Below, piece after piece: positions 1-64,000 of a stretch of DNA of 64,000 nucleotides (position 1 is the first letter of the stretch; each line of letters opens with the position of its first letter). The stretch lies in assembly GCA_021805775.1 (NCBI GenBank), contig JAJZED010000002.1:86390-150389 (forward strand), written 5' to 3'. The notes beneath the pieces are model-generated. The model worked only from the letters and a program-made list of their open reading frames with translations, was not told the DNA's origin and searched no databases. Both the position numbers and the translations under genes were made by a program. Source of the DNA: a bacterium (lineage in GTDB: Bacteria > Vulcanimicrobiota > Vulcanimicrobiia > Vulcanimicrobiales > Vulcanimicrobiaceae).

Positions 1-577
1 TGTAAATATTCTGTCCGCCGATCGGCGAGAGCCCGGCGTTGTTGACGAATCGCGCCAGCGTGAGCTGCCCGAGCTGCTGCGGAATCGCGCTGCCCGGCAC
101 GAGTGCGGTCACGGTGCCGTCCTGGCCGATTTGCACCGACGTGGCGTTCGCGGGAATCGTAATCTGCGGCTGGACGAAGTAGCCATCCGCGGTCACCACG
201 GCGCCGTTGGCGTCGACCTTAAACGAGCCGTCGCGCGTGTAGCCGGTCGTTCCGTCGGGAAGCGTGACCTGGAAGAAACCGTCGCCTTCGATCGCGACAT
301 CGAGCGGATTGCCGGTCTGCTGGAGGGAGCCTTGCGTGAAGACCTTTTCCGAGGAACCGACTTTCACGCCGAGCCCAACCTGCTGGCCGACGGGAACGAT
401 CGAGGCGCCGATCGGCGCACCCGGTGCTTGGATTTGCTGGTAGACCAGATCCTGAAAATGCGCGACGTTGCGGCGAAAACCCGTCGTATCGACGTTCGCT
501 AAATTATTGGAGATCGTATCCATGTTGTACTGTTGGGCGATCATCCCGCTGGCGGCCGTATAGAGTGCTCGCATCAT
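1..577 (-). CDS. flgG: Flagellar basal-body rod protein FlgG (partial, C-terminus beyond window)
   Basis: Distal rod protein of the flagellar basal body, polymerised in the periplasm between the proximal rod and the hook. The N-terminus reads MMRALYTAASGM, followed by the rod-family motif NNLANVDTTGFR. The GDGFF and GYTRDGSF segments typical of FlgG follow. About 192 residues are visible against a usual length near 260, so the C-terminal domain lies outside the window. Two ATG codons are adjacent at the start; the first is used here. The gene sits 21 nt downstream of the FlgF-like gene, on the same strand, so the two are almost certainly co-transcribed. Confidence 0.93.
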   Translation of the reverse strand, partial: MMRALYTAASGMIAQQYNMDTISNNLANVDTTGFRRNVAHFQDLVYQQIQAPGAPIGASIVPVGQQVGLGVKVGSSEKVFTQGSLQQTGNPLDVAIEGDGFFQVTLPDGTTGYTRDGSFKVDANGAVVTADGYFVQPQITIPANATSVQIGQDGTVTALVPGSAIPQQLGQLTLARFVNNAGLSPIGGQNIY

Positions 578-598
578 GGTGGTAGTGTCCTCTCTCCG

Positions 599-1396
599 TT
601 ATGCCGTGGTGCCGACGTCTTGGATCGCCAGCTGAGTAGCTTGATCTTGCATTTTTACCGATTTGGAGTTCGAATCGAACCAGCGTTCGGCGACGATAAG
701 ATCGACCATCGAGCGAACGACGTTGGAGTTGCTTTTCTCAAGCGAACCCTGAATGACCGTCGCACCGGTCGTCGGCTGCGGTTGCGCGTTGCCGGTGTCG
801 ACGAAAAGATTGTTCCCCTGCTTGCGCAGATCGACGAGATTGTTGAAGCGCGTGAGCGCGAGGCGATCGATCGTGATACCGTTCTGCGATACCGTTCCGT
901 CGGGTCCGACGCTCACCGCGCCCTGCTGCTGCTGCACCTGAATCGGGCCGTTCTGGCCGAGGACGTAGTTGCCGTCCGCCGTCACCAAATTGCCGTTCGG
1001 ATTGACGGTGAATTGTCCGTCGCGCGTGTAGCGTACGCCCTGCGGCGTCTGCACGTTGAAGAACGCGTTCGTCCCGCCGAGTGCGAGGTCGTACGGATTG
1101 CCGGTCGCCTGAAGCGGGCCTTGCGCGAAGGTCTCCGGCGTATCGTAGATCCAGGCGCCGGTACCGAGCTGCCCGACCGGTGCGGCGACCGGAACGCCGG
1201 GAAGCGCCTTCCCAGACTCCCGCGGACCGGGGTCGGTCTGCAAACGATAGATGTCGAGCGTCGGGGCGGATTGAATCTCCAGCAACGTCTGCTTGAAGCC
1301 GTTGGTGTTGACGTTGGCGAGGTTATTCGCCACCGTGTTGGCTAGTTGCTGGGCGACGAGCATCCCGCTCGCAGCTGTATAAAGACCGCGTACCAA
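599..1396 (-). CDS. flgF: Flagellar basal-body rod protein FlgF (FlgF/FlgG family)
   Basis: Second rod protein of the FlgF/FlgG family, 265 residues from the chosen start. The N-terminus is LVRGLYTAASGM, then NNLANVNTNGFKQ, and the C-terminal LIVAERWFDSNSKSV is the conserved helix of rod and hook proteins. A TTG start at 1396 is preferred because GGAGGG (minus strand, 1410-1405) lies 8 nt upstream. A GTG at 1414 would give six extra residues but would put this ribosome site inside the gene. FlgF and FlgG are close paralogues; FlgF is chosen because a clear FlgG follows. It is the first gene after a terminator and so needs its own promoter. Confidence 0.85.
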   Translation of the reverse strand: MVRGLYTAASGMLVAQQLANTVANNLANVNTNGFKQTLLEIQSAPTLDIYRLQTDPGPRESGKALPGVPVAAPVGQLGTGAWIYDTPETFAQGPLQATGNPYDLALGGTNAFFNVQTPQGVRYTRDGQFTVNPNGNLVTADGNYVLGQNGPIQVQQQQGAVSVGPDGTVSQNGITIDRLALTRFNNLVDLRKQGNNLFVDTGNAQPQPTTGATVIQGSLEKSNSNVVRSMVDLIVAERWFDSNSKSVKMQDQATQLAIQDVGTTA

Positions 1397-1521
1397 TACA
1401 AAGACCCTCCGCACGGATTCGGTGTTCTCTATGGTGGTCGAACCATCAATCGGTCAGGTTCGGCCCGCGGCCCCGCCCCGTGCGAGAGGTCGTCCAGCCG
1501 CGCTCCCTTCTTCTATCGGCG

Positions 1522-1555
1522 AAAAAGAGGCGGCATTTTAGCCGCCTCTTTTTTT
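1522..1555. terminator. Bidirectional rho-independent terminator after fliE
   Basis: Perfect hairpin with arms GAGGCGGC and GCCGCCTC around ATTTTA, flanked by A-rich and T-rich tracts on both sides. On the minus strand it lies about 55 nt beyond the fliE stop and ends in a U-tract. It separates the flgB-flgC-fliE transcript from flgF-flgG. Confidence 0.9.
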
Positions 1556-1609
1556 CATTCATCGCTGCGATCTCGGCGCGACGCCTTCGCGCGAGCAGTT
1601 CCGTGCAGG

Positions 1610-1951
1610 TTAAACCTGCATCTGCTGGATCTCTTGGTACGCACTCAAGAGCTTGTTCCGCACCGCGAGCGTAAACTGAAAGGCGAGATTCGCTTCCTCA
1701 ACCGAGGTAATCACCTTCCCGCTATTATGGATCTCTCCGGCGGCGAGCTGTGTCGTCAGATGATCGGAGGTCGCCATCTTTTCGTTGACGCCGCCGAGAA
1801 ACGACTTCACGGCGTCCTTAAACGAACCGCCGACGACCGGCGCGACCTCAGGGCTCGCGCTCGGCGCGCCGCCGCTTCCCGGCTTCACATCCGGAACGAA
1901 GGTCCCCGGGAGCACCTTACTCACGGCATCGGCATAGCTCTTGATATCCAT
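1610..1951 (-). CDS. fliE: Flagellar hook-basal body complex protein FliE
   Basis: FliE links the MS ring to the proximal rod of the flagellum. The protein is 113 residues, normal for the family. The conserved C-terminal half is intact: a GSFKDAVKSFL helix, then the signature from VEEANLAFQF to TLAVRNKLLSAYQEI, ending in the usual QQMQV. The ATG at 1951 is chosen because AAGGAG (1965-1960) lies 8 nt upstream. A TTG two codons earlier would leave only 2 nt. It follows flgC by 22 nt, giving the common flgB-flgC-fliE order. Confidence 0.94.
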   Translation of the reverse strand: MDIKSYADAVSKVLPGTFVPDVKPGSGGAPSASPEVAPVVGGSFKDAVKSFLGGVNEKMATSDHLTTQLAAGEIHNSGKVITSVEEANLAFQFTLAVRNKLLSAYQEIQQMQV

Positions 1952-1973
1952 TGGCAAAGCTCCTTACGAACCG

Positions 1974-2423
1974 CTAGCTGAGGAGGCCGATTTCGGCGCT
2001 ATTCATCAAACGCGTCTCTTTGATCGCCGCGACGTTCGCCTGGTAGGCGCGCGAAGCAGCCATCATGTCGACCATCTCTTTGACGACCTGGACGTTGGGA
2101 TAGTGAACGTACCCGCGAGCATCGGCCTGAGGGTTGCCCGGGTCGAATACGAGCCGATCCGGCGATTGATCCTGCGTTATGCCGAGCACTTCGACGCCGG
2201 CTTGGCCGGGGTTCGAGGTATGGAACGGATTGAACGAGTTACCGGTCGATTTCGTCGTTGCATCGGGTTTCTGCGCGAAGACCACCAACTGTCGTTTGAA
2301 CGCGCCACCCTGCGGCGTCAGCGTCGTATTCGCGTTGGCGATATTGTTGGCGATGACGTCCATCGCCAAGCGCTCGGCGGACATACCCGAGGCGCTGATA
2401 TCGATTGCCGTGTAAAAACCCAT
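1974..2423 (-). CDS. flgC: Flagellar basal-body rod protein FlgC
   Basis: Proximal rod subunit, 149 residues. It begins MGFYTAIDISASGMSAER, followed by IANNIANANTT, the rod-protein N-terminal motif. It carries the FlgC-type GVEVLGI segment and ends with the conserved C-terminal helix (VKEMVDMMAASRAYQAN). It begins 1 nt after the flgB stop codon, which points to coupled translation. Confidence 0.95.
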   Translation of the reverse strand: MGFYTAIDISASGMSAERLAMDVIANNIANANTTLTPQGGAFKRQLVVFAQKPDATTKSTGNSFNPFHTSNPGQAGVEVLGITQDQSPDRLVFDPGNPQADARGYVHYPNVQVVKEMVDMMAASRAYQANVAAIKETRLMNSAEIGLLS

Positions 2424-2424
2424 C

Positions 2425-2859
2425 TTACGGTTGTTCCTTGATCGCTTCGGAGTAGCGGTTATACTGCTGTAACAACAGCTTTGCCATGTCTTGCGCGTAG
2501 CCGGAGTTCATCGAGAGGTGCGCCATCTCTTGGTCGATATCGACGTTGCTGCGATCGACGCGCATCTGCGTTCCGCTATCGACGATGGGAACCGGATCGA
2601 ACGGCTTGGGCGGCGCTCCATCCCCGATGGCGAACTGCCGCGCGCTATTCGTCTCCATCGGCAACTGCGTCGTTGAAGGCGGCGTGCCGAGCGACTCGGC
2701 GAGCAACTCCTTAAAATCGGTCGTCGTGCGCCGATAGTTCGGCGTGTTCACGTTGGCGATATTATTCGCGATCTGCGTTTGCTCGAGCCCGGCTCCGGAC
2801 AAACCCTCCTTGAGGACGTTGACCGTCGATCCGAACGAGAGTCCTGGAATCTCTGCCAT
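2425..2859 (-). CDS. flgB: Flagellar basal-body rod protein FlgB
   Basis: First proximal-rod subunit, 144 residues, typical length. QTQIANNIANVNTPNYRR near residues 27-44 is the diagnostic rod motif. The C-terminal part carries NVDIDQEMAHLSMNS and a YNRY-containing helix, as in FlgB. GGAG six nt upstream of the ATG supports the start. It heads the flgB-flgC-fliE group. An ABC exporter gene ends 52 nt upstream on the same strand, so the promoter is either in that short gap or further upstream. Confidence 0.95.
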   Translation of the reverse strand: MAEIPGLSFGSTVNVLKEGLSGAGLEQTQIANNIANVNTPNYRRTTTDFKELLAESLGTPPSTTQLPMETNSARQFAIGDGAPPKPFDPVPIVDSGTQMRVDRSNVDIDQEMAHLSMNSGYAQDMAKLLLQQYNRYSEAIKEQP

Positions 2860-2911
2860 CGTCTTCTCCTATCGGCGTTCGTGGGGTGGAACTTGAGTCC
2901 GCCGCGCGACC

Positions 2912-4660
2912 TTAAGTTCCGCGAGCGGAAAACTGGGCCTCGTAGAGCGCGGCATAGGCTCCCCGGCGCGCCATCAGCTCGGAGTGCGTCCCGGATTCGG
3001 CGATGCGACCGTGCTCGAAGTAGAGAATGCGGTCGGCGCGGCGGATCGTCGAGAGACGGTGCGCGACGATCAACGTGCTTCGCCCGGGCAGCAAGCGGTC
3101 GAGCGCCGACTCGATCAACGTCTCGGAGTGTGTATCGAGGGCGCTCGTCGCTTCGTCGAGGATGAGGATCCGCGGATTGCGGAGGATCGCGCGAGCGATG
3201 GCGATGCGCTGCCGTTGCCCGCCGGAGAGCCGCACCCCACGCTCGCCTACCTCGGTGGCGTAACCCTCGGGTAACTCGGCGATGAACTCGTCGGCGTTCG
3301 CTTCCCGCGCTGCGGCGATGACCGCGGATTCATCGGCCTCTAGACGGCCGTACCGAATATTCTCGAGCACGCTGCGTCGGAAGAGTTGCGGATCCTGAGG
3401 GACGATCGCAATCGCCGCGCGCAGGAGGGCAAGCGGAATCCTTTCGAACGGGTATCCGTCGATGAGGATGCGCCCGGACTGCGGCTGGTAGAAGCGTGGC
3501 ACGAGATTGATAAAGGTGGTCTTCCCGGAACCCGAGGGACCGACGAGCGCGACGATCTCGCCGGGCGCGATGTCGACGCTCACGCCGTCGAGCGCCGGGT
3601 TCTCGCCTTCGCCATAGGAGAACCGCACGTTCTCGAAGGTAATGCGGCCGCGAATTGAAGGCAGCGGAAGCGCCGTGACGGGAACGACGGGCTCGGTGGG
3701 AAGATCGACGATCTCGTAGATGCGGCCGGTCGCAACGATCGCCCGATTGATATCGCCGACGAACGCCGCGACGCGATTGAGCGGGTTCACGAGATTTACG
3801 AGCAGGAGGTAATAATTGAAAACCTCACCGACGTTGAGACGTCCGACCAAGACCTCTCGCGCCGAGAGCCAGATGACGACGGTCACCGCAAGAATCATGA
3901 TCGTGCTTACGACCATCGGTTGCGTCTGCACGAATTGCGTCATTTTCAGCGAGGCCGTGACGTACTCTTCGGTCCGTTCGCGGAAACGATCGACTTCGTA
4001 GGACTCGCGCCCGAAGGCTTTGACGATGCGCTGCCCCTGCAATACCTCGCTTAACGCGGCGATGACCTCGGCGATGCGCATCTGCGTCGTCGCGGTGCTG
4101 CGCGTGATCAGCCGTGAAAAGCGCGAGACGGCGAGCGAAATGATCGGCGCCACCAGAACGAGGACGACCGTCAACAGCCAATCGAGCCAGAGCATCACGG
4201 CGAAGGACGAAACGAAGGTGACGATAGAGACGACGAGTTGCGGAAGCGAGATCGTCACCGCATCGCTGACGATCTGCAGGTCGGCGTTGAAGCGCGAGAT
4301 CAACTCGCCGGGGCGCCAGCGGTCGAATATCTGAAGCGGCAGCCGGAGGATCCGATCGACGAGTTGCAAGCGCAACATCGCGATGAAGTTCTGCCCGCAC
4401 CATGCGGTCGCGTAGGTCTGCGCGTAGGTCGCTCCCTGCGCGGCGATGAGGGGGAGTGCGACCAATCCGAGCATGCGATAGAGGACGCCGAGATCGGGAT
4501 GCTTCGCTTCGAGGACGCGCGAGATGATCTGGCCGAAGGCCCACGGCGGAATCGTCGTGAGTACGCCGGCGAAGGTGCCCAATGCGGCAGCGACCGCAAG
4601 GCGCCCGATATAGGGGCGAGCCTCGCGCGATAGGCGTGCCAACGTTCCGCGTCGCGTCAT
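2912..4660 (-). CDS. ABC transporter, fused permease and ATPase (MsbA/multidrug exporter type)
   Basis: Half-transporter of 582 residues that exports a lipid, drug or other hydrophobic substrate as a dimer. The N-terminal 300 residues form a six-helix membrane domain. The C-terminal ATPase shows Walker A (GPSGSGKTT), the signature LSGGQRQR, Walker B (ILILDEATSALD) and the H-loop (VAHRLS). The ATG at 4660 is preferred over one at 4762, since the longer form would overlap the divergent gene starting at 4745. Substrate cannot be told from sequence. It lies just upstream of flgB but has no evident flagellar role. Confidence 0.9.
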   Translation of the reverse strand: MTRRGTLARLSREARPYIGRLAVAAALGTFAGVLTTIPPWAFGQIISRVLEAKHPDLGVLYRMLGLVALPLIAAQGATYAQTYATAWCGQNFIAMLRLQLVDRILRLPLQIFDRWRPGELISRFNADLQIVSDAVTISLPQLVVSIVTFVSSFAVMLWLDWLLTVVLVLVAPIISLAVSRFSRLITRSTATTQMRIAEVIAALSEVLQGQRIVKAFGRESYEVDRFRERTEEYVTASLKMTQFVQTQPMVVSTIMILAVTVVIWLSAREVLVGRLNVGEVFNYYLLLVNLVNPLNRVAAFVGDINRAIVATGRIYEIVDLPTEPVVPVTALPLPSIRGRITFENVRFSYGEGENPALDGVSVDIAPGEIVALVGPSGSGKTTFINLVPRFYQPQSGRILIDGYPFERIPLALLRAAIAIVPQDPQLFRRSVLENIRYGRLEADESAVIAAAREANADEFIAELPEGYATEVGERGVRLSGGQRQRIAIARAILRNPRILILDEATSALDTHSETLIESALDRLLPGRSTLIVAHRLSTIRRADRILYFEHGRIAESGTHSELMARRGAYAALYEAQFSARGT

Positions 4661-4744
4661 GATACCGGCCCGAAGTTGCCGCACCGCGCCGATGAAACCT
4701 CTCGCATCTCCCAGCGGTACGTGCAAGCAAAGGGAGAACCGAGA

Positions 4745-5335
4745 ATGGACTGTTTCTTTCACGCCCGCGTACCGGCGGTCGCCGCTTGCCCGACCTGCTC
4801 GAAGGGGATCTGCGAGACCTGTCGCGATAGCAACGGGCTCTGCCCGAGCTGTCGCCTCGCCGCGCGCATCGAGAGCGCGAGTTCGCAGAGCACGCTGACG
4901 GGAGAGCGCGCGCCCTATCGCGGCGCAGCTTCGAGCTCTACCGGCGGCAGCGTTGTGCCGCCCCGGGCGGCGACGGTCAGCGTCGGCGATCCACTCGATC
5001 CGGTCGAATCGCGTGCGCTCGTCGCCCTCGGTTATCCGCTCCTCCCACTCGCGTTGCTCTCGCTCTTAGAGCGTCGTCGCTCGCGCTTCCTGAAGCGAGC
5101 GGCGCTGCAGGCGATCGGTTTCAACCTCGCCTTCGCCGCCTTCTGGGGCGTCCTGCAACTCATGAGTTCGCTTGCAATTCCATGGATCGGGATTGAATCG
5201 GCGATCCTCATTCCCTTCCTCGTTCCGCTCTTTCTCGTCGCCTCCGTCTACTACGGCATAAAGACGTGGCACGGCGATGAAGTGCGCGTCCCTATCGTCA
5301 GCGACTGGATCGAGGAGCACCTACCGGCGGCGTAG
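4745..5335 (+). CDS. Membrane protein with N-terminal B-box-like zinc finger and DUF4870/Tic20-like domain
   Basis: Protein of 196 residues. Residues 1-40 hold cysteine pairs (CPTC, CETC, CPSC) with an early Cys-His, a pattern like the B-box zinc-binding fold. A low-complexity linker follows. The C-terminal 110 residues carry three hydrophobic segments resembling the small DUF4870/Tic20-like membrane family (family call from memory). The start is set by AGGGAG at 4731-4736, 8 nt before the ATG. Its 3' end overlaps the convergent photolyase gene by 38 nt. Function unknown; the zinc finger may bind a protein partner at the membrane. Confidence 0.7.
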   Translation: MDCFFHARVPAVAACPTCSKGICETCRDSNGLCPSCRLAARIESASSQSTLTGERAPYRGAASSSTGGSVVPPRAATVSVGDPLDPVESRALVALGYPLLPLALLSLLERRRSRFLKRAALQAIGFNLAFAAFWGVLQLMSSLAIPWIGIESAILIPFLVPLFLVASVYYGIKTWHGDEVRVPIVSDWIEEHLPAA

Positions 5336-6713
5336 CCAACCTCCATTCAGCGTAGCGCGCGAGAAAAGCGCTCGCGCGTTCCCGGTGGTCGAGCATCGGG
5401 CGTGGGTACCGGTCGATCTCGAAGAGGTCGAGGGCGAGTTGTCGATCGTGCCAGGCATGAATTTGCCGCGCATCGGAGAGCAGGGCAAGCTCGGGGATCC
5501 ATCGGCGGACGTAGCGTCCGTGCGGGTCGCCGCGGAGAAACTGCCGCTCCGGGTCGATGATGCGCGGAAAATGCATATCGATGCGCAGTCCGGCGCTCCA
5601 GCGCCAGTTCCCAATCGCCAACGCCGGTTCGTCCTCGACGAGCAACCCCTCCCAGCTCTCCATTCCGGTCCGCCAATCGAGCCCGAGATCGAAGCAGCAG
5701 AACGACGCGACGACGGCACGTACCGCCGAATGCATGCTCCCGGTCGCGGCGAGTTCGCGCATACCCGCATCGACGAGCGGAAACCCGGTCCGCGCCTCCA
5801 TCAACGCCGGAAGCTCCGCGCTCGTGCGCGCGAAGAGCCGTTCCTCGGGCTGCGGCGCGCTCTCCGTCCCGGCGAGGAGCAGAAAATCGCGGCGCGCCAT
5901 CGCCCGGAGAAAGCGTTCGATCCCCGTACGCTCCTCGGCGAGAAGAAACGGGTCTTCCAGGCGCCTGCACACGCTCCACGCCACCTCCCGCCCCGAGAGC
6001 AATCCATAGGAGAGCGGTAACCCGAGCCCTGAGGTCGCTATCGCAGGCGTGCGGATCGCCCGCGAATATTCCACCAGACGCTCGTTGACGAAGCGATCGA
6101 GCGCGGCGCGCGCGACGCGTTCGCCGACGGGATCGCGCCACGCCGATGCACCGAATTCTTCGGGACGTGGGAGCGGTTCGCTCGGAAGAACGCTCGGGGA
6201 AAAACGCGCGCCGAGATCGATCGGCGAGCGAAGCACTTCGGGCGCGCGCCAGAGCCGAAAAAATGCATTGAACGAGCGAAAGCCGCCCTCGTCCGTATCG
6301 AGTTCGAGCCGCTCCGGATCGAGCGCGACCGCTTCGTGTATGCCGAGCGCGCGCAATCCGAGTTCCTCGACGATCGCTTGCAGCCGTAGGTCTTCGCGCA
6401 CTCCCGCGGGATCGTATCGTTTACTCCACGCGACGCAACGCGCGCCGGTAGCCCGCGCGACCGAGCGAATGGTGACGTCGAGCGCCCCCCGCCGCACGAG
6501 CAATTGCGAACCGCGGAGACGCAACTCCGCATCGAGCGCGGCGACCGCCGCACAAAAATATGCCGCGCGGCGTGGATTGCGGGCGATACGTTCGCTGCGG
6601 CGCCGATCGAGAATAAGGAGCGGAACGAGGGCGCTGCCCGGCTCCAGCGCAGCAAAAATGCCCCGATCGCTCAGCCGGAGGTCGCGGTCGAAGCAAAGGA
6701 GCGTCGCGCTCAT
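5298..6713 (-). CDS. phr: Deoxyribodipyrimidine photolyase / cryptochrome family
   Basis: Light-driven repair of cyclobutane pyrimidine dimers, or a cryptochrome-like relative, 471 residues. The N-terminal Rossmann domain starts LLCFDRDLRLSDRGI. The C-terminal FAD domain shows TGFPLVDAGMREL, a DWR motif, and DPHGRYVRRWIPEL. Some usually conserved FAD-site residues differ: the MHNR-type motif reads MHSA and the NGGWQW-type motif reads IGNWRW. Exact activity is therefore less certain. Its ATG overlaps the stop of the upstream cytochrome c gene as ATGA, so the two are translationally coupled. Confidence 0.85.
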   Translation of the reverse strand: MSATLLCFDRDLRLSDRGIFAALEPGSALVPLLILDRRRSERIARNPRRAAYFCAAVAALDAELRLRGSQLLVRRGALDVTIRSVARATGARCVAWSKRYDPAGVREDLRLQAIVEELGLRALGIHEAVALDPERLELDTDEGGFRSFNAFFRLWRAPEVLRSPIDLGARFSPSVLPSEPLPRPEEFGASAWRDPVGERVARAALDRFVNERLVEYSRAIRTPAIATSGLGLPLSYGLLSGREVAWSVCRRLEDPFLLAEERTGIERFLRAMARRDFLLLAGTESAPQPEERLFARTSAELPALMEARTGFPLVDAGMRELAATGSMHSAVRAVVASFCCFDLGLDWRTGMESWEGLLVEDEPALAIGNWRWSAGLRIDMHFPRIIDPERQFLRGDPHGRYVRRWIPELALLSDARQIHAWHDRQLALDLFEIDRYPRPMLDHRERASAFLARYAEWRLATPPVGAPRSSR

Positions 6714-7045
6714 TTCTCGGCGGCTACGCCGTCGATATATGCGGCGACATCGGCGAGATCGCGACGCGACAATTGCGAGGGATAGAGCTTGGGCATCGGC
6801 GCTTCCGGCTCTTCGATCGCTCCGAAAATGCGCTTCTTACTCCACGATTTCGGCAGCGCGTGCAGATCGGGGCCGAGCCGCGTGCCGCGGGCGTCGGCGC
6901 CATGACAGGCCGCGCACCGTTGCAGGTAGACGCCCCGGCCACGCGAGCCGTCCCCGTGCAGAACGCCCGCCCGGTCGTTGCGAACGTGCCCGGAGCATGC
7001 CGTCAGGAGGAGGGCGAGGCTCGCAATACCGGCTCGGTTCTTCAC
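6710..7045 (-). CDS. Small c-type cytochrome lipoprotein
   Basis: Periplasmic single-haem electron carrier of 111 residues. An N-terminal signal with lipobox LLLTAC suggests a lipid-anchored protein. CAACH is the haem-binding motif, and the PMPKLYP segment supplies the likely methionine ligand. The C-terminal SRRDLADVAAYI helix is typical of class I cytochrome c. The GTG at 7045 is chosen because it directly precedes the signal peptide. Longer forms starting as far as 7513 would run antisense through the divergent acetyltransferase-like gene. The stop overlaps the photolyase start. Confidence 0.8.
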   Translation of the reverse strand: MKNRAGIASLALLLTACSGHVRNDRAGVLHGDGSRGRGVYLQRCAACHGADARGTRLGPDLHALPKSWSKKRIFGAIEEPEAPMPKLYPSQLSRRDLADVAAYIDGVAAEK

Positions 7046-7102
7046 GCGCGACGCGTTCGCCCCGTGCAGGCGCTTCTCCCCACCATTGGGAAGAGAGTCG
7101 CC

Positions 7103-7594
7103 GTGGCAGGACGCAAGATTTTCCTTCGCTTCGCGCAGGCAAGCGACGTGGAACGGCTGACGCGCGAAGGCGTCATCACGGCTCCCCCACCAGCGAAAGA
7201 GACGTGGAATCAACGCATCGTGCGGTGGCTCTCCGAGCAGCGCGCGGGTCGCCGCGCCGTCCTCGTCGCCGAGGATTCCACCGGTCTGCTCGGCATTCTC
7301 CACCTCGTCTTCGAACTGCCGATCGGCTTTAAGGATCCCGAGGCGGCGAACGGCTTCGATATCGCGATGATCGAAGGGCTGCATCTGCGCGCGGGCGTCC
7401 CCCCCGAGGTCGGAAACGAAATGATCGAGGAGATCCAGCGAATCGCTACAAAACGCAGGGTTACCACGCTGACCTTCTGCATCCCGATGAACCAACCGCG
7501 CGCCATTCGCCAAGTCAAAGAGTGGGGCTTCGAAGAATTTCGCATTATGGCCGAGCCCTCAAAAATGCTTGCGTTTTTCCGAAAAACCGTCTAG
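7103..7594 (+). CDS. GNAT-like acetyltransferase domain protein
   Basis: Protein of about 163 residues with a GNAT-like layout. An opening strand reads IFLRFAQASDVERL, central strands RAVLVAEDSTGLLGILHLV follow, a helix precedes VTTLTFCI, and the C-terminal PRAIRQVKEWGFEEF resembles the last motif of acetyltransferases. No substrate can be named. The GTG at 7103 is chosen because it begins just before the first strand and keeps the gene clear of the divergent cytochrome gene; the ribosome site is weak. It is followed 34 nt later by the TPR/ATP-grasp gene, possibly in one transcript. Confidence 0.6.
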   Translation: MAGRKIFLRFAQASDVERLTREGVITAPPPAKETWNQRIVRWLSEQRAGRRAVLVAEDSTGLLGILHLVFELPIGFKDPEAANGFDIAMIEGLHLRAGVPPEVGNEMIEEIQRIATKRRVTTLTFCIPMNQPRAIRQVKEWGFEEFRIMAEPSKMLAFFRKTV

Positions 7595-7628
7595 AACGCA
7601 GACGGTACGGGAGCGAGAGAGCCGCGCC

Positions 7629-8786
7629 ATGAACGAGATCGAGAAACCGATCGCGCTCTTTCGCAAGGCGCAGGCGCTCTATCGCGCGCGCGACTTCGAG
7701 GCCGCCGCCGCCGAATATCGCCGCTGCATCGCGTTGGTTCCAGATTTCGCCACCGCCCATATGCGCTACGCCGAACTGCTGATGCAACTCGGGCAAGCCG
7801 ATGCCGCGCTCGCGGAGATGCGCGCGGGGTTTCGCCCGATCTCCGGGCAGGTCGCTCCGTTTCGTGGAAGCGGCACGCCGATTCGAGCCTTGCAACTTGG
7901 CTCTTCTTCGGTTCAAGGGCAAACCGGTACCGACCAAATTTTCGACCCGCAACTCTTTGAAACGACGACGATTCTCGTTCAATACTGGGACCCCGAACTC
8001 GCGCTTCCCGCCCACGACATCACCTTCAATCTCATCGCCGATCCCGATATCGACGCTCCCGCCCTTGCAATGGCGATAGAACTCCTCGAAAGCGACACGG
8101 CCCCGGTGCTCAACGCGCCGCGCCTCATCGCGCACACTTCGCGCGTCGCGCATCCATTACGCCTCCAAACGATCCCCGACACGATCGCCCCGAGCGTTCG
8201 TCTGCTTCCTCGCACCGAGATCGAAGCGGTGGACTTGCCGTTTCTTCTCCGCTCTCCCGGCTTCCACAACGGCGCGCACTTCGAGCGCGTCACCACCGAA
8301 GCCGAACTTGCGGCCGCTCTCGCACGCCTTCCGGGCTACGAATTATTGCAGATCGAGTATGTCGATACTACCGCCGACGATGGACGCATTCGAAAATATC
8401 GCGCGATGATCGTCGACGGCACGCCGTACCCCGCGCACTTGGCAATCGCGCGCCACTGGAATATCCACTACTTCAGCGCCGAGATGGGCGCCGCCGAGAG
8501 AGCTGAAGAGATCGACTACCTCAGCGATCTTCGAGCGCATCTCGGAGATCGCGTCACCGACGCGCTCGTCGCCGTCGGCCGCTCGACCGAACTCGATTAT
8601 GTTGGGGTGGATTTCGCCGTCTCGCTTGAAGGAAAGCTCGTGGTCTTCGAGGCCAACGCCGCGATGACCGTGTTTCTTCCCGATGAAAACGCAGCGACTC
8701 CGGAGCGGCGCGCCGCCGCGATGCAGATATTTTCGGCGACGCAACGGATGATCGCCCAACGCATTGCTATCCGCCGATCTCGCTAA
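7629..8786 (+). CDS. TPR protein fused to an ATP-grasp (RimK-like) domain
   Basis: Protein of 385 residues. The first 70 residues form about two TPR helical hairpins (ALYRARDFEAAAAEYRRC and the following repeat). The rest resembles an ATP-grasp ligase: LDYVGVDFAVSLEGKLVVF followed by EANAAM matches the acidic metal-binding and EXN motif at the end of the ATP-grasp fold. Such enzymes join a carboxylate to an amine using ATP; the substrate is unknown, perhaps a peptide or protein tail held by the TPR. The end overlaps the convergent moaA by 20 nt. Confidence 0.65.
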   Translation: MNEIEKPIALFRKAQALYRARDFEAAAAEYRRCIALVPDFATAHMRYAELLMQLGQADAALAEMRAGFRPISGQVAPFRGSGTPIRALQLGSSSVQGQTGTDQIFDPQLFETTTILVQYWDPELALPAHDITFNLIADPDIDAPALAMAIELLESDTAPVLNAPRLIAHTSRVAHPLRLQTIPDTIAPSVRLLPRTEIEAVDLPFLLRSPGFHNGAHFERVTTEAELAAALARLPGYELLQIEYVDTTADDGRIRKYRAMIVDGTPYPAHLAIARHWNIHYFSAEMGAAERAEEIDYLSDLRAHLGDRVTDALVAVGRSTELDYVGVDFAVSLEGKLVVFEANAAMTVFLPDENAATPERRAAAMQIFSATQRMIAQRIAIRRSR

Positions 8787-9777
8787 AAGCGCGCATCCGC
8801 GAGGAAGCTTCGCCGACGCGAAGATGGTGTCGCTCCGGCTTCACCATCATTGCCGCCGTCAGCCGTTCGCACAGACGCTCGTCGCTCTCGCCGTCGCGTA
8901 GCGCCTTCCTCAAATCGAGGTGATTCTCACCGAAGAGACAGAGCCGCAGCCGCCCGTCGGCGGTGAGGCGCACGCGATTGCAACGCTCGCAGTAATCGTG
9001 GGAGAGCGGGCTTATAACGCCGATGCTCCCGCGACCGCTTGCAAAACCGAAGTAACGCGCCGGGCCGTTACCCGGCGGCCCCGTAATAGGCCGCAACGAC
9101 TCGGCCCCCGATATGCATTCGAGGATCTCCTCAGCCCCGATATAGGCATCGGCGGCGATGCCGAGGTTCTCGCGAACCGGCATCAATTCGATAAACCGTA
9201 CCGCGACCTCACGTTCGCGCGCGAAACGGGCGAACGCTCCTATCTCGTCGTCGTTCTTCCCCCGCATCGCGACGCAATTGATCTTGACCGGTTCGGCACC
9301 GGCTCGCACGGCCGCGTCGATTCCGGAGAGAACGCGGTCGAGCCCCGGTCGGCGAGCCAATGCTTCGAAGCGATCTTCGCGCAGCGTATCGAGCGAGATA
9401 TTCACGCGCGTTAGCCCGGCCGCCATCAGCGACGGTAGTTGTTCTTCGAGCAAAATGCCGTTGGTTGAGAGCGCGATCTCTTCGATACCTTTTACCGCAT
9501 GGATCATCGCCACCAGACGATCGAGATCGCGCCGTACCAGCGGCTCGCCGCCCGATAACCTGATTTTGCTCACACCGAGGCCGGCGAAAATACGAACGAG
9601 CCGTTCGATCTCTTCAAAGCGTAAAAGCTGCGCGCGTTCGATCCACGGAAGCCCTTGCTCGGGCATGCAATAGATGCAGCGAAGATTGCACTTGTCGGTC
9701 ACCGAAATGCGTAGGTAATCGATTCGCCGCGCGAATGCATCGGTCAGGGGTATGGCGCGAAGGTCGATCGTTTCCAC
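8767..9777 (-). CDS. moaA: GTP 3',8-cyclase MoaA (molybdenum cofactor biosynthesis)
   Basis: Radical SAM enzyme that starts molybdopterin synthesis by rearranging GTP to 3',8-cyclo-GTP. At 336 residues the length is normal. The N-terminal cluster motif CNLRCIYC and the GGEP motif are present. The second cluster motif, YCERCNRVRLTADG, continues to RLCLFG. The usual C-terminal GG is present (EIGG). GTG start; its first base is the last base of the queG stop (TAGTG), and GAAGGG lies 8 nt upstream. It is the last gene of the long Moco operon. Confidence 0.96.
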   Translation of the reverse strand: METIDLRAIPLTDAFARRIDYLRISVTDKCNLRCIYCMPEQGLPWIERAQLLRFEEIERLVRIFAGLGVSKIRLSGGEPLVRRDLDRLVAMIHAVKGIEEIALSTNGILLEEQLPSLMAAGLTRVNISLDTLREDRFEALARRPGLDRVLSGIDAAVRAGAEPVKINCVAMRGKNDDEIGAFARFAREREVAVRFIELMPVRENLGIAADAYIGAEEILECISGAESLRPITGPPGNGPARYFGFASGRGSIGVISPLSHDYCERCNRVRLTADGRLRLCLFGENHLDLRKALRDGESDERLCERLTAAMMVKPERHHLRVGEASSRMRAFSEIGG

Positions 9778-10940
9778 TAGCTCGGCCCTTCAACGCCGAG
9801 AGAGGCGCTCTTGGATGCAGCGGCGATCTCCTCGGCGACCGCCGCATCGTTCTCCAACTCTCGCGCGCGAGCTAAGGCACGCGAGGCCGCCGGGCCGCCG
9901 ATCCGGCCGAGCGCCCAGGCGGCCGCCCCGCGCACGAGCGGGTTCGGGTCCTCATCGAGCGCTCGGCAGAGCGCCGGGATCGCCGCACGGTCGAGCGAGT
10001 TTCCCAGCCCGATCGCGGCGTTGCGGCGGAGTATGGCGGCACCGCGCCAACCCATCGCGGTCGGCCGATAGCGGCGTTTGAACTCGCCGCTGCGTAGCGC
10101 GAGCAAACGCTCGAGATCGGGACGAGCCAACTCGTCGTCGAGCGGATCGAACGCCGCGTCGCCGCACGCGCCGGCCCGCACGGTCGGCGGACAGATCTCT
10201 TGGCAGAGGTCGCAACCCCAAACCCAATCGCCGAGCAAGGGGCGCAGCGCTCGCGGTATCGCATCGACGCGCTGCGTGAGATCGGCGATGCACCGCGTCG
10301 CATCGATCGTATAATCGCCGCGCAACGCGCCGGTAGGGCAGATATCGACGCAGCGGCGGCAGTTCCCGCACTCTTTCTTTAACGGCTCGTCGGGCGCAAG
10401 CGCGAGCGAGCAAAAAATCTCACCGAGAAAAACGTAGGAACCTAGTCCGGGCGCGATCGCGTTGGTGTGCTTGCCGATCCACGCAAGCCCCGAGCGGGCG
10501 GCGCGCGCGCGTTCGGCGACCGGCGCGGTGTCGCAGGCAATCGCCGTGACGCTGCCATCGGCGGCGGCATCGATATGCGCGGCGAGGTCGTTGAGAATCG
10601 CACGCACGCGCGCGTGATAATCGCGCGACCACGCGTATTTGGAGACCCGCCCGCTTCCCTTCGGAACCCGGCTCGGCACGAACCGCGCGTACGGAATCGC
10701 CACGCAAATAACGCTACGCGCACGATCGAGAATGTGGAGCGGATCGGCGGCGGCATCGGCATAGGCGTCGCCGTATCCCCACGTTAGTAGATCGCCGCGT
10801 TGGAATGAGGCACGCATGCGCGCGCGCGTCTCGACATCTATCTCCGCATCGGCGACGCGCACGCGGACGCCCAGAGCCGCGCCGCGCTCGTCGATCGCTT
10901 TGCGGAGGTTCGCTTGCGCGATTTCTTCAGAGCGACGCAA
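9777..10940 (-). CDS. queG: Epoxyqueuosine reductase QueG
   Basis: Cobalamin-dependent iron-sulfur enzyme that reduces epoxyqueuosine to queuosine in tRNA. It has about 387 residues from the TTG at 10940, which overlaps the upstream gene's stop by 14 nt; an upstream start at 11024 is also open. Two 4Fe-4S motifs are clear (CGNCRRCVDICPTGAL and CDLCQEICP). The C-terminal HEAT-like repeats (ALCRALDEDPNPLVRGAAAW) are typical of the full-length family. Its place within a molybdopterin operon is unusual. The start is moderately certain. Confidence 0.92.
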   Translation of the reverse strand: MRRSEEIAQANLRKAIDERGAALGVRVRVADAEIDVETRARMRASFQRGDLLTWGYGDAYADAAADPLHILDRARSVICVAIPYARFVPSRVPKGSGRVSKYAWSRDYHARVRAILNDLAAHIDAAADGSVTAIACDTAPVAERARAARSGLAWIGKHTNAIAPGLGSYVFLGEIFCSLALAPDEPLKKECGNCRRCVDICPTGALRGDYTIDATRCIADLTQRVDAIPRALRPLLGDWVWGCDLCQEICPPTVRAGACGDAAFDPLDDELARPDLERLLALRSGEFKRRYRPTAMGWRGAAILRRNAAIGLGNSLDRAAIPALCRALDEDPNPLVRGAAAWALGRIGGPAASRALARARELENDAAVAEEIAAASKSASLGVEGPS

Positions 10941-11772
10941 GATCGCCGAGCGGGCCCTTCGGGAATGCGCGGTCGATCGCCGCGATTTCATCGCTTCGCA
11001 GCGCGATATCGCCGGCGAGCGCATTCTCTTCGACGTGGGCTACGGAGGAGGCTTTGGGAATTGCGAAGAGCATCGGATCGCGCGTGAGGAAGGACAGAAC
11101 GATCGCACGAATGCTCGTTGCATGCGTCGCTGCGATCTCGCGCAACGTTCCGTCGGCAAGCAAAGACGCAATTTTTTTTCTACCAAACGGCGTATATCCG
11201 ACAATCGGAATATCGTGCGAGCGAGCATACGGGAAGAGCCGGTGCTCCGCAGTGCGCTCGCAGAGGTGGTAGAGCACCTGATCGCAGAGCAGCGGATAGG
11301 GCGCGAGGCAGCGGCGGGCGATCTCAAGCTCCTCGACATCGCAGTTGCTGACGCCGGCAAAACGTATGCTGCCGTCCTCGATGAGCGTGCGCATCGCACG
11401 CATCGTCTCTTCCAATGGATACTCGCCACACCAGTGCAACAGATAGCCGTCGAGGTAGGGCGTTCCAAGCCGCTGGAGGCTCCGTTTCGCCGCGGCGAGC
11501 GTGCCTTCATAACTTGCGTTACTCGGCAGCACCTTGCTCGCGAGAAAGAGCGACTCGCGCTCGAGTGGCGCGATCGCCTCGCCGACGATGCGCTCGACCT
11601 CGCCGGCACCATACATCTCGGCGGTGTCGATATGCGTCATGCCCAGCTCGACGCCGCGCCGCAGTGCGGCGATCGCCTCGCTTCGCCCCTTTTTGCTCTC
11701 CGGAATATTCCAGGTGCCTTGCCCGATTATGGGCAGTGCGAGCCCCGTCTTTCCGAAGGGCCGACGTTGCAT
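10927..11772 (-). CDS. Aldo/keto reductase
   Basis: NADPH-dependent oxidoreductase of the aldo/keto reductase superfamily, 281 residues, TIM barrel. The catalytic tetrad is visible: Asp and Tyr in HIDTAEMYG, Lys in FLASKVLPS, His in YLLHWCG. The cofactor end carries IPKASSVAHVEENA. The start codon follows the moeB stop with no gap (TAA-ATG), so translation is coupled. The substrate is unknown; a role in cofactor synthesis is only suggested by position. Confidence 0.9.
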   Translation of the reverse strand: MQRRPFGKTGLALPIIGQGTWNIPESKKGRSEAIAALRRGVELGMTHIDTAEMYGAGEVERIVGEAIAPLERESLFLASKVLPSNASYEGTLAAAKRSLQRLGTPYLDGYLLHWCGEYPLEETMRAMRTLIEDGSIRFAGVSNCDVEELEIARRCLAPYPLLCDQVLYHLCERTAEHRLFPYARSHDIPIVGYTPFGRKKIASLLADGTLREIAATHATSIRAIVLSFLTRDPMLFAIPKASSVAHVEENALAGDIALRSDEIAAIDRAFPKGPLGDLASL

Positions 11773-12885
11773 TTAGAAAAACTCGAATCCGGCGTCGAGT
11801 GCGGCATAACGCAACAGCCCGCCGTCGAGGTGCGCCAATCGCTTAAACCCGGCATCGCGTAGGCGCCCGATCGCCCAACGCGAGCGCACGCCGACGCGAC
11901 AGGCAACGACGTACCGTTTCGCGCTATCGAGTTCGTGCATGCGCGCTTCCAATTGCGATGCCGGCACGTGCAAGGCCCCGGGGATGAGGCCGAGCGCAAC
12001 TTCGTGCGGCTCGCGCACGTCGAGGAGTAGTGCCTCCCGTAACGCCGCGTCGAGCTCCTCCGGAGCGATTTCGGCGACACCGGCGAGCGCGACGCTCTCG
12101 TCTTCGGGGCGATCGACCGGCTCGAAGAGCGTCGGGTTTTCACCGCAACGGATGCATTCCGGATCGCGTTCGAAGCGCACTTCGCGGGTGCGAGCGGCGA
12201 GCGCATCGACCAGCATCAAACGCCCTCGCAACGGTTCGCCGATCTGCAGCAATGCTTTGAGCGCTTCGCTCGCCTGCCACGCACCGACGATGCCCGGTAA
12301 GACCCCCAATACGCCTCCCTCCGCGCACGTGGGAACGCTCCCCGGCTCGGGGGCGTGGGGGAAGAGACAGCGATAGCACGGCCCCTCGGAATCGAAGCGC
12401 GTCACCTGTCCGTCGAACCGAAAAATCGCCGCAAAGATCTCGATCTTTCCCTCCAACGAACAGGCATCGCTCGTGCAATAGCGTGTGGTGAAGCGATCGC
12501 TGCAATCGATGACGACATCGTAGAGACGCACCAGTTCGCGCGCATTACTCGCATCGAAGCGTCGCTGCAACGCGTCGATGGCGATCTGCGGATTGAGCGC
12601 GTGCAAACGCTGCGCGGCGACCTCGGCTTTCGGCCGCCCGATATCGGTTTGATCGAAAAGAATTTGCCGTTGAAGATTGCTTTCATCGACGACATCATCG
12701 TCGATAATGCCGATTCTCCCGACCCCCGCTGCTGCCAGATAGGCAAGCACCGGCGCCCCGAGCCCACCGGCGCCGATCACCAACGCCCGAGCGGCGGCGA
12801 GTCGTTCTTGCCCGGCCAAGCCGATCTCGGGAATGAGGAGGTGCCTGCTATAGCGCCGCAAGGCATGCGAACCCGCGAGATTCAC
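11773..12885 (-). CDS. moeB: MoeB-type adenylyltransferase with C-terminal rhodanese domain
   Basis: Activates the C-terminal glycine of MoaD (or ThiS-like proteins) by adenylation, and may pass on sulfur. At 370 residues, the N-terminal ThiF/E1-like domain shows RYSRHLLIPEIGLAGQERL, a GAGGLGAP nucleotide motif, and zinc-binding cysteine pairs (CYRC, CIRC). The C-terminal 100 residues form a rhodanese domain with the active cysteine in VACRVGVRS. This MoeB-rhodanese fusion is a known MoeZ-like form. GTG start overlaps the upstream stop (GTGA). Confidence 0.92.
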   Translation of the reverse strand: MNLAGSHALRRYSRHLLIPEIGLAGQERLAAARALVIGAGGLGAPVLAYLAAAGVGRIGIIDDDVVDESNLQRQILFDQTDIGRPKAEVAAQRLHALNPQIAIDALQRRFDASNARELVRLYDVVIDCSDRFTTRYCTSDACSLEGKIEIFAAIFRFDGQVTRFDSEGPCYRCLFPHAPEPGSVPTCAEGGVLGVLPGIVGAWQASEALKALLQIGEPLRGRLMLVDALAARTREVRFERDPECIRCGENPTLFEPVDRPEDESVALAGVAEIAPEELDAALREALLLDVREPHEVALGLIPGALHVPASQLEARMHELDSAKRYVVACRVGVRSRWAIGRLRDAGFKRLAHLDGGLLRYAALDAGFEFF

Positions 12886-13601
12886 GACCTTGGAAAACGT
12901 TCGTCAAGCCACGCCAAAACCTCGGCGCGAGCGCGCGGCCCGGCCTCGGTGTGGTCGCTCTCGATGGTAACGAAGTGCTTTTCCTGCGGCGCGCGCTCGT
13001 AAAGATCGCGGACGCTCGCCGGTGAGACCATCGCGTCGCCGCTCGCCGCAACGTAGAGCGCCTGGCGACCGAGCAGCAACGGCAGCGCGCGATCGTAGCG
13101 GCGATCGATCCCCTCGACGAGCTCGGGCAGCGTTGCGCCCTCGACGTAGCCCGAGCGAAAATCCGTCGCGCCGGCACGCTGTAACGCCGAGAGCGCCGTC
13201 GGCCGCCCGTACCCGGTCGCGATTGCGACCGCACCGAGCAGCGAACGATCTTCAGCGGCGGTAAAGAGTGCGGCCATCGCCCCCATGCTATGCCCCAGTG
13301 TCAGCACGCGAGCGAAGCCATGCGAACGCGCGAGCGCGACGGTGGCCGCCATCGCCGCGACTGCGTCGTCGGCATCGCGCAGTCGTCCGCCGCTTGCGCC
13401 GAGTTTATGTCCGGGAAAATCGAGCGCGTACATCGCAAACCCATGCGCGGCGAGAAAAGCGCAGAGCGGATCGAGATTGTGCTTGCTACTGGAATACCCG
13501 TGCCCGGCTACGATGGCCAGGTCGCGCGCTCGGCGCGGCTCGTAGGCAAGGGCTGCTATCGAGCCGTTTTCGGTTGCGACGTGGTGCAGATCGAGTCTCA
13601 C
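12882..13601 (-). CDS. Alpha/beta hydrolase
   Basis: Hydrolase of 239 residues with the alpha/beta fold. GHGYSSSKHN forms the oxyanion region, GHSMG holds the nucleophile serine, and ESDHTEAG near the end holds the catalytic histidine. The GTG at 13601 is chosen because it overlaps the moaE stop as GTGA, the same pattern as its operon neighbours; a start at 13634 would add 11 residues. The substrate is unknown. Its conserved-looking placement between moaE and moeB is notable but does not prove a cofactor role. Confidence 0.82.
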   Translation of the reverse strand: MRLDLHHVATENGSIAALAYEPRRARDLAIVAGHGYSSSKHNLDPLCAFLAAHGFAMYALDFPGHKLGASGGRLRDADDAVAAMAATVALARSHGFARVLTLGHSMGAMAALFTAAEDRSLLGAVAIATGYGRPTALSALQRAGATDFRSGYVEGATLPELVEGIDRRYDRALPLLLGRQALYVAASGDAMVSPASVRDLYERAPQEKHFVTIESDHTEAGPRARAEVLAWLDERFPRS

Positions 13602-14029
13602 GGCTTCATCTCGCCGCAGCGATTCTCGATCCAAAGGCGCGCTCCATCGCGATAACGCTCCTCTTTCCAGATCGGCGCCCGTTCTTTCAGTTCGTCGATC
13701 GCGAAACGCGCTGCCGCAAAGGCATCGGCCCGATGCGGTGCGGCGGCGGCGACGACGACGGCTATCTCTCCTACCACAAGTTCGCCGATGCGGTGGACGA
13801 TCGCCAAGCGCACCTCGGGCATCGTTCGCCGAATCTCGTCGGCGATCTCCGCGAAGCTCGCCCTCGCCATGGCGGCGTGCGCCTCGTAACGAAGTCCGCT
13901 CACCGCTCGTCCGTCGTCGGCACTCTCGCGAACCACTCCGGAAAAACTCACGATTCCGCCGCAGGCCGGGGCCCGTACCGCCGCCTCGACCGCTTGCGGA
14001 TCGATCGGCGCTTCGACGATCTCAAACAT
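13598..14029 (-). CDS. moaE: Molybdopterin synthase catalytic subunit MoaE
   Basis: Large subunit of molybdopterin synthase, which transfers sulfur from MoaD thiocarboxylate to precursor Z. It has 143 residues. GGIVSFSGVVRESADDG, LRYEAHAAMA, VHRIGELVVGE and PIWKEERY are the family motifs, including the active-site lysine of the last. The ATG at 14029 lies 5 nt after the moaD stop. The longer reading from 14083 would add 18 residues that do not match the family. Confidence 0.95.
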   Translation of the reverse strand: MFEIVEAPIDPQAVEAAVRAPACGGIVSFSGVVRESADDGRAVSGLRYEAHAAMARASFAEIADEIRRTMPEVRLAIVHRIGELVVGEIAVVVAAAAPHRADAFAAARFAIDELKERAPIWKEERYRDGARLWIENRCGEMKP

Positions 14030-14034
14030 CGAGG

Positions 14035-14280
14035 CTAGCCGCCCCCGAACGGCGGTAGCAACGCGATCTCGTCGCCCTCGCACAGCGTTCTCTCATCGGC
14101 GCAGATCCGCTGGTTGCAGGCAAAACGCATTCCGCTTTCGAGCCCCTGCAACCGCGGTTCGGCAGCGAGAAGCGAGCTCCAGAGGTCGCGCAGCGTCGCC
14201 CCCTCGGCGAGCGCGACCTCGCGGCTCTCGCCGAGCAACTCCCGCAGCCGAGCGAACGCGAGCACGCGCACTTTCGGCAT
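14035..14280 (-). CDS. moaD: Molybdopterin synthase sulfur-carrier subunit MoaD
   Basis: Small ubiquitin-like sulfur carrier, 81 residues, ending in the diagnostic double glycine (PPFGGG). The N-terminal strand VRVLAFARLRELLG is typical. The ATG at 14280 is 4 nt after the stop of the preceding small gene. MoaD is adenylated by MoeB and sulfurated before partnering MoaE, whose gene follows immediately. Confidence 0.95.
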   Translation of the reverse strand: MPKVRVLAFARLRELLGESREVALAEGATLRDLWSSLLAAEPRLQGLESGMRFACNQRICADERTLCEGDEIALLPPFGGG

Positions 14281-14284
14281 CGCG

Positions 14285-14542
14285 TTAAAAGCCGCCGAGA
14301 TCGGTGCTGTATCCGTTCCGATCGAGCCATGCCCGTGAAGCGGCGTGGAGATGAAGTTGATCGATGCGATTGCAGATGAGTTTATGCAGCAGCACCATCC
14401 AGAAGTGTTCGTCTCGATCGTAGATATCGTCGGGGATTTGATTTTCGCTCCGCGCAAACTCGCGCAGCGCGGCCCAATCGCCGTCGGCAAGAATCTTGCG
14501 CAACCGCGATTCATATTCGGGATGAGCGTTCGGCTGCATCAT
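14285..14542 (-). CDS. Small protein of unknown function in the Moco operon
   Basis: Not recognised. Codes for 85 residues, rich in charged and aromatic residues, predicted helical, with no signal peptide or membrane segment. It includes DRDEHFWMVLLHKLICNRID and ends NGYSTDLGGF. The ATG overlaps the stop of the upstream phosphatase gene as ATGA, and GGGAGA lies 8 nt upstream. Both are strong support that it is translated. It lies 4 nt before moaD, so it belongs to the same transcript. A small adaptor role is possible, but the C-terminal GGF is not the exposed GG of a sulfur carrier. Confidence 0.75.
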   Translation of the reverse strand: MMQPNAHPEYESRLRKILADGDWAALREFARSENQIPDDIYDRDEHFWMVLLHKLICNRIDQLHLHAASRAWLDRNGYSTDLGGF

Positions 14543-15351
14543 GCACTTCTTCTCCCTTGGGCTGCCAACGCATACCGTTCGATCGCGCGCGCCACGCCGT
14601 GGTGCGCTACGTCGAGCGTAACGCGCCCCACCGATTCCCGAACGGCAGGCTCCGCGTTCCCCATCGCAACGCCGATGCCCGCCCATCGCAGCATCGGAAG
14701 ATCGTTCGCCGAGTCTCCGATCGCCAACACGCGTTCGCGCGGAATTTGAAAATCGCCGCAGAGGCGCGCCAAGGCACGCTCCTTCGTCGCTTCGCGAGCG
14801 GTGACCGCGCACTCTTCGAAATCACCCCAACGCTCGAATTTTGCGTGAACCGGCCGTCGCGCAAGCTCGGCCCGCACGATTTCCACCGACCTGTTTCCGA
14901 GAAAGCGTAACATCGTCGGCGCGCCCTCACGGAGCAAGCGAAAGTCCTCCACCTCGACCCAGTGCGGCGCGACCATATCGGGCATATAGCGTTCGCGCCC
15001 GGCCAGGCGGTGAAAGCGCTCTTCATGATAGATGGCGAGATCGAGATCGCGCTCGACGGCGAGATCGATCAGGTCGCGCGCCTGCTGGAGCGGCACCGGA
15101 ATGTGCCCTAACGTCCGGCCGCTGAGGAAATCCTTGGTCAGCGCCCCATGGCAGCAAATAATCGGCAGATCGAGGCCGAGTTCGCGCGCGAGCAGCGAGG
15201 GGAACTCCGCCCCGCGCCCGGTCACGAAGACGACGCGCACGCCGCGAGCAAGCGCTCGTTCGATCGCCTTCCGTTCGGGTTCCGCGACGCGATCGTCGGC
15301 TTGCAAGAGGGTGCCGTCCAGGTCGAGCGCGATCAATTCAATAGGTACCAC
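14539..15351 (-). CDS. HAD-superfamily phosphatase, Cof type
   Basis: Haloacid-dehalogenase-fold phosphatase of 270 residues, Cof/IIB subfamily. The catalytic DLDGTLL is at residues 10-16, and motif II is the threonine in VFVTGRG. The metal-binding GDSANDLPM and the downstream GVAMGNAEP are intact. Members dephosphorylate sugar phosphates or flavin and pyridoxal phosphates, and specificity cannot be read from the sequence. It is the first gene of the nine-gene operon, with a GTG start. The promoter must lie in the 70-nt gap to the divergent secreted-protein gene. Confidence 0.88.
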   Translation of the reverse strand: MVPIELIALDLDGTLLQADDRVAEPERKAIERALARGVRVVFVTGRGAEFPSLLARELGLDLPIICCHGALTKDFLSGRTLGHIPVPLQQARDLIDLAVERDLDLAIYHEERFHRLAGRERYMPDMVAPHWVEVEDFRLLREGAPTMLRFLGNRSVEIVRAELARRPVHAKFERWGDFEECAVTAREATKERALARLCGDFQIPRERVLAIGDSANDLPMLRWAGIGVAMGNAEPAVRESVGRVTLDVAHHGVARAIERYALAAQGRRSA

Positions 15352-15421
15352 GGCCTCATAGCATAACCGCTCCCGTCAATGTGAGGGGTGCGACCATCGG
15401 CGGTCGAAAGAGCACTTTATC

Positions 15422-15835
15422 GTGAAATCTTCCCGCTCGGCGCATCGACGCAGGTTTGCCGGCCTTCTCGCCATCGCGATAACGCTCGCCTTCGCGAGCC
15501 CTGCGGTCGCGCGTGCCGCCTGCACGAGCGAAGCGTTCACGGTCGAGGGCTCGCCGTTGAGCATCGAGCTCTGTCTGACCTCGGTGACGCTCGATCCATC
15601 GACGAGCTCGCGCATTGCCCACGTCACGGCGACGACCTCGACGGCGAACCGCAGCGCGACCGCGCAGCTGGCTCTGCTCCTGCCGATGGGGAGCACGGCG
15701 GCGCATGCCCCGGCGACGATCGAGCTCGCCCCGGTCGGGCTCGTCGGCACCCTTCACCTCACTCTCCACGTGACGCCGAACTCCGCCTCGATCGACTCAG
15801 CCCTGCTCACCCCCGGCGCGGTCATCGTCAAATAG
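15422..15835 (+). CDS. Secreted protein of unknown function
   Basis: Not recognised. Codes for 137 residues with a clear signal peptide: basic RRRF, then hydrophobic AGLLAIAITLAFASP, with cleavage near AVARAA. The mature part is a 105-residue beta-rich, Ser/Thr-rich segment with two cysteines, perhaps one small beta-sandwich domain. GTG start. It lies alone between the divergent Moco operon and the downstream ATP-grasp gene. Confidence 0.65.
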   Translation: MKSSRSAHRRRFAGLLAIAITLAFASPAVARAACTSEAFTVEGSPLSIELCLTSVTLDPSTSSRIAHVTATTSTANRSATAQLALLLPMGSTAAHAPATIELAPVGLVGTLHLTLHVTPNSASIDSALLTPGAVIVK

Positions 15836-15940
15836 AGCGAAACCGAGTTCGAAGCAAAGGCGTTTAGAACGAACATGCGGCGACGTTACATCGCGTATAA
15901 CTCAGCAAAAATACCCGACGGCTGTCGATAGAGGTTTCTT

Positions 15941-17386
15941 TTGTCCTGTACATCCACCATCCCCGACCTAACCGCCCGCGACAGGGCGCTCCAGGTCGAA
16001 GCAGCGATTCCCCCGGGGCTCTTCCGGGTAGAGAACGAACAAGACCGCATCGCGTGGCGGGTCGCTCCCGAACCTTTCGGGCTCTCGGTCGAGCAGTTCT
16101 CGCAGATCGAACGCATCGGTAACGATCTCCTCCGCTTCTATAAAGCGCTCAATTCGCTTTACACGCGCAGCGCGCGCGGTACTGCGCCCACCTTCATCGC
16201 CGAATATCTCGATCTCGGAAAACCCGAGCATATCGTCCGCCTCTCACGCCAAAATCGTTTTAAGAACGATATACCGGCGGTGATTCGTCCCGATCTCCTC
16301 ATTACCGAGAGCGGTTTTATTGCCTCCGAACTCGATAGCGTTCCCGGCGGCATGGGCTTCGTCGGCGCGATGGCGCATGCGTACTGCACGGTAGGTATTG
16401 AAAGTGCTGGCGGGCGCAACGGCATGGCGCGCGGATTCGCCGAGATCTTTGCAGCGCAGTGCGGGAAGGAGCATCCGAGCGTCGCCGTCGTGGTCTCCGA
16501 GGAGTCCGGGGATTATCGCGCCGAGATGAGCTGGCTCGCCGCCGACATAGCGCGCTTGGGCATCGCCGATATCGCCGTCGTGCGGCCGGAGCAAGTTTTT
16601 TTCACCGAAGAAGCGCTCTTCGTCCGCGACGATGCGGGCAACGAGCGACGCATCGATGCGATCTACCGCAACTTCGAGCTCTTCGATCTTCTCAACGTTC
16701 CAAAACAGGAGCTTATGCTCTACGCCGCTCGTCATCAGCGCGTGCGAATAACGCCGCCGCCGAAGGCGCACTTAGAAGAAAAACTCTCGTTTGCCCTTCT
16801 GCATCATTACGCGCTCGAGCGACTCTGGGTCGGCGAACTCGGCGAAGAGCTTTTCATTCGCTTGCGAACGCTTTTCCCGGAGACGTGGATCCTCGACCCA
16901 CGCCCGCTGCCGCCGCAGGCCGCCATCGTCGGCGTGACCGTCGCCGGTCGCCCGGTCGACAACTTCATGCACCTCGCCGAACTGACGAAGAGCGAGCGCG
17001 AGTACGTCGTAAAACCATCGGGTTTCTCCGAGCTTGCGTGGGGCTCGCGCGGAGTCAAGGTCGCGAACGATCTCACGCGCGACGAATGGACCGAGGCGTT
17101 ACGCAACGGGCTCGCGCAATTCGAAAAGACACCGCACATCTTGCAGCGATTTCATAAACCCAAGCGCGTGCGACAGAGCTATCTCGACCGGAGAAGCGAC
17201 GAGATCAGAACCTTCGACGGCCGCGTTCGCCTCTGCCCGTATTATTTCGTGGCCGGCGAGAGCGTGCGCGTCGGCGGCATTCTTGCAACGGTTGCTCCGG
17301 CAGATAAGCGGCTGATTCACGGGATGACCGACGCAGTCATGGCTTCGTGCGCGGTTACCACCGGGGGAACGGCTCTCGCTCGCTAG
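15941..17386 (+). CDS. ATP-grasp ligase-like protein (glutathionylspermidine-synthase-like)
   Basis: Protein of 481 residues. The C-terminal half contains EYVVKPSGFSELAWGSRGV, where the lysine and following glycine-rich stretch look like an ATP-grasp nucleotide site. Then come ILQRFHKPKRV and a late acidic/aromatic segment. The N-terminal half (RPDLLITESGFIASELDSVP) resembles the circularly permuted ATP-grasp family that includes glutathionylspermidine synthase. The reaction would be ATP-dependent amide formation; substrates unknown. TTG start, with GAGG about 7 nt upstream. Confidence 0.6.
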   Translation: MSCTSTIPDLTARDRALQVEAAIPPGLFRVENEQDRIAWRVAPEPFGLSVEQFSQIERIGNDLLRFYKALNSLYTRSARGTAPTFIAEYLDLGKPEHIVRLSRQNRFKNDIPAVIRPDLLITESGFIASELDSVPGGMGFVGAMAHAYCTVGIESAGGRNGMARGFAEIFAAQCGKEHPSVAVVVSEESGDYRAEMSWLAADIARLGIADIAVVRPEQVFFTEEALFVRDDAGNERRIDAIYRNFELFDLLNVPKQELMLYAARHQRVRITPPPKAHLEEKLSFALLHHYALERLWVGELGEELFIRLRTLFPETWILDPRPLPPQAAIVGVTVAGRPVDNFMHLAELTKSEREYVVKPSGFSELAWGSRGVKVANDLTRDEWTEALRNGLAQFEKTPHILQRFHKPKRVRQSYLDRRSDEIRTFDGRVRLCPYYFVAGESVRVGGILATVAPADKRLIHGMTDAVMASCAVTTGGTALAR

Positions 17387-17496
17387 CTCCCTCCCACCGC
17401 GAACCCGCGGCCCTGTGCGATTCGGAACAGAAACCGGGGACCAAGAGCCGCTATGCTAAGGCGAGAAATAGCCGAGCGTTTCGCTCGAGGTGCATT

Positions 17497-17862
17497 ATGA
17501 ACCAGCGTTCCGTCGTCGTCGCTCTTTCCGGAGATCTCGATTTAGAGGTTCGCGACGAACTTCAATGGACGTTAGCGGCGCTCATCGAGGCGCCGATTGC
17601 TATCGTCGACATGACGGCGGTTGCCTTTGCCGACACGACCTTCGTCAACGCCGTGCGCGACACTTCGCGAATGCGCGCAGCACGTTTAGGGAGCGCCGCG
17701 CGGCTACGCATCGTCGGGGCCTCCGCGAGCGTCACGCGAATGTTTGAAATCGGACATCTTCAATCGCTCGTCGATTTTTTCAGTTCGATTCGCGAGGCCG
17801 AAATCGAATGGAGCCCGGCCATCTTTCGCCATATTACGCTCGAGGATATAGCAACCCGCTAG
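17497..17862 (+). CDS. STAS-domain protein (anti-sigma factor antagonist-like)
   Basis: Single STAS domain of 121 residues. It starts with the strand VVVALSGDLDLEVRDEL and has IAIVDMTAVAFADTTFVNAV, where the family's phosphorylatable serine or threonine lies in the DTT stretch. LRIVGASASVTRMFEIGHL follows, as in SpoIIAA/RsbV proteins. No kinase partner gene is adjacent. The ATG at 17497 is chosen: GAGG lies 6 nt upstream, and a small hairpin (17473-17487, CGAGCG-TTT-CGCTCG) abuts this ribosome site. Confidence 0.8.
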   Translation: MNQRSVVVALSGDLDLEVRDELQWTLAALIEAPIAIVDMTAVAFADTTFVNAVRDTSRMRAARLGSAARLRIVGASASVTRMFEIGHLQSLVDFFSSIREAEIEWSPAIFRHITLEDIATR

Positions 17863-17863
17863 G

Positions 17864-19003
17864 CTAAACGTTCGTCGCGAGCGCGGCGATAAACGCATCG
17901 ATCTCGCCGAGCGTGTTGTATCCGTGCGGCGATACGCGAATTCCGTTCGCTCGCCACGTCGTCACGAAGCCCTCGCTCTGTAAGGCTCGACCGAGCGCGA
18001 TGCTCTCGCGCCCCGCAACCGAAAACGTGAGGATTCCCGATAGCCCCCCACGACCGGGTCGCTCGAGCACCGTCGCGCCAAGCGCGCGTACGCCGTCGGC
18101 GAGGCGTTCGCGCAGGGCTGCGATCTGCCGCTCGATCCGCGCGATCCCCACGCTGCGAAAGAGATCGAGCGAGGTCGCCAATGAGAGCGCGCCGATGAAA
18201 TTCGGGGTGCCGCCTTCGAAGCGCGAGGCATCGTCGATCCATCCTTGCCTGTCGTTATGAAAGTCCCACAGATCGGCGACGCTGCGCCATCCCGGTGCGG
18301 CAACGCGCAACCGTTCGCGCAATGCCGAGCTCACGTAGAGTAACGCGACACCTTGAAGCGCGCAGAGCCATTTCGCGCCGCCGGCGTAGAGCGCATCGAC
18401 GCCGCTCGCCCGCACGTCGAGATCGAGTGCGCCGAGCCCTTGGATCGCGTCGACGACGAGTGCGACGCCGCGGTCGTGAGCGACGGCGGAGAGGCCCGCA
18501 AGATCGTGGCGCGCTCCATCGACATAGGATATCCACGAAAGCGCCACGACCCGCGTACGCGAACCGATCTCACGAGCGAGGCGCTCCGGGTTCAACAGCT
18601 CGGTCGAACAATCGAGTTCCCGCACGATAACGCCTTGCGTGCGCAGCGCGCGCCACGGCCAGGCATTGCTTGGAAACTCCTCCGCGGGGACGAGCACTTC
18701 GTCGCCGGGGCGTAAGTCGAAGCCCTGCGCGAGTACGTTTGCACCCTCGCTGGTGTTACGGAGGATCGCGATCTCCGCACCGCTCGCCCCTATCGATGCG
18801 GCGACACGCTCTCGGTACTCCGCCATCGCTCCTTCATAGGGAAAGGTTCCCAGCACCCCGCCTTTCGCGTGCGCGTCGACGAATGCATGGAGCGCCTCGA
18901 CGGTAGGCTGTGGAAGAACGCCGACCGCGGCATGATTGAGGTAGATGCGATCGCTCGTTACCGCGAAAAGCGCGCGATCGAGCGGTGGAGCGGGCTCCGC
19001 CAC
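17864..19003 (-). CDS. PLP-dependent class V aminotransferase family enzyme
   Basis: Fold-type I PLP enzyme of 379 residues. IYLNHAAVGVLPQPTVEAL opens the protein, LVVDAIQGLGALDLDV holds the cofactor-binding aspartate, and the Schiff-base lysine is in AGGAKWLCA. It resembles the isopenicillin-N-epimerase and cysteine-desulfurase-like group, but no active-site cysteine loop typical of a desulfurase is obvious, so the reaction is open. It starts (GTG) 1 nt after the phoU stop and is likely co-transcribed with phoU. Confidence 0.85.
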   Translation of the reverse strand: MAEPAPPLDRALFAVTSDRIYLNHAAVGVLPQPTVEALHAFVDAHAKGGVLGTFPYEGAMAEYRERVAASIGASGAEIAILRNTSEGANVLAQGFDLRPGDEVLVPAEEFPSNAWPWRALRTQGVIVRELDCSTELLNPERLAREIGSRTRVVALSWISYVDGARHDLAGLSAVAHDRGVALVVDAIQGLGALDLDVRASGVDALYAGGAKWLCALQGVALLYVSSALRERLRVAAPGWRSVADLWDFHNDRQGWIDDASRFEGGTPNFIGALSLATSLDLFRSVGIARIERQIAALRERLADGVRALGATVLERPGRGGLSGILTFSVAGRESIALGRALQSEGFVTTWRANGIRVSPHGYNTLGEIDAFIAALATNV

Positions 19004-19004
19004 G

Positions 19005-19637
19005 CTACTCGCCGATCATGTCCTTTGTATGCCACGCAATATTACTCGCACGATCGCCGACGCGTTCGACGGCGGTCAGAACGAAAAGGTAGCGCGTTCC
19101 GGAGGTAACCAGTTCGGAATCGCGTTGCATCTCTTCTTGCAGTAACGCAATGCTCCGCTTATACAGCCGGTCGACATCGTCGTCGCGCGCGATCACCTCG
19201 GTGGCGAGCTCCGAGTCGCGCTCGGTATAGGCGCGCATGGCGTCGAGCAGCATGCCGTGTGCGACGGCAGCGATCCGATCGATCTCCACCTTCTGCGGGC
19301 GCAATGCGGTATCTGCGAGTTTTATCGCATTTTTGGCGATCTCGACGGCATAATCTCCGACGCGCTCCAAGTCGGTCGCAATCTCCAGCATAGCGGCGAT
19401 CTCGCGCAGCTCGCCGGCGACGGGTTGTTGGCGCCAGATCAACTCGATACAATGCGCTTCGATCTTGCGACGAAGGTCGTCGATGACATCGTCGCCCGCG
19501 ACGACGCGCGCGCCGGTCGCCTCATCGCGACGCTCGAGCGCATCGACACTCACCCGAATGGCATCGCCGACGAGGGCGCCGAGACGCACGACATCGAGCC
19601 GGGTTCCTTCCAAAGCCTCGTGATACGCGGTCCGCAT
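19005..19637 (-). CDS. phoU: Phosphate-transport regulator PhoU
   Basis: PhoU restrains the phosphate two-component system and Pst transport. At 210 residues with two three-helix PhoU repeats, it contains LEIATDLERVGDYAVEIAKNA in the first and LFVLTAVERVGDRASNIAWH in the second, both with the metal-binding E(R)xxD signature. It usually follows pstB. Here it lies about 29 kb from pstSCA, paired with an aminotransferase. Confidence 0.93.
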   Translation of the reverse strand: MRTAYHEALEGTRLDVVRLGALVGDAIRVSVDALERRDEATGARVVAGDDVIDDLRRKIEAHCIELIWRQQPVAGELREIAAMLEIATDLERVGDYAVEIAKNAIKLADTALRPQKVEIDRIAAVAHGMLLDAMRAYTERDSELATEVIARDDDVDRLYKRSIALLQEEMQRDSELVTSGTRYLFVLTAVERVGDRASNIAWHTKDMIGE

Positions 19638-19734
19638 CGATACCGTACTCCCCTTTCCCTAGGGTGATACCGACGAGAGGACGAAAGCACCTGCGCTCTT
19701 TATCTCATTTTAAGGAAGCGAGAGGTTTCTACAC

Positions 19735-20589
19735 GTGTCTAAGATTCGTACCGTCGGCGTCTGCGGCGCCGGACTCATGGGCAACGGGATCGCGCAAACC
19801 GCAGCGAGCGCGGGCTTCGACGTCGTCCTCATGGAAGTCGCCGAGGCTCCTTTGCAGCGCGGGCTCGCATCGATCGCCAAATCACTCGATAAGTTCGTTG
19901 AAAAAGGCAAGCTCCCGCAAAGCGAGCGCGACGCCGTCGTCGGACGCATCAAGGGAACGACGGCGATCGCCGATCTCAAACATTGCGATCTCGTTATCGA
20001 GGCGATCGTTGAAAACCCGGAAGCCAAAAAATCACTCTTTAAACAACTCGACGATCTTTTAGCGCCTCATGCGATCGTCTGCACGAATACCTCGAGTTTT
20101 TGCGTCATCGAATTAGCAGCGGCGACGAAACGCCCCAACCGCGTCGCCGGCCTGCACTTCTTCAATCCGGTTCCGATTATGAAACTCGTTGAAGTCGTTC
20201 GCACGATCGCAACGACCCAGGATACCATCGACGAACTCTACGCGTTCGCGCAGAAGCTCGGCAAAGAACCGATCCTCGCGCAAGATACGCCGGGCTTCGT
20301 CGTCAATCGCCTGCTCATTCCGTATCTGCTCTATGCAATTCGTTGCTACGAGGGCGGGCTGGCAAGCAAAGAAGATATCGACAAAGGCATGAAACTCGGT
20401 TGTGGGTACCCGATGGGTCCGCTGGAATTGCTCGACTTCGTGGGGCTCGATACCACCTATTATATCGCGCAGATTATGTTCGAGGAGTTCAAAGATCCGA
20501 TGATGGCCGCTCCGCCGTTGCTCAAACGTCTGGTGCTGGCCGGGCGGCACGGGCGCAAGAGCGGTAAAGGATTCTATGACTATGAGTGA
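19735..20589 (+). CDS. hbd: 3-hydroxybutyryl-CoA dehydrogenase
   Basis: Oxidises or reduces 3-hydroxyacyl-CoA with NAD(P), 284 residues. The N-terminal Rossmann motif is GVCGAGLMGNGIAQ. The active histidine lies in GLHFFNPVPIM, and the C-terminal domain has the family stretch ending in GRKSGKGFYDY. GTG start, with AGAGG about 9 nt upstream. The downstream enoyl-CoA hydratase gene overlaps its end, so the two catalyse consecutive steps from one transcript. Use in butyrate metabolism, beta-oxidation or polyhydroxybutyrate turnover cannot be separated by sequence. Confidence 0.94.
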   Translation: MSKIRTVGVCGAGLMGNGIAQTAASAGFDVVLMEVAEAPLQRGLASIAKSLDKFVEKGKLPQSERDAVVGRIKGTTAIADLKHCDLVIEAIVENPEAKKSLFKQLDDLLAPHAIVCTNTSSFCVIELAAATKRPNRVAGLHFFNPVPIMKLVEVVRTIATTQDTIDELYAFAQKLGKEPILAQDTPGFVVNRLLIPYLLYAIRCYEGGLASKEDIDKGMKLGCGYPMGPLELLDFVGLDTTYYIAQIMFEEFKDPMMAAPPLLKRLVLAGRHGRKSGKGFYDYE

Positions 20590-21373
20590 ACCTTTCACCG
20601 CTATCGGGTTAACGGTGACGGGGCCGGTTGCAACGATAACGCTCGATCGCCCAGCGGTTCTCAATGCCCTCAATGCATCGCTGCTCGGCGAACTCTCGCG
20701 AGCGCTCTCCGAACTCGATGCGCGCCCGGAGATTCGGGCGATCGTTCTCACCGGATCGGGCGAAAAAGCTTTCGCCGCCGGTGCCGATATCGGCGAGCTC
20801 AACGCCATTCCCAACGCCGGTGCCGGCGCGGAGAAAGCACGCGCCGGGCAAACGATTACCGAACGGATCGAGTCGTTGTCGAAGCCGGTTATCGCTGCCG
20901 TCAACGGCTTCGCACTCGGCGGCGGCTGCGAACTCGCGATGGCCTGCGATATTCGCATCGCTTCGGAGAACGCTAAATTCGGCCAGCCCGAGGTCAACCT
21001 CGGACTCATTCCGGGTTACGGCGGCTCCCAGCGCAGCACGCGTCTGCTCGGTAAGGGAATGGCGCTCTATCTCTGCCTGACCGGAGAGATCGTCGACGCG
21101 CGAGAAGCCTTGCGAATCGGACTCGTCGAGCGGGTCGTTCCGCTCGCCGAGTTGATCGATGAGGCGCATCGAATCGCAACGACCATCGCCGCGAAGGCTC
21201 CGCTCGCGATTGCAGCTTGCAAACGGGCGATCCATCGCGGCGCGCATCTCTCGCTCGCCGATGCCTTAGAGCTCGAAGCGATGGAGTTCGGGTTGCTGGT
21301 CGACAGCAAAGATTTTCGCGAAGGAACGAGCGCTTTTCTTGAAAAGCGCAAACCGGCCTGGACCGGCAAGTAG
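20576..21373 (+). CDS. Enoyl-CoA hydratase (crotonase family)
   Basis: Hydrates 2-enoyl-CoA to 3-hydroxyacyl-CoA, 265 residues. It has FAAGADIGEL, which carries the CoA-binding oxyanion motif, and ALGGGCELAMACD. The glutamate-bearing segment GQPEVNLGLIPGYGG follows. Both catalytic glutamates appear present. Two starts are close (20576 and 20582). The gene overlaps the 3' end of the dehydrogenase gene by 8-14 nt. A thiolase lies 2.3 kb away on the other strand, completing the core acyl-CoA cycle locally. Confidence 0.93.
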   Translation: MTMSEPFTAIGLTVTGPVATITLDRPAVLNALNASLLGELSRALSELDARPEIRAIVLTGSGEKAFAAGADIGELNAIPNAGAGAEKARAGQTITERIESLSKPVIAAVNGFALGGGCELAMACDIRIASENAKFGQPEVNLGLIPGYGGSQRSTRLLGKGMALYLCLTGEIVDAREALRIGLVERVVPLAELIDEAHRIATTIAAKAPLAIAACKRAIHRGAHLSLADALELEAMEFGLLVDSKDFREGTSAFLEKRKPAWTGK

Positions 21374-21421
21374 ATTGCCGTGGCAGCCGCGGGCTGCAAG
21401 ATGTCATAAATTTAACAGATC

Positions 21422-21462
21422 CACAAAGAGGCTCCGCTCCGCAGTGCAGGGGCCTTTTTGTG
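21422..21462 (+). terminator. Terminator after enoyl-CoA hydratase gene
   Basis: Hairpin whose arms pair CACAAAGAGGCTCC with GGGGCCTTTTTGTG, including G-U pairs, around a 13-nt loop. The run of T lies in the right arm. It separates the acyl-CoA operon from the secreted protease gene. Confidence 0.7.
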
Positions 21463-21481
21463 GGCGCCCGAAATCGACTTT

Positions 21482-23041
21482 ATGTTTCATAAGCAAGTGC
21501 TTTTAGTCGGTATTGCGTCGATCTCGACGTTGTTGCTCGCGGCCTGCGGCGGCTCGAACGCGACCTTCCTTCCGTCGCAGCCCTCTACGCCGCTTGCGGT
21601 CGCAACGCCCGCGACGGTACCGGGGTTTATCAGCGGCCTGACCACGCCGCTCACCTTCAATATCACGATTCCCTCACCGGGCGTCGGCGCGGTAACCGCG
21701 GTCTCCGTCAGCGGTAATGTGATCGGCCAACCGGCACAGACGCTCACCGCTCCCTGCACGACCACCGGATGCAGCGTCACGCTCCCCAATGCACCGGTCG
21801 GGCCAAGCGGCTACGTCATCAATCTCACCGCCGGAAGCAGCGTGCTTTCGACGGCAACGATCGGCCAAAACGTCCTCTACCACGCGCAGAGCGTCGGCTT
21901 GAGTTTCGGCGGTACGATCGCCTCGGTGAAGCTCTCGGTCGAACCGACGACGGTGAAAATCGGCACTTCGCAGAACGTCCTGCTCACCTTACTTGCCTAC
22001 GATGCAAACGGAAACCGCATCGTCGGCTCTCAACCGCTCTCGACGCCGGTTCTCGTAACCGCGCCGAGCGGGGCTCCGGGAACTCTGCCCGTCATTCAAT
22101 TTACGAGCGCGAATCAGCGCTTGACCTTCGCCTATAACGGCGGCTCGTCGGGCTACGGTGCGACGACCTTCACCGACAGCGTCGGATCGCTTAGCGGGAC
22201 GGCGACGCTCGCCGAACACATTCCGAACGATACGGCGAATATCAACGGCACTGACGAGATGGTCGGCGGCGATCAGCGGATGACCAACGAGATGGCCGCA
22301 GCGTTCGGCGACGGCAGCGTCACCTTCAGCGGTGCCGCGCGACGTCCGCTCGCTCTGCGCTACCCGCAATCGGCGATCATCGCGGTTCGCCCGCCGAGCG
22401 GCAACCAAGGAACGCAGAGCTCCTGCGTCGCTTGGGCGACCGGATATATGACCGCTTCGACGATCTCCGGTCTCCCCGCGCGTTCGAATTATACGAGTTT
22501 CCTAACCGGCTCGGGCACCCCCGATTACACGAAGATTCTCTCGCCGGCATTCGTGTACAACCAGATCAACCGCGGCCGCGATGCCGGCAGTTTGGAATCC
22601 GACGCGCTGACCCTACTCATCGCCAAGGGCGATCCGCCCTGGGTCGATATGCCGTTCAATCCCACCGACTTCCTGACGCAACCGAGTGCGGCGGCGTTCC
22701 AAGCGGCGCTTCCGAATAGAATCTCGAACTTCACCTATCTTCCACGCACCGACCCGAACGGCATCGCGCAAATTAAGGCATCGATCGCCGCCGGCGTGCC
22801 GGTTCCGTGGGGTGTGAATGTCGATGCCGGCTTCCAAAACCTCGGGCCAAACGATATTTGGACCGGACCGACGGCGACCGGCGGCGGCCACGCAATGGCG
22901 ATCGTCGGATACGACGACACGAAAAATGCGTTTATCGTCGCAAACTCTTGGGGCCCCGACTGGGCGAATGCCGGAACGTTCTACCTCGCGTATAACTCGT
23001 GGAATATTCCGACGACCGATACGTTCATCGTCAATCCGTAA
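21482..23041 (+). CDS. Secreted papain-family (C1) cysteine protease, lipoprotein
   Basis: Extracytoplasmic protease of 519 residues. The signal peptide ends in lipobox LLAAC, so cysteine 22 is probably lipidated. About 280 residues of Ser/Thr-rich, beta-rich sequence follow, probably Ig-like. The C-terminal peptidase domain has the oxyanion Gln and catalytic Cys in NQGTQSSCVAWA (Cys near residue 315). The histidine is in GGGHAMAIVGYDD (near 470), and Asn and Trp are in VANSWGPDW (near 488). No papain-type propeptide precedes the peptidase. The ATG at 21482 directly precedes the signal peptide. Confidence 0.85.
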   Translation: MFHKQVLLVGIASISTLLLAACGGSNATFLPSQPSTPLAVATPATVPGFISGLTTPLTFNITIPSPGVGAVTAVSVSGNVIGQPAQTLTAPCTTTGCSVTLPNAPVGPSGYVINLTAGSSVLSTATIGQNVLYHAQSVGLSFGGTIASVKLSVEPTTVKIGTSQNVLLTLLAYDANGNRIVGSQPLSTPVLVTAPSGAPGTLPVIQFTSANQRLTFAYNGGSSGYGATTFTDSVGSLSGTATLAEHIPNDTANINGTDEMVGGDQRMTNEMAAAFGDGSVTFSGAARRPLALRYPQSAIIAVRPPSGNQGTQSSCVAWATGYMTASTISGLPARSNYTSFLTGSGTPDYTKILSPAFVYNQINRGRDAGSLESDALTLLIAKGDPPWVDMPFNPTDFLTQPSAAAFQAALPNRISNFTYLPRTDPNGIAQIKASIAAGVPVPWGVNVDAGFQNLGPNDIWTGPTATGGGHAMAIVGYDDTKNAFIVANSWGPDWANAGTFYLAYNSWNIPTTDTFIVNP

Positions 23042-23062
23042 TAAAAAGCACGCAAATAAAAA

Positions 23063-23096
23063 ACGGTGGGAGCCTCTGCTCCTACCGTTTTTTTGT
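23063..23096. terminator. Bidirectional terminator between convergent genes
   Basis: Hairpin with arms AACGGTGGGAG and CTCCTACCGTT around CCTCTG, A-rich on the left and seven T on the right. It serves the protease gene on the plus strand and, through the A-tract, the TlpA-like gene on the minus strand. The TlpA-like stop codon lies inside the stem. Confidence 0.85.
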
Positions 23097-23630
23097 GAGG
23101 TTCTGCAGTGCGTTACTCATCGCGAGCCCGATCGCGGGGTTAAAGCCGGTCCAGGTCGCACGAATATTTCCTTGCGGATCGACCACCACCATCGTCGGAA
23201 ACCCGAGGATCTGAAAGTAGCCTCGGGAGCGCTGCTCCGGATCGAGGACGACGCGCTGCATGCCGTGCGCGGCGGCAAACGGAAGCACCGCGGCACGCGA
23301 TTCGCCGACGTCGACGGGCACGACGAGCGCCTGCGGATGGGCGCGCTCCCACGCTTGCACGAGCGGTAATTCCGCGCGACACGGCGTGCACCACGTGGCG
23401 AAAAAATCGAGGAACAGCACGTGCCCGCGCGCCGAAGCGATAGAGAAGGGCGCTCCACCGCCGAGGCGAGCGAAGGCGACGCGCGGAGCGGGATAGGCCC
23501 CGGGGCGGTTGAGAAAGCGCGGCGCGACGAAGACTTTCCAGAGAGCGAAGAGGATCAACGCAACGGCCGCTACGTCGAGCACGCGCCCCCACGGCACGCG
23601 TGCTCGCGGGGGCATCTGCGAATCGTTCAC
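23082..23630 (-). CDS. TlpA/ResA-like thioredoxin-fold protein
   Basis: Membrane-anchored thiol-disulfide oxidoreductase of about 182 residues. An N-terminal membrane segment (VLDVAAVALILFALWKVFV) is followed by a thioredoxin domain with the active motif WCTPC and cis-proline segment GFPTMVVVD. It acts outside the membrane, typically in cytochrome c maturation or disulfide reduction. The GTG at 23630 is 1 nt after the thiolase stop; an ATG at 23615 is an alternative. Its stop codon TAG sits within the terminator stem. Confidence 0.85.
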   Translation of the reverse strand: MNDSQMPPRARVPWGRVLDVAAVALILFALWKVFVAPRFLNRPGAYPAPRVAFARLGGGAPFSIASARGHVLFLDFFATWCTPCRAELPLVQAWERAHPQALVVPVDVGESRAAVLPFAAAHGMQRVVLDPEQRSRGYFQILGFPTMVVVDPQGNIRATWTGFNPAIGLAMSNALQNLTKKR

Positions 23631-23631
23631 C

Positions 23632-24834
23632 TTACTCCACGGAGAAGACGGCCGCGATTCCCTGGCCCCCGCCGATACAGGCCGACGCGACGGCGATCCC
23701 GCCGCCCCGGCGCTGCAATTCGTGCAGTGCCGTATAGGCAATGCGTGTGCCGGAGGCCCCGAGAGGATGTCCGAGCGCGATCGCGCCGCCGTGCGGATTG
23801 AGTTTCCGGCCGTCGTCGCCGAGATCGCGCAGACACGCGATCACCTGCGGTGCGAAGGCTTCGTTGATCTCGACGAGATCGAGCTCCCCGTGCGCGATAC
23901 CGGCGCGCTGTAACGCCGCCGGGATCGCCAGCGCCGGCCCGATGCCCATGATGTCGGGCTCGACGCCGACGGAAGCACCACCGAGCAGCCGTCCGATCCA
24001 GCGGAGCCCATCGGCGCGCGCCTGCTTCACCGTCGTCAAGATCACCGCAGCGGCCCCGTCGGTGATGCCGCTGGCATTACCCGGAGTCACGACGCCGTCC
24101 TTACGAAAGCGAGCGGGTAATTTGGCGAGGCGCTCCATCGAGAGCCCCTCGCGCGGCCCTTCGTCGCTATCGATGCGCTGGGTGCTGCCCTTGGGCCCCG
24201 GCACCTCGACGGCGACGATCTCTTCGGCGAAGTAACCGCTCCGCTGCGCCTCGAGCGCGCGCTCCTGGCTCGCCAAGGCGAAGGCATCGCACTCGTCGCG
24301 CGAGACGGAATATTTTGCTGCGAGATTCTCGGCGGTGATCGCCATCGGCAGGCCGTTATAGGAGTCGGTCAGCGCCTCCCAAAGCGAATCCTCGAACGCT
24401 ACCTTTGCGCCGAGCGCAAAGCCGCTCCTCGCTCCCCGAACGACATGCGGCGCCTGGCTCATCGATTCGGCACCACCGGCGAGCACGTATCGCGCCTGCC
24501 CGAGAGCGAGCGACTGAGCGCCCGAGAGAATCGCCTGCAGCCCCGAGCCGCAGAGCCGATTGAGCGTCAGGGCGGGCGCTGCGACCGGAAGGCCGGCGCG
24601 CAGGCCGATATGACGCGCTAGATAGATCGCGTCGGCGCTACTCTGGATGACGTTGCCGAAGATCACTTCGTCGATAGCGGCCGCGGGAACGCCGCTGCGA
24701 AGGATCGCGCCTGCGGCGGCCGCGACCCCGAGATCGGTGGCGGTTAGCGCCGCTAGGGCGCCCCCGAAGTTGCCGAACGGCGTGCGGGCACCGGCAACGA
24801 TAACGATATCCTGGTCTGTGAGGGTACTCTTCAT
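23632..24834 (-). CDS. Acetyl-CoA acetyltransferase (thiolase)
   Basis: Condenses or cleaves acyl-CoA, 400 residues. The acyl-accepting cysteine is in LNRLCGSGLQAI, the histidine in HGGAIALGHPLGASG, and the second cysteine in ASACIGGGQG. The length and GHP loop fit the biosynthetic thiolase family (AtoB/PhaA), but degradative use is possible. The ATG at 24834 is preferred to one at 24894. It may share a promoter region with the divergent DUF2249-CRP gene, which begins 74 nt away and could regulate it. Confidence 0.94.
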   Translation of the reverse strand: MKSTLTDQDIVIVAGARTPFGNFGGALAALTATDLGVAAAAGAILRSGVPAAAIDEVIFGNVIQSSADAIYLARHIGLRAGLPVAAPALTLNRLCGSGLQAILSGAQSLALGQARYVLAGGAESMSQAPHVVRGARSGFALGAKVAFEDSLWEALTDSYNGLPMAITAENLAAKYSVSRDECDAFALASQERALEAQRSGYFAEEIVAVEVPGPKGSTQRIDSDEGPREGLSMERLAKLPARFRKDGVVTPGNASGITDGAAAVILTTVKQARADGLRWIGRLLGGASVGVEPDIMGIGPALAIPAALQRAGIAHGELDLVEINEAFAPQVIACLRDLGDDGRKLNPHGGAIALGHPLGASGTRIAYTALHELQRRGGGIAVASACIGGGQGIAAVFSVE

Positions 24835-24908
24835 GGCAGCCCACTTCTGCCCGGGAGAGCCCCGCTCCGGCAGGCCCATCCCTCCTCGATCCATAATCAG
24901 CGCGCGTT

Positions 24909-25856
24909 ATGCCGATCAATCGACCTGCTGCCTTTACGCTCGATGCACGTTCGCTCTCCGCCGCGACGAAGACCGATCAGATCCTCGAGAGTTTCGACAA
25001 ACTTCAACTTGGAAATATTCTCGAGATTCGCGAAGAGGGCGACCCGCGGGCCTTACGTAACGAGCTCACGCAATTGCGTCCGGGGCGTTTTTCGTGGGAC
25101 GCGCGCAATCTCGGAGGAAATCGCTGGACGCTGCGGCTCGAGCGAATCGACGAACACGCCGACGGCGAGGCTTTCCTCGAACACGTCTCGCAATTTAGCG
25201 ATGCAAAAGCTTCGACGGTGAAAGAACTCGCCGGACAGTTAAGCGAGCGATCTTTTAAGTCCGGCGACACGATCTTCGACGAAGGCGAACTCTGGCCGTA
25301 TCTCGGCATCGTCAAGAGCGGGAAGGTTATCTATACCCTGCTCTCTCCCGACGGCAAGACGCATACCATCGGCGAGCGACTCACGCACGATACGCTCAAC
25401 GAGAGCGGCACCTTCGACGGCGGCGGCGCGACCACGCGGGCCGAAGCGCTCACCGATGCAACGATCGTTACCATTCCAAGCGAAGCGGTCATCCATGCTT
25501 GTCGCAACGATGCCGAGCTCGCACTCGGATTCCTCATCGGATCGTCGCAAGCGCGCCGACGCTCGATCGACACGATCGCCGATCTCGCCTTCGCACACGT
25601 CCTACAGCGCGTATCGAAGTTTCTTCTCGGATACGCGCGCACGTCGGTTGGCATGACGCGCGGGCTTCCCGGCGTCGAGAATCTCTCGCAAGCGCAGATC
25701 GCCGCAGCTGCCGGAACCGTCCGCGACATGGCCGCACGCGCACTTCTCCGCTTGAAAAACGCGCACGCGGTCGAGTTAGACCGCGGGCGCGTAAAAGCAA
25801 TCGATCGCGCGCGCTTAGAGGCGTTCGCGCAGAACGTTCAGGCCCCGCCGGTCTAG
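24909..25856 (+). CDS. CRP/FNR-like regulator with N-terminal DUF2249-like domain
   Basis: Predicted transcription factor of 315 residues. Residues 10-75 (LDARSL, then TDQILESFDKLQLGNILEI) match the DUF2249 pattern, a small domain linked to redox or nitrogen oxide proteins. Residues about 100-225 form a cyclic-nucleotide-binding-like sensor barrel (FKSGDTIFDEGELWPYLGIV). The last 90 residues carry a winged helix (LSQAQIAAAAGTVRDMAARA). No FNR-type cysteine cluster was seen. It is divergent from the thiolase gene and overlaps the convergent coiled-coil gene by 4 nt. Confidence 0.75.
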   Translation: MPINRPAAFTLDARSLSAATKTDQILESFDKLQLGNILEIREEGDPRALRNELTQLRPGRFSWDARNLGGNRWTLRLERIDEHADGEAFLEHVSQFSDAKASTVKELAGQLSERSFKSGDTIFDEGELWPYLGIVKSGKVIYTLLSPDGKTHTIGERLTHDTLNESGTFDGGGATTRAEALTDATIVTIPSEAVIHACRNDAELALGFLIGSSQARRRSIDTIADLAFAHVLQRVSKFLLGYARTSVGMTRGLPGVENLSQAQIAAAAGTVRDMAARALLRLKNAHAVELDRGRVKAIDRARLEAFAQNVQAPPV

Positions 25857-26419
25857 CTTACCACCTCGACCGCTTCGACTGCCTCGGGCGCCTGAGCATC
25901 GAAAGCCAGGCGCTTGTTTTGTGCCGCCGCATCGGCGAGTGGATCGTTGCCGGGCGAGGCCGCAACGCTCGGCTGGGGAAGGCGCCCGGCGAGCGCGTCG
26001 CGCCCCTTTCGCACCGATGCAAGCGCCCCACCGAGTCGGCCTTCGAGTTCGGCGAGCATTTGCTCGGCGTAGTGGTCGGCTCCCTCGCGTACTTTTTTTG
26101 CGCGCTCTTGTGCATCGCGCAAGACGGCCTCGGCCGTTGCGCGCGCGCGCCGCACGATCTCGTGTTCGTCGAGCAATTCGTCGTGTTTCGCCGAGGCCTC
26201 GGCGAGCATCGCTTCGGCACGTTCCTGAGCATCGCGGACGAAGAGATCTCCGTCGCGAGCGATGACTTTCGCCCGGCCGATCTCATTCGGCAACGAATCC
26301 CGAATCTTATCGATGAATTCGTCGATCCGTTCGGCCGAAAGGACGCGATAGCCGGCCGGCAACCACAGCCCTTCCCGAACGTATGCGTGGAGCTTCTCGA
26401 GAACGCGTTCAACCGACAT
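25853..26419 (-). CDS. Coiled-coil protein of unknown function downstream of coaD
   Basis: Not firmly recognised. It has 188 residues. The first 50 residues are a compact head (VLEKLHAYVREGLWLPAGYR). The middle, about residues 55-135, is a long alanine- and charge-rich helix likely to form a coiled coil (RDAQERAEAMLAEASAKHDE and onward). The tail is unstructured. This layout resembles small DivIVA-like or ATP-synthase-b-like proteins. It lies 2 nt after the coaD stop and is surely co-transcribed with coaD and rsmD. Confidence 0.6.
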   Translation of the reverse strand: MSVERVLEKLHAYVREGLWLPAGYRVLSAERIDEFIDKIRDSLPNEIGRAKVIARDGDLFVRDAQERAEAMLAEASAKHDELLDEHEIVRRARATAEAVLRDAQERAKKVREGADHYAEQMLAELEGRLGGALASVRKGRDALAGRLPQPSVAASPGNDPLADAAAQNKRLAFDAQAPEAVEAVEVVS

Positions 26420-26421
26420 TA

Positions 26422-26922
26422 TTACCCTCCGTTTCGATGCGAACGTTCGTTGCGTTTGGTGGACATCATGCGTAGCACGGGCTCGGGGACCAGACCGCTC
26501 ACGTCCCCTCCGAGAAAAAACACTTCTTTGACGATACTCGAGCTTACAAACGAAAACCGCTGATCGGACATAAGAAAGAGCGTGTCGACGTCGGAGAGCG
26601 TCCGATTCATTAAAGCAGTAGCCATCTCGCTCTCGAAATCCGAGACGACACGCAGCCCTTTTACGATGACATCGACCTTTTCGGCGCGCACGTAATCGGC
26701 GAGCAATCCGCGAAAATGGCAGACGCGGACATTCTCCAAATGCGCGACGGATTCGCCGAGCATGCGCTCGCGTTCCTCAAGCGTAAACATCGGATGCCGC
26801 TTTTGCGGATTGACGACGACGGCAACGAGAAGCTCGGCAAACGCATGCGAAGCCCGCTCGATAACATCGAGGTGTCCGTTCGTCGGCGGATCGAACGAGC
26901 CTGGATAGATTGCGCGAGTCAC
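26422..26922 (-). CDS. coaD: Pantetheine-phosphate adenylyltransferase CoaD
   Basis: Fourth step of coenzyme A synthesis: adenylation of 4'-phosphopantetheine. The protein has 166 residues, normal length. The nucleotidyltransferase motif is YPGSFDPPTNGHLDVI. RGLRVVSDFESEMA (with valine in place of the usual arginine) and a C-terminal SSSIVKEVFFLGGDVSGLVP match the family. GTG start. It lies between rsmD (12 nt gap) and the coiled-coil gene, a common rsmD-coaD arrangement. Confidence 0.96.
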   Translation of the reverse strand: MTRAIYPGSFDPPTNGHLDVIERASHAFAELLVAVVVNPQKRHPMFTLEERERMLGESVAHLENVRVCHFRGLLADYVRAEKVDVIVKGLRVVSDFESEMATALMNRTLSDVDTLFLMSDQRFSFVSSSIVKEVFFLGGDVSGLVPEPVLRMMSTKRNERSHRNGG

Positions 26923-26934
26923 GCGAGGACGAGC

Positions 26935-27486
26935 CTAGCCGTTGTCGGGTTCGAAAAACGCGAGAGCGACATCGCCGTACACTTCTTCTCGTACCCCGCG
27001 ATACCCCGGTATCGTCGGCAAAATTCGCTTCGCGCTATGCTCGTAGATCACGAGCGCGCCCGGTGCGAGGAGCCCGCGCTCGACCATCAGTCGAAACGCC
27101 TGGAGAGGGACAGGATCTGCATACGGCGGGTCCATGTAGACGAGATCGAAGGGGCCGGCGACCCGATAGAGCGCGCGCTCGACCGGTGCGGCGACGATCG
27201 CATACGCGGGCGCGCTTAGGCCGAAGCTCTCTGCGGCCGCTTCGATCGCCAACGCCGTCTCGCGGTGCCCCTCGACGCTGACGACGCGCCCCGCTCCGCG
27301 CGAGGCTGCTTCGAAACCGATCGCTCCGGTCCCGGCGAAGAGATCGAGAAACGCGGCTCCGGCGATGCGAGGAGCGAGGATAGAAAAGAGCGACTCCTTG
27401 ACCCGTCCCGGCGTCGGGCGCACGTTCGGACCCTTTGGAGATTTGAGCTTACGGCTGTTCAGGGCGCCACCGGTTATTTTCGGCAT
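26935..27486 (-). CDS. rsmD: 16S rRNA (guanine966-N2)-methyltransferase RsmD
   Basis: Methylates G966 of 16S rRNA during 30S assembly. It has 183 residues. ITGGALNSRKLKSP, VRPTPGRVKESLFSIL, the SAM-binding FLDLFAGTGAIGFEAASRGA, and the catalytic YMDPPYADP are all present. It is followed 12 nt later by coaD. A short gap of 52 nt separates it from the upstream phosphatase gene. Confidence 0.95.
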   Translation of the reverse strand: MPKITGGALNSRKLKSPKGPNVRPTPGRVKESLFSILAPRIAGAAFLDLFAGTGAIGFEAASRGAGRVVSVEGHRETALAIEAAAESFGLSAPAYAIVAAPVERALYRVAGPFDLVYMDPPYADPVPLQAFRLMVERGLLAPGALVIYEHSAKRILPTIPGYRGVREEVYGDVALAFFEPDNG

Positions 27487-27538
27487 CGTGCTCTCTTACG
27501 GATGGGGGTGCGGTGAGGTTCAACGTCACGAACGATCA

Positions 27539-28237
27539 TCATACCGCCGGATCGACGAGAAGCGAAGGCAATTCGTCGAGCGAGCGGATCGTCGCGGTCG
27601 GAGGAGGGAGATCGGCGGGGTAGGGTTTGCTGCCGCCGTCGAACCAGATGGCGACGAATCCCGCCTCCAGCGCGCCGGCGATATCGAGGAATGGGTCGTC
27701 GCCGACGTACGCAATCCGTTGCGGCTTTAGGCCCATCGTCGCGGCCAGGAGTTCGAATGCCGACGGATCGGGCTTCCGAACGCCGATCCGTTCGCTGGTG
27801 AGTACGGGGTAAAAGAAACCGATCTGCGCCGCCTTGCGCTCCTGGAGTGGACTGGGGCCGTTCGAAAGTGCGGCGATGCGAAGATTCGCCCGAGCCAGCG
27901 CAGGTAGCGTTCGCCGGAGCGCCGGCATCGGCAAGACCATGCGGGGGACGAGATCGAGAGATCGCTGACGGAACCACGGCGCCCACGCTTCACCGCCTCC
28001 ACCGCCGCAGCGCTCGACAAAACGGCGCAACATCGTTTCGATATCGATATCTTCGTCACGGTAGCGCGAGAGCTCTTCGTCGGCGACGATTCCCGCACGA
28101 TCGAGCGAAAGATGCAGCGGCGAAGCACCGGCATCGATGCGCACGATCAGGTCGAGAAGGGCTACGCGCTCGAGGCGGTTGTCGACCAACAGGGTATGGT
28201 CGAGGTCGAACGCCACGCCGTCAAAGCGAAGCTTCAT
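27539..28237 (-). CDS. HAD-superfamily hydrolase
   Basis: Haloacid-dehalogenase-fold phosphatase of 232 residues. The nucleophile motif is FDLDHTLLVD near residue 10, motif II is ALSNGPSPLQ, the lysine motif is GVRKPDPSAF, and motif IV is YVGDDPFLDIAG. The cap is helical, placing it in the subfamily I group. The substrate is unknown. The ATG at 28237 is chosen because the protein begins just before the first strand. Confidence 0.88.
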   Translation of the reverse strand: MKLRFDGVAFDLDHTLLVDNRLERVALLDLIVRIDAGASPLHLSLDRAGIVADEELSRYRDEDIDIETMLRRFVERCGGGGGEAWAPWFRQRSLDLVPRMVLPMPALRRTLPALARANLRIAALSNGPSPLQERKAAQIGFFYPVLTSERIGVRKPDPSAFELLAATMGLKPQRIAYVGDDPFLDIAGALEAGFVAIWFDGGSKPYPADLPPPTATIRSLDELPSLLVDPAV

Positions 28238-28290
28238 AGAGCGGCTCGTTCGCCGTGGGTATGCCGGCACCTCGACCGCCGCGCGGCGAG

Positions 28291-28323
28291 AAAAGGCCCT
28301 CGCGTCGGATCGACGCGAGGGCC
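28291..28323 (-). terminator. Terminator after M16 peptidase gene
   Basis: Perfect 12-bp stem GGCCCTCGCGTC with its complement, loop of five, followed on the minus strand by TTTTCTC. It lies 26 nt beyond the peptidase stop and separates it from the phosphatase gene. Confidence 0.88.
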
Positions 28324-28348
28324 TCGGGAGAGCGGCTCTCGGTCGCGC

Positions 28349-31009
28349 CTAGCGCGGACCGGGGCCGGTTACGACGCGGACGAAATCCTTCGGGCGCACC
28401 CACTTCGCGACCGCCGCCCGCACTTGTGCCGGCGTCGTCGCCAATTCTTGGCGCGCTTCGATGATATTTTCGTCGAGCGGCAAGCCTTCTTGCGCGTACC
28501 CGAGCAAGAGGTTGGCAACGCCGCCATAGGATTGTTGCCGTACCGGAATGAGGCCCAGCAAGAGCGCTTTTGCACGCAGCAAGCGATGCGCGCCGAGTTG
28601 ATGCTGCTGGAGCTGTTCGATATCGGCAACGATCTGTTGCTGTGCCGGAACGATATTCTGCGGGTTCGACCCGTAGCTTATCGTGAAGACCGAACGGTGC
28701 TTCTCGATGTTAAATTGCGATCCGACGTAATAGACCCAACCATGGATCTCGCGCAGATCGTGGTAGAGCATCGAGCTATAGAATCCACCGGTCAACACGG
28801 TATTTGCAAGTTGCAGAGGCGCGTAATCCGGATTCGAGCGACCGAAGGCCATCGTCTGTGCCAACATCGTCGACGACTGCACGCGTCCGGTCGCCGGTAC
28901 GACCGCCGCGGCCGGAGGATTGTTGGGCTGTGCGGCGAGATCGGTCTTCGGTTTCGGACCGACCGCTTTCCAGGCTCCAAAGTAGCGTTCGACGAGAATC
29001 TTCGCGCGCAGCGGAGTGATATCGCCGACGATCGCGATCGTCGTGAGATCGGGACGATAGGCCGCTTGGTAGTAGTTGCGAAGATCGGCGAGGGTGAGCG
29101 CACGGATTGAAGCGGGCGTCGCATGACGCTGCGTCGGATCGCCGGCCGGGTAGAGCAGTTTTTGGAGTTGCTCGCCGGCGAGCGTATCGGGAGCGTTTTC
29201 CGCTCCGAGGATCGCTCCGAGCGCCTGTTGCCGAACCACCGGGAATATCGCCGCCGGGAGCAGCGGATGCAACTCTTCATCGGCGAGCAGTTGCATGCCG
29301 CGAGCGACGCGATCCGAGAGGACGTCGAGTGAAAACTCGGTCCCGACGCTGACGTTGGCCGCGATCTTATCGAGCTGCGCCTGATAGGCGAGCCGATCGT
29401 AGGTCGTGCTGCCGTATCCCATCAGGGTCGCAAGAACGCCGCCGACTCCCGACTGCCCCTTCGGTTCCTGAAGCACCGAGGTATTATCGATCGAGCCGCG
29501 CAGAACGACCGTTTTGCTGAGTTTGCTGGGAACGACGATGACGCGAAGACCGTTCGGAAGCGTAAAGGTCGTTGGGTGCACGGTCTCCGGCGGAACCTTC
29601 AGGTGCGCGAGAATGTCGTTCGCCCACGAAGGCAGCGCCTCGTGCTTGGTCGGCGGGATGGAATTGTTTTCTTTCGCCGGGGCGCCGGTTCCCATCGAAA
29701 TTTTCCCGGAGTTGCTCGGAACGGCATAGGCGAGAATCGAGGTTTTATAGGTCAGATAGCGACGCAACACGCGATTGACTTCCGCCGTGGTCACGTGCTT
29801 GTAGGCGGAGATCATTTGGTTGGGCGAACGAAGCCCTTGCACCGTGAGCGCCGTCGACCACGCGAATGCGAGGTTAGCGATATTGTTGTATTGGAACGAT
29901 GCCTGCGCGACTTCACGGCGAATCGATGCGCGCACCAATGCCGCCGGAACGCCGTTCTTTTTATAGCCTTCGATAACCGCTTTCATTTCGGCGGCGATGG
30001 TCTGCGGCTTAACGGTCGGAGCGACGGCTGCAAAGAGGAAGCCGCCCGAGAGCTTCGGATGGTTGTCGCTCTGGAAGCCGGTAAAAAGCGCCTTGCCGTT
30101 GGCGGTGAGCGCAAAGAGCGCGCCGCGTTGCGAATTGAGGACATCGGAGGCGATAACCGATGCGGCGTACTCTTTACTATCGTACCCCGGGAAGCGAAAT
30201 GCCTGAGCGACGAGCGTATAGGGCTGGTCGCTGGTCTCGGAGATCACTTGTGCCTTCATCGGCTTGGGCGCCACCTTCGGGCGCGCCGGCAGTTTTGCCG
30301 ACGGAATCGATCCGAACAGTTTTTTCACCATTGCAATCGTCGAATGCGGATCGACGTCGCCGACGATGACGAAGATGGCGTTATTCGGGTGATACCAGGT
30401 ATTGTAAAAATCGATTAACTGCTTGTGGTTGATCTGCGTCGAGAACGTTTTGATCGTCCCGAGGGTGTTATTTCCATAGGGCGTACCGACGTAGACCGCC
30501 TTTTGAATTTTCATCAGCATCCGCGAAATTGCGTTACTGTTATCCTGCGTGACTTCTTGTTCGATAGCTCCGCGCTCTTGGTTCCACTGATTTTGGGCCA
30601 TGAGCAACCCTCGAGCGCGCGATGCTTCAAGGCGTAACGCGACATCGAGATACTGCGAAGGAACGGTGAAGAAATATTGTGTCATTTCAGCTTGCGTGTC
30701 GGCATCGAAATCGCCGCCGGTTAGGCCGATGATTTCGGTAAGCTGATTGGCCGAGATCGTCTTGCTGCCGCGGAACATCATATGTTCGGTCGCATGAGCG
30801 AGACCGTCGAGCGGCTCTTCATTCGAGCCGACTCTGTAATTCATCATTGTCGTCACGACGGGCGCGAGGGTGTCGCGAACGACCACGACGCGAAGCCCGT
30901 TAGAGAGCGTAGTACGCGTGACGTTCGAATCGGCGCGCGCCTGGCCCACGAGGGCGAACCCAAGGGCAAGCGCAGCCGCGAACGCGACGAGCGGGCGAGT
31001 GAATCGCAC
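28349..31009 (-). CDS. Secreted M16 (pitrilysin/insulinase-like) zinc metallopeptidase, two-domain
   Basis: Extracytoplasmic peptidase of 886 residues with an N-terminal signal (LVAFAAALALGFALV, cleavage near ARA). The zinc motif HATEH is at residues 72-76 and the third ligand glutamate is near residue 152 (RGAIEQEV), so the first half is catalytic. The second half (from about residue 470, TFTLPNGLRVIVVPS) repeats the fold without a zinc motif, giving the clam-shell found in single-chain M16B-type proteins. GTG start with AAGGAG 10 nt upstream. It ends in a strong terminator. Confidence 0.93.
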   Translation of the reverse strand: MRFTRPLVAFAAALALGFALVGQARADSNVTRTTLSNGLRVVVVRDTLAPVVTTMMNYRVGSNEEPLDGLAHATEHMMFRGSKTISANQLTEIIGLTGGDFDADTQAEMTQYFFTVPSQYLDVALRLEASRARGLLMAQNQWNQERGAIEQEVTQDNSNAISRMLMKIQKAVYVGTPYGNNTLGTIKTFSTQINHKQLIDFYNTWYHPNNAIFVIVGDVDPHSTIAMVKKLFGSIPSAKLPARPKVAPKPMKAQVISETSDQPYTLVAQAFRFPGYDSKEYAASVIASDVLNSQRGALFALTANGKALFTGFQSDNHPKLSGGFLFAAVAPTVKPQTIAAEMKAVIEGYKKNGVPAALVRASIRREVAQASFQYNNIANLAFAWSTALTVQGLRSPNQMISAYKHVTTAEVNRVLRRYLTYKTSILAYAVPSNSGKISMGTGAPAKENNSIPPTKHEALPSWANDILAHLKVPPETVHPTTFTLPNGLRVIVVPSKLSKTVVLRGSIDNTSVLQEPKGQSGVGGVLATLMGYGSTTYDRLAYQAQLDKIAANVSVGTEFSLDVLSDRVARGMQLLADEELHPLLPAAIFPVVRQQALGAILGAENAPDTLAGEQLQKLLYPAGDPTQRHATPASIRALTLADLRNYYQAAYRPDLTTIAIVGDITPLRAKILVERYFGAWKAVGPKPKTDLAAQPNNPPAAAVVPATGRVQSSTMLAQTMAFGRSNPDYAPLQLANTVLTGGFYSSMLYHDLREIHGWVYYVGSQFNIEKHRSVFTISYGSNPQNIVPAQQQIVADIEQLQQHQLGAHRLLRAKALLLGLIPVRQQSYGGVANLLLGYAQEGLPLDENIIEARQELATTPAQVRAAVAKWVRPKDFVRVVTGPGPR

Positions 31010-31060
31010 GATAGGAGGACTCCTTCAGTTATAGAGGGCGATGGTAAGTTTACCGCTTCG

Positions 31061-33118
31061 TTACGAAGAAAGTTGCAAATCTCGGAGATTTTGTTCGGCG
31101 AGCAGCGCCGAGCGTAGACCGGCGTTCTCGGAAGCCCGTAATTCGGGATCTCGTTCGAAGATCTCGCGTGCCGCGGCCGCGGCGGCCAGAAAGAGCGGGC
31201 GATCGACGATCGGATCGCCGTAGCGCATGCCGCTGCGCCCCGACTGCAGCAGCCCCCCGAGTTGGCCGCCGCCGCGCAGTTCGAGGTCGCGTTCGGCGAT
31301 TGCGAAGCCATCGGTGCTTTCCAGCAGGAAATCGAGCCGTGCGCTCTGCGGGGCGTCGTCGGGGTGAACCAGCACGCAGTAGGATGCTGCGCCGCCGCGC
31401 CCCACGCGGCCCCGCAGCTGATGGAGTTGCGCGAGGCCGTAACGGTGCGCGTCGAGGACGAGCATCACGACGGCATTGGGAACGTCAACCCCGACCTCGA
31501 CGACCGTCGTCGCGACTAACACGTCGATCTCTCCGGCCGTAAAACCTCGCATCGTGCGATCTTTCACCTCGGCACTCATGCGTCCGTGAAGCAACCCGAC
31601 CCGTAAACCCGCGAGCGGACCCGCGGCCGCGCGCGCCGCCTCTTCAACCGCGCCGATCAATCCCGTGCCTTCGTCATCGTCGCTCTCGATCGCCGCACAA
31701 ACGACATACGCCTGTCGCTTCTCCTTCTCTACCCGTTCGCGAATGAAGCGATATGCGCGTTCGAGTCGACTCATCCGTAATACAAAGGTTTCAATCGGCG
31801 TGCGCCCCGGGGGCAATTCGTCGATCGAGGAGATATCGAGCCCCGCAAGCAGCGTTTGCGCGAGGGTGCGAGGAATCGGCGTCGCCGTTAAATGCAGCGT
31901 ATGCGGCGTGCCGCCCTTCGCTCGCAGCCGCGCGCGCTGTTCGACGCCGAAGCGATGTTGCTCGTCAATCACGACGAGCCCGAGGCGCATAAACTCCGTA
32001 CTTTCCGTCAAGAGCGCATGCGTTCCGACCGCCACTGCGGCTTCGCCGCCGGCGAGCTTTCGCAACGCTTCCTTGCGCTCGGAGGCACGCTGGCTACCGA
32101 GTATCGGCTCGACGGCGATGCCGAACGGCATGAGGAGCGGCCCGAGTTTCTGCGCGTGTTGCAATGCCAGCAGCTCCGTGGGCGCCATTAACGCCGACTG
32201 CACGTTATTGCGCGCCGCCACGAACATCGCCGCCGCCGCGACGAGCGTTTTTCCGCTACCGACATCGCCTTGGACCAACCGGTTCATCGGCATAGCACCG
32301 GCGAGATCTCCGACGATCTCATGGATAACGCGGCGCTGCGCAACGGTGAGCGGGAACGGCAAATTTCGTTCGAGTCGATCGATACATTCCTGCGCATCCG
32401 ACATCGCTTCGGCACCGCTTTCGAGCGCCCGAAGCGCGCGGCGACGAAGCGACGCAAACGAGTGCACCAAAAATTCGCCGTAGGCAAAGCGTTCGCGCGC
32501 GCGCTGCGCCCGCTCCGGGCTCTCGGGGGCGTGGATACTCCGATAGGCACTTTCCATCGCATCGTATCCGGCGGCCTGGAGATACGAAGGCGGAATGGGA
32601 TCTGCGGGTGCCTCTGCAAGAAGACGGGGGAAATTCCGCACGATCGCAGCGGCGATTATTTTGCTGCCGAGATCGCGGGCGGCATGATAGACCGGGACGA
32701 GCGCTCCCCGATAGGTTTCGTCAGGGCCAAGAATTCGATACGTACCCGCGCTTATAACGGGGCCCGTCAGCGAACGCTCCACGCGCCCGCGTACGAAGAG
32801 GCGCATTCCATTCTTAAAACGCCCGATAACATAACGATTCCGGCCGATCCATTTCGCACGAAAAGCCCCGCTTTCGTCGCGCAAATCGACTTCGACGATC
32901 TCGAGGTTTCGTACCCGTCGTTCTCGCACTGCGGTCACTATGCCGACGGCATTATCTTCCCCGCCGCGCGCGCCGAGTACGACCGACGGAGTTGCCTCGC
33001 GAAGATCGTCGTACCGAAACGGAAAGTATTCGAGGAGATCGCGCGGCGTCTCGATCTCCAACGCTGCAAACGCAAGCACGCGCTTCGGCCCGATTCCGGC
33101 GAGTTCGCGTAACGTCAT
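31061..33118 (-). CDS. recG: ATP-dependent DNA helicase RecG
   Basis: Branch-migrating helicase that remodels stalled replication forks. It has 685 residues from the ATG at 33118, which overlaps the hisIE stop as ATGA. The wedge domain at the N-terminus is followed by helicase motifs: GDVGSGKTLVAAAAM (I), VVIDEQHRFGVEQR (II), LTATPIPRTLA (III) and QLRGRVGRGG (VI). The end carries the RecG-type GGGQLGGLLQSG and YGDPIVDR segments. The reading frame stays open another 34 codons upstream, inside hisIE, but the short form matches the family. Confidence 0.96.
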   Translation of the reverse strand: MTLRELAGIGPKRVLAFAALEIETPRDLLEYFPFRYDDLREATPSVVLGARGGEDNAVGIVTAVRERRVRNLEIVEVDLRDESGAFRAKWIGRNRYVIGRFKNGMRLFVRGRVERSLTGPVISAGTYRILGPDETYRGALVPVYHAARDLGSKIIAAAIVRNFPRLLAEAPADPIPPSYLQAAGYDAMESAYRSIHAPESPERAQRARERFAYGEFLVHSFASLRRRALRALESGAEAMSDAQECIDRLERNLPFPLTVAQRRVIHEIVGDLAGAMPMNRLVQGDVGSGKTLVAAAAMFVAARNNVQSALMAPTELLALQHAQKLGPLLMPFGIAVEPILGSQRASERKEALRKLAGGEAAVAVGTHALLTESTEFMRLGLVVIDEQHRFGVEQRARLRAKGGTPHTLHLTATPIPRTLAQTLLAGLDISSIDELPPGRTPIETFVLRMSRLERAYRFIRERVEKEKRQAYVVCAAIESDDDEGTGLIGAVEEAARAAAGPLAGLRVGLLHGRMSAEVKDRTMRGFTAGEIDVLVATTVVEVGVDVPNAVVMLVLDAHRYGLAQLHQLRGRVGRGGAASYCVLVHPDDAPQSARLDFLLESTDGFAIAERDLELRGGGQLGGLLQSGRSGMRYGDPIVDRPLFLAAAAAAREIFERDPELRASENAGLRSALLAEQNLRDLQLSS

Positions 33119-33738
33119 CGGTTTGCGCGTTGTAGGAGATGCCTCCCCACGGCGTCGGGATCGATTCCTCGCGCTTCGAGTAAGACGAGCAGATGAAAGA
33201 TGAGGTCGGCCGATTCCCAAACGAGTTCGTCATCGTCGGGATTTTTAGCCGCGATGACGACCTCGGTCGCTTCTTCGCCGATTTTTTTCCCGATGCGATC
33301 GACGCCGTCGCGTAACAGACGCGCGACGTAGGAGCTCTCCGGCTCTGCGTTACGGCGCTGCGCGATCGTCGCTCGCAGATGTTCGACGGCGCGGCGAAGG
33401 TCGCCGGCCGAGGAATCGGGCTCGAGCAAGAGCTGATGAAAACAACTCGCGGCACCGGTATGGCACGCCGGCCCTTGCGGAAGAACGTAATAGCAGAGCG
33501 CATCGCAATCGCAGTCGGTCGCGACCGCCACGACATGCTGCCGATTTCCCGACTGCTCGCCTTTGCGCCAGAGCGTGCCGCGCGACCGACTGTAGAGCAC
33601 GGTACTCCGCGTAGCGAGCGTCTCTTCGAGCGCATGCAGATTCGCCCAGGCAAGGGTCAATAGCTCGCCGCTGCGCGCATCGCAGATGACCACCGGCATC
33701 AGGCCGCGGTCGTCCCAGTTTAATCCGTCGGTTGCCAC
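33115..33738 (-). CDS. hisI: Bifunctional phosphoribosyl-AMP cyclohydrolase / phosphoribosyl-ATP pyrophosphatase HisIE
   Basis: Second and third steps of histidine synthesis in one protein of 207 residues. The HisI half has LNWDDRGLMPVV, SRSRGTLWRKGEQSGN and the zinc cysteines in DCDCDALCYY. The linker GPACHTGAASCF is typical. The HisE half has KKIGEEATEVVIAAKNP followed by ESADLIFHLLVLL. It overlaps hisF by 19 nt and recG by 4 nt. Only these two his genes are in the window. Confidence 0.96.
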   Translation of the reverse strand: MATDGLNWDDRGLMPVVICDARSGELLTLAWANLHALEETLATRSTVLYSRSRGTLWRKGEQSGNRQHVVAVATDCDCDALCYYVLPQGPACHTGAASCFHQLLLEPDSSAGDLRRAVEHLRATIAQRRNAEPESSYVARLLRDGVDRIGKKIGEEATEVVIAAKNPDDDELVWESADLIFHLLVLLEARGIDPDAVGRHLLQRANR

Positions 33739-34496
33739 GGTCGCAGCATTATGCCTCGCTCGCGCAGTTCTTGCTTCAGGCGCGGAATGGAGATCGTTCG
33801 GTCGTGAAAGACCGAGGCCCCCAATGCCGCGTCGGCGGCGTCGGCTTCAAAGAGCGCCGCAAAATCTTCAATGCGTCCGGCGCCCCCCGAGGCGATAACC
33901 GGGATCGAGACCGCGGCACGGATCGCCGCAGTCAGTTCGATATCGAACCCCGAGCGCGTCCCATCGCGATCCATGCTCGTCACCAGCAACTCGCCCGCAC
34001 CGCGCGCTTGCACCTCGCAGGCCCATTCGACGGCCTCCCGGCCGCTGCGCGTGCGCCCGCCATCGAGGTACACCGCGAAGGCTCCGGAGGTATCCCGGCG
34101 CACATCGATCGCAACGACGAGCGATTGGCTGCCGAAGCTCCCCGCGATGGCATCGAGCAGCGCCGGCGAGCGAACGGCGGCGGAGTTGAGCGAGACTTTA
34201 TCGCAACCGGCGCGCAAGAGCAGGCGCGCGCTCTCGAGGCTCTCGATCCCTCCGCCGACGGCGAACGGGATGCGCAGTTCGGCGCCGATGCTTTGGAGCA
34301 TTTCGAGCGAAGCGGTTCGCCCTTCTGCCGTCGCGGTAATATCGAGGAAGACGAGTTCGTCGGCTCCCTCTCGTTCGTAGCGACGGGCGAGTTCCACCGG
34401 ATCGCCCGCGTCGCGAAGCCCTTCGAAGTGCACGCCCTTCACCACCCGTCCATCGCGAATATCGAGGCAAGGAATGATGCGCGGCAGCACGCTCAT
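33720..34496 (-). CDS. hisF: Imidazole glycerol phosphate synthase cyclase subunit HisF
   Basis: Cyclase half of the HisFH synthase, 258 residues, (beta/alpha)8 barrel. It has RIIPCLDIRDGRVVKGVHFE with the catalytic aspartate, ELVFLDITATAEGR, and the second catalytic aspartate in LLVTSMDRDGT. IPVIASGGAGRIEDF forms a phosphate-binding loop. Its ATG overlaps the panE stop as ATGA. The HisH partner is outside the window. Confidence 0.97.
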   Translation of the reverse strand: MSVLPRIIPCLDIRDGRVVKGVHFEGLRDAGDPVELARRYEREGADELVFLDITATAEGRTASLEMLQSIGAELRIPFAVGGGIESLESARLLLRAGCDKVSLNSAAVRSPALLDAIAGSFGSQSLVVAIDVRRDTSGAFAVYLDGGRTRSGREAVEWACEVQARGAGELLVTSMDRDGTRSGFDIELTAAIRAAVSIPVIASGGAGRIEDFAALFEADAADAALGASVFHDRTISIPRLKQELRERGIMLRPWQPTD

Positions 34497-35449
34497 CGTA
34501 CGTAACTCGCCTGAAGGCCGCGCAGTAGCGCGAGCAAGGTTGCGACCGTCGGCGTCGCAACCTCGACGCGCGCTCCTAATTCGACGGCCGCTCCGAGGAT
34601 CGGTTCGATCTCCAGCGCCCGTTCGGCCAAGAGATCTTGGAGCATCGAGGTGCGAACGTCGCTAAGACGCGCGGCGTACTCCATGCGTCGTTCGATATCG
34701 ATCTCGCCGACGACGCCGAGAGCGCGACCGACTGCGAGCGTTTCGCCGATCGCACGCGCTACGAGTTCCCGTGTCGGTGCGAACGCAAGCATCGGTGCAA
34801 TCGAGAGGCGCGTCAACGCGCTCACAGCATTGAGCCCGACATTGTTCGCCAGCTTCGCCCAGAGTACGCCGCGAATATCCGTGCTTCGCTCCGGCGCTAA
34901 ACCGGCGCGCTCCATCGCGTCCAGCAACGGATGCAGGTATTTTTCCGCACTTCCACCCGGCGCGATCGGGGCGAGGACGTAACGCGTACCACCGCTCTGC
35001 ACGATCGAACCGGGTCGATCGATGTGTCCGGAGAGATGCACCACTCCACCGATCGTCCGGCGATCTTCAAAGAGCGACCCGATCGCCGACCCGGGATCGA
35101 CGCTTTCGAGCGGTGGCTTCCGCGCAAACCAAAAAGGCACGCCGTTCTGCAACGTCACCACGCATGCGCCGCCCTGCGAGAGTCGCTGAAGCGCGCCACG
35201 GAGCGCCGACATTTGATGGGCTTTCACACAAAGAAGCGCAAGATCGAAATCTGCGAGTTCGTCGAGCTCCGCAATAAGACGTAACCGAACGGTATACTCG
35301 CCAAGGTCGCCGCGAACGTGAAGTCCGGAACGAGCGATCGCTTCGGCGTGAGCGCCGCGCGCGAGAACCGCGAGGTCGACGCCGGTGCGGGCAAGGGCCG
35401 AGGCGAGGAAGCCCCCGATACCACCGGCCCCGATAACGACTACGCGCAT
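34493..35449 (-). CDS. panE: 2-dehydropantoate 2-reductase
   Basis: Reduces ketopantoate to pantoate for coenzyme A synthesis. The protein is 318 residues. The nucleotide motif GAGGIGGFLASALA, the LLCVKAHQ segment, and the catalytic lysine in VLWAKLANNVGLNAVSALT are family marks. It begins 13 nt after tRNA-Cys on the same strand, so it is probably transcribed with the tRNA pair. It heads the panE-hisF-hisIE-recG coupled series. A PanE-like ketoreductase of another pathway is the main alternative. Confidence 0.9.
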   Translation of the reverse strand: MRVVVIGAGGIGGFLASALARTGVDLAVLARGAHAEAIARSGLHVRGDLGEYTVRLRLIAELDELADFDLALLCVKAHQMSALRGALQRLSQGGACVVTLQNGVPFWFARKPPLESVDPGSAIGSLFEDRRTIGGVVHLSGHIDRPGSIVQSGGTRYVLAPIAPGGSAEKYLHPLLDAMERAGLAPERSTDIRGVLWAKLANNVGLNAVSALTRLSIAPMLAFAPTRELVARAIGETLAVGRALGVVGEIDIERRMEYAARLSDVRTSMLQDLLAERALEIEPILGAAVELGARVEVATPTVATLLALLRGLQASYVR

Positions 35450-35462
35450 CGAGAGCGAGCTT

Positions 35463-35537
35463 TGGAGGCGACGGGCAGATTCGAACTGCCGAGTGGGGCT
35501 TTTGCAGAGCCCTGCCTTACCACTTGGCTACGTCGCC
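35463..35537 (-). tRNA. tRNA-Cys (GCA)
   Basis: Full cloverleaf: acceptor GGCGACG/CGTCGCC, anticodon stem GGGCT/AGCCC with loop CTGCAAA (anticodon GCA), T-arm GGCAG-TTCGAAT-CTGCC, and encoded CCA. Four nt after tRNA-Gly. Confidence 0.96.
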
Positions 35538-35541
35538 GGAT

Positions 35542-35615
35542 TGGAGCGGGTAGTGGGAATCGAACCCACGCATCAACCTTGGGAAGGTCGCAGGCTACCA
35601 TTACATCATACCCGC
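35542..35615 (-). tRNA. tRNA-Gly (CCC)
   Basis: Acceptor GCGGGTA/TACCCGC, anticodon loop TTCCCAA giving CCC, T-arm GTGGG-TTCGATT-CCCAC, and encoded CCA. It is first of the tRNA-Gly, tRNA-Cys, panE series. Confidence 0.95.
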
Positions 35616-35721
35616 ACGTACACGGCGCGCGATGTTCTGTGCTGCCTCCCACTCGTCCTATCAACGCGGGCTCGAAGAGAATGGTTGCCGCGCTATCGAG
35701 GAGGGTCCCCTTCGTTCCAGA

Positions 35722-36513
35722 ATGGGCCACTACGTGGACTGGATCTATGCTTTTCCGACCTGGAGCTTTGCCATCGCGGCGATCTCCGCCGCATGCTTCC
35801 TCGCCGCGCTTGGACTCTCGATCTTTCAACGGCGCGCTTCGTGGGGCAACATCACTCACAACGACGTCGCCGGGCCGATCGTCGCGACGATCGGGACGAT
35901 TCTCGCCGTCATCCTTTCGTTCATGGTCGTCACGGTTTGGCAAGAGTTCGACCAAGCCGCCGCAACGGTGCAGGGCGAAGCCGCAGCGCTCGGAGACCTC
36001 TATCATCTTTGCGAAACGCTTCCGAAGAGTTTTTCGACGCCGCTAAGGGCGGATATCGTGCTCTACGTGCGAGCGGTCGTCAACCGCGAATGGCCGGCTA
36101 TGCAGCACGGATCGTTTAGCCGATTGGCTCGCAACCGGGCGCACGCAATTATGGAACGCGTCGCGAGTTTTCATCCGGCCGATACGCGTCAGGCCGCTCT
36201 ACTCGCCTCGATGCTCGATCTGACGAATCGATTCATCGACCGGCGACGGACGCGGCTCTTCGACAATCAAGAGAGCATCCCACTCGTCCTCTGGGGGATG
36301 ATGCTCTTCATTTCATGCGTGGCCGTCGGCGGCACCTATCTTTTTCGCGTTCAAAATAAGCCCGCACATTATCTTATGACGATGCTCCTAGCGGCGACCA
36401 TCGTCGCGACGATGGTCGTCATCGCCGAACTCGATCTTCCTTTCCGCGGCGACGTTCATATCACCCCGGCGGCGTTCGTTCGCACGCGTTTAGTTGCGAA
36501 CTCGCAGCTATAA
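35722..36513 (+). CDS. DUF4239 membrane protein
   Basis: Membrane protein of 263 residues, matching the DUF4239 family as I know it. Two N-terminal membrane helices flank THNDVAGPIVATIGTILAVI, the hallmark region. A soluble helical segment (QEFDQAAATVQGEAAALGDL) is followed by two C-terminal membrane helices. Function is not established; a relation to bestrophin-like channels has been suggested for the fold. The ATG at 35722 is chosen because it precedes the first helix. Confidence 0.78.
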   Translation: MGHYVDWIYAFPTWSFAIAAISAACFLAALGLSIFQRRASWGNITHNDVAGPIVATIGTILAVILSFMVVTVWQEFDQAAATVQGEAAALGDLYHLCETLPKSFSTPLRADIVLYVRAVVNREWPAMQHGSFSRLARNRAHAIMERVASFHPADTRQAALLASMLDLTNRFIDRRRTRLFDNQESIPLVLWGMMLFISCVAVGGTYLFRVQNKPAHYLMTMLLAATIVATMVVIAELDLPFRGDVHITPAAFVRTRLVANSQL

Positions 36514-36549
36514 TTCGTAACCGTAGAGAGCCCTTTCGGCGACGGCCCT

Positions 36550-37263
36550 CTAAATAACGTTGATCGCTCGTGAAACGACGAGCGCGATCGTGACGAACGA
36601 GATCGAAGCCTCGACGAGCATCAACATTTTCGCCGCCCGCGTGATCGGCATGGTGTCGGTCGGGCTAAACGCAAGCGCGTTCGTGAACGCAACGTAGAGA
36701 TAATCGAGAAAGAGCGGTTTCCACTGAGGATCGACGCACCGGACGCGCCGCGGGTCGACCATCATCTGCGGAAAGAGAAAGCTCGCCAGCAGATCGGCCG
36801 ACGCATTGCGTGCCTGGCTGCGCTGCCAGGGGCCGCCCCCGTCGACCTCCCAGAACCAAAGCGCATAGACCAGGACGTTCGTCGTCCATATTTCTGCGCC
36901 CGATAGCAGCAATCGCTGGCCGGTGATGCCGGGGGCACCCTTCGCATGGTGTGAAAACGCATCGAGCAAGAGTAACAGCACCGATAAGACGTTGAAGAAG
37001 TTCAACGAGACGATCGACACGATCGAGGCGACGCGATGGAGCCGCGTCTCGTCGTCTCGGTCCGGAGCGAAGACCGAGAGCGGCACCAATACCGCAAGCA
37101 CGACGATGGGAGCGAACCAGGCCGGGCCGAAGACCAACCGTTGCGGCAGTAAGACGTAAAGAACGAGCGCCCCGATCGCAGCGAGGGAGGCGTGCCAGCG
37201 CGGCTCCTCGATCGCCTCGGCGTGCGGACGATTGTTTGGTGGGCCGGCATTCGATCGCTCCAT
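36550..37263 (-). CDS. Integral membrane protein (DUF1345-like)
   Basis: Membrane protein of about 237 residues with five or six hydrophobic helices. TTNVLVYALWFWEVDGGGP and LDYLYVAFTNALAFSPTDTM are the conserved stretches I associate with DUF1345-related proteins; the latter looks like a re-entrant or pore segment. Function unknown. The ATG at 37263 is one choice; the frame is open to 37311. It is convergent with the DUF4239 gene, 36 nt apart. Confidence 0.7.
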   Translation of the reverse strand: MERSNAGPPNNRPHAEAIEEPRWHASLAAIGALVLYVLLPQRLVFGPAWFAPIVVLAVLVPLSVFAPDRDDETRLHRVASIVSIVSLNFFNVLSVLLLLLDAFSHHAKGAPGITGQRLLLSGAEIWTTNVLVYALWFWEVDGGGPWQRSQARNASADLLASFLFPQMMVDPRRVRCVDPQWKPLFLDYLYVAFTNALAFSPTDTMPITRAAKMLMLVEASISFVTIALVVSRAINVI

Positions 37264-37395
37264 CGATGCGGGGGATTCAAAGGCGCGCGCTAAAACCCCG
37301 CCGCACTGCAACTTCGTCGCTCGCCATGCGGGTTCGAGGAACGCGCTTGCCGACGCAAGCCCCCTTCAATACGCTTGGTTTCGAAAGGATCGAAT

Positions 37396-38070
37396 ATGGG
37401 ATCGATGATTGAGTTTACGCGCCCCGATGGTGCGAAGGCGCCCGGTTACCTTGCCGAGCCGACGGATCCAAAGTCGGCTCCTGGAGTCGTCATGCTCGAA
37501 GAGTGGTGGGGAGTGAACGACCAGATTATCGACACCGCAGAACGCATGGCCGCCGCCGGCTTTCGCGTGCTGGTCCCCGATCTCTATCGTGGGCGCGTCG
37601 CGGCAACGGGAGACGAAGCGAACCATCTCATGCAGGGTCTCGATTTTACCGACGCGGCGATGCAAGATGCGCGCGGCGCGGCGCAGTATCTCGCGGCAAA
37701 CGGGAAGAAGGTCGGCGCTATCGGTTTTTGCATGGGCGGCGCCTTAACGCTGCTCTGCGCCATGCACGTGCCGGAGCTCTCCGCGGCGATCCCGTTTTAC
37801 GGGTTTCCGCCCGAAGAGGCAGGGGATCCCGGTACGATTAAAATTCCCCTGCAAGGGCACTGGGCTCTCAACGACGAGTTCTTCCCGATTGCGCGCGTCG
37901 ACGCGATCGAAGCGCGCCTGCGCGAGAAACACGTTCCTTACGAATTCCACCGCTACGATGCCGGACATGCGTTTTCAAATCCCGGCGGCATCGGCAATTT
38001 CAACGAAGCGGCGGCGAAGCTCGCGTGGAAGCGCAGCGTCGAGTTCTTCCACCGCACGCTCGCGGGGTAG
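37396..38070 (+). CDS. Dienelactone hydrolase family protein
   Basis: Alpha/beta hydrolase of 224 residues. The cysteine nucleophile is in GFCMGG (Cys 112), the aspartate lies in ALNDEFF, and the histidine in DAGHAFSN, giving the Cys-Asp-His triad of dienelactone hydrolases. GVVMLEEWWGVNDQI holds the conserved active-site glutamate. Members open lactone rings or cleave esters. GAAAGGA lies upstream of the ATG. No aromatic degradation genes are adjacent. Confidence 0.9.
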   Translation: MGSMIEFTRPDGAKAPGYLAEPTDPKSAPGVVMLEEWWGVNDQIIDTAERMAAAGFRVLVPDLYRGRVAATGDEANHLMQGLDFTDAAMQDARGAAQYLAANGKKVGAIGFCMGGALTLLCAMHVPELSAAIPFYGFPPEEAGDPGTIKIPLQGHWALNDEFFPIARVDAIEARLREKHVPYEFHRYDAGHAFSNPGGIGNFNEAAAKLAWKRSVEFFHRTLAG

Positions 38071-38091
38071 CGCGAGAGCGGGGCTCTCGCG
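38071..38091. terminator. Possible hairpin terminator between convergent genes
   Basis: Perfect 9-bp stem CGCGAGAGC/GCTCTCGCG with a GGG loop directly after the hydrolase stop and 13 nt before the convergent gene end. There is no T-tract, so termination is inferred only from position. Confidence 0.45.
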
Positions 38092-38104
38092 GATTCGGTC
38101 GACG

Positions 38105-38941
38105 CTAGTGTTGGTAGAGTTTCCCGGCGTCGACCGGTATCGAACGTAACGCGCCGGCCTGCAAGTGCCATTTTTTCAGTAGCCGGTCGTAGGTTCCATC
38201 GGCAACCATCGCGCGTAATGCCCCGACGATAGCCGTTCGCAAGGCGAGATTACCCTTGCGAACGGCTATGCCATAGGGTATCTGATTAAACGGACGGCCG
38301 GCGACAACGAGTTTCCCGCCTCCAACCGTACGCGCCAAATAGCTCACGATCGGGAAATCGGCAATATGAATCGCGACGCGCCCGGCGAGCAGCGCTCGCG
38401 CCCCCTGCTCGTCCCCTGCTACCGAAACGACGTGAATGCCGCCGAGACCTAACGAACGACAGCGCGTCGATTGCTCTTCGAGCGCGGTAAACTGGAAAGT
38501 ACCGGCCTCGGCACTCGCCGTAAGCCCACAAAAACCGGCAAGCGTGAAGACGTTGTGGGGGTTTCCGGCACGCACCATTATAGCGGTACCCGAGAGAAAA
38601 TAATCGACAAAATCCGCGATCTTCTCGCGAGCCGGCAGATCGAACATCGACGAGATCGTAAAATCGACTTTGCCCGCTGAAACCGACTGCAACAACGCAC
38701 CGAACGGCATGTTTACGAACCGAACCGGGCGTCCGAGGCGCTTTGCAATATCGCGTGCGATATCGGCATCGAAGCCGTGCACGCGACCGCCGGGATGTCG
38801 ATAAAACTCGAGCGGCGGATGCGAGATATCGGTGCCGACGAGAAGAGGCTGAGCGGCTGACGCATCGCCCCCGACGGCGGTTGCGAAAATCGAGAGGAGC
38901 GCAAGCGCCGCGGCAGCGCGTTTTATTGCAAAGCGAATCAT
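38105..38941 (-). CDS. Periplasmic solute-binding protein, ABC amino-acid type (second of tandem pair)
   Basis: Secreted binding protein of 278 residues with a signal peptide (KRAAAALALLSIFATAVGG). FDADIARDIAKRLGRPVRFV and DFTISSMFDLPAREKIADFV are marks of the family 3 (cluster F) solute-binding fold. The C-terminus DGTYDRLLKKWHLQAGALRS matches its upstream neighbour closely, so the pair arose by duplication. Its ATG shares one base with the neighbour's stop (TAATG). No permease or ATPase gene is nearby. Confidence 0.88.
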   Translation of the reverse strand: MIRFAIKRAAAALALLSIFATAVGGDASAAQPLLVGTDISHPPLEFYRHPGGRVHGFDADIARDIAKRLGRPVRFVNMPFGALLQSVSAGKVDFTISSMFDLPAREKIADFVDYFLSGTAIMVRAGNPHNVFTLAGFCGLTASAEAGTFQFTALEEQSTRCRSLGLGGIHVVSVAGDEQGARALLAGRVAIHIADFPIVSYLARTVGGGKLVVAGRPFNQIPYGIAVRKGNLALRTAIVGALRAMVADGTYDRLLKKWHLQAGALRSIPVDAGKLYQH

Positions 38942-39783
38942 TAGTGTTGGTACAACGTCCCGGCATCGATCGGCGTCGACCGTAACGCCCCTTGTCCGAG
39001 GCCCCATTTTGCGAGCAATCGATCGTAGGTGCCGTCGGCTATGAGCGACTGAAGCGCCGACTGGACGGTATCGATCAGCGCGACGTTCTTCTTCGCTACC
39101 GCGATTCCATAGGGGACGACGTCGAATTGTCGCCCGGCGACCGCATAGCGTTTACCGCCTGCAAGCGTACGCGCGAGGTAAGCGACGACGGGGTAATCGG
39201 TCACATGAACCACGCTTTTCCCGGAGAGGAGCATCGTGAGCGCCGCATCGTCGGTCGCCCGTTGTTGCAACCGGATCGGCGCGAGGCCGACTTCTTTGCA
39301 CTCGATCGATTGCGCCTGAAGCGCCGTTGCTTGCGACGTTGCAAATTGTACGTCGACCGGCAAACCACAGAGCGCGGCGAGCGAAAAAATATGATGGTGA
39401 TTCCCCGCCGGAACGAGCATGCCGCTCCCGGCGAGAAAATAGTCGACGAAACTCACCTGTCGTTCGCGAGCGCGCGTATCGGATATCGCCGAGATCGCAA
39501 GATCGATTTTCCCGTCGGCGACATCGCCGAGCAGCACATCGAAACTCCGATTGAGGATTTGCACCGGCCGCCCGAGCCGGGCCCCGAGCGCGCGAGCGAG
39601 ATCCATGTCGAATCCACGTGGTTTCTTATCCCCCTTGGTGAAGAATTCGAGCGGGGCGTAAGAAATATCCGAGCCGATACGAAGTGTCGCCCCGGCGGCA
39701 ACCGCAGGAGTGCGAAGCGAAAAAAACGCCGAGGCCAGTACGCAAAGGACTGCCAGGCAGCGCGTGAGCTTCAAGTCCGTCAT
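38941..39783 (-). CDS. Periplasmic solute-binding protein, ABC amino-acid type (first of tandem pair)
   Basis: Secreted binding protein of 280 residues. The signal peptide spans the first 28 residues (CLAVLCVLASAFFSL). The binding-fold stretches FDMDLARALGARLGRPVQIL and IDLAISAISDTRARERQVSF are present. The C-terminus is DGTYDRLLAKWGLGQGALRS and ends LYQH, as does the downstream paralogue. Each mature protein has one cysteine in the FCGL/LCGL segment and another in RCRS/ECKE. The ligand is unknown. Confidence 0.88.
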   Translation of the reverse strand: MTDLKLTRCLAVLCVLASAFFSLRTPAVAAGATLRIGSDISYAPLEFFTKGDKKPRGFDMDLARALGARLGRPVQILNRSFDVLLGDVADGKIDLAISAISDTRARERQVSFVDYFLAGSGMLVPAGNHHHIFSLAALCGLPVDVQFATSQATALQAQSIECKEVGLAPIRLQQRATDDAALTMLLSGKSVVHVTDYPVVAYLARTLAGGKRYAVAGRQFDVVPYGIAVAKKNVALIDTVQSALQSLIADGTYDRLLAKWGLGQGALRSTPIDAGTLYQH

Positions 39784-39852
39784 GGCCCTCGCTTTCTTGC
39801 GCGGCCCTCATCGCCCTGCGCCCGACCGGCCGATTCGGGCCCGGATCTCGAA

Positions 39853-39883
39853 CAAAAAAGCACCGAACGAATCGGCGCCTTTT
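39853..39883 (-). terminator. Terminator of tRNA-Val (GAC) transcript
   Basis: On the minus strand AGGCGCCGA pairs with TCGGTGCTT (two G-U pairs) and is followed by a run of T. It lies 16 nt after the tRNA 3' end. Confidence 0.75.
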
Positions 39884-39898
39884 AGCGTATATTCCACA

Positions 39899-39973
39899 TG
39901 GTGGGCGGTAGAAGGATTGAACTTCTGACCTCTTCCGTGTCAAGGAAGCGCTCTCCCACTGAGCTAACCGCCC
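39899..39973 (-). tRNA. tRNA-Val (GAC)
   Basis: Acceptor GGGCGGT with ACCGCCC, D-arm GCTC-AGTGGGA-GAGC, anticodon stem CTTCC/GGAAG with loop TTGACAC (GAC), T-arm AGAAG-TTCAATC-CTTCT, and encoded CCA. Confidence 0.96.
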
Positions 39974-40065
39974 GAAAGGCCCAACGCAGGATAGCAGATG
40001 CGCCGAATCCCGTCAAAGCCCCTGCGGGCGGAGCGAGTATCGCTTCTCGCGAACCTCACCGCCCG

Positions 40066-41028
40066 ATGAGTGCGTTACGCCAACGGGTCGCTGAGGCGGC
40101 CAGACGGATGTCGACGTTGCTCGTCGAGGACATTACGCTTGAGGCCGTTTTTGCCAGCCTCGCCGATCTCTTAGCGACCTTCGTTGAAGCAACGGAGGTC
40201 GTCGCGATACTCCGCGAGGGGCAGAGCTGGCTTCGTCTCTCCTGGAGCGACGGCAAGCTGCGACGATACGTTCTCGCCCGGCTCTCCCCCGCCGAGCCGT
40301 TGACGACCGTCGTCCGCGACGGCATATCCCGCGAAGCGCACGAGCCGGCCGCAATGGCGATGCCGCTGCGAATCGGCGATGAAGCCGTCGGCGGCTTCGC
40401 GGTGCGAAGCGGCGCTCTTCGCTCCTACGACGAAGCGGATGCGGCCGTCATCGAGAGCCTCGGCCCCTACGTTGCCGTCGCGCTGCGCCAACGGATGCTG
40501 CGCGAGCAGATCGATCGCGAGCGCTTCCGCGCCGACCACGATCCGCTGACGACGCTTCCGAACCGCGCGGCATTTGCCGCCGCGCTCACGCGCGCCCTCG
40601 GTCGCGTGCGGCGCAGCGGCGACCGGCTCGCGGTGCTCTTCATCGACCTCGACGGTTTCAAGGAGATTAACGACCGATTCGGACACGAGGCGGGTGACGC
40701 CGTCCTACGAAGTGCCTCTCGCCGTCTCTTACGAAGGCTCCGCGCCGGCGATAGCGTCGCGCGCCTCGGCGGCGATGAATTTGCGACGATCCTTCGCGGT
40801 ATCGGAACCGAAGAAGACGCGCGCACCATCGCCGAGGAGGTGCGTGCGGCACTCGAACGTCCGATGACCTGGCATGGGAACAGACTCCGCGTCGGGGCGA
40901 GCATCGGCTGGGCAATCGCCCCGCGCGACGGAACCGAGATCGCCGCGCTGCTGCGACGATCCGATAACCGGATGTATCGCGATAAGCGATCGCGCCGAGA
41001 GCGCCGCACGCGCGCTTCAGTGAAATAA
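40066..41028 (+). CDS. Diguanylate cyclase with N-terminal GAF-like domain
   Basis: Makes cyclic di-GMP from two GTP. It has 320 residues. Residues 1-150 look like a GAF-type sensor (LVEDITLEAVFASLADLLAT and MAMPLRIGDEAVGGFAV). The catalytic domain opens with DHDPLTTLPNRAAF and has an intact GGDEF at residues 235-239. An RxxD inhibitory site (RAGD) lies five residues before it, so product inhibition is likely. No signal or membrane helix, so cytoplasmic. The 3' end overlaps the convergent thioesterase gene by 12 nt. Confidence 0.92.
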   Translation: MSALRQRVAEAARRMSTLLVEDITLEAVFASLADLLATFVEATEVVAILREGQSWLRLSWSDGKLRRYVLARLSPAEPLTTVVRDGISREAHEPAAMAMPLRIGDEAVGGFAVRSGALRSYDEADAAVIESLGPYVAVALRQRMLREQIDRERFRADHDPLTTLPNRAAFAAALTRALGRVRRSGDRLAVLFIDLDGFKEINDRFGHEAGDAVLRSASRRLLRRLRAGDSVARLGGDEFATILRGIGTEEDARTIAEEVRAALERPMTWHGNRLRVGASIGWAIAPRDGTEIAALLRRSDNRMYRDKRSRRERRTRASVK

Positions 41029-41454
41029 AATCTGCGGACCGCTCTCGAAGGCCGCTATCGCCGTTCGCCAACTCTCGGGCACCACGATGCTCTTCTGCGC
41101 CTCGAAATCGAAGGCAACGACGGTCGTCGTTCCGTGCGCGGCACGATGGGTAAACGTCTCGCTCCAGACTTCGTAACAGAAATCCCACGACTTCGTTCCC
41201 ATCCGCGACACCTTACATCCGACCGCGATTTTTTCGCGATAGGCGAGTTGCTTTTCGTACGTAAAGGAGATATTCGCTTGAATCATGCCGTGATTCCCGT
41301 CGATCGCTTCGCCCATGACGCGCGCGAAGTACTCGGCGCGCATCATCTCCGCCCAGCGAATATAGGCGACATTGTTGACGTGATGGAGCATATCGATATC
41401 GGCAAACGGAACCGAGAACCGCGAGATTAAGGGGAATCCTTCGAGCATCCCCAT
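41017..41454 (-). CDS. Acyl-CoA thioesterase, 4HBT hotdog family
   Basis: Hotdog-fold thioesterase of 145 residues. FADIDMLHHVNNVAYIRWAE carries the catalytic aspartate and the conserved HVNN motif of the 4-hydroxybenzoyl-CoA thioesterase family. The remainder has alternating strands (ISFTYEKQLAYREKIAVGCK). It hydrolyses an acyl-CoA, probably medium or short chain. The ATG at 41454 is preferred; the frame is open to 41511. Confidence 0.85.
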   Translation of the reverse strand: MGMLEGFPLISRFSVPFADIDMLHHVNNVAYIRWAEMMRAEYFARVMGEAIDGNHGMIQANISFTYEKQLAYREKIAVGCKVSRMGTKSWDFCYEVWSETFTHRAAHGTTTVVAFDFEAQKSIVVPESWRTAIAAFESGPQILFH

Positions 41455-41572
41455 TGCTTCGACATCGCGGCGGCATTTGCCCCGAACATTTGCCGCAGAG
41501 GCGCTAGACAAACGGCATCGCGATAGGATACCATCCGAAATCGTCTAACGGTCCCCGAACGCCGGGTATCGT

Positions 41573-41647
41573 GGGCGCGTAGCTCAGTGGGAGAGCATCC
41601 GCTTCACACGCGGGGGGTCGTTGGTTCAATCCCAACCGTGCCCACCA
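41573..41647 (+). tRNA. tRNA-Val (CAC)
   Basis: Acceptor GGGCGCG/CGTGCCC, D-arm GCTC-AGTGGGA-GAGC, anticodon stem TCCGC/GCGGG with loop TTCACAC (CAC), T-arm GTTGG-TTCAATC-CCAAC, and encoded CCA. First of three tandem tRNAs. Confidence 0.95.
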
Positions 41648-41653
41648 TCCCCT

Positions 41654-41730
41654 GGCGCTGTAGCTCAGTTGGTTAGAGCGCCGCCCTGTCACGGCGGAGG
41701 TCGTGGGTTCGAGCCCCATCAGCGTCGCCA
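41654..41730 (+). tRNA. tRNA-Asp (GTC)
   Basis: Acceptor GGCGCTG/CAGCGTC, anticodon stem CCGCC/GGCGG with loop CTGTCAC (GTC), T-arm with TTCGAGC, G discriminator, and encoded CCA. Confidence 0.96.
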
Positions 41731-41736
41731 TCGTCC

Positions 41737-41770
41737 ATGCGGGTACAACGCACCGTCGCTGTACCCGCAT
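41737..41770 (+). repeat. Inverted repeat between tRNA-Asp and tRNA-Phe
   Basis: Perfect 11-bp stem ATGCGGGTACA/TGTACCCGCAT with a 12-nt loop. The inner GCGGGTA/TACCCGC equals the acceptor stem of the tRNA-Gly (CCC) at 35,542-35,615. It may be a processing hairpin or the remnant of a deleted tRNA gene. Confidence 0.7.
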
Positions 41771-41774
41771 CCAT

Positions 41775-41850
41775 GCCAAGGTAGCTCAGTCGGTAGAGCA
41801 CGCGCCTGAAAAGTGCGGTGTCGCCGGTTCGATTCCGGCCCTTGGCACCA
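41775..41850 (+). tRNA. tRNA-Phe (GAA)
   Basis: Acceptor GCCAAGG/CCTTGGC, D-arm GCTC-AGTCGGTA-GAGC, anticodon stem CGCGC/GTGCG with loop CTGAAAA (GAA), T-arm GCCGG-TTCGATT-CCGGC, and encoded CCA. Confidence 0.96.
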
Positions 41851-41859
41851 CCAACGTCG

Positions 41860-41895
41860 AAAGGGAGCCGGCATCGCTGCCGGCTCCCTTCGTTT
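41860..41895. terminator. Hairpin terminator between tRNA cluster and sedolisin gene
   Basis: Perfect stem AAGGGAGCCGGCA/TGCCGGCTCCCTT with a TCGC loop. TCGTTT follows on the plus strand. It lies 9 nt after tRNA-Phe and 20 nt beyond the convergent protease stop. Confidence 0.75.
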
Positions 41896-41915
41896 GGGTG
41901 AGCTCGAACCGTCGC

Positions 41916-44486
41916 CTAGAGGGCGTTGGCGAGAGCCCAACCCTTCGGGGCACCGATACCGGTGACCAGATCGTATCCGGTGCCTGCATTGTAGGCGCCG
42001 TTCGTTCCCGTCGTCACATCGGTGAAGTCGGTATATCCGGTGCTGGTAAAGATGCTGTAGAGCGTCGGGTTGACGAAGCCCAGCGGGCTGCCGTGCAACT
42101 GATCCGCTTCAGCCATCAGGGCAACGAACTCCGGCGACGACCACGAGGTGCCGTCAACCTGCATTTGGCTGCCGTTGGCATAGACCATCACGCCCACACC
42201 CGGGAGCGCGACATCGGGATCGTTCCGACCGGTGCTGACCATATTCGCGACACCCTGCTGGTAGCTCGGGAGTGCGAAGATCGTCGAAACGCCGCCGCCG
42301 GAGGAGAACCCGTTGCTCGAGTCGCTTCCCGAGGTGATGCTGGCGAGTGCGCCGGTCGAAGTGTCGGTGAAGTTCACCGCGCCAACCGCCGTGAAGTACG
42401 GATCGGTCGCCGGCGAGCTAACGCCCGGTGGGTTATTTCCCGTTCCGCATTCATCGCTGCCCGAGTCACCGGAGGAGGCGACGAAGGTCATTCCCTTCGC
42501 GGCTGCCTGTTCGGCGATCGTATTGGTCGTATTGGTGAACGCCGTATCGGAGGTTTCGCAACCACCAAATGAGGAGTTGACGACGCTGGCTTTGCCGTCG
42601 GAGACGGTTTGGTTGTAGCCGGCTTCGATACTCTGCGAACTGAGATCTGGGAAGTTGTAGACGATGATGTTCGCACCCGGCGCGAGGCCGGAGATCGTTT
42701 CGACATCGAGCGCGGTCTCGGTGTAATCCGAGCTCGATGCGTTGCCGCCGCCGCTGACGGCTTCGTTGGTGATCGTGCCGGTCTGCGTGACGCCTGCCGC
42801 GCTAAGGTAGCCGGCGACATCGCTGGTGTTGATCGGCGTATCGATTTCGACTGCGACCGTTACGCCTGCGCCGTTGCAGCCATGCTGCACCGGGTAATCG
42901 AAGGCTTCGGCGACGCCCGTTGCGAGCCAGCCGTTGGAGCCGCTGACCGGACCGCTATCGGGGCTGCCGCTGCAGGTGCCGCCGGAGACCGGCGTCGGCG
43001 TCGGAGCCGGGGTCGGCGAGTTCGTCGGCACCGGAGTCGGTGAGTTCGTCGGCACCGGGGTCGGCGATGCGGTCGGTACCGGGGTCGGTGACGCGGTCGG
43101 TACCGGGGTCGGTGACGCGGTCGGCACCGGGGTCGGAACCGGGGTCGGAACCGGGGTCGGAACCGGGGTCGGAACCGGGGTCGGAACCGGGGTCGGAACC
43201 GGGGTCGGAACCGGGGTCGGTGAAGGCGCCGGAGTCGGCGTGCTTCCGTTGGTCAGCGATGCATCGTCGAGGTAGACGTAGTTGTAATCGCTGAACGATC
43301 CACTGCCGTAGATACCGACAAAAATGATGACCTGTTGTCCGGCATACGCACCGATGTTATAGCTGCGTTGGACGTAGCCGTTGGTGTTGCCGTTCTCGGT
43401 GTAGAGGTTGGTCAGGTAGTTGCCGTTGGCATCGAAGAGATCGGCTTCCTGATCGGCGTTGTAGGTGCTCGTTTCACTCGTACCTTCGTCGACGTAGAAG
43501 CTCAGTTGTCCGTTGGTCGGAACGGTTACCTGCTGGCAGACGCCGTCGAGACCGTACTCTTCGCCGAGATTGCTGGCAAGATTTCCGGTAAAGGCGTCAT
43601 ATCGGCCGCTATGCGGATTCGACGAGTCGATCGTTGCATAGCCGTTTCCGCAGGCAAACCACGGCGAGAACGCTCCGCTCTCGAAACCGGGGTTGCCGAT
43701 GACGTTGGAAGTTGCAAACGGCGTCGCGTATCTCGCAAGCATCGCTCCGCGCGCTTTCATCTGCGGCGAGAGCGCGATCTTGCGCGTTGCGCGCTGTGCG
43801 GGAACGTGCGGCACGCTCGGGAGTGTCGTCGAAGCAATCAACGACGAGAGCGAGAGCGAGCTGCGGACGTGGGTGCCGGTGTGGGCAACCACAATATTGC
43901 TCGCCGTTACGGCGCGTACGAGCGGTGCGATCGCCGAGGGAACGGTCGCCGGCTTCACGTTGACGTAACGCGCACCGAATTTACCCTGGTTCACCATATG
44001 AATCTGGGTGTTGAAATAGCTCTCGACCTTCGCGGCGGGGGCGGAGGCTTCGATGATGGTGCGGTTGGAATACTCTTTGGCGATCGTAAAGCCCGCACGC
44101 TGCAATGCAAAGACGACGCTCTGCTCCTGCTGCGTGGTCGGCGCGTAATACGAATTAAATTCATCGGTCGTGAGATAGTGATGGTACATCGGCGAAGTAG
44201 GATCGGCTTGCTGGGCGACGAGCTGATCGAGTTGCGCCTGATGGTTGTAGTCGAGCGTCAACGTGACGTTGACGGGCGTCGTCTGCGGAGCGGCACCCAT
44301 ATCGGTGTAGGCGAGGGAGCCGCCGGTCTTCGGAGCGTTGCTAATCGGGCCTTGGGCTGGCGACGAAGAGCCTACCGTGGGCGTGCCGGCCGGTAAAATT
44401 CCTCCACCGGAATTGCCGCCGCCGCACGCCGAGAGCACCATGCCTGCAATGAGACACGATGCTACGAGTCGGAGGGATGTTTGCAT
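41916..44486 (-). CDS. Sedolisin-family (S53) serine-carboxyl peptidase lipoprotein with inserted binding-like domain
   Basis: Secreted protease of 856 residues. The signal ends in lipobox VLSAC. Residues about 60-205 are the S53 activation (pro) domain ([12 protein letters not shown]). Residues about 265-410 form a beta-sandwich like a carbohydrate-binding module ([20 protein letters not shown]). A Pro-Thr-Val linker of about 65 residues follows. The catalytic domain has [16 protein letters not shown] (Glu and Asp), the nucleophile in GTSWSSPE (Ser 781), and the calcium site near [16 protein letters not shown] lies upstream of the ATG. Confidence 0.9.
43020..43215. repeat. In-frame 12-bp tandem repeats encoding the sedolisin linker
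   Basis: Plus-strand unit GGGGTCGGAACC, nearly identical over 43,128-43,215, preceded by 24-bp variants with ACGCGGTC or GAGTTCGTC inserts. Units are multiples of three and encode PTPV and PTASPTPV repeats, so copy number can change without shifting the frame. Confidence 0.9.
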
Positions 44487-44530
44487 TCTTCTCCTTGGTC
44501 GTACGAAGTTGTACGAAGTAGTTGCAACAG

Positions 44531-44562
44531 ATGCCCCCGGCCCACGCGAGCGGGCCCGGGCA
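44531..44562. other. GC-rich hairpin upstream of the sedolisin gene
   Basis: The 290-nt gap between the protease and the next gene holds this nested stem: GCCC/GGGC outside, GGCC/GGCC and CGC/GCG inside. On the minus strand it lies about 45 nt before the protease start and would form in its leader RNA. Nothing else is recognised in the gap. Confidence 0.4.
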
Positions 44563-44776
44563 CCCGGGCATTCTACGTTAAGTAGCGGTTAAGATATAAG
44601 GAGCCCTAGCAGATGGGGGGAGGAAGCCCCTAGGTGCATTTCGTCACAAGCTCGGCTCTCGTCCAGCCGCCGGCGATGAGGGGCGGGTGAGAAAACGCCG
44701 AGCGCCGCGACCACCGATGGCGCAGGAGCGTTTCGAAGATATCGATCGCACCAGCAACCACGAATCGGAGGGTCCC

Positions 44777-45112
44777 ATGAAACGCAGATCGCTTGTTTTT
44801 GCCTTGGTAACCACCCTAACGCTTCTCATCCCACTCGCCGTGCAGGCGGACTGGAATGGTGGAGGAGGGCGCGAGCGAACGATCGTCGCCCGTGTCGGCG
44901 CTTTCTGGCCCTATCATCTCCGCTTAGAGGATGGCCGGACCCTCGAACTGCATCGCGGCACGATTATCAACCCCACCGGCATGACGCCGCGCTGGGGGAT
45001 GTTGCTCCGCATTTGGGGGCATCGCGGCGAGGACGGCGCCTTCATCGCCGACCGAATCGATCTCATCCGCGGCGACGGTCGCCGCGAGCGTGATGACGAC
45101 GGAGGGCGCTGA
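44777..45112 (+). CDS. Small secreted protein, OB-fold-like
   Basis: Not firmly recognised. It has 111 residues with a signal peptide (SLVFALVTTLTLLIPLAVQA). The mature part has about five short strands (RTIVARVGAFWPYHLRLEDG, then GRTLELHRGTIINP and MLLRIWG), a pattern like a small OB-fold such as DUF5666-type proteins. The tail is charged. GGAGG five nt before the ATG at 44777 fixes the start. It ends 2 nt before the convergent propeller gene. Confidence 0.65.
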   Translation: MKRRSLVFALVTTLTLLIPLAVQADWNGGGGRERTIVARVGAFWPYHLRLEDGRTLELHRGTIINPTGMTPRWGMLLRIWGHRGEDGAFIADRIDLIRGDGRRERDDDGGR

Positions 45113-45114
45113 CG

Positions 45115-45786
45115 CTATTCGGCGATGAATGCGACCAGCGCGTTCGCGGGTTTGTCGGCGGTCCAGAAACGCGTACCGTCATGCGTGAGTGAGACGCTGC
45201 GAAACGGCAGATGAGCGAGCGCTTCGACGGTACGCGCTTCGAGCGAGGTTACCCGCACGAAGGTGTTCGTCGCGTCGTCGGTGTTGCGAGCGAGCAAGTA
45301 GAGCGTCCCCTCGACGAAACAACAACCGACGGTCGCGCGCGCGAAACTCGAGAGTGCGTCCGAAAAATCCATCGTCGCGAGGACCGAGCCGGCGGAATCG
45401 AGCGCGAGCAGGCGCTTGCGAACGGCCTGGCTGAGCCAGAGATGTCGGCCGTCGAACGCCAGTTGGGAACCGGTGAGATCGGGGCAAGCGATGCGGTCGT
45501 GCTCCTTAACGCCATGCCCGGGGACGAAGCGCCGCAAATAGCGATCGTCGTCAGCGCCTTCACTCGAGACAAATCGTAGTTCGTCGCCGAGCGCAATCGC
45601 GCCGATCGGTTTCCCGGGAGCCTGCGATTCGTCGAGTAGTCGGTCGTCGTTCGGTGAAACGGCATAGAGGCGACTCGTTTGCATCGAGCTGACCCAGAGG
45701 CGCTCGCCGTCCGCGGCGAGCGCCTGCGGCTCGGGAGCCGGCGCGGGCAAACGGACGATCTCTCGAATCATTTCCATCTCGATCAT
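45115..45786 (-). CDS. Beta-propeller-like protein, paralogue A
   Basis: Not recognised by name. It has 223 residues, no signal peptide, and four or five repeats of a strand pattern with DGERLWVSS, DGRHLWLSQ and DGTRFWTAD, as in YncE or NHL-like propellers. It shares RFVPGHGVKE, RIACPDLTGSQLAFDG and the opening LPAPAPEPQAL with the gene at 55,532-56,182, so the two are paralogues. Only about half a usual propeller length, so it may form a dimeric or small propeller. Confidence 0.65.
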   Translation of the reverse strand: MIEMEMIREIVRLPAPAPEPQALAADGERLWVSSMQTSRLYAVSPNDDRLLDESQAPGKPIGAIALGDELRFVSSEGADDDRYLRRFVPGHGVKEHDRIACPDLTGSQLAFDGRHLWLSQAVRKRLLALDSAGSVLATMDFSDALSSFARATVGCCFVEGTLYLLARNTDDATNTFVRVTSLEARTVEALAHLPFRSVSLTHDGTRFWTADKPANALVAFIAE

Positions 45787-45964
45787 CGGCGGTTCTCCTT
45801 CACTCTCTTAAGCAATCTTGAGGTCCATAATCGTTGTTAACGATCGATCGAAAAACTCCCGCAAAAACAAGCGTTTTTTCACGATATTAACCAGGACTCG
45901 CACGGGCGAAAGCCGCAGAATATGCAACAGCGTGTCTGCCGTTTTCGTTCGCGGAGGTATCCCG

Positions 45965-47671
45965 TTGCGCCGTCTCATCGCTTTCATCATCGGTTGTTCC
46001 ATTTTTTGTTCGATCTCGCCCGCAGGCGCATCGGAGAGCGGCGCGTCACCACAACGTTCATCGCTCGATTCGCTGCTTCGTTCGCGGATCAAACACGTTT
46101 TTGTCATCTACCAAGAAAATCGTTCTTTCGATTCTTATTTCGGAACCTTCCCGGGTGCCGATAACCTCGCCTCCCCTTCGGCTCGGAGCCACGGATTTCG
46201 CCAATACGATCCGATCGGGCGCCAATGGGTAACGCCGTTTCGTATCACCGCCCCCGATACCGCCGATGCCGATCATTCACGTCCGGCGCTTCTTACGAAG
46301 GCCGACGGCGGCCGAATGGATCTCTACGTTGAAACCGAGGAATTCGGTCTTCTCGCGCGCGGCTATCAACGCAGCGATGCCGAGCGACTCGGCCTGCTGA
46401 CGATGGCGCACGAAGATTGCGACACCATTCCATACTTGTGGTATTACGCACATAACTTCGCACTCTACGATCGCTTCTTTCAAGGGATGTGGGGACCGTC
46501 GACGCCGGGAAACATCGATCTCATCGCCGCACAGACCGGAGAGACACAGTGGGCGCGCGACGCCGCCGAGCAAGTTGCGCCCGATTCCAAAGGCCCCGGA
46601 GAGCCGATCGTCGACGATGCAGAGCCGCCGTTCGGCCCCTATCCGGGGAGCCCGCCCGATCCCCTCAAAGCCCAATACGATCAACATTATGCGACGATTT
46701 TTCTGACGATGGCGCAGCGCCATGCGATCGAAGCGAAGCGCGACAATCACGGCATCCGCAAAGATATCGCGGCGATCGCTCGCAGCGGGCGCCCCGCGAT
46801 TCCGTGGGGTTGGTACCAGGAAGGTTACGCCGCCGCCGCACACCCGAATGCAACGAATCTGGTGCACGGCTATATCCCGCACCACAACGCCTTGCAATAT
46901 TTCGGATACCTGCGCAAGAATCCGTATTTTTGGGGCGGGGTCCACGATCTCACCGCGCTCTTCCCCGCCATTTCGCAAGGGCGACTGGGCAACCGAAGCG
47001 TGATATTTATTAAAGGCGGTAAGAAGAACCCGTTCGGCCTCAAACCCGCAAATAAAAACCCTCGCGTGCAATCGCGCTTCCGCGGCGACGACGACCATCC
47101 GGGCTACTCCGACTCGCAGATATCCGAGGCGATGGTCGCCAAAGTCGTCGATACGATCGCTCGCAGCCGCTATTGGAAGAGCTCCGCAATTTTTATCTTT
47201 TGGGATGACTCCGAAGGTTTCTACGATCACGTCTCGCCCCCGCAATTCGAGCGATGCTTCGACGGACATGCGTGCGGCGACGGCCCTCGCGTTCCGGCGA
47301 TTCTGATCTCGCCATACGCGCGCGACCATGCGGTGGTACACGAGCTCTCCGATCATGCTTCCTTCGTGAAGTTTCTCGGGACGCTCTTCAAATTACCGGC
47401 ACTGGCCTCACTACCCGACGAAAAAATCTATATGCCGCTGGGGCCACGCGACACGAATCCGGCGCTCAGTAATCTCGTCGGAGCCTTCGATCCGCAACGT
47501 CTCGCCGGAACGAAAGCGCCGCTACCGGCGAGCCGAGCCGAGATTCCGACTCGCGTTGTCGATAGCATTCCATCGACGTGGAACTGCCGGAGGATCGGCA
47601 TCACGCCGGTTCATATCCCCGGGGAGAACCATCCTCCCAAAGGCTTCGCACCGCTCCTCGAAAATCATTAG
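45965..47671 (+). CDS. Secreted phosphoesterase (phospholipase C / acid phosphatase family)
   Basis: Enzyme of 568 residues cleaving phosphate esters outside the cell. The signal peptide is LRRLIAFIIGCSIFCSISP. HVFVIYQENRSFDSYFGTFP carries the metal-binding Glu-Asn of the family. Later motifs include FFQGMWGPSTPGNIDLI, FIFWDDSEGFYDHVSPP and RVPAILISPYARDHAVVH, which hold further metal ligands. The TTG at 45965 is fixed by GGAGG at 45953-45957, 7 nt upstream; the frame is open another 49 codons but these lack signal character. Confidence 0.9.
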   Translation: MRRLIAFIIGCSIFCSISPAGASESGASPQRSSLDSLLRSRIKHVFVIYQENRSFDSYFGTFPGADNLASPSARSHGFRQYDPIGRQWVTPFRITAPDTADADHSRPALLTKADGGRMDLYVETEEFGLLARGYQRSDAERLGLLTMAHEDCDTIPYLWYYAHNFALYDRFFQGMWGPSTPGNIDLIAAQTGETQWARDAAEQVAPDSKGPGEPIVDDAEPPFGPYPGSPPDPLKAQYDQHYATIFLTMAQRHAIEAKRDNHGIRKDIAAIARSGRPAIPWGWYQEGYAAAAHPNATNLVHGYIPHHNALQYFGYLRKNPYFWGGVHDLTALFPAISQGRLGNRSVIFIKGGKKNPFGLKPANKNPRVQSRFRGDDDHPGYSDSQISEAMVAKVVDTIARSRYWKSSAIFIFWDDSEGFYDHVSPPQFERCFDGHACGDGPRVPAILISPYARDHAVVHELSDHASFVKFLGTLFKLPALASLPDEKIYMPLGPRDTNPALSNLVGAFDPQRLAGTKAPLPASRAEIPTRVVDSIPSTWNCRRIGITPVHIPGENHPPKGFAPLLENH

Positions 47672-47691
47672 CGAAGTACGTCGCGTTTCGA

Positions 47692-47982
47692 TCACTCGCG
47701 AAACCACTTTTTCGCGCTGGGCCGACGGTGGGGACAGCCCGGCCAACAGCACGGTTGTCGTTTGCCGTCTTTCAAATCTGCAATGAGACGCTCGATATGC
47801 TCGATCCGCGTCTTCGGGCGCTTAACGATCGTCGTCCAACAGATCCATTCGTTGCGCTGAATCGGCGTGAGGGCGTTCCATAGCGCGAGGGTCTTCTTCG
47901 CCGACGTTATCGCCTCGACCATATCGGTCGGAACCTCATGGAGCACTCCCGGTAAAATCTCCGACTTCACTTGCGTGGCCAC
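47692..47982 (-). CDS. YdeI/OmpD-associated family protein
   Basis: Protein of 96 residues. The sequence LTPIQRNEWICWTTIVKRP, followed by arginine-rich IEHIERLIADLKDGKR and PCCWPGCPHR, matches the C-terminal YdeI-type (bacteriocin-protection, DUF1905-adjacent) family as I know it. Function is poorly defined. It is convergent with the phosphoesterase gene, 20 nt apart, and faces the repeat region upstream. Confidence 0.75.
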   Translation of the reverse strand: MATQVKSEILPGVLHEVPTDMVEAITSAKKTLALWNALTPIQRNEWICWTTIVKRPKTRIEHIERLIADLKDGKRQPCCWPGCPHRRPSAKKWFRE

Positions 47983-48108
47983 TACGCTCCTCCCCTCGCA
48001 CTCCGTGCGCTCGTCCTCTCAAGGCTAGCCGGATCGCCTCTTCTCGTTTCCCGGCCCTTCGTCACGTACCGCTTCCCGACGCCAACCCGTCGCCTATTTT
48101 TTTATCCT

Positions 48109-48350
48109 CCCCGTCGTCTCTTTATATCTCTCGTCGTCTTTATCTCTCCCCGTCGTCTTTTTATATCCCCCGTCGTCTTTTTATATCCCCCGTCGTTTTT
48201 ATAAATCTCGTCGTCTTTTTATATCCCCCGTCGTCTTTTTATCTGCCTCGTCGTCTTTTTATCTGCCTCGTCGTCTTTTTATATCCCCCGTCGTCTTTTT
48301 TTATCCCCCGCCGTCTTTTTTTATCCCCCGCCGTCATCTCTAACTCTCCC
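48109..48350. repeat. Tandem repeat array, about 12 units of about 20 bp
   Basis: Inside the 504-nt stretch without a gene (47,983-48,486). The plus-strand unit is close to CGTCGTCTTTTTATATCCCC; units vary between TATATCCCC and TATCTGCCT endings and shorten or lengthen by one or two bases. The units are contiguous with no spacers. Unit length is not a multiple of three and no open frame spans the array, so it is not coding. Confidence 0.85.
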
Positions 48351-48382
48351 CACATCCCCGTCGCCCTTGCCCGCACAAAAAT

Positions 48383-48488
48383 AATTCCGGAGCTGAATTC
48401 GTCGAGATCGAGGCGCCGGAACGCGACGCGTACGTGAAGTACGCGAGCGTTTCGGCAACGACGAGATCGGCGGATTCAGCCCGGAATT
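48383..48488. repeat. 106-nt imperfect inverted repeat abutting pstA stop
   Basis: Outer arms AATTCCGG and CCGGAATT, then GCTGAAT/ATTCAGC, mid-arm CCGGAACGC/GCGTTTCGG, and apex GCGTAC-GTGAA-GTACGC. An internal unpaired region lies around GAGATCG on each side. The arm nearest pstA contains its stop codon. No T-tract follows on the minus strand, so this is a long RNA hairpin or a DNA element rather than a plain terminator. Confidence 0.8.
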
Positions 48489-49344
48489 AAGCGTGGGAGC
48501 GGGTGCGGGAGGCCCAGTACTCCACCGCCGCGCGAGCGACGAAGTTGGTAACGAAGATACCGATCATCAGCAGGAACGCCGCGGCGTACGCGAGTTGATG
48601 CGACTCCTTGAACGGCTCGTTGATGAACGTCCAGACGACGTAGGTGAGATAGCCGACCGGCGAATGTGTCGGAGCGAGCGTCGGCATATAGTTCGACCAA
48701 CCGGCGGTGTAAATGAGCGGAGCAGTCTCGCCCAGAGCGATGCCGACGCCGATGAGCAGGCCGGTGAGCGTGCCCGGAAGCGCCCACGGAAATGCGACAC
48801 GCAAGAACGTCGTCAGCGGGCGCGCGCCCAACGCGACCGAAGCCTCGACGAGATCGCGCGGGACCGCCGAAAAAGCGAGATCCGCCGCGCGATAGACGTA
48901 GGGAAGCATGATGATCGCGAGCGCGAGCGAACCGGCGACGAGCGAAAAACCCCATCCCGCCGTCTCGACTAGCGCCACGTAGAGAAAATATCCGACGACG
49001 ATCGACGGAACGCCGAAGAGCACGTCGATCGAAAGGCGAACGACGATGCGTAAACGATCCGGAGCGAATTGCGTTACCCAAATCGCCGCACCGATACCGA
49101 CGGGCACGACGAGGACGACAGCAAGCGTTACCAACAGCATCGTACCGGCGATTGCGTTAGCCAGGCCGCCGGCGATGCCTTGCGTTACCGTGACGAAGAT
49201 ATCCGGGCGAATCGCCGCGATTCCGCGCACGAACACAAACCCGAAGAGCGAGAGCAACACCAGGAGTGCACCGACCAACGAAGCGATGCAGAGCACCCAC
49301 CAGAAGCGTGAGATTGCGACGTTGCGCTTTACGTGAGAGACCAT
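48487..49344 (-). CDS. pstA: Phosphate ABC transporter permease PstA
   Basis: Inner-membrane permease of 285 residues with six helices. GIGAAIWVTQFAP, the EAA-loop VEASVALGARPLTTFLRVAF, and IGVGIALGETAPLIYTAG are PstA marks. Its ATG shares a base with the pstC stop (TGATG). No pstB follows: the stop codon lies in the long inverted repeat, and beyond it is the tandem repeat array. Confidence 0.95.
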   Translation of the reverse strand: MVSHVKRNVAISRFWWVLCIASLVGALLVLLSLFGFVFVRGIAAIRPDIFVTVTQGIAGGLANAIAGTMLLVTLAVVLVVPVGIGAAIWVTQFAPDRLRIVVRLSIDVLFGVPSIVVGYFLYVALVETAGWGFSLVAGSLALAIIMLPYVYRAADLAFSAVPRDLVEASVALGARPLTTFLRVAFPWALPGTLTGLLIGVGIALGETAPLIYTAGWSNYMPTLAPTHSPVGYLTYVVWTFINEPFKESHQLAYAAAFLLMIGIFVTNFVARAAVEYWASRTRSHA

Positions 49345-50378
49345 CAGTGCGAGCGATCCTGTCCGCGAATGGCAACCCGAGCGATCGTATTAACGGCTAA
49401 CGAAATAACGAACAACACGAGTGCGAGTTCGGCGAGCGATCGCTGCGCAACTCCACTGGCATCGCTAACCGCCGACTCCAATTGCGAGACCACGACCGCA
49501 GCGATCGTATTGATCGGTGAAAAAATGTTCTGCGGGAGAATGTTGATCGCGTTTCCGGCAACCATCAGCACGGCCATCGTTTCACCGAGCGCGCGGCCGA
49601 AAGCGACGAGAATCGCCCCAACGATGCCGGTGCGTACGCTCGGCAGGACCGCATGCGTAACGGCCTGCCAGGAAGTACTACCCAGCGCCATGCTCGCTTC
49701 GTAGATACTTTTCGGCTGCGCCAGCAAAACGTCGCGCACGGTGGCAACCATGATCGGCATCACCATGATCGCGAGAACGATCGCAGCGGCAAAGAGTCCG
49801 TTTCCGCTTCCGGCATCGCCGCCGAGAAAGGGGATGAAACCAAAATGGTGCGTGACGAACGGCGCGACGTGATTCCCGACCCAAGGCACCAGCACGATCG
49901 TGCCCCACAATCCATACACCACCGACGGGATGCCGGCCATAAGTTCGATCAAGGCGTTGGTCGGTAGGCGCAGTCGCTCCGGTAAGCGATAGACGATCGT
50001 CAAGGCAACGCCAAGCGCGAGCGGCACGGCGAAAACCATCGCGAGTAGTGCCGAGAGCAGCGTTCCCACGAGGAAAACCAAGCCGCCGAACTCGGCGCCC
50101 GGCTCCGCGGCGACGCCGTTATGAATCGAGCTCCCCGTACCGTACTGGTTGCCGATATTCCAGGTGATGTCGCTGAGGATGCTTAGCCCGTTATAGCGGA
50201 TCGCCGGCCACGTGTACCACAGCAAAAACAGCAACATCAGCACGACCAAGAGCAGGCAAATACCCGCGGCAATAGACGTGAGAACGCCGGCCAGCGTTCC
50301 GCTGGCCGGCGATTGCGAGAAGGGAACCGCAGCGCGGCGCGCGCGGCTCCCCCCTACTGTCGGCGTAAGGCTCGCCAA
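49344..50378 (-). CDS. pstC: Phosphate ABC transporter permease PstC
   Basis: Partner permease of PstA, 344 residues. YNGLSILSDITWNI follows the first membrane helix; GIPSVVYGLWG, the EAA-type EASMALGSTSWQAVTHAVLP, and FGRALGETMAVLMVAGN are characteristic. It starts 1 nt after the pstS stop. The N-terminal extension of about 30 polar residues before the first helix is normal for PstC. Confidence 0.95.
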   Translation of the reverse strand: MASLTPTVGGSRARRAAVPFSQSPASGTLAGVLTSIAAGICLLLVVLMLLFLLWYTWPAIRYNGLSILSDITWNIGNQYGTGSSIHNGVAAEPGAEFGGLVFLVGTLLSALLAMVFAVPLALGVALTIVYRLPERLRLPTNALIELMAGIPSVVYGLWGTIVLVPWVGNHVAPFVTHHFGFIPFLGGDAGSGNGLFAAAIVLAIMVMPIMVATVRDVLLAQPKSIYEASMALGSTSWQAVTHAVLPSVRTGIVGAILVAFGRALGETMAVLMVAGNAINILPQNIFSPINTIAAVVVSQLESAVSDASGVAQRSLAELALVLFVISLAVNTIARVAIRGQDRSH

Positions 50379-50379
50379 C

Positions 50380-51432
50380 CTAGTGGATCTGCGCGATCTG
50401 CGTGCGGCTCAATTTTGCAATCGAACCCGGCAGCGGGAGGAAGTGGACGGCGTTGAGGAAGTGCATCTGCTGCCCGCCGTTATGGTCGAGCACCCACGAG
50501 AGGAACTTCACCAGCGCTTCGCGTGTCTGGGCGCTCTTTTGGTGCGGGTTAACGATGGCGTATTCGTAGTTGATGATCGGGTACGAGTTCGCACCCGGAG
50601 CAAAAACGAGCGAGATGCGTTCGTCGCGCGGGGTCTTCGAGTACATCGCCGCCGCAGCCGAACCGATCGTCGAAGCGGTCGGGGCAAGAAAGCGTCCGGC
50701 GCGATTCTTAAGAAGCGCGTAGCCGAGTCCGGCCTTATTCGTTTCGTTGATGAAGCTCACGCCGATATAGGCGATAGAGTACGGGGTCGCTTTGCAGGCC
50801 TGTACCATCCCCGGGTTGCCGTTCGCGCCGACCGCAGTCGGAACCGAGGGCCAGCTGATCGAGGTGCCGTAGCCGGGGCCATGGCTCCACATCGGCGTGG
50901 TGAACGAGAGATACTGCGAGAAAATGAAGGTATCGCCCGATCCATCGGTGCGGTGGACGGGAATGATCGTCCGGTGCGGGAGACGGCCGGCGTAGGGGCG
51001 ATTGAGCGCCTTGATCTGCGGGTCGTTCCAGTATTTAATCCGGCCCATGTAGATGCCGGCGAGAACCGGACCCGAGAGGTGCAAGTGCACGTTATTGAGC
51101 CCCGGAAGATTGTAATTGATCTGCTGGGCACTAATCGCAAGCGGAATATTGAGCATGCGGTGTCCGCGCATCTGCGGATCCCCCATGTAGGCATCCGATG
51201 CGCCGATCTGTGCGACGCCGGCGATCGCCTGCGAGATCCCCGTGCCGCTGCCGGTGCTCTGCGTCGTGATTTGGACGCCGTGGTTCTTCGCCTGGTACGA
51301 AGCAACCCAGATATTCATCAACGGATAGAGCAGCGACGAGCCGGTCTCGAGGATCGGCGTCGCAGCCCGCGCCGCTGCGAGCGAGCCGAGTGCGAACACG
51401 GCTGCAAGAGCGACGGCGGTTAACTTACGCAT
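50380..51432 (-). CDS. pstS: Phosphate-binding protein PstS
   Basis: Periplasmic phosphate receptor, 350 residues with a signal peptide (LTAVALAAVFALGSLAAARA). TGSSLLYPLMNIWVASY, TTQSTGSGTGISQAIAG, and VHRTDGSGDTFIFSQYL contribute the phosphate-binding serines, threonine and aspartate. The ATG at 51432 is preferred because AAGGGA lies upstream and the signal peptide starts there; the frame is open to 51498. First gene of pstS-pstC-pstA. Confidence 0.95.
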   Translation of the reverse strand: MRKLTAVALAAVFALGSLAAARAATPILETGSSLLYPLMNIWVASYQAKNHGVQITTQSTGSGTGISQAIAGVAQIGASDAYMGDPQMRGHRMLNIPLAISAQQINYNLPGLNNVHLHLSGPVLAGIYMGRIKYWNDPQIKALNRPYAGRLPHRTIIPVHRTDGSGDTFIFSQYLSFTTPMWSHGPGYGTSISWPSVPTAVGANGNPGMVQACKATPYSIAYIGVSFINETNKAGLGYALLKNRAGRFLAPTASTIGSAAAAMYSKTPRDERISLVFAPGANSYPIINYEYAIVNPHQKSAQTREALVKFLSWVLDHNGGQQMHFLNAVHFLPLPGSIAKLSRTQIAQIH

Positions 51433-51540
51433 GTAGTTCCCTTCGTTAAAAATGACAAGTGCGGTACAACGCTCGGGTCCGCCTTCGCGCACCCTCACCG
51501 AGATCGTACAACCCGCTGGTAAACACCGGCTTATGGAACT

Positions 51541-51556
51541 CTTAAGAGTGATTAAG
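51541..51556 (-). promoter_or_regulatory. Candidate Pho box upstream of pstS
   Basis: On the minus strand CTTAATCACTCTTAAG gives two CTTAA steps 10 nt apart, about 110 nt upstream of pstS. This resembles PhoB/PhoP direct-repeat sites, but the spacing is 10 nt where 11 is usual. It lies between divergent pstS and thrS. Confidence 0.35.
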
Positions 51557-51602
51557 GCGGCGGCGCAAGGCCAGCCCCCCCATCGACGCCGAACCCGCAG
51601 GG

Positions 51603-53339
51603 ATGCCCGATAACGACCAGGCGCACGAAGCGGCGCTCGCCGCTCTCCGCCATACGGCCGCGCACGTTCTTGCGTACGCGGTGCAAGATTGCTTCCCCGA
51701 CGCGAAGCCGACCATCGGCCCCGCGATCGAGAACGGCTTCTACTACGATTTCGACCGCGCGACGCCGTTTACGCCTGAGGATATCGAGCGACTCGAGGCA
51801 CGAATGCGCGAGATCGTCACCGCCGCTTACCCGATGATCGGCGAGCGCGTGACGCGCGAACAAGCGATCGCTCGATTCAAAGGTAATCCCTACAAAGTCG
51901 AGCTTGCCGAGGCGATTCCGGAGGGCGAGCCGATCACGCTCTATACCATCGGCGCCTTTACCGATCTTTGCCGCGGCGGACATGCCGAGAGCACCGGCGA
52001 TCTGGGCGCACTAAAGCTCACCTCGGTCGCCGGCGCATATTGGCGCGGCGATGAAAAAAACGCGATGTTGCAGCGCATCTACGGCACGGCCTGGCCGACG
52101 CAGGAAGAGCTCGACGCCTACCTCGCGCAGATGGAGGAAGCGCAAAAACGCGACCATCGCAAGCTCGGGGTCGAGCTCGATCTCTTTTCCATCGAAGAAG
52201 AGGCCGGCGGCGGCTTGATTTTCTGGCACCCGAAGGGCGCGACGGTGCGCGGAATCGTGGAACAGTTTATTCGCGACGGACTGCGCGAGCGCGGCTATCA
52301 GCCGGTCGTGACGCCGCACATCGTGAGCGAGCGCCTCTACGCAATTTCAGGGCACCTCGACAATTACGCTCAGAATATGTTCGGTCCGCTCGAAGTCGAG
52401 GAGCAGCGCTTTCGCCTCAAGCCCATGAACTGCCCCGGGCATATCCTCATCTATCGCGATAAGCCGCGCTCCTACCGCGAATTACCGATTCGCTACTCCG
52501 AATTCGGAACGGTCTATCGCTACGAACGTAGCGGCGTACTGCACGGCCTCACGCGCGTTCGCGGCTTCACGCAGGACGACGCCCACCTTTTCTGCATGCC
52601 GGATCAGCTCCAATCGGAGTTCGAACAAACGCTCGATGAAGCGCTCCGCCTCATGGATGCGTTCGGCTTTCATGAGTTTCAGTACGTTCTTTCGACTCGT
52701 GAAGCGAAGGATCGCGTCGAGACCGACGAGATCGCCGAGAACGCGATTCGCGCCGCGCTGGCAAGCAAAGGCGTCGCTTACGAAGTCGATGACGGCGGTG
52801 GCGCATTCTATGGCCCGAAACTCGATATCAACGTGCGCGATGCGATCGGTCGAAAATGGCAACTCGGGACGGTCCAGGTCGATTTCGTCCTGCCGCAACG
52901 TTTCGATCTTCAATATCGCGGTAGCGATGGGAACGAGCACGTCCCGGTGATGATTCACCGCGCGCTCGCCGGCTCCATGGAGCGGTTTTTCGGCATCCTC
53001 ATCGAACACTACGGCGGCGCATTCCCAACCTGGCTCGCGCCGATCCAAGCCGTTGTGGCGCCGATCTCCGAGCACCAACTCGATTACGCGCGTTCGGTCG
53101 CCCGTTCGCTTCACGAACGGGGTTATCGCGTACAAGTCGACGAGAGCAACGAAAAAATCGGCTACAAAATTCGTCACTGGAGAACGCAACGCGTGCCCTA
53201 TATTTTGGTTGTCGGAAAACAAGAGTTTGCCGACGGAACCGTCAACGTCAATCAACGTGGAGTCGAAACGAAACGCAGCATTACCCCGCAAGCCTTCGCC
53301 GAGGAACTACGGTTGGAGATCGAGGCACGCCGTTCGTGA
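51603..53339 (+). CDS. thrS: Threonyl-tRNA synthetase, lacking N-terminal TGS domain
   Basis: Charges tRNA-Thr. It has 578 residues, about 60 fewer than the common bacterial form; the missing part is the N-terminal TGS domain. The editing domain is complete, with HTAAHVLAYAV and DLCRGGHAEST. The catalytic core has the zinc cysteine in MNCPGHI (Cys 277), motif 2 (VYRYERSGVLHGLTRVRGF) and DDAHLFC. The C-terminal anticodon domain follows. Start choice: no earlier in-frame TGS-like sequence is visible upstream. Confidence 0.94.
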   Translation: MPDNDQAHEAALAALRHTAAHVLAYAVQDCFPDAKPTIGPAIENGFYYDFDRATPFTPEDIERLEARMREIVTAAYPMIGERVTREQAIARFKGNPYKVELAEAIPEGEPITLYTIGAFTDLCRGGHAESTGDLGALKLTSVAGAYWRGDEKNAMLQRIYGTAWPTQEELDAYLAQMEEAQKRDHRKLGVELDLFSIEEEAGGGLIFWHPKGATVRGIVEQFIRDGLRERGYQPVVTPHIVSERLYAISGHLDNYAQNMFGPLEVEEQRFRLKPMNCPGHILIYRDKPRSYRELPIRYSEFGTVYRYERSGVLHGLTRVRGFTQDDAHLFCMPDQLQSEFEQTLDEALRLMDAFGFHEFQYVLSTREAKDRVETDEIAENAIRAALASKGVAYEVDDGGGAFYGPKLDINVRDAIGRKWQLGTVQVDFVLPQRFDLQYRGSDGNEHVPVMIHRALAGSMERFFGILIEHYGGAFPTWLAPIQAVVAPISEHQLDYARSVARSLHERGYRVQVDESNEKIGYKIRHWRTQRVPYILVVGKQEFADGTVNVNQRGVETKRSITPQAFAEELRLEIEARRS

Positions 53340-54265
53340 GCGCTAGAACGATCTCGGCCGCCCTTGCCGCTTCACTCACGCTACTGCTCGGTGCGTGTTC
53401 GGGAAACTTCGCAAGCGGTGGAACCGCCCAGCCCAATAGCTTCACACCTCAGACCGCCGGAGCACCGAGCCCAGGAGTGAACTCAGCCACCTCCGCGGGT
53501 GCGCATGGGCCCGTTCCGACGCCGACGCCGCCACCGGGCGACACGGTGAGCTACCCCGTCTCGCAGGCCGCCTCCGGCCTACGCTGCCCGCAGAGCAAAG
53601 GCTTCAGTTGCGTTGTCGCCTTTAATTTACCGACTCCGAGCCCAAGCCCGAGCGGTTCTCCAACGTCGCGAGCCTCAGCGAAGCCCCCCTCCCCGACGCC
53701 GAGCCCAACTCCCTCGCCGACGCCGACGCCAAGCCCCTCGCCCTCGCCGAGTGCATCGGGAAGCGCGAGTCCGCGAGCGAGCGCGACTCCTGCAGGGCCG
53801 CAGATCTCGTTGCAGATCGCGGCGCTCACCAGTGACGCGCCGCCGATGGTGCATCCCGACCCGAAGAGCGCGGGCACCGTGGCGCTCGTCGCTCTGCGGT
53901 TGCGAACCAGCGCCGACACGACGCTCTCCGGCGGTGCGCGCATCAACTACACGCTGCCCAAAGCGCAGATCGCCGGGCGTGGCTTCGCCGTGCAACTCTT
54001 TGAAGAGAGGCAACAAAAAAAGAAATCGCTCGACACCTTTATCGGCACCTACGACAGCTCGACGCTCAAAGGCACGACGCTGACGTTCTCGTTCGTAACA
54101 CCGAAGTTGCTGGTCAAGAAGGGCGAGACGTGGCTGCTGGTGCTCTACGGCGACGAACTTCCGGCAAAGGCATCCTCGAGCCCGAGTGCAAGCCCGAGTT
54201 CGAGCCCGGCTCCTTCGGCCGCCGCATCACCTACGGCTTCACCGGCGGCCACGGGATCGCCGTAA
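53336..54265 (+). CDS. Proline/serine-rich lipoprotein of unknown function
   Basis: Not recognised. It has 309 residues. The signal peptide ends in lipobox LLLGAC. Residues 30-150 are low-complexity PSP and PTP repeats. Residues 155-275 form a probable beta-sandwich (GARINYTLPKAQIAGRGFAV onward to ETWLLVLYGDEL). A second PS-rich tail ends the protein. The GTG start overlaps the thrS stop as GTGA, so it depends on thrS translation. It may be a surface-exposed anchor protein. Confidence 0.65.
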   Translation: MSARTISAALAASLTLLLGACSGNFASGGTAQPNSFTPQTAGAPSPGVNSATSAGAHGPVPTPTPPPGDTVSYPVSQAASGLRCPQSKGFSCVVAFNLPTPSPSPSGSPTSRASAKPPSPTPSPTPSPTPTPSPSPSPSASGSASPRASATPAGPQISLQIAALTSDAPPMVHPDPKSAGTVALVALRLRTSADTTLSGGARINYTLPKAQIAGRGFAVQLFEERQQKKKSLDTFIGTYDSSTLKGTTLTFSFVTPKLLVKKGETWLLVLYGDELPAKASSSPSASPSSSPAPSAAASPTASPAATGSP

Positions 54266-54272
54266 ACAAATC

Positions 54273-55526
54273 GTGAGCACGCTCGCGGCGATTCGTTCGC
54301 TCGACCGACGAGCAAAGACGAGCTTTATCGCCGCGTTCTTGGGTTGGACGCTCGACGCATTTGATTTCTTTATCGTCACCTTCGTCGTCGCGAAGATTGC
54401 AAGCGATTTCCATCGTTCGATTCCCGGCATCGCTCTCGCCATTACCCTCACGCTAGCGGCACGCCCGTTCGGCGCAATGCTCTTCGGTGCGCTGGGCGAT
54501 GCACTGGGACGGCGACTGCCGTTGATGATCGACATCGCGCTGTTCTCGGTGCTTGAATTCGCGACCGCCTTCTCCCCGAACTATACGGTTTTCTTGATCC
54601 TGCGCGTCCTCTTCGGGGTTGCGATGGGCGGGGAGTGGGGGCTCGGCGCGGCGTTATCGATGGAGAGCCTGCCCGCGAAAACGCGCGGCATCCTCAGTGG
54701 CCTGCTACAAGAAGGCTATATGGTCGGTTATCTGCTCGCCGCCGTCGCCAACTTCATCGTCTTTACATGGACGCCGTGGGGATGGCGCGCCCTTTTTATC
54801 ATCGGCGTGCTACCGGCGATTTTACTCTTCTTCATCCGCCGACACGTCGAAGAATCGCCGAGTTGGAAACCGTCGGCGCAACGCCGCGATGCCGGCGCTC
54901 GACCGAGTCTTGCAACGCTCCGGGCGCTTCCGCTGCTGCTCTACGCCATCCTATTCATGACCGCGTTCAATTTCATGTCGCACGGCACGCAGGATCTCTA
55001 TGCGACATTCCTGCAAAAACAGCACGGCTTCTCGCCGGGAGTTGTTTCCTTTTTAGCGATCGTAGCGGCGGTTGGAGCGATTGTGGGCGGTATCGCGTTC
55101 GGCGCACTTTCGCAGTGGGTTGGGCGGCGCGTGGGCATCATCGTTGCTGCAGTTCTAGGCATCGCCGCGATTCCGCTCTGGGCGTTCTCCGGCAGCGTTG
55201 CTGCGCTTGCCGTCGGCGCCTTCGCAATGCAATTCGCGGTTCAAGGTGCGTGGGGAATCATTCCGGCACATCTCAACGAAATTTCACCACCGCTCTCGCG
55301 CGGATTTTTTCCGGGAACCGTCTATCAAATCGGCAACCTGCTCTCTGCGGGTGCCGCGCAGATCGAAGCGACCATCGCCGCGACTTCCTTCGCGCTACCC
55401 GGCGGGGGGGCCGACTATGGGCGCGCGCTCGCCGCGATCGCCGTCGTCGTTCTTGCCGCAGTGGCATTGCTCGCGGCAACCGGCTTTATCGTTACGCCCG
55501 AGCATCGCGACCGAGTTCTCGAATAG
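54273..55526 (+). CDS. MFS transporter, sugar-acid/lactate type
   Basis: Major facilitator of about 417 residues with twelve hydrophobic helices. GWTLDAFDFFIVTFV in helix 1 and the loop motif DALGRRLPL between helices 2 and 3 are typical. LRVLFGVAMGGEWGLGAALS matches helix 4 of the sialate and lactate/aromatic-acid proton symporter subfamily. The GTG at 54273 lies 7 nt after the lipoprotein stop. Probably imports an organic acid; the substrate is not resolved. Confidence 0.85.
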   Translation: MSTLAAIRSLDRRAKTSFIAAFLGWTLDAFDFFIVTFVVAKIASDFHRSIPGIALAITLTLAARPFGAMLFGALGDALGRRLPLMIDIALFSVLEFATAFSPNYTVFLILRVLFGVAMGGEWGLGAALSMESLPAKTRGILSGLLQEGYMVGYLLAAVANFIVFTWTPWGWRALFIIGVLPAILLFFIRRHVEESPSWKPSAQRRDAGARPSLATLRALPLLLYAILFMTAFNFMSHGTQDLYATFLQKQHGFSPGVVSFLAIVAAVGAIVGGIAFGALSQWVGRRVGIIVAAVLGIAAIPLWAFSGSVAALAVGAFAMQFAVQGAWGIIPAHLNEISPPLSRGFFPGTVYQIGNLLSAGAAQIEATIAATSFALPGGGADYGRALAAIAVVVLAAVALLAATGFIVTPEHRDRVLE

Positions 55527-55531
55527 ATCTG

Positions 55532-56182
55532 CTATCGCGGGTCGACAAATGCGACGATCTCGTGGGCCTCGCGATGATTCGTCCAAAAGCGCAGGCCGTC
55601 GAAGGCAAGCGATCGCGCGTGAAAGGGAATGACGGCGAGATCGCGCGTGCGCGGTACCGTGCCGCGAGCATCGATTTGGGTGAGGAAATATTCGGGCTTC
55701 GTTTCATCGTCGGTGGTCAGAAGATAGATCGTGCCGTCGAGAATCGTCTGCCCGCAGATCTGGCGCGGCGCCGGAATGCTGCGAACGATTCCGCCGCGCG
55801 CGTCGAGTTCGAGCACCCGGCTATTATAAAATTGCGACAGAAAGAGCATCTCGCCGTCATAACCGAGTTGGGAACCGGTGAAATCCGGGCACGCGATTCT
55901 CTCATTTTCTTTAAACCCATGTCCGGGAATAAAACGGCAGATATAGCGATCGTCGTTCTCGCCGAAACCGCAAACCACGCGGAGTTCTTCGCCGACAACC
56001 GTCATGCCCCACGGCAGACCCGGCGCCTGCGCCTCTTCATGCACGGTCCAATGCAACGGATCGATCGCATAGAGTCTCCCCGTTGTTACCGAACCCATCC
56101 AGAGGTACGTCCCATCGTAAGCGAGCGCTTGCGGTCGCGGCGCGGGCGATGGGAGTCGACGCACTTCCTCAATCCTGATCAT
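55532..56182 (-). CDS. Beta-propeller-like protein, paralogue B
   Basis: It has 216 residues and the same layout as the gene at 45,115-45,786: opening LPSPAPRPQALAYDGTYLWM, FIPGHGFKENERIACPDFTG, and final DGLRFWTNHREAHEIVAFVD. There is no signal peptide, so it is cytoplasmic. Function unknown. It is convergent with the MFS gene (5 nt apart) and ends the gap before the arginine operon. Confidence 0.65.
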   Translation of the reverse strand: MIRIEEVRRLPSPAPRPQALAYDGTYLWMGSVTTGRLYAIDPLHWTVHEEAQAPGLPWGMTVVGEELRVVCGFGENDDRYICRFIPGHGFKENERIACPDFTGSQLGYDGEMLFLSQFYNSRVLELDARGGIVRSIPAPRQICGQTILDGTIYLLTTDDETKPEYFLTQIDARGTVPRTRDLAVIPFHARSLAFDGLRFWTNHREAHEIVAFVDPR

Positions 56183-56188
56183 GACAGC

Positions 56189-57382
56189 CTACTTCGCAGC
56201 GCGAGCGCCCATCCCCGCAACCACCGAGGCGATCGCGGCGATGAGTAGATCGATCTCCTCGAGCGAAACGATCAACGGCGGAGCGAGGCGCAGCGTATTC
56301 CCTCCACCGGTACCGACAAGGATTCCTCGCTCGCGTAGTTCCTCGGCAATCGCGACCGCCCGAAGCGGCTCCCGTACGGGAAGCCCGAGCAGGAGCCCGC
56401 GCCCGCGCGGAGCTTCCACATACGCTGGAAGTGCGCGCGCTATCGCGGCCAAGCCCTCCATTGCACGTGCGCCGACAGTACGAACGTGAGCATCGAGATC
56501 GAGCTTATCCCGAATGTGCAGGTGCGCGAGCGCCGCCGCCGCGCTGACCGGAGAACCTCCGAACGTCGAACCGTGGTCGCCGGGTTGTAACGCTTCGGCG
56601 AACGCGCCGTCAACGAGCATCGCTCCAATGGGTAAACCGTTTCCCAGCGCCTTTGCCATTGTAAGGAGATCGGGGCGCACTCCGACGCTCTGAAACGCAA
56701 AGAGATCGCCCAAACGTCCCATTCCACACTGCACTTCGTCGAAAATCAGAAGCGCGCCGCGCTCGCTGCAGAGGCGACGTAGTTCGTGCAGAAAATCCTC
56801 GCGTGCGGGGTGGACTCCGCTCTCACCCTGCACCGGTTCGACAATGCAGGCAGCGGTGCGATCGTCGATCGCTGCGTCGAGTGCAGCAATATCGTTGAAA
56901 GGCGCCCACGCGAAACCCTCGGGGAGCGGAGCAAAGCCGATTTTATACTCCGGGTTTGCCGTCGCCGCCAGCGCACCGAGCGTCCGGCCATGAAAACCGC
57001 CGCTGAATGCGAGAATCGTGTTCCGATCGCGCTCGCCGCGCCGGTAGGCCGCCTTGCGCGCCAATTTTATCGCCGCTTCATTCGCCTCGGTCCCCGAGTT
57101 ACAGAAAAAGGCTCGTGCGAATCCCGAACGCCGGGTAAGCTCTCGTGCGAGATCCCCGGAGGGTTCGTGGAAATACAGATTGCTTGCATGCACCAGCCGC
57201 CGCGACTGCCGTGCGACGGCGTCGGCGATCTCGGGATGCGCGTGCCCGAGCGCACAGACGGCGATGCCGGCGATTGCATCGAGGTAACGGCGACCCTCCT
57301 CGTCGACGAGATAGCAACCATCGCCCGAGACAAAGCGCACCGGCGCGCGTGAGTAATTCGCTAGGAGCGCCGGCTCGTTCAC
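56189..57382 (-). CDS. argD: Acetylornithine aminotransferase ArgD
   Basis: PLP enzyme giving N-acetylornithine from the semialdehyde. It has 397 residues. FFCNSGTEANEAAIKLAR, GGFHGRTLGALAAT, LIFDEVQCGMGRLGDLFAF (cofactor aspartate), and the Schiff-base lysine in MAKALGNGLPIGAML are present. GTG start overlaps the argJ stop (GTGA). Last gene of the argF-to-argD operon. Confidence 0.95.
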   Translation of the reverse strand: MNEPALLANYSRAPVRFVSGDGCYLVDEEGRRYLDAIAGIAVCALGHAHPEIADAVARQSRRLVHASNLYFHEPSGDLARELTRRSGFARAFFCNSGTEANEAAIKLARKAAYRRGERDRNTILAFSGGFHGRTLGALAATANPEYKIGFAPLPEGFAWAPFNDIAALDAAIDDRTAACIVEPVQGESGVHPAREDFLHELRRLCSERGALLIFDEVQCGMGRLGDLFAFQSVGVRPDLLTMAKALGNGLPIGAMLVDGAFAEALQPGDHGSTFGGSPVSAAAALAHLHIRDKLDLDAHVRTVGARAMEGLAAIARALPAYVEAPRGRGLLLGLPVREPLRAVAIAEELRERGILVGTGGGNTLRLAPPLIVSLEEIDLLIAAIASVVAGMGARAAK

Positions 57383-58599
57383 GTCCGATAGCTCGCATTA
57401 ATGCGCACGTAGTCGCGCGAAAGATCGCAGCCCCACGCCGTGGCGCGCGCATCGCCGAGCCCAAGATCGAGCGTCACAACGATCTCGCGCTCCTCCAACA
57501 GACGGTGTGCCTCCGCCTCGGAGAGCGCTTCGATACCACCACGCTCCACCCACGTCCGTCCGTTGAGTGTAAGCGACCACGTTCGATCGTCGAATCCGAC
57601 GCGCGCCGCGCCCGCGGCGGCGACGATTCTCCCCCAATTCGGATCCTCGCCGTAGAGAGCGGTTTTGACCAAACTCGAATTGACGATCGCTCGCGCGACC
57701 GCTCGTGCTTGAGCGGAATCCTGGGCTCCGACGACGCGCACCTCTAATCTCTTCGTCGCCCCCTCTGCATCATCGACCATCGCCAGGGCGAGGTCGAGCG
57801 CGACCTTTCCAAGCACTTGTTCGAAAAGCGGCGGCGGCGCGAGCGAGCCCTGCGGAGCGAACAGATAGACGGCATCGTTGGTGGACATGTCGCCATCGAC
57901 GGAGATCATGTTGAACGTGTCGGCGACCGCCGCCGTTAACAAGCGTTGTAAATCGTCCTTCGCAACCGGAAAATCCGTTGCAAGAAATGCGAGCATCGTC
58001 GCCATATTAGGGGAGATCATGCCCGAGCCTTTGGCGATGCCGCCGATCGTGTAGCGCTTCGATTCGTGATAAAACGCATATGCGGAGAGCTTCGGAACGC
58101 GGTCGGTGGTCATGATCGCTTCGGCTGCATCGTGCGCCGCTTTCAAACCCTCGTCGAGTTGTTCGACGCAACGCTCCAGAGCGCGCTGCACTCTATCGAG
58201 CGGCAGCGGCACGCCGATCACACCGGTTGAGGCGACGAGGACTTGCTGCGGCGCTACATCGAGCAATGCGGCGGCCTGCGCCGCCGTCGCCCGCGCATCG
58301 CGATCCCCACGCTCGCCGGTGCAGGCGTTGGCACAGCCGGAATTGCAGACCAGTGCTCGCACGCCCATTCCCGTAGCCAGGTGCTCGCTGCTGACGGTAA
58401 TCGGCGCCGCCTTGACGTCGTTGGTGGTAACGACGGCAGCGCAAGCCTGCTCGCGTTCGAAAACGATCAACGCGAGATCGCGCTTGCGCCGTTTAATGCC
58501 GGCGTGCACTCCGCTTACGCGCACGCCGGAGACGCTACCGATGCCTCCGCGTAACGCGACGATGCGCTCCTCAATTTCAGACTGCGACGGTGCGAGCAC
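57379..58599 (-). CDS. argJ: Bifunctional ornithine acetyltransferase/N-acetylglutamate synthase ArgJ
   Basis: Recycles the acetyl group from acetylornithine to glutamate, and can start the pathway. It has 406 residues. The self-cleavage site is in KGSGMISPNMATMLAF, where threonine becomes the new N-terminus. GALVCNSGCAN-type and EDPNWGRIVAAAGAARV segments match the family. The GTG at 58599 is chosen since GGAGG lies exactly 6 nt upstream, overlapping argC by 23 nt. A much longer open frame exists upstream (to 59016), but it is antisense-like noise over argC. Confidence 0.94.
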   Translation of the reverse strand: MLAPSQSEIEERIVALRGGIGSVSGVRVSGVHAGIKRRKRDLALIVFEREQACAAVVTTNDVKAAPITVSSEHLATGMGVRALVCNSGCANACTGERGDRDARATAAQAAALLDVAPQQVLVASTGVIGVPLPLDRVQRALERCVEQLDEGLKAAHDAAEAIMTTDRVPKLSAYAFYHESKRYTIGGIAKGSGMISPNMATMLAFLATDFPVAKDDLQRLLTAAVADTFNMISVDGDMSTNDAVYLFAPQGSLAPPPLFEQVLGKVALDLALAMVDDAEGATKRLEVRVVGAQDSAQARAVARAIVNSSLVKTALYGEDPNWGRIVAAAGAARVGFDDRTWSLTLNGRTWVERGGIEALSEAEAHRLLEEREIVVTLDLGLGDARATAWGCDLSRDYVRINASYRT

Positions 58600-59545
58600 G
58601 AAAACCCTCCTCTTCGGGATATCCAAGCATGATGTTGATGTTCTGGAGCGCCTGGCCGGCAGCACCTTTGCCGAGATTGTCGATGGCACAGATCGCGCGA
58701 ATGGTATTCCCACAGAGGCCGATGGAAATTTCGGCATCGTTGGTCCCGACAACGGCGGGTACGCTCGGAGGTGTTCCTTCGTCGAGTACGCGCACGAACG
58801 GCGAGGCTTCGTACGCATCGCTAACTGCGGAAACGACGGCACGAATATCGGGGGTGCGATCGAGCACGAGATAGACGTCGGCGAGCATGCCGCGCGATAG
58901 GGGAACGACGTGCGGAGTAAACGTGAGCGGGGCGGCGCATCCATGCAGTGCGAGCATACGTTCGATCTCAGGTTGATGCCGATGCCCGGTAAGGCCGTAA
59001 GCCCGAATATCGCCATCGAGCTCGGCGAACATTGCGCCGAGCGTCGGCGTTCTGCCCGCCCCGGTTATTCCGCTTTTCGCGTCGATAACGAGCGCGATCG
59101 GGGGAAAGAGCTCGACCAAGGGAAGCAACGGTAGCAGCGATGCGGTCGGGTAACATCCGGGATTTGCAACCAACGTCGCTTCGGAAATTGCGTCGCGGTT
59201 CCACTCGGTGAGCCCGTACGCAACATCGTCGTCGAATCGAAAATCCGCCGAGAGATCGACGACGCGCGCACCACGAGCGAGAAAGCTCCGCACCGCCTCA
59301 CGCCCTGCGCCGTGCGCACCGGCAGCGATCACGATATCGCCCGGCGCGAGCTCGGACGCGATGCTGCCGCTCGCGGAAAAGCTCAAATTACTCCGACGAA
59401 ATACCGAAAAGTTCTCGGAAAGCATCGTCCCGGCATGGCTTTTGCTTTCGAGAATACCGACGTGCAGATGCGGGTGTCGATCGATCCATTCGATCGCTTG
59501 CGCGGCGGCATACCCGGCCGCACCCCAAACGTGAACGCGCGTCAT
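58577..59545 (-). CDS. argC: N-acetyl-gamma-glutamyl-phosphate reductase ArgC
   Basis: Third step of arginine synthesis. The protein has 322 residues. The nucleotide motif WGAAGYAAAQAIEWI departs slightly from the usual GASGYTG. The active cysteine is in VANPGCYPTASLLPL, and SGITGAGRTPTLGAMF is present. Ends RARTVAV. Its ATG overlaps the argH stop (ATGA). Confidence 0.94.
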   Translation of the reverse strand: MTRVHVWGAAGYAAAQAIEWIDRHPHLHVGILESKSHAGTMLSENFSVFRRSNLSFSASGSIASELAPGDIVIAAGAHGAGREAVRSFLARGARVVDLSADFRFDDDVAYGLTEWNRDAISEATLVANPGCYPTASLLPLLPLVELFPPIALVIDAKSGITGAGRTPTLGAMFAELDGDIRAYGLTGHRHQPEIERMLALHGCAAPLTFTPHVVPLSRGMLADVYLVLDRTPDIRAVVSAVSDAYEASPFVRVLDEGTPPSVPAVVGTNDAEISIGLCGNTIRAICAIDNLGKGAAGQALQNINIMLGYPEEEGFRARTVAV

Positions 59546-60954
59546 ACCGCGCCCGCCAAAACGGAGAGTTCCTTTTCGAGTTCGTCGAGCGCGTCGGCGA
59601 CGGATTCGGGCGAGGTGGAACCGATGGTCGCCTTCGCGCGAACGCCGGAACGTGCGTCGAGGGGCGCCTCGAGCGTCTCCGCCCCAATCTGCGCTCCAAG
59701 CGCACGTAGGTCGCTTGTCTCGAACGGACGTCCCTGCTCCTCGGCGAGCGCCACTCTCGCTCCAACCAGACGATGCGCGCGCCGAGCATCGACTCCCTTG
59801 AGAATGAGCGCGTCGGCGAGATCGGTCGCCGGCGTATAACCGAGCGTTGTCCGACGCTCCATTTGGGCAACGTCGAACTCAAGATCGGCAAACGCTCTCC
59901 CGAATGCCGCGAGAATACCGTCGGCACGCTCGATTGCGGAGATCGCACTCTGCTTACATTCCTGTAGATCGCGATGGTAGGAGAGCCCGACGGCGGCGCT
60001 CGCGCTCCAAGCCGTTTTCGCATCGGCCAATACGCGCTGCGTCCCGGCTCGCACGAGTTCGAAGATATCGGGGTTGCGCTTTTGCGGCATTAAACTTGAG
60101 CCGCTTGCCGATGCATCGCCGATCCGCACGTAGCCGACGAGCGGCGAGGACCAAAGAACGATCTCTGCGGCGATGCGCGCCGCAGGCACGCAGGCCGTCG
60201 CCCAGGCGTCGGCGCACGAAAATAATGCGTCGCGCGTCCCGACGGCATCGAGTGCATTCCGAGAAGGGCGCGCAAACCCGAGATAGCGGGCGGCGGCGAG
60301 TCTGTCGAGCGGCAAACAACTCCCGGCCAACGCCCCCGACCCAAGCGGCATCGCCTCCATCGCGTCTTTTTCAACCGATGCAAAACGTCGAGCTCCGCGC
60401 ACGAAGGGCTCCGCGGCCGCTTGCAACCAAAACGCAAGCAAAATCGACTGCGCGGGCTGGCCGTGCGTCGTTCCTGCCAGCACGCTCCCCTCGGCGAGCG
60501 CGCTACGTGCGCGCGTGACGAGCGCTGCGGCGATCGTCGTTACCCGCGCCAAACCGTCGCGAGCCCGCGCGGCCGCATAGAGCGATAAGGTCGTTGCCAC
60601 CTGATCGTTGCGACTCCGGCCGGCATGCAGCCATCCTCCCGCTTCTTCATCGAGTTCGCGCACGCGCGCGTCGATCGCTCCGTGAATATCTTCGAACGAT
60701 CCCTTCCTCGCCCAGATAGCGAAGCTGCCGTCGTCGATCTCCGCAGCGACTCGGTCGAGCGCGCGCTCGAGCTTTGCGCCGGTATCTTGTGCGATAACCT
60801 CGCCGCCCGTCAGCGCGCGCACGTGCGCGCGCGAGGTTTCCAAATCGAAACGGGCGAGCAACAAATCATCTTCGAAGGACGAGCCAAACGCAAGCAACGC
60901 GGGATCGGGCGCGGAGCGAAAACGTCCGCCCCACTGCAACGAACCTTCGGTCAC
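59542..60954 (-). CDS. argH: Argininosuccinate lyase ArgH
   Basis: Last step: arginine and fumarate from argininosuccinate. It has 470 residues. WGGRFRSAPDPALLAF opens the protein, HAGRSRNDQVATTLSLY is conserved region 1, TTHGQPAQSILLAFW region 2, and the fumarase-superfamily signature is SGSSLMPQKRNPDIFEL. GTG at 60954 overlaps the argG stop (GTGA); the longer frame to 61119 is not used. Confidence 0.96.
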   Translation of the reverse strand: MTEGSLQWGGRFRSAPDPALLAFGSSFEDDLLLARFDLETSRAHVRALTGGEVIAQDTGAKLERALDRVAAEIDDGSFAIWARKGSFEDIHGAIDARVRELDEEAGGWLHAGRSRNDQVATTLSLYAAARARDGLARVTTIAAALVTRARSALAEGSVLAGTTHGQPAQSILLAFWLQAAAEPFVRGARRFASVEKDAMEAMPLGSGALAGSCLPLDRLAAARYLGFARPSRNALDAVGTRDALFSCADAWATACVPAARIAAEIVLWSSPLVGYVRIGDASASGSSLMPQKRNPDIFELVRAGTQRVLADAKTAWSASAAVGLSYHRDLQECKQSAISAIERADGILAAFGRAFADLEFDVAQMERRTTLGYTPATDLADALILKGVDARRAHRLVGARVALAEEQGRPFETSDLRALGAQIGAETLEAPLDARSGVRAKATIGSTSPESVADALDELEKELSVLAGAV

Positions 60955-62165
60955 GATGCGGCGACCGCAGCAACCTGCGCCAAACGATCGAGCGGAAGCC
61001 CCGCTAAATGAATGAAGCCGTCGGCAGCGCGATGGTCGAAGCGATCTCCGGCCCCGTAGGTCGCTAACCCCTCGTCGTAGAGCGCAAACGGCGAACGCAC
61101 GCCGATGACGGTCGCGCACCCTTGCAACAGCTGCAGCCGAACGTCGCCCGACACTCTGTTGCTCGACACGGCATTAAATGCATCGAAGGCCGAACGGAGC
61201 GGCGAATACCAGAGCCCGTCGTACACGAGTTCGGCATATTTGCGATCCACACCGGCCTTGAAACGAAGTTCGTCGCGCGTGAGCACGAGCCGCTCGAGCG
61301 CCTCGCGTGCCGCGAGCAAAATCGTCGCTGCGGGTGCCTCGTAGAGTTCGCGCGATTTTACTCCGATGACACGATCCTCGATGAGATCGATTCGACCGAT
61401 GCCGTGCGCGCCGCCGAGTATGTTGAGTTTTGCCAACAACGCCGGCCCCGAATCACCTTCGAGGCTCGGTACGCCGGCGCGAAAATTGACGACGATCTCG
61501 GTTGCGGCCGTGGGACGACTCTGCGCCGCCGCCGTCCAACCGAAGGCGTCCTCCGGCGGTGCGTTCCACGGATTTTCAAGCACGCCGGCCTCAATCGAAC
61601 GCCCCCAGAGATTCGCGTCGATCGAATAGGGCTTCGCCGCGCTCTGGGCGATGGGAACGTCGTGTTCGGCCGCAAATGCGATTGCATCGGGGCGCGAGAG
61701 CGGGCTCTCGCGCAGCGGAGCTCGCACCTGCAACCGTGAATCGAGTGCGCGGACTCCCAACTCGATGCGAACTTGATCGTTCCCTTTCCCGGTGCACCCG
61801 TGCGCGACCGCATCGGCACCGTACGCGCGCGCAGTTTCGACCAGCAGGGCGGCGATCAGCGGGCGCGAGAGCGCTGCGCTCAGTGGGTAGCACCCTTCGT
61901 AGCGAACGTTTGCAGCGAATGCCGGGAGCACGTATTCATCGTAAAACCGTTGCCTCACGTCGAGCGCAACGGCCTCACGCGCTCCGAGCGCGCGAGCTTT
62001 TTGCGAGATCGCGGCAATCGCATCGACGGCGCCTTCACCGGTGGCGCCGTCGCTCTCTCCGAGATCGGCGGTGAGCGCGATCACGTCGTTGCCTTCGAGC
62101 AATAGGCGCTTGAGCAGCACCGAGGTATCGAGCCCGCCCGAGTACGCAAGAACGATCGTACTCAC
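60951..62165 (-). CDS. argG: Argininosuccinate synthase ArgG
   Basis: ATP-dependent condensation of citrulline and aspartate. It has 404 residues. The PP-loop is LAYSGGLDTSVLLKRLLLEG, and HGCTGKGNDQVRIE and YSIDANLWGRSIEAGVLENP are typical. The start overlaps the argR stop (GTGA pattern). Confidence 0.96.
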   Translation of the reverse strand: MSTIVLAYSGGLDTSVLLKRLLLEGNDVIALTADLGESDGATGEGAVDAIAAISQKARALGAREAVALDVRQRFYDEYVLPAFAANVRYEGCYPLSAALSRPLIAALLVETARAYGADAVAHGCTGKGNDQVRIELGVRALDSRLQVRAPLRESPLSRPDAIAFAAEHDVPIAQSAAKPYSIDANLWGRSIEAGVLENPWNAPPEDAFGWTAAAQSRPTAATEIVVNFRAGVPSLEGDSGPALLAKLNILGGAHGIGRIDLIEDRVIGVKSRELYEAPAATILLAAREALERLVLTRDELRFKAGVDRKYAELVYDGLWYSPLRSAFDAFNAVSSNRVSGDVRLQLLQGCATVIGVRSPFALYDEGLATYGAGDRFDHRAADGFIHLAGLPLDRLAQVAAVAAS

Positions 62166-62635
62166 GCCGCTCCTCCCGTCCCAAGATCGCGAAAACGTTG
62201 TACGACCATCGAGGTCGTTTTCACATCGCGAACGATAACGAGAATCGTGTCGTCTCCGCCGATCGTTCCCATCATTTCGGGCCAGCCGGCATCGTCGATC
62301 GCCGAGGCGACCATCATCGCGCTCCCCGGCGGCGTCTTGAGCACGATGAGATTTGCGCTCCCCTCAACGGAGAGTACGAGTTCGGAAACGACGCGATGAA
62401 GGCGACTGGCATACTGAACCGTCGCATTCGGAAGCACGTATTTAAAAAGCGCTTCGTCGCCGCGCTCGCTCTTTACCGGCACCTTCGCCAGCCCGAGCTC
62501 TTTAATATCGCGCGAGACCGTCGCTTGAACGGCGTCGAACCCTTGCGCGGCAAGCAGCGCGACGAGCTCTTCTTGCGAGTGGACCGGTCGCGTTGCAACC
62601 AACGTGAGAATCGCTCGTTGACGACGCTCCTTCAT
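62162..62635 (-). CDS. argR: Arginine repressor ArgR
   Basis: Hexameric arginine-sensing repressor, 157 residues. The N-terminal winged helix has VHSQEELVALLAAQGFDAVQ and ATVSRDIKELGLAKV. The C-terminal oligomerisation domain holds the arginine-binding GTIGGDDTILVIVRD. The ATG at 62635 overlaps the argF stop (ATGA). It sits inside the operon it probably represses, giving feedback on its own level. Confidence 0.95.
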   Translation of the reverse strand: MKERRQRAILTLVATRPVHSQEELVALLAAQGFDAVQATVSRDIKELGLAKVPVKSERGDEALFKYVLPNATVQYASRLHRVVSELVLSVEGSANLIVLKTPPGSAMMVASAIDDAGWPEMMGTIGGDDTILVIVRDVKTTSMVVQRFRDLGTGGAA

Positions 62636-63609
62636 AATAAGGTTCCCTTTCCATCGGTGATGAGCGCGACGAGCAGTGCCCGCTGCGCGTGGAGACGGTT
62701 CTCCGCTTGGTCGAAAACGAGGCTGCGCGTCCCGTCGATGACGGCGGCAGCGACCTCCTGCCCGCGATGCGCGGGCAAGCAATGCATGAAGACCGCGTGT
62801 TCGGCGGTGTAAGAAAAAGAACGTTCGGTGACCGCGTACGGCAATAACATCGCGGCATTGCGTTCGTGGAGATGCTCCTCGCCCATCGAGGTCCACACGT
62901 CGGTGTAAACGACGTCGGCGCCGCGAAGCGCGCGCACGGGATCGGTAAAGGCGCGCGCGCGACCACCCGAGCTCGCACCGAGCTTCGCCAATTTTTCTAG
63001 CGTCGCTTCGCTCGGGCGGTGGCTGAGCGGCGAGGCGAAGCGCATAGATCCGCCGAGCATGACGACGGCTTGTGCCAGAGAGGTGGCGACGTTGTTCCGC
63101 GCGTCCCCAAGATAGACGACGCGCAGGCCCTCGAGCGACCCGAAGCGTTCTTCCATCGTCAACACGTCGGCGAACGCTTGGCAAGGATGGTAGAGCGCGG
63201 AGAGTCCGTTAATAACCGGAACGTCAGCCGCCGCGGCAAAGCGTTCGAGTGGTTCGTGTTCGTGGGTGCGAACGACGACGGCATCGACGTAACGCGAGAG
63301 CACGCGGGCGGCATCCTCGGGAGTCTCCCGCGTTCCGACGAGCATCTCGCTACCGGTTGCAAAGAGCGCCTGCCCCCCGAGCGAGGTCGCCGCCACCTCG
63401 AACGATACCCGGGTGCGCAGGCTCGGCTTTTCAAAGAGCAGTGCCAGGGTCCGCCCGCGTAAGAGCGTACGCGAAGAGGGCGACGCATCGCTCTTTAGCT
63501 CGCGCGCCAAACGGACGAGCGCGCGTAGCTCCGCCGGGAGGTACTCGGCGAGGTCGAGGAAGTGGCGCCCCTGCAAATGTTCGTGGGGGGCTAGCCGTGT
63601 GGCGATCAT
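62632..63609 (-). CDS. argF: Ornithine carbamoyltransferase ArgF
   Basis: Makes citrulline from ornithine and carbamoyl phosphate. It has 325 residues. The carbamoyl-phosphate loop reads FEKPSLRTRVSFEV, with leucine where threonine is usual. HPCQAFADVLTMEERFG, the ornithine site DVWTSMGEE, and FMHCLPAHRG with its catalytic cysteine are all present. No ribosome site precedes the ATG, and a TAATAC box 5 nt upstream suggests a leaderless mRNA. First gene of the operon. Confidence 0.95.
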   Translation of the reverse strand: MIATRLAPHEHLQGRHFLDLAEYLPAELRALVRLARELKSDASPSSRTLLRGRTLALLFEKPSLRTRVSFEVAATSLGGQALFATGSEMLVGTRETPEDAARVLSRYVDAVVVRTHEHEPLERFAAAADVPVINGLSALYHPCQAFADVLTMEERFGSLEGLRVVYLGDARNNVATSLAQAVVMLGGSMRFASPLSHRPSEATLEKLAKLGASSGGRARAFTDPVRALRGADVVYTDVWTSMGEEHLHERNAAMLLPYAVTERSFSYTAEHAVFMHCLPAHRGQEVAAAVIDGTRSLVFDQAENRLHAQRALLVALITDGKGTLL

Positions 63610-63613
63610 TATG

Positions 63614-63646
63614 TGTATTATTATGCATACTATGCATACTTATGCA
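63614..63646. promoter_or_regulatory. Two ARG-box palindromes in the argF/argB divergent promoter
   Basis: TGTAT-TATT-ATGCA at 63,614-63,627 and TGCAT-ACTT-ATGCA at 63,633-63,646, centres 19 bp apart. Both fit the TGNAT-N4-ATNCA core of ArgR sites. They cover the -10 regions and argB start codons, so ArgR would block both directions. TATTAT at 63,616-63,621 is a plausible argB -10. Confidence 0.8.
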
Positions 63647-64000
63647 ATACCCTCGCGGGTCTCGATCGTAAAATATGGCGGCAGCGCGAACCCGGGGGCG
63701 GCGCCGAGCGATCCGCTCCTCGATGAAATCGCCGCGCTGCATGCCGCCGGCGAGCGCGTCGTCTTGCTCCACGGGGGCGGGCCGGAGATCGACGCGGCAC
63801 TGCGCGAGCGAGGGATCGAAGGAGAGCGCATCGATGGCCTCCGCGCGACCGACGAACGCAGCCTCGCGGTCATCGAGATGGTGCTCTGCGCGACGATAAA
63901 TAAACGCATCGTCCGCGCGCTTCAAGATCGCGGCGTTCCTGCCGTCGGCATCTCCGGGCAAGACGGCGGCACCCTTCGCGCGCGCCGCAGTACGCGGTTC
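63632..64000 (+). CDS. argB: Acetylglutamate kinase ArgB (partial, C-terminus beyond window)
   Basis: Second step of arginine synthesis: phosphorylation of N-acetylglutamate. About 123 residues are visible. VSIVKYGGSANPG gives the nucleotide glycine loop; VVLLHGGGPEIDAALRERG is the amino-acid kinase substrate motif; GLRATDERSLAVIEMVL and LQDRGVPAVGISGQDGG follow. Three in-frame ATG codons (63,611, 63,623, 63,632) are open; the last is chosen because the others lie within the operator and promoter. No ribosome site is visible. Confidence 0.92.
   Translation, partial: MHTYAIPSRVSIVKYGGSANPGAAPSDPLLDEIAALHAAGERVVLLHGGGPEIDAALRERGIEGERIDGLRATDERSLAVIEMVLCATINKRIVRALQDRGVPAVGISGQDGGTLRARRSTRF

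Follow-up and report, generated by a model that had tools for sequence, protein, structure and literature searches.

What does a tandem array of short, pyrimidine-rich units do between the pst genes and a gene of the YdeI/OmdA family, and what keeps it there? The question is raised by the window, the stretch of 64,000 nucleotides analysed here, which belongs to contig C7 (283,158 bp) of an uncultured Eremiobacterota MAG (2.59 Mb in 28 contigs).

The array and its neighbourhood

Tandem Repeats Finder (TRF) describes the array (Table 1) with a period of 20 bp, 11.5 copies (the value in the assembly), 84% matches, a score of 293 and the unit consensus CCCCGTCGTCTTTTTATATC, which places it among the strongest tandem arrays on the contig. 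The plus strand, antisense to pst, is 80% pyrimidine, and the minus strand, which is the pst-sense strand, is purine-rich with the core GACGACGGGG. The preliminary description had spoken of a pyrimidine-rich array of 20-bp units with a purine-rich minus strand, in a gene-free site between a YdeI-like gene and the pst operon. Each of these points holds: period and strand asymmetry are as described, the neighbours are identified by their Pfam domains (PF13376, PF00528 and PF12849), and no ORF of at least 60 aa spans the array on either strand. Protein coding was accordingly rejected for both strands, while a 77-aa ORF (47971-48204, plus strand) reaches into the first array units. A search of the genome for the unit, proposed earlier as a check, found the exact 11-mer AGACGACGGGG at five sites, all within the array, and a dispersed regulatory site was therefore discarded; a looser two-core pattern gives scattered pairs, as expected in GC-rich genes.

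Table 1. Features of the locus, in window coordinates
Feature	Position	Strand	Basis
Phosphoesterase-family gene, convergent with ydeI	45818..47671	+	PF04185
YdeI/OmdA-family gene, downstream of the array	47692..47982	-	PF13376; retained in relatives
Candidate Rho-utilisation region (78-nt windows with C/G of at least 2)	47927..48414	+	window composition
Tandem array, 11.5 units of about 20 bp	48109..48335	+	TRF, relatives, composition
T-rich tract directly after the hairpin, ATTTTT-like (CTTTT in relatives)	48376..48381	-	alignment
Long hairpin of 108 nt, starting with the pstA stop codon	48382..48489	-	conservation, folding, covariance search
pstA-type permease gene	48487..49344	-	PF00528
pstC-type permease gene	49344..50378	-	PF00528
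pstS-type phosphate-binding protein gene	50380..51498	-	PF12849

The pstS-pstC-pstA genes (48487-51498) have no pstB alongside; only one pstB match exceeds the curated cut-off, and it lies on a different contig (G000:C23:108096-108833). A further tandem array of the window, with a 12/24-bp unit (42996-43220), is part of a pro-kumamolisin-type gene (41916-44486, minus strand), where it encodes a PTPVPT-type linker and is an ordinary coding repeat.

Turnover and strand composition in the genus

An array occupies the interval between pstA and ydeI in eight of the ten genomes searched from the genus, including the present one (G000, G001, G002, G004, G006, G007, G008 and G009). It is divided between two contig ends in G006 and cut off by the end of the contig in G009, and in G007 pstA and the array are on two separate contigs. 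The pstA genes of related MAGs are 94-99% identical to that of the present genome. Since separately assembled MAGs of the genus contain homologous yet different arrays at the same position, an assembly artefact appears very unlikely and the array is taken to be real. The search of related genomes, also proposed in the preliminary description, thus recovered the locus, but neither the period nor the copy number is kept. The main period is 20 bp in G000, 19-22 in G001, 21-22 in G008, 21 in G002 and G006, 33 (20+13) in G004, 47 in G009 and 25 in G007. Copy number varies as well, and the arrays are not copies of each other, while in G002, G006, G009, G007 and G004 the units within each array are nearly identical. 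All eight arrays share the core GTCGTC (GACGAC on the pst-sense strand).

The two remaining genomes, G003 and G005, have instead a spacer of about 100 bp with neither array nor hairpin, and have retained ydeI despite the missing array. Because both group with the array- and hairpin-bearing G008 in the pstA tree, loss seems the simpler reading; as they have the replaced spacer in common, it may have been a single event. Downstream of 15 pst loci from more distant members of the family, no similar array is seen by eye.

What all eight genomes retain, despite differences in period and unit, is the strand composition. With contig C7, roughly 11% of the genome, as background, the C/T-rich, G-poor plus strand of the array has by far the highest purine/pyrimidine asymmetry of all 227-bp windows, the best window elsewhere reaching 67% pyrimidine. 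Its best 78-nt window has a C/G ratio of 5.5, the top value on both strands of the 283 kb, where a ratio of at least 3 is found at only four other places. In the other seven arrays the best such window reaches 4.0-6.6, values that each exceed 99.99% of background windows, whereas the maximum in the G003/G005 spacer is just 1.4-1.6. The predicted folding energy of array RNA is -0.056 (plus) and -0.055 (minus) kcal/mol per nt; random windows average -0.375 (sd 0.059). At least six C residues at a spacing of 11-13 nt occur in 178 of the 422 windows of the region, a count that stands without a background rate. The array is thus old within the genus and unusual in strand composition, and to judge from the sequences this conserved composition points to a role at the RNA level, involving Rho, rather than to DNA bending.

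A hairpin at the pstA stop codon and its dispersed relatives

The 108 nt that begin with the pstA stop codon are predicted to form one long stem with internal loops. Among the seven intact copies in the genus, 96 of the 108 positions are invariant; for comparison, pstA is invariant at 42 of 170 fourfold sites and at 625 of 852 sites overall. A coding stretch was rejected, no codon pattern being seen by eye. Together with the adjoining T-rich tract, the hairpin is possibly the intrinsic terminator of pst. In G007 the copy, distributed over two contigs (L016 from 2356; L195 1-130), is split by an IS-like insertion that has terminal inverted repeats (ATCGTGTCCC...) and what looks like a target duplication of CGATATCG.

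A covariance model built from the seven genus copies finds at least 55 matches in G020, which belongs to a different genus, and smaller numbers in other genomes. With this model the reverse strand of the present hairpin alone scores 62.7 bits, so that any long palindrome might yield a score near 60; the matches are taken as homologous because they have internal loops in common (TCGTTGC/GCGCCTCG and CTCG/TCGC). In an alignment of 66 matches, fitted to the structure and including two partial copies and one reverse-strand match, 34 of the 42 pairs have changed on both sides and 94.4% of cells pair. The covariation score is 0.468; shuffles give 0.117, and slid controls do not exceed 0.086. A second model, with 25 candidates scored per genome and copy numbers that are lower bounds, detects the family at an E of at most 1e-5 in 65 of 148 genomes related to the present one, which come from 28 of 77 genera; nearly all the genomes that bear it belong to the same family or order. 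Copies are present at loci L266-L325. Of 63 copies, 60 begin near the stop of an ORF (control rate 45%) and 49 also end close to a convergent one. In Rfam, the hairpin family has no match at the gathering score, and the weaker matches are generic hairpins. At one locus of G020 (L279, 289-543), a full hairpin is succeeded by two incomplete repeats of its inner part (401-456 and 488-543), an arrangement that resembles a tandem duplication of the inner stem.

The hairpin is thus a member of a widespread, apparently undescribed family of palindromes in Eremiobacterota. Like REP sequences (PMC3733652, PMC1525189), its copies are palindromes at scattered sites, most of them downstream of genes and many between genes that converge. 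IS elements target REPs (PMC3733652, PMC1525189), and the interrupted G007 copy offers a parallel. REPs are, however, 20-40 nt long (PMC3733652, PMC1525189), whereas the hairpin measures about 110 nt and has two conserved internal loops and strong covariation: dispersal and downstream position are found, a 20-40 bp unit is not. The family is a more novel item than the array, and a structured element that deserves separate study.

Readings of the array

It is tentatively proposed, as the most probable reading yet at somewhat less than an even chance, that the array is a minisatellite grown by slippage and kept as a Rho-utilisation (rut) region that halts antisense transcription before pst. Replication slippage would have produced the minisatellite in the spacer 3' of pst before the genus diversified, and the repeat would have been retained since its plus-strand transcript offers Rho a long, unstructured, C/U-rich and G-poor stretch for loading. 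RNA polymerase leaving the convergent phosphoesterase gene, a possible origin of plus-strand transcripts by presumed read-through, would run antisense through ydeI and produce the array RNA. Rho loaded on this RNA would travel 5' to 3' and halt the polymerase no later than the long hairpin and pstA, sparing pst transcription from the wrong strand; in the opposite direction, pst transcripts would stop at the hairpin with its T tract. Plus-strand transcription, Rho loading, termination and the benefit to pst are all putative steps.

Several observations are consistent with this proposal. Rho is encoded in the genome (TIGR00767, 623 bits, above the curated cut-off). Sites of Rho utilisation are described as rich in C, poor in G and free of structure, with C residues at regular intervals (PMC6407284); those mapped in Bacillus subtilis have the same biases and lie chiefly antisense to genes, and sequence alone does not allow them to be recognised reliably (PMC12350095). 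The plus strand of the array has an excess of C over G for at least 78 nt, regular C residues and an unstructured predicted RNA, and its position antisense to pst fits the pattern. The likeness to known rut regions (PMC6407284, PMC12350095) thus extends to composition, to a length above 78 nt and to the order of the elements, antisense to a gene and then a hairpin; unlike them, the array is a tandem repeat with turnover, and a candidate by its sequence features. No literature was found on tandem repeats of Eremiobacterota or on tandem-repeat rut sites. Against the rut proposal, G003 and G005 do without both array and hairpin, and the recurrence of the GTCGTC core exceeds the demands of composition alone. 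Moreover, a weak terminator-like site (47685-47704, plus strand) could already end the phosphoesterase transcript, and slippage by itself might amplify a biased ancestral unit again.

This last possibility is the main rival, nearly as likely as a rut region: a minisatellite without function, in which slippage adds and removes units in a spacer free of counter-selection, with core and composition common by descent and through re-amplification of a biased ancestral unit. Intergenic bacterial minisatellites, or VNTR loci, consist of short non-coding tandem units of variable copy number. The array resembles them in its short non-coding units and variable period and copy number, and differs in being kept at one locus throughout the genus, in its strong strand asymmetry and in its common core. 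Variation of period and copy number between species, near-identical units in five genomes as a sign of recent expansion, the confinement of the array to a single locus and its lack in two species all favour neutrality, which accounts for both the turnover and the two absences. It accounts less well for the persistence of skew and core in five lineages despite a difference of about 0.43 between clades at fourfold sites of pstA. A neutral simulation run at this pstA divergence, with the present unit as a guessed ancestor and a star tree, gave a mean skew of 0.31 (sd 0.12) compared with 0.56 observed (P = 0.012, if each lineage has one homogenised unit), and retained GTCGTC in all five lineages in 0 of 20,000 runs. 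Because of the assumed ancestor and the star tree, the simulation is rough and suggestive only.

It is distinctly less probable that the array acts in pst-sense RNA or as a leader element of ydeI, its purine-rich GACGACGGGG repeats binding a protein or forming R-loops with the template whenever polymerase passes the hairpin. The GACGAC core of every array, the 73-82% purine content of the pst-sense strand wherever the spacer is at least 100 nt and the location of the array upstream of ydeI in the same direction agree with such a role. However, the hairpin and T tract probably stop pst transcripts ahead of the array, a search for a promoter-like site found none, and ydeI survives without the array in G003 and G005. 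To our knowledge no protein binds these repeats.

Least probable is an element acting as DNA, either tandem protein sites of the iteron or centromere type or a bent segment. The preliminary description had suggested that T-runs every two helical turns might bend the DNA or align a protein on one face, and the direct repeats of about 20 bp with A5/T5 runs in the present genome, at one locus per genome, speak for such an element. Comparison does not bear this out: the spacing in relatives is 20, 21, 22, 25, 33 or 47 bp, so that it is not kept near whole helical turns, the A/T runs are missing from the units of G002 and G006, and two species lack the array. A phased A-tract curve or one-face array was therefore rejected, as was a replication origin or centromere, the cumulative GC-skew profile having no extremum at the array. 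CRISPR was dismissed on a single sub-threshold Rfam match (18 bits compared with 35), and triplex DNA on purine runs that, as read from the sequence, are interrupted every few bases.

If the array is indeed a rut region, it could be joined with the hairpin in a single two-way transcription boundary, in which the hairpin would stop sense transcripts and a self-renewing rut repeat would stop antisense ones. As a whole this combination is unlikely; in it, slippage itself would maintain the Rho terminator. If the rut reading is right, the array would represent a terminator defined by composition and kept alive by a tandem repeat despite sequence change, and would provide a reason why some intergenic minisatellites persist.
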